Positions 1-6,474 of a stretch of 6,474 nt of DNA are shown one piece after another. Both the position numbers and the translations under genes were made by a program. Numbering within the stretch: the first letter of the stretch is position 1; each line of letters opens with the position of its first letter. Location of the stretch: NCBI GenBank assembly GCA_035528375.1, contig DATKYS010000053.1:1-6474 (forward strand). The letters run 5' to 3'. Origin of the DNA: a bacterium (lineage in GTDB: Bacteria; RBG-13-66-14). The notes beneath the pieces were generated by a model. The model saw only the letters and a program-made list of their open reading frames with translations. It ran no database searches and was not told the origin of the DNA.

Positions 1-29
1 GCCGTGCGCGGCAGGTTGCGGTGAGATAA

Positions 30-51
30 GGGCCGACCTTGTGGTCGGCCC
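30..51. repeat. GTAGGG-family palindromic repeat, perfect 9-bp hairpin
   Basis: GGGCCGACC (30-38) and GGTCGGCCC (43-51) form a perfect 9-bp stem around a TTGT loop. The same two arms occur at 6398-6406 and 6423-6431 in the array at the other end of the window, so this is a dispersed member of that family. Here the usual GTAGGG head is degraded to ATAAGGG. Read on the minus strand, the hairpin lies 38 bases past the stop of the secreted repeat protein and is followed by TTATCT, so it could also end that transcript. The T-run is poor for an intrinsic terminator. Confidence 0.75.
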
Positions 52-89
52 GGGCGCCGGTTCTCGGTTACTTCAAGGAGCAGGTCGAA

Positions 90-569
90 TCATGCCCCGG
101 CCTTGCGGAAGAGGATGTAGATCAACTCCTGGTCAATGGCCACGGAGACTGGATAGCCGCCGGGAAAGAAGGTATTCCATTCATCCCAGCCGCTGCCATT
201 GATGTTCCACCGCTTGACGAGGAAACTGCCGTCGGCTCCGTCCTGGGAGGCGAAGAGGATGTAGATCTCGTCGTTGTCGGCGGCGATGTCGACGGGAATA
301 CCGCCCTCGCCGACCGTCTTCCATTCGTCCCAGCCGCCGCCGTCGTAACTCCACTGCTTGACCATGAACTTCTCGCCGCTGCCGCCGGAGGCAAAGGTGA
401 TCAGGATGTTGCCGTAATCCACGTCAATGGCGGTCGCGGTGCCGTCGGGAACGGAGGTCTTCCACTCGCCCCAGCCGCCGCCGTCGTAAGTCCAGAATTT
501 CACCAGGAAGCTCTCACCGGCCAGCGCCACCACGGCCAACAGCAGGACACACAAACCGATGCGCTTCAT
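90..569 (-). CDS. small secreted protein of three tandem 47-residue beta-propeller-like repeats
   Basis: The 159-residue protein begins with a clear signal peptide (MKRIGLCVLLLAVVALAG, predicted cleavage near residues 17-18), so it is exported. The rest is three tandem repeats starting at F21, F68 and F116. Each has the pattern F-[LM]-V-K-x-W, then [DN]-G-x-G-W-x-E-W-x-T, and ends in a strand such as IYILF. The period of 47-48 residues and the Trp/Gly-rich strands resemble single blades of lectin-type beta-propellers, such as the five 47-residue repeats of tachylectin-2. That likeness is of pattern, not proven homology. Three blades are too few for a closed monomer, so oligomerisation or another fold is likely. 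The start at 569 is chosen because GGGAGG lies just upstream and the signal peptide begins there; an in-frame upstream ATG at 620 lacks both. The ligand is unknown. Confidence 0.82.
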   Translation of the reverse strand: MKRIGLCVLLLAVVALAGESFLVKFWTYDGGGWGEWKTSVPDGTATAIDVDYGNILITFASGGSGEKFMVKQWSYDGGGWDEWKTVGEGGIPVDIAADNDEIYILFASQDGADGSFLVKRWNINGSGWDEWNTFFPGGYPVSVAIDQELIYILFRKAGA

Positions 570-611
570 TGCCCCTCCCGTTGTGATTGGAAAAGAACTC
601 ATCGTGCTTTT

Positions 612-617
612 AGCATA
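612..617 (-). promoter_or_regulatory. possible -10 element of the secreted repeat protein gene
   Basis: On the minus strand TATGCT, preceded by GTG, lies about 43 bases upstream of the ATG at 569. It would give a leader of roughly 35 bases containing the GGGAGG ribosome-binding site. No recognisable -35 element is found at 16-18 bases, so this is a weak call. Confidence 0.3.
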
Positions 618-723
618 CACCGGATCGCACTAGGGGAAGGAATATCCACCACCAGCGGCGGGTGCGAGTCCGAATGGGCAACGGCGGGAAGTCAATCCGT
701 TCGTCATGCCGCGGGAAGGGAAC

Positions 724-741
724 AGCCGGCCGCCCTACATT
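724..741 (-). repeat. GTAGGG-family repeat fragment, reverse orientation
   Basis: Read on the minus strand this is AATGTAGGGCGGCC. It shares the GTAGGGCGGCC head and left arm with the copy at 6298-6326. A matching right arm is not evident, so it appears to be a decayed or partial copy lying in the gap between two minus-strand genes. Confidence 0.5.
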
Positions 742-764
742 AAAAGACGCGGTGAGGCGCTTTT
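742..764 (-). terminator. hairpin terminator downstream of the cyclic-nucleotide-binding gene
   Basis: AAAAG-(A)-CGC pairs with GCG-CTTTT around the loop GGTGAG, giving an 8-bp stem with one bulged A. The stem is A-rich on one side and T-rich on the other, so it has a T-run in both directions. It lies 43 bases beyond the stop codon of the minus-strand gene ending at 807. It could also stop rightward read-through. Confidence 0.5.
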
Positions 765-782
765 ATACCGTTCTAAGTAACT

Positions 783-805
783 GACCCGCCATTCAGGTCG
801 GGCGG
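783..805. repeat. degenerate palindromic repeat next to a stop codon
   Basis: CCGCC (786-790) pairs with GGCGG (801-805), and GACC (783-786) can alternatively pair with GGTC (796-799). The ten bases TTCAGGTCGG (792-801) recur exactly at 6419-6428 inside an intact array copy, so this looks like a decayed member of the same family. It directly abuts the stop codon of the minus-strand gene at 807. Confidence 0.45.
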
Positions 806-806
806 T

Positions 807-1277
807 TTAGATGCCCCCCAGGGCGGTGCCGAGGAACTCGCGGAAGCGGTCGTTGGCCCGCCGGATGGCGTTGGAGTGCACCGAGAGAATCGCCCGGTAG
901 ACCTTGTGGGCCGAGGCGGGGTTGGCCATCATCGCCGCCCAGAAGTCGCTCTTCTCGATGATGACGCACTCGGTGTCCTCCACGGCCTCCACGGAGGCGG
1001 AGCGCTTGCCGCCGTCGAAGAGGGAAATTTCGCCGAAGAAGAAGTACTGCCCGAGCTCGGCGAGCTGCGAGCGCTGGCCCTCCTCGTCGAGGGACTTCTT
1101 GATGGAGACCCGGCCGGACTGGATGATGTAGAGCGGGCCGCCCTCGTCGCCCTCGTCGAAGATGAGGCGGCCCCTGGGGAACGTCTCCACCCGCGCGCTC
1201 CGGGCCAGAATCTCCAGCTCGCCGGAGTCCAGGGTGTAGAAGAGGTACGTTTTCTTGAGCACGTCTTTGATTTCCAC
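807..1277 (-). CDS. stand-alone cyclic-nucleotide-binding domain protein
   Basis: The 156-residue protein is essentially one CAP/PKA-type cyclic-nucleotide-binding domain with a helical tail. It has the family's N-terminal strand region (FPRGRLIFDEGDEG, residues 33-46), the GPLYIIQSGRVSI barrel strand, and a canonical phosphate-binding cassette FGEISLFDGGKRSAS at 81-95. There G82-E83 would contact the ribose and R92 the cyclic phosphate; Ser93 after the arginine is also seen in bacterial CAP. The C-terminal part (about 120-156) is helical and carries no DNA-binding helix-turn-helix, so this is a cytoplasmic sensor or adaptor rather than a CRP-type regulator. The start is GTG at 1277, preceded by GGGAGG at a good distance. 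It is transcribed alone, with a likely terminator downstream. The partner and whether the ligand is cAMP or cGMP are unknown. Confidence 0.93.
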   Translation of the reverse strand: MEIKDVLKKTYLFYTLDSGELEILARSARVETFPRGRLIFDEGDEGGPLYIIQSGRVSIKKSLDEEGQRSQLAELGQYFFFGEISLFDGGKRSASVEAVEDTECVIIEKSDFWAAMMANPASAHKVYRAILSVHSNAIRRANDRFREFLGTALGGI

Positions 1278-1291
1278 GAAAACCTCCCGTG

Positions 1292-1328
1292 CCGGGCGTC
1301 GGCTCGCAGTTTCCTACTGCGTGCCCGG
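1292..1328 (-). promoter_or_regulatory. leader hairpin upstream of the cyclic-nucleotide-binding gene
   Basis: CGCAGT (1305-1310) and ACTGCG (1316-1321) form a perfect 6-bp stem, and CCGGGC (1292-1297) pairs with GCCCGG (1323-1328) outside it, with a one-sided internal loop. In the minus-strand transcript the apical loop is AGGAA, and the hairpin ends about 15 bases before the GTG start, next to the GGGAGG ribosome-binding site. A GGA in a hairpin loop plus a GGA at the ribosome-binding site resembles CsrA targets. The structure is visible; the regulatory role is inference. Confidence 0.4.
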
Positions 1329-1423
1329 ATAATCATTTACCTGAACCTTACACCCGGCCGACATAGTCCACCAATGGCCAAGCCGCCGCAAAAGGCCCAG
1401 TTTTCCCATCGGCCCCTCTTGCT

Positions 1424-1488
1424 GGACGATAGCCAGGATGTCTTGGTCAAGCGCCGTTGGACACCGGTTAGCTATAATTTTATCGTCC
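1424..1488. repeat. 8-bp inverted repeat in the divergent intergenic region
   Basis: GGACGATA (1424-1431) is matched by its exact reverse complement TATCGTCC (1481-1488), 49 bases apart. The right half lies just upstream of the extended -10 promoter at 1515-1523. It could be a looping operator pair, but eight bases at this spacing can arise by chance. Confidence 0.3.
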
Positions 1489-1514
1489 GTCAGAGCTATG
1501 GTTTTTGACAGATG

Positions 1515-1523
1515 TGGTATACT
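1515..1523 (+). promoter_or_regulatory. extended -10 promoter of the 72-residue protein gene
   Basis: TGG-TATACT is an extended -10 element with five of six consensus bases plus the upstream TG. No good -35 sits 17 bases upstream, as is usual for extended -10 promoters; the TTGACA at 1505-1510 is too close to serve. Transcription would start near 1530, giving a leader of about 100 bases. The seven bases TGTGGTA recur in the promoter at 3053-3063. Confidence 0.65.
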
Positions 1524-1557
1524 TATATAGGTTGTTAGAAATATATCCTTCGAAGCC

Positions 1558-1587
1558 TCTCCCAGAAGCGGGAGACCCCCTTGGGGG
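1558..1587 (+). promoter_or_regulatory. two tandem hairpins in the leader of the 72-residue protein gene
   Basis: TCTCCC (1558-1563) pairs with GGGAGA (1570-1575) around AGAAGC. Immediately after it CCCCC (1576-1580) faces GGGGG (1583-1587), an effective 4-bp stem with a CTTG loop. Both fall in the predicted leader between the promoter at 1515-1523 and the ATG at 1632. No T-run follows, so they are not a standard terminator. I do not recognise a known riboswitch class. Confidence 0.4.
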
Positions 1588-1631
1588 CGCTAAGATGAAT
1601 TACAAATCCTCCAATCCTCAAAGGAGACCAA

Positions 1632-1850
1632 ATGAAGAAAGTGCTAATCGGTTGGTTAATAAATGAGCTTCTTGAACGATTAATTGGTCCACTCACTATC
1701 TCAACGGAACTGCTGGTGTTTATAGTTGTTTTTATCACGGCGGCAGAGTGGTTGAGCCGACTTGGGGAAAAAATTCATGGGTCCATGTACTCAGGGAATG
1801 CGCGACAGGCAAGCATCCACCCCGCTGCTCCCACTACTCCACGTCGTTAA
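1632..1850 (+). CDS. small single-pass membrane protein, unknown function
   Basis: I do not recognise this 72-residue protein. Residues 1-20 look amphipathic (KKVLIGWLINELLERLIGPL) and residues about 24-41 (STELLVFIVVFITAAEWL) form one hydrophobic membrane segment. The remainder is polar and ends in a Pro/Arg-rich tail. A strong AAGGAG ribosome-binding site five bases before the ATG and an extended -10 promoter about 110 bases upstream support real expression. The gene sits in an AT-rich stretch (about 37-40% G+C by hand count over 1621-1740), unlike its neighbours, and uses AT-rich codons such as AAA and ATA. The last 20 or so codons are GC-richer and compositionally like local sequence, so the original gene may have been truncated and now reads into flanking DNA. 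Foreign origin is an inference. It is convergent with the DUF4388 gene. Confidence 0.55.
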   Translation: MKKVLIGWLINELLERLIGPLTISTELLVFIVVFITAAEWLSRLGEKIHGSMYSGNARQASIHPAAPTTPRR

Positions 1851-1869
1851 GACCGCTAAACGCGCGGCC

Positions 1870-1884
1870 GACGGCTCGACCGTC
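1870..1884. other. small hairpin in the convergent gap
   Basis: GACGG (1870-1874) pairs with CCGTC (1880-1884) around CTCGA, 20 bases past the stop of the small membrane protein gene, in the 95-base convergent gap. There is no T-run. A second short hairpin (CCGG-CGTT-CCGG, 1933-1944) abuts the stop of the DUF4388 gene. Either could slow polymerase, but neither is a convincing intrinsic terminator. Confidence 0.25.
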
Positions 1885-1945
1885 ACGTCAGCCACCACTG
1901 GGAACAGAAAACTCGACCGACCTACACGACCCCCGGCGTTCCGGC

Positions 1946-2926
1946 CTAGCCCAGGATGCTCCGGCCTCCCTCGTCGGCCAGGACGGCGGTCCAGAACAGC
2001 TCCCGCTCCCGCGGCGCCGCGTCCTCGATGATGTGCCCGATGAACTCGTCCATGCGCAGCTCGTTGACCAGGTTGCGGTGCCGGGGGAAGTAGCTGGCGG
2101 CGATGTCCTTGAGTATCTTGGCCAGCTCGGCGCCCTCGATGAAGACGCTCACCGCCTTGTAGTAGCGCTCCAGGAGCTCGCCGAGAATCTTCAGGGCGTC
2201 GGCGCCCCGCTCGAACTGACGGCGGAGCTGGTGCAGCGACTGGACGCTCCCGCCCAGCTCCAGTTGCTCGAGCTGGGGGTTGTCCACGATGTCCTCGGAG
2301 AGGGTCTTGCCGAACATCCGTTCGGCGCCGTTGGTCGTGAGACGGGTCTTGCCCAGGGCGAGCACGAACTCGTCTATGACGTGCACCAGGACCCGCACCA
2401 CCTCGAGGGTCCGCACCAGCCGGATGGTGTCCGACACGACCAGCCCGAAGAGGACCTGGAGGGTGAACCGCTCGGGCAGGGGGGAGGTCTTGACGATGTC
2501 GGTGATGGTCCGGTCGTCGTCTATGAGCGCGGCGATTTTCATCTCGTCGTCGGTCAGCTCCGCGATGGGGATCGAGGCCACCTGCGGGATGGCGTGCGGC
2601 GAGAGGAGCACCCACTGCATGGCCCGGGGGTCGGCGGTCTCCAGGGACCGGTTCATGAGCCAGCGGAAGGTGGTCAGCTCGGGGCTCATGGGCGAATCTA
2701 TGTCCTGGGCCTCGTCGAAGGTGAAGTCGCCCTTGATCAGGTTGAAGACGTGCCGGGAGCCGGTGACGTCGGGGTCCTTGGTGGCGTTCTGCAGCCGGCC
2801 CCGGATGAAGAAATAGTAGAGCTCCTTCCCGTCGGACCGCACGGTCAGACGACCGGAAAGGTTCTGGTGGACGATGTGCTGGAAGACGGTGCCCAGGGGC
2901 GTTTTGGTCAGGGAGCCCTCGAACAT
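1946..2926 (-). CDS. DUF4388 (PatA N-terminal-like) domain protein
   Basis: The 326-residue cytoplasmic protein starts with a DUF4388-type domain. FEGSLTKTPLGTVFQHIV (2-19), LSGRLTVRSDGKELYYFF (23-40) and IRGRLQNA (41-48) match the family's pattern of a short helix, a SGxLxV strand and a strand-Gly-xx-xA end, followed by the HVFNLIKGDFTF strand (59-70). Residues about 123-170 (LTDDEMKIAALIDDDRTITDIV, then LQVLFGLVVSDTIRL) resemble the small winged-helix module often following DUF4388. The remainder (about 180-326) is helical and unrecognised. Family members occur in signalling and motility proteins of deltaproteobacteria and cyanobacteria, usually as output or adaptor domains; a precise role cannot be given. 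The start at 2926 is chosen over the in-frame 3019 because AGGAGG lies five bases upstream and a strong promoter lies between the two. It is divergent from the exported-protein operon, with 146 bases between starts. Confidence 0.85.
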   Translation of the reverse strand: MFEGSLTKTPLGTVFQHIVHQNLSGRLTVRSDGKELYYFFIRGRLQNATKDPDVTGSRHVFNLIKGDFTFDEAQDIDSPMSPELTTFRWLMNRSLETADPRAMQWVLLSPHAIPQVASIPIAELTDDEMKIAALIDDDRTITDIVKTSPLPERFTLQVLFGLVVSDTIRLVRTLEVVRVLVHVIDEFVLALGKTRLTTNGAERMFGKTLSEDIVDNPQLEQLELGGSVQSLHQLRRQFERGADALKILGELLERYYKAVSVFIEGAELAKILKDIAASYFPRHRNLVNELRMDEFIGHIIEDAAPRERELFWTAVLADEGGRSILG

Positions 2927-2953
2927 CGCAGCCTCCTGGAGGGATCGGGAGTA

Positions 2954-2982
2954 ATCATATCCTAAAACGGGTGGGCTGACAA
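2954..2982 (-). promoter_or_regulatory. near-consensus sigma-70-type promoter of the DUF4388 gene
   Basis: On the minus strand TTGTCA (2977-2982) is followed by exactly 17 bases and then TATGAT (2954-2959), each five of six consensus bases. Transcription would begin near 2947, giving a leader of about 20 bases that just includes the AGGAGG ribosome-binding site. This placement excludes the longer in-frame start at 3019. Confidence 0.8.
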
Positions 2983-3052
2983 GCCGCGCCGTGCGGGGCC
3001 GCCGTTCGGGGGGAACCATGCCGGAAGGACACCGTGGAGCGCCGCGCCGCGT

Positions 3053-3063
3053 TGTGGTAAAAT
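3053..3063 (+). promoter_or_regulatory. extended -10 promoter predicted to give a leaderless operon mRNA
   Basis: TGTGGTAAAAT contains the extended -10 element TGG-TAAAAT (3055-3063). Only nine bases separate it from the ATG at 3073, so transcription would begin at or within about three bases of the start codon. No ribosome-binding site is present upstream of that ATG, which fits leaderless translation. The -35 region (TGGAGC) is poor. Confidence 0.6.
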
Positions 3064-3072
3064 CCGTTTCAC

Positions 3073-4296
3073 ATGCACACCCTCCGCCGACCAGCCGTTC
3101 ATCTCGCCCTCCTCCTCGCCGTGACGGCCGCGCCCGCCCTCGCCCGGACCGAGGTCGTCGGCCAGACCTACACGAACAGTGATTACGGGTTCCAGGTCAC
3201 CGCCCCCGCGGGCTGGACCATCACCTCGAACGTGGGGGCGGCCCTGGTCCTGTTGGAGAGCCCCGACGGCCAGACGAACTTCCGCGCCTACGGCAAGCTC
3301 CTGGCCGGGCTGACCTCCCCCTCGGAGCACCGCCGGGTGTCCAAGAGCCAGTACGGCATCCGGGGCCGCGAGACGACGGTGCAGGCGCTCATCGAGTCCT
3401 GGGAGGGCCGGGAGCCGGTTTATCTGCCGATGCCCGTCGGGACCGCCCCCGAGGCGGTTCAACCGGAACCTCTCGAGGGCGAGGCCCTCCCCGAGGGGAC
3501 CTCCCCCGTCGCCGCCGAGGCCGCTCCGATGACCGCCGCCCGCCCGGAGGCCGGCGTGGACGACGATCCCGACGCCGGCGAGGTCATCGTGGCCGACCTC
3601 ACCGTCATGGAGGCGCTGGTGATGCTGCAGGGGACCACGGGCGCCCCCTACGCCGACCCCGAGACGCGCAGGCACGGACAAGAGCTGGAGAAGGACGAGC
3701 CCGCCCTGTCCTCGGACCCCCTGGCCGCCGTCCTGGCCGAGCTCGCCGAGGCCAAGCCCTACCTGGCGGTGTACGAGCAGGAGCTGGCCGACCCGGTCAC
3801 CGGAGAGGTCCGCCGAACCACCCAGCTCGCCTGCTTCGTCCTGCGGAACATGGTCGGCTACACCTTCGTGGCCGGCATGCCCGCCGACCGCTTCGAGGAA
3901 AACCTCTGGGACATGACGGGCATCTTCCAGTCGCTGCAGATTCCCACCCTGGAAGGCGGCAGCTTCTCCGGCTCCGGCGCCCTGAGCATGGACCCCCAGA
4001 CCACCGGGGTCATCGTGGGGAAGGTCCTGGTCCGGGGCACGCCGGTGCCCGGGGCCACGGTCGTGCTGTACCGGACGGAGGAGGACTACCGCGCGGGCAG
4101 GGTCTACAAAACGGTGACCTCGAACTTCATCGGCGAGTTCCAGCTCATCGGCGTCCCCCCGGGGACCTACTTTCTGTTGGAGGCCTCCGCCGACCTGGGC
4201 GGCGAGCTTCTCTCCACCTACCTGCCGGTCACGCAGATCAAAGTGCAGCGCGGGTTCGGCAGCTTCTACAACCTGGAGTTGGACCAGGCCCAATGA
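3073..4296 (+). CDS. exported protein: split PsbP-like region plus transthyretin-like domain
   Basis: The 407-residue protein has a signal peptide with Arg-Arg near the N-terminus and cleavage predicted after PALA (residue 24), placing it in the periplasm or outside the cell. YTNSDYGFQVTAPAGWTI (33-50) resembles the opening strands of PsbP/DUF1795-type domains. Residues about 228-292, ending GYTFVAGMPADRFEENLWD then IFQSLQI, resemble their closing half. Between them lies an insertion of roughly 100 residues rich in Pro, Ala and Glu (about 122-172), probably a flexible loop. The C-terminal part (about 312-372: VIVGKVLVRGTPVPGATVVL, then GEFQLIGVPPGTYFLLEA) is a carboxypeptidase-regulatory-like, transthyretin-like beta-sandwich, often used for adhesion or surface assembly. 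No catalytic residues are recognised. It is the first gene of a three-gene operon and its stop overlaps the next start (ATGA). The start lacks a ribosome-binding site; no better in-frame start retains the signal peptide. Confidence 0.85.
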   Translation: MHTLRRPAVHLALLLAVTAAPALARTEVVGQTYTNSDYGFQVTAPAGWTITSNVGAALVLLESPDGQTNFRAYGKLLAGLTSPSEHRRVSKSQYGIRGRETTVQALIESWEGREPVYLPMPVGTAPEAVQPEPLEGEALPEGTSPVAAEAAPMTAARPEAGVDDDPDAGEVIVADLTVMEALVMLQGTTGAPYADPETRRHGQELEKDEPALSSDPLAAVLAELAEAKPYLAVYEQELADPVTGEVRRTTQLACFVLRNMVGYTFVAGMPADRFEENLWDMTGIFQSLQIPTLEGGSFSGSGALSMDPQTTGVIVGKVLVRGTPVPGATVVLYRTEEDYRAGRVYKTVTSNFIGEFQLIGVPPGTYFLLEASADLGGELLSTYLPVTQIKVQRGFGSFYNLELDQAQ

Positions 4297-4874
4297 CCAA
4301 AGACGGACCGACCGACTATCAGCGCGGGCTCCTGTGGCTCGTGGCGGAGCTTCTGGGCGAGGAACGCCCCGAGGGGCTGCAGCGCTTTTTGAAGGAGAGC
4401 ACCCTCCACGCCCTGTTTTTCCTGGCCAGCGAGCGAGGGCTCCTGCCCTACGACACGGCGCCGGTCCTCACCAACTGGCACGGCGACACCCGCTACGTCT
4501 GCCTGAGCCAGGAGGGGCTCGAGGACCTGGCCGCCCTGGAGAAGCGGGGACTGCTCCAGCGCCTCGAGCTCACCGGCAGCCACCACGGCTTCTTCTCCGC
4601 CTACCGGATGACCGCGGCGGGGCGCGTCGAGGTCGCCGGGGTTCCCCCCGCGATTACCGCCGCCCTCGAGCCGCTCATCCGCTGCGCCTGCGGCGACCGG
4701 TGGGTCTACACCACCGGCAAGGAGATGGTTCGGCGCTACTGTCCGAAGTGCGGGACCGAGGAGGAGATAGGCTGCCTGGAGATACCCAAGCTGCCCTACA
4801 CCAGCGTCTCCCGCTTCCCCAACCTCCTGGGGCTCGGCTTCCCCGGCGAGGATAATAAGGACTCAGCTTCCTAG
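4293..4874 (+). CDS. predicted winged-helix and zinc-ribbon protein
   Basis: I do not recognise the family of this 193-residue soluble protein. Residues about 31-115 look like a winged helix: a helical part (FLKESTLHALFFLASERGLL), then LEDLAALEKRGLLQRLEL (76-93), and a wing ending SAYRMTAAGRVEV (102-114), the xYxxTxxGR pattern seen in MarR- or PadR-like regulators. Residues 131-153 form a probable zinc ribbon, C131-x-C133 ... C150-P-K-C153, with a further Cys161. The likely job is a DNA- or nucleic-acid-binding regulator with structural or sensory zinc, but neither activity is proven. Its ATG overlaps the preceding stop codon and it has only a weak ribosome-binding site, so translation is probably coupled to the exported-protein gene. 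The CorA-like gene begins ten bases after its stop, which suggests it may act on, or sense with, that transporter. Confidence 0.75.
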   Translation: MTKDGPTDYQRGLLWLVAELLGEERPEGLQRFLKESTLHALFFLASERGLLPYDTAPVLTNWHGDTRYVCLSQEGLEDLAALEKRGLLQRLELTGSHHGFFSAYRMTAAGRVEVAGVPPAITAALEPLIRCACGDRWVYTTGKEMVRRYCPKCGTEEEIGCLEIPKLPYTSVSRFPNLLGLGFPGEDNKDSAS

Positions 4875-4884
4875 AGGAGAGGAC

Positions 4885-6234
4885 GTGACCGATACCAACG
4901 AGCTGTTGTTCGCCGGCGGCTCCAACACCCTGGTGATCGGCGAGTGGATCCCCTTCGGCGCGAACTACATAGACCTCTTCAGCCGGAAGATCCGCCCCAG
5001 CTACGCCCCGGTGGGGAGCACCTTCCTCTCGGAGGAGATAGACCCGCGGCCCGAGGAGGCCACCTTCGAGATTCAGGCGCCGCCCACCGAGCTCATCGTC
5101 CGCGAGACGGTCCGCGGCAAGCGCGTCTCGCTCTCGGCCCGCCTGGGGTACGTCGAGACGGGGGGCGACATCCAGGACGAGCGGATCGGGGTCCAGCTCG
5201 ACGTCTTCGGCCGGGTGATTTACGCCGCCGGCCTGGATAGCGTCAACGGCCGAGGGGACCGCATCTCCCTCGACTCCCTCGCCCCCATCATCGCCGACCT
5301 GGTCACCGACACCTCCAAGATGATGACCACCGTCCTGGCCGGCTCCCAGAACCGCCTGCTGGAGCTCGTCCACCAGGGCTACGCCGACGAGCGGGACAAG
5401 TTCGTGGCCTTCCTGGCCCAGACGCTCCACCGGGGCGACGGGGAGGCCCTGGGTCGGAACCACGACCCCCTGGCCGACCGCGACGAGCGGGCCGAGGTGG
5501 CCCAGCTCCTGGGCGAAATCTTCGACAGTCTCCGGCTCCTGGACGGCACCCTGGTCATCCGGGGGCGGAGCGGGCTCTTCCTCATCGCGCCGGAGTGGCA
5601 GTCCTACGAGCGCGCCGTGACCACCTACGGCTACCTCCACGCCCTCGAGGACGCCGTGGACAACCTCTTCCGCGGCGCGGCCATCAACAACGACCGCATA
5701 CGACTGGCCAAGCGCTCCATCACCTCCGGCGAGGTCACCGAGGCCAGCGTCCTGCGGAAGGAGATGACCCACCTCTCCGAGGACATCACCACCTACAAAG
5801 TGCTGTCGGAGATGCTGGAGTCCGCCGCGTCCTCCCTCACCGAGTCCGTGGAGCGGCACCGCGAGGCCTTCGAGCCCCACGAGCGCGAGCTCCTGGAGGC
5901 CCTCGACCTCGAGAACGACCTGGAAATCCTCACCAACAAGGTCGGCGACCTGGGCACCACCTTCGAGGCCGTCAAGCTGAGCATGGACGGCCTGGTGCAC
6001 CTGGTGGGCACCCTGCGCGAGGAGGAGACCGAGCGGTTGAACAAGGTCATGCAGCTTCTGACCGTGGTGACCACGGTGGCGGTGCCCATCACGCTCATCA
6101 GCGGCTGGTACGGGATGAACTTCAAGGTGATGCCGGAGCTGAACTGGCCCGGGTCGTACTTCGTGCTGATCGGGGTGGCGGTGGTGATAATCGTGGGGTT
6201 GTTGGCCCTGTTCAAGCGCAAGAAGTGGTTCTAG
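4885..6234 (+). CDS. divergent CorA-family divalent-cation channel protein with long N-terminal domain
   Basis: The 449-residue inner-membrane protein ends exactly like CorA magnesium channels. There is a long cytoplasmic helix (about 300-388), membrane segment 1 (about 389-408), the signature YGMNF (409-413) with GMN at 410-412, an external loop containing MPEL (416-419), membrane segment 2 (about 424-443) and a basic KRKKWF tail. GMN is the ion-entry selectivity motif, and the MPEL loop is shared with Thermotoga maritima CorA, so Mg2+ or a similar divalent ion is the likely substrate, probably through a pentamer. The N-terminal region is unusual. GMN lies near residue 410 rather than near 312 as in the 351-residue Thermotoga protein, so about 100 extra residues precede the pore, and the first 250 residues are not readily recognisable as a CorA domain. 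The start is GTG, preceded by GGAGAGG. It is the last gene of the operon. Confidence 0.88.
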   Translation: MTDTNELLFAGGSNTLVIGEWIPFGANYIDLFSRKIRPSYAPVGSTFLSEEIDPRPEEATFEIQAPPTELIVRETVRGKRVSLSARLGYVETGGDIQDERIGVQLDVFGRVIYAAGLDSVNGRGDRISLDSLAPIIADLVTDTSKMMTTVLAGSQNRLLELVHQGYADERDKFVAFLAQTLHRGDGEALGRNHDPLADRDERAEVAQLLGEIFDSLRLLDGTLVIRGRSGLFLIAPEWQSYERAVTTYGYLHALEDAVDNLFRGAAINNDRIRLAKRSITSGEVTEASVLRKEMTHLSEDITTYKVLSEMLESAASSLTESVERHREAFEPHERELLEALDLENDLEILTNKVGDLGTTFEAVKLSMDGLVHLVGTLREEETERLNKVMQLLTVVTTVAVPITLISGWYGMNFKVMPELNWPGSYFVLIGVAVVIIVGLLALFKRKKWF

Positions 6235-6254
6235 TCGAGGGCGCTGATTGTAGG

Positions 6255-6273
6255 GCGGGTTTTCCGCGTTTTT
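6255..6273 (+). terminator. possible terminator of the three-gene operon
   Basis: GCGG (6255-6258) pairs with CCGC (6264-6267) around GTTTT, followed by G and five T residues (6269-6273). It lies 20 bases past the last stop codon and inside the first array unit. The stem is only four base pairs, so termination may rely on the larger hairpins of units 2 to 4. Confidence 0.35.
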
Positions 6274-6297
6274 CCGCTCACACCGGCTTGCGATGAC

Positions 6298-6326
6298 GTA
6301 GGGCGGCCCCTCCGCGGGCCGCCGCG
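6298..6326. repeat. array unit 2, 8-bp perfect hairpin
   Basis: After the GTAGGG head, GGCGGCCC (6302-6309) pairs perfectly with GGGCCGCC (6316-6323) around the loop CTCCGC. Confidence 0.8.
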
Positions 6327-6338
6327 AATTGATATGAC

Positions 6339-6365
6339 GTAGGGGCGGGTGTCCACACCCGCCCG
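6339..6365. repeat. array unit 3, 9-bp perfect hairpin
   Basis: After the GTAGGG head, GGGCGGGTG (6343-6351) pairs perfectly with CACCCGCCC (6356-6364) around the tetraloop TCCA. The arms share only their first bases with units 2 and 4. Confidence 0.8.
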
Positions 6366-6393
6366 CGGCACCTGTCACCCATGCTGCGATGAC

Positions 6394-6432
6394 GTAGGGG
6401 CCGACCGACGGCGCGCCGTTCAGGTCGGCCCG
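6394..6432. repeat. array unit 4, 9-bp stem with nested palindrome
   Basis: GGGCCGACC (6398-6406) pairs perfectly with GGTCGGCCC (6423-6431). The loop contains a second palindrome, ACGGCGCGCCGT (6408-6419), giving a long two-part hairpin. The outer arms are identical to those of the copy at 30-51, whose loop is only TTGT. Confidence 0.8.
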
Positions 6433-6474
6433 TTCATGATGTAGGGCGGGGATTTGCCAGGGGCATAGCTCGCT

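Follow-up and report, generated by a model that had tools for sequence, protein, structure and literature searches.

The stretch of DNA analysed here, hereafter the window, comprises 6,474 nucleotides and is the entire contig C53 of a 2.63 Mb genome whose nearest relatives are Candidatus Coatesbacteria MAGs. Its plus strand carries three closely spaced genes: gene 1 (3073-4296, 407 amino acids), for an exported protein with a prealbumin-like C-terminal domain, gene 2 (4293-4874, 193 amino acids), for a predicted winged helix followed by a C-terminal zinc ribbon, and gene 3 (4885-6234, 449 amino acids, GTG start), for a channel of the CorA superfamily. The stop of gene 1 and the start of gene 2 share the four bases ATGA (4293-4296), and this junction, CAATGACC, shows the same overlap in each of G000-G003, the four genomes that make up the genus. 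At the second junction (4872-4887), a GGAG Shine-Dalgarno-like sequence precedes the GTG of gene 3, which lies 10 bases past the gene-2 stop. The gap is also 10 bases in G001; the two genes overlap by 4 bases in G002 and G003 and by 8 bases in G004, and in G006 a likely TTG start of gene 3 falls inside the end of gene 2. The layout, with its ATGA overlap and 10-base gap, is as a first-pass annotation had described it, and we infer from it that genes 1-3 are co-transcribed. A possible rho-independent terminator follows gene 3 (6255-6276, hairpin 6255-6267), which alone is not above chance, two terminator-like sites being found in the region where 1.3 are expected by chance. All three are real genes, conserved in sister species with amino-acid constraint; gene 2, for example, shares 84% identity with its counterpart in RBG_13_66_14 and 72% with that in CSMAG_1439. 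By the Nei-Gojobori method, synonymous change exceeded amino-acid change for genes 1, 2 and 3 in every pair; the dN/dS values of 0.3-0.7 are probably overestimates, since codon bias in a high-GC genome depresses synonymous divergence, and their direction alone was used.

Of 61 genomes searched with gene 2, six gave a match, all from the window's family: the four of the genus, and G004 and G006 from two further genera; G005, a family member that is 70% complete, gave none. Within the phylum, full-length gene 3 is distributed in the same way, and wider searches of 386 genomes with alignments of gene 2 (A1) and of gene-3 residues 1-300 (A3) recovered none beyond the same six. In all six, spanning three genera, genes 2 and 3 keep the same order and either overlap or lie at most 10 bases apart, in two kinds of upstream context, the second being a lipoprotein-like gene about 300 bases 5' of the coupled genes in G004 and G006. 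The co-occurrence of the two genes represents a single phylogenetic event and is not independent evidence of contact between their products. No relatives of gene 2 were found in viral contigs, nor did we find an account of such a winged-helix/zinc-ribbon and CorA-like pair in the open-access literature.

Judged by gene order, the conserved unit is the gene 2-gene 3 pair, two genes and not three. Adjacency of the full trio holds in four of four genomes of the genus and, beyond it, only genes 2 and 3 stay adjacent; the gene-1 orthologues of G004 and G006, 54-56% identical to that of the window, lie on other contigs (G004:C216, and G006:C12, where the neighbour encodes a 1045-residue cyclase/AAA/TPR protein). 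The trio was accordingly rejected as a conserved module beyond the genus.

The domain readings of the first-pass annotation held for all three proteins. In gene 1 an N-terminal hydrophobic stretch is followed by about 300 residues with no Pfam match and then by the prealbumin/transthyretin-like domain, which reaches 23.7 bits against SpaA (PF17802, cut-off 23.1), a match to CarboxypepD_reg remaining below its cut-off. The likeness to prealbumin-like and carboxypeptidase regulatory-like domains (PF17802, PF13620) is confined to this C-terminal domain, whereas the protein as a whole makes up its own phylum-level family. Distant relatives, 23-24% identical, are present in all eight well-assembled related genomes searched; phylum-wide they occur without the gene 2-3 pair, and in the other families checked they adjoin TonB-like genes with TonB C-terminal domains. 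Given its separation from genes 2 and 3 in G004 and G006, and the TonB-like neighbours of its distant relatives, gene 1 is most simply seen as a genus-level passenger, an independent envelope protein that is probably no more than an incidental neighbour of the pair. The same observations bear on the proposal, made in the first-pass annotation, that the three products form one metal-responsive envelope module. Coupling of the trio through ATGA in every genome of the genus would be expected of such a module, and the coupling of the winged-helix/zinc-ribbon protein with the CorA-like channel does stand; the envelope component, however, is missing from the arrangement in both other genera, and its relatives live without the pair, so that we regard the three-part module as highly unlikely.

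Upstream of gene 1, and divergent from it, the minus strand (807-2926) encodes a DUF4388 protein (1946-2926) and a cyclic-nucleotide-binding-domain protein (807-1277), with a sigma-70-like promoter for these genes at 2954-2982; both occupy this position in four of four genomes of the genus. Immediately 5' of gene 1, within window positions 3050-3073, lies TGTGGTAAAAT, an extended -10-like box about 12 bases from the start codon that is again present in all four genomes, and in G006 a TATAAT lies about 7 bases 5' of the gene-1 start codon. With boxes so near the start, the mRNA would have no leader or almost none.

Gene 3 matches the Pfam CorA family (PF01544) over residues 313-445 with 85.1 bits against a gathering threshold of 27. 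Hydrophobic windows at 387-409 and 418-449 mark two C-terminal transmembrane helices, and GMN stands at the end of the first (410-412) in all five complete gene-3 proteins. The YGMNF and MPEL motifs and the C-terminal KRKKWF recur in the canonical CorAs that other families of the phylum have, yet hhalign with those proteins aligned residues 381-449 only (46% identity, probability 99.3), and the CorA equivalog TIGR00383 scored 86.5 bits, short of its cut-off of 200.75, over residues 311-449 alone. The AlphaFold model has a mean pLDDT of 48, with residues 1-184 very low (mean 20-50); it contains long helices at 238-281, 287-328 and 342-415 and a second membrane helix at 423-445, as expected of CorA. 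With this low-confidence model Foldseek returned CorA structures as best matches (E 2e-6, about 300 columns), to which the helical stalk corresponds; VIA-align gave Campylobacter CorA at Z 12.5 and rmsd 1.9 over 124 residues, a score that unrelated helical bundles equal. Gene 3 thus has in common with the CorA/2-TM-GxN superfamily (PF01544; CorA of T. maritima and M. jannaschii) the two C-terminal membrane helices, the GMN, the MPEL loop, the basic C-terminus, the long stalk and a helical region, and differs from it in that residues 1-300 are unrecognisable by sequence and in that it is always linked to a partner gene. It is, as predicted from these features, a 2-TM-GMN channel whose cytoplasmic residues 1-300 are family-specific and changed beyond sequence recognition. 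Residues 1-50 are 76-92% identical between genera, the membrane domain 73-76% and other segments 36-70%.

One could argue that the pair is simply the family's ordinary Mg2+-uptake CorA with a diverged head, gene 2 being an unrelated small gene carried along. The GMN and MPEL loop are indeed intact, and G000, G004 and G006 have no CorA besides gene 3, which would then fill that place (a further, distant relative of CorA on a different contig of G001 is possibly contamination). The Mg2+ transporters of the phylum speak against this: canonical CorA occurs in G008, G010, G011 and G012, all four of which are without MgtE, whereas the family of the window has MgtE (G000, G003, G004, G005 and G006). 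Moreover, the start of the head is too highly conserved within the family to be merely drifting, and the coupling of genes 2 and 3 survives changes of context. We consider this reading unlikely; as Mg2+ can be handled by MgtE, the ion or the regime that gene 3 serves may be a different one.

The structural model of gene 2 has a mean pLDDT of 71, with 61 residues at 90 or above and residues 57-70 and 162-193 below 50. It places helices at 8-21, 35-47 and 73-84, a two-strand wing, a helix at 108-115 and a zinc-ribbon hairpin region, where the CxC (C131, C133) and CxxC (C150, C153) are invariant in six of six members, as is C161; this invariance points to a structural zinc no less than to a regulatory role. 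Foldseek and VIA-align recovered winged helices of PadR, MarR, MukE/MukF and Orc proteins at Z 7-8, values of a magnitude that is common, with Rv1176c (Z 8.3, rmsd 2.4 over 89 residues) among the PadR/MarR repressors, so that the predicted structure only says winged helix and nothing narrower. The DarG antitoxin domain, which was the top match at Z 9.1, was rejected as a relative, its superposition being poor (rmsd 5.2 over 139 residues) and its 16% identity being accompanied by no supporting sequence match. Gene 2 matches no Pfam family above cut-off, none of the six members matches a PadR or MarR family at E up to 5, and in the PDB a search by sequence found no convincing relative for either gene 2 or the gene-3 head.

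The main rival to the reading that we favour is that gene 2 encodes a PadR/MarR-like transcription factor that senses metal or redox state, controls its own operon and in this way determines how much channel is made. Its predicted helix-helix-helix-wing topology (residues 8-115) is the one that PadR/MarR regulators have, with good structural matches to such repressors, and the zinc ribbon with its invariant cysteines would suit a sensor. In two genera gene 2 is also the first gene of a bicistron behind a sigma-70-like promoter (TTGTCG-18-TATAAT in G006, a TATAAT box in G004). In contrast to those regulators, however, gene 2 has, between helices 2 and 3, where helix-turn-helix proteins have a short turn, a near-invariant 25-residue insertion (residues 51-75, LPYDTAPVLxxWHGDTRYxxLSQEG), 88-92% identical between genera against 32-55% elsewhere in the protein. 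The helix in the recognition position that follows is acidic in all members, with E74, E77, D78 and E83 invariant and a segment charge of -2 to -6, and the pI of the protein is 5.1-6.2 in five of six members and 8.6 in one. Finally, the regions upstream of the genes hold no operator-like palindrome common to the genera, few genomes being available for the comparison. The insertion, the acidic helix and the lack of a common palindrome together favour a partner protein over an operator-binding repressor, and leave autoregulation a possible but somewhat doubtful alternative.

We favour, at chances that we judge about even, a functional unit made up of the gene 2-gene 3 pair, in which a divalent-cation channel peculiar to the lineage has a cytosolic partner of its own, gene 1 being separate. 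Gene 3 would form a CorA-type divalent-cation channel, its ion specificity and, by homology, its pentameric state being presumed, with a standard GMN/MPEL filter loop and a family-specific cytoplasmic head. Gene 2 would be a soluble protein produced by translational coupling just ahead of the channel, most likely not a repressor of the classical DNA-binding kind but a dedicated cytoplasmic partner that binds the gene-3 head and helps in assembly or gating. Gene 1 would be a functionally separate envelope protein that in one genus came to sit immediately upstream of the pair, in the promoter-proximal position. The partner reading is supported by the coupling of genes 2 and 3 in all six genomes despite two upstream contexts, by their joint absence from all other sampled genomes (386), by conservation that peaks in parts beyond the ordinary folds (residues 51-75 of gene 2 and 1-50 of gene 3), by the CorA character of the gene-3 membrane domain and stalk, and by the properties of the recognition-position helix and the upstream regions described above. 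It is weakened by the closeness of the gene-2 winged helix to PadR/MarR DNA-binding regulators and by the single pI of 8.6, as well as by the very low confidence of the gene-3 head model and the prediction of both structures as single chains.

CorA channels are understood to be pentamers complete in themselves, with gating by Mg2+ at the cytoplasmic heads of the channel itself. One could speculate further that a CorA-type channel with a rebuilt head has taken on the winged-helix/zinc-ribbon protein as an obligate subunit on the cytosolic side, and that partner-dependent, perhaps zinc- or redox-dependent, gating replaces the canonical Mg2+-sensing head, an extension that we think rather improbable. 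A CorA relative with another head and a closely linked, dedicated cytosolic partner would offer a natural test of whether gating can pass to another protein. The reach is modest, being limited to one family of uncultured bacteria, and what is new is a lineage-specific variant within the known CorA superfamily, with a coupled partner.

An inverted repeat 5' of gene 2 in G004 and G006, considered as a candidate operator, proved to be a dispersed repeat. A dispersed inverted repeat of about 95 bp lies at L017:6231-6299, L017:8476-8544 and L016:5981-6053, and copies are spread over the whole of the G004 and G006 genomes; those few that were inspected lie between genes. Its near-identical arms carry (T/C)GGCACGNNNNTTGC, the sigma-54 -24/-12 consensus, with a variable inner hairpin between two sigma-54-like sites that face one another. 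The paired pattern, in a search that itself imposed the sigma-54 consensus positions, numbered 244 copies in G006 and 135 in G004, against 0-1 in each remaining genome of the phylum, that of the window included; sigma-54 is encoded by most genomes of the phylum. The repeat may be either a pair of convergent sigma-54 promoters or a REP/MITE-like repeat with arms that merely resemble them. No Rfam family matched in the window, L016 or L017. On the 3' side of gene 3, window positions 6291-6474 hold a cluster of GATGACGTAGGGGC and palindrome repeats, a second dispersed inverted-repeat family, and the contig ends within this cluster; TAGGGGCGGGTNTCCANACCCGCC alone, with 0 occurrences in the other genera tested, is found 3 times in G003, 26 times in G001 and 103 times in the genome of the window.
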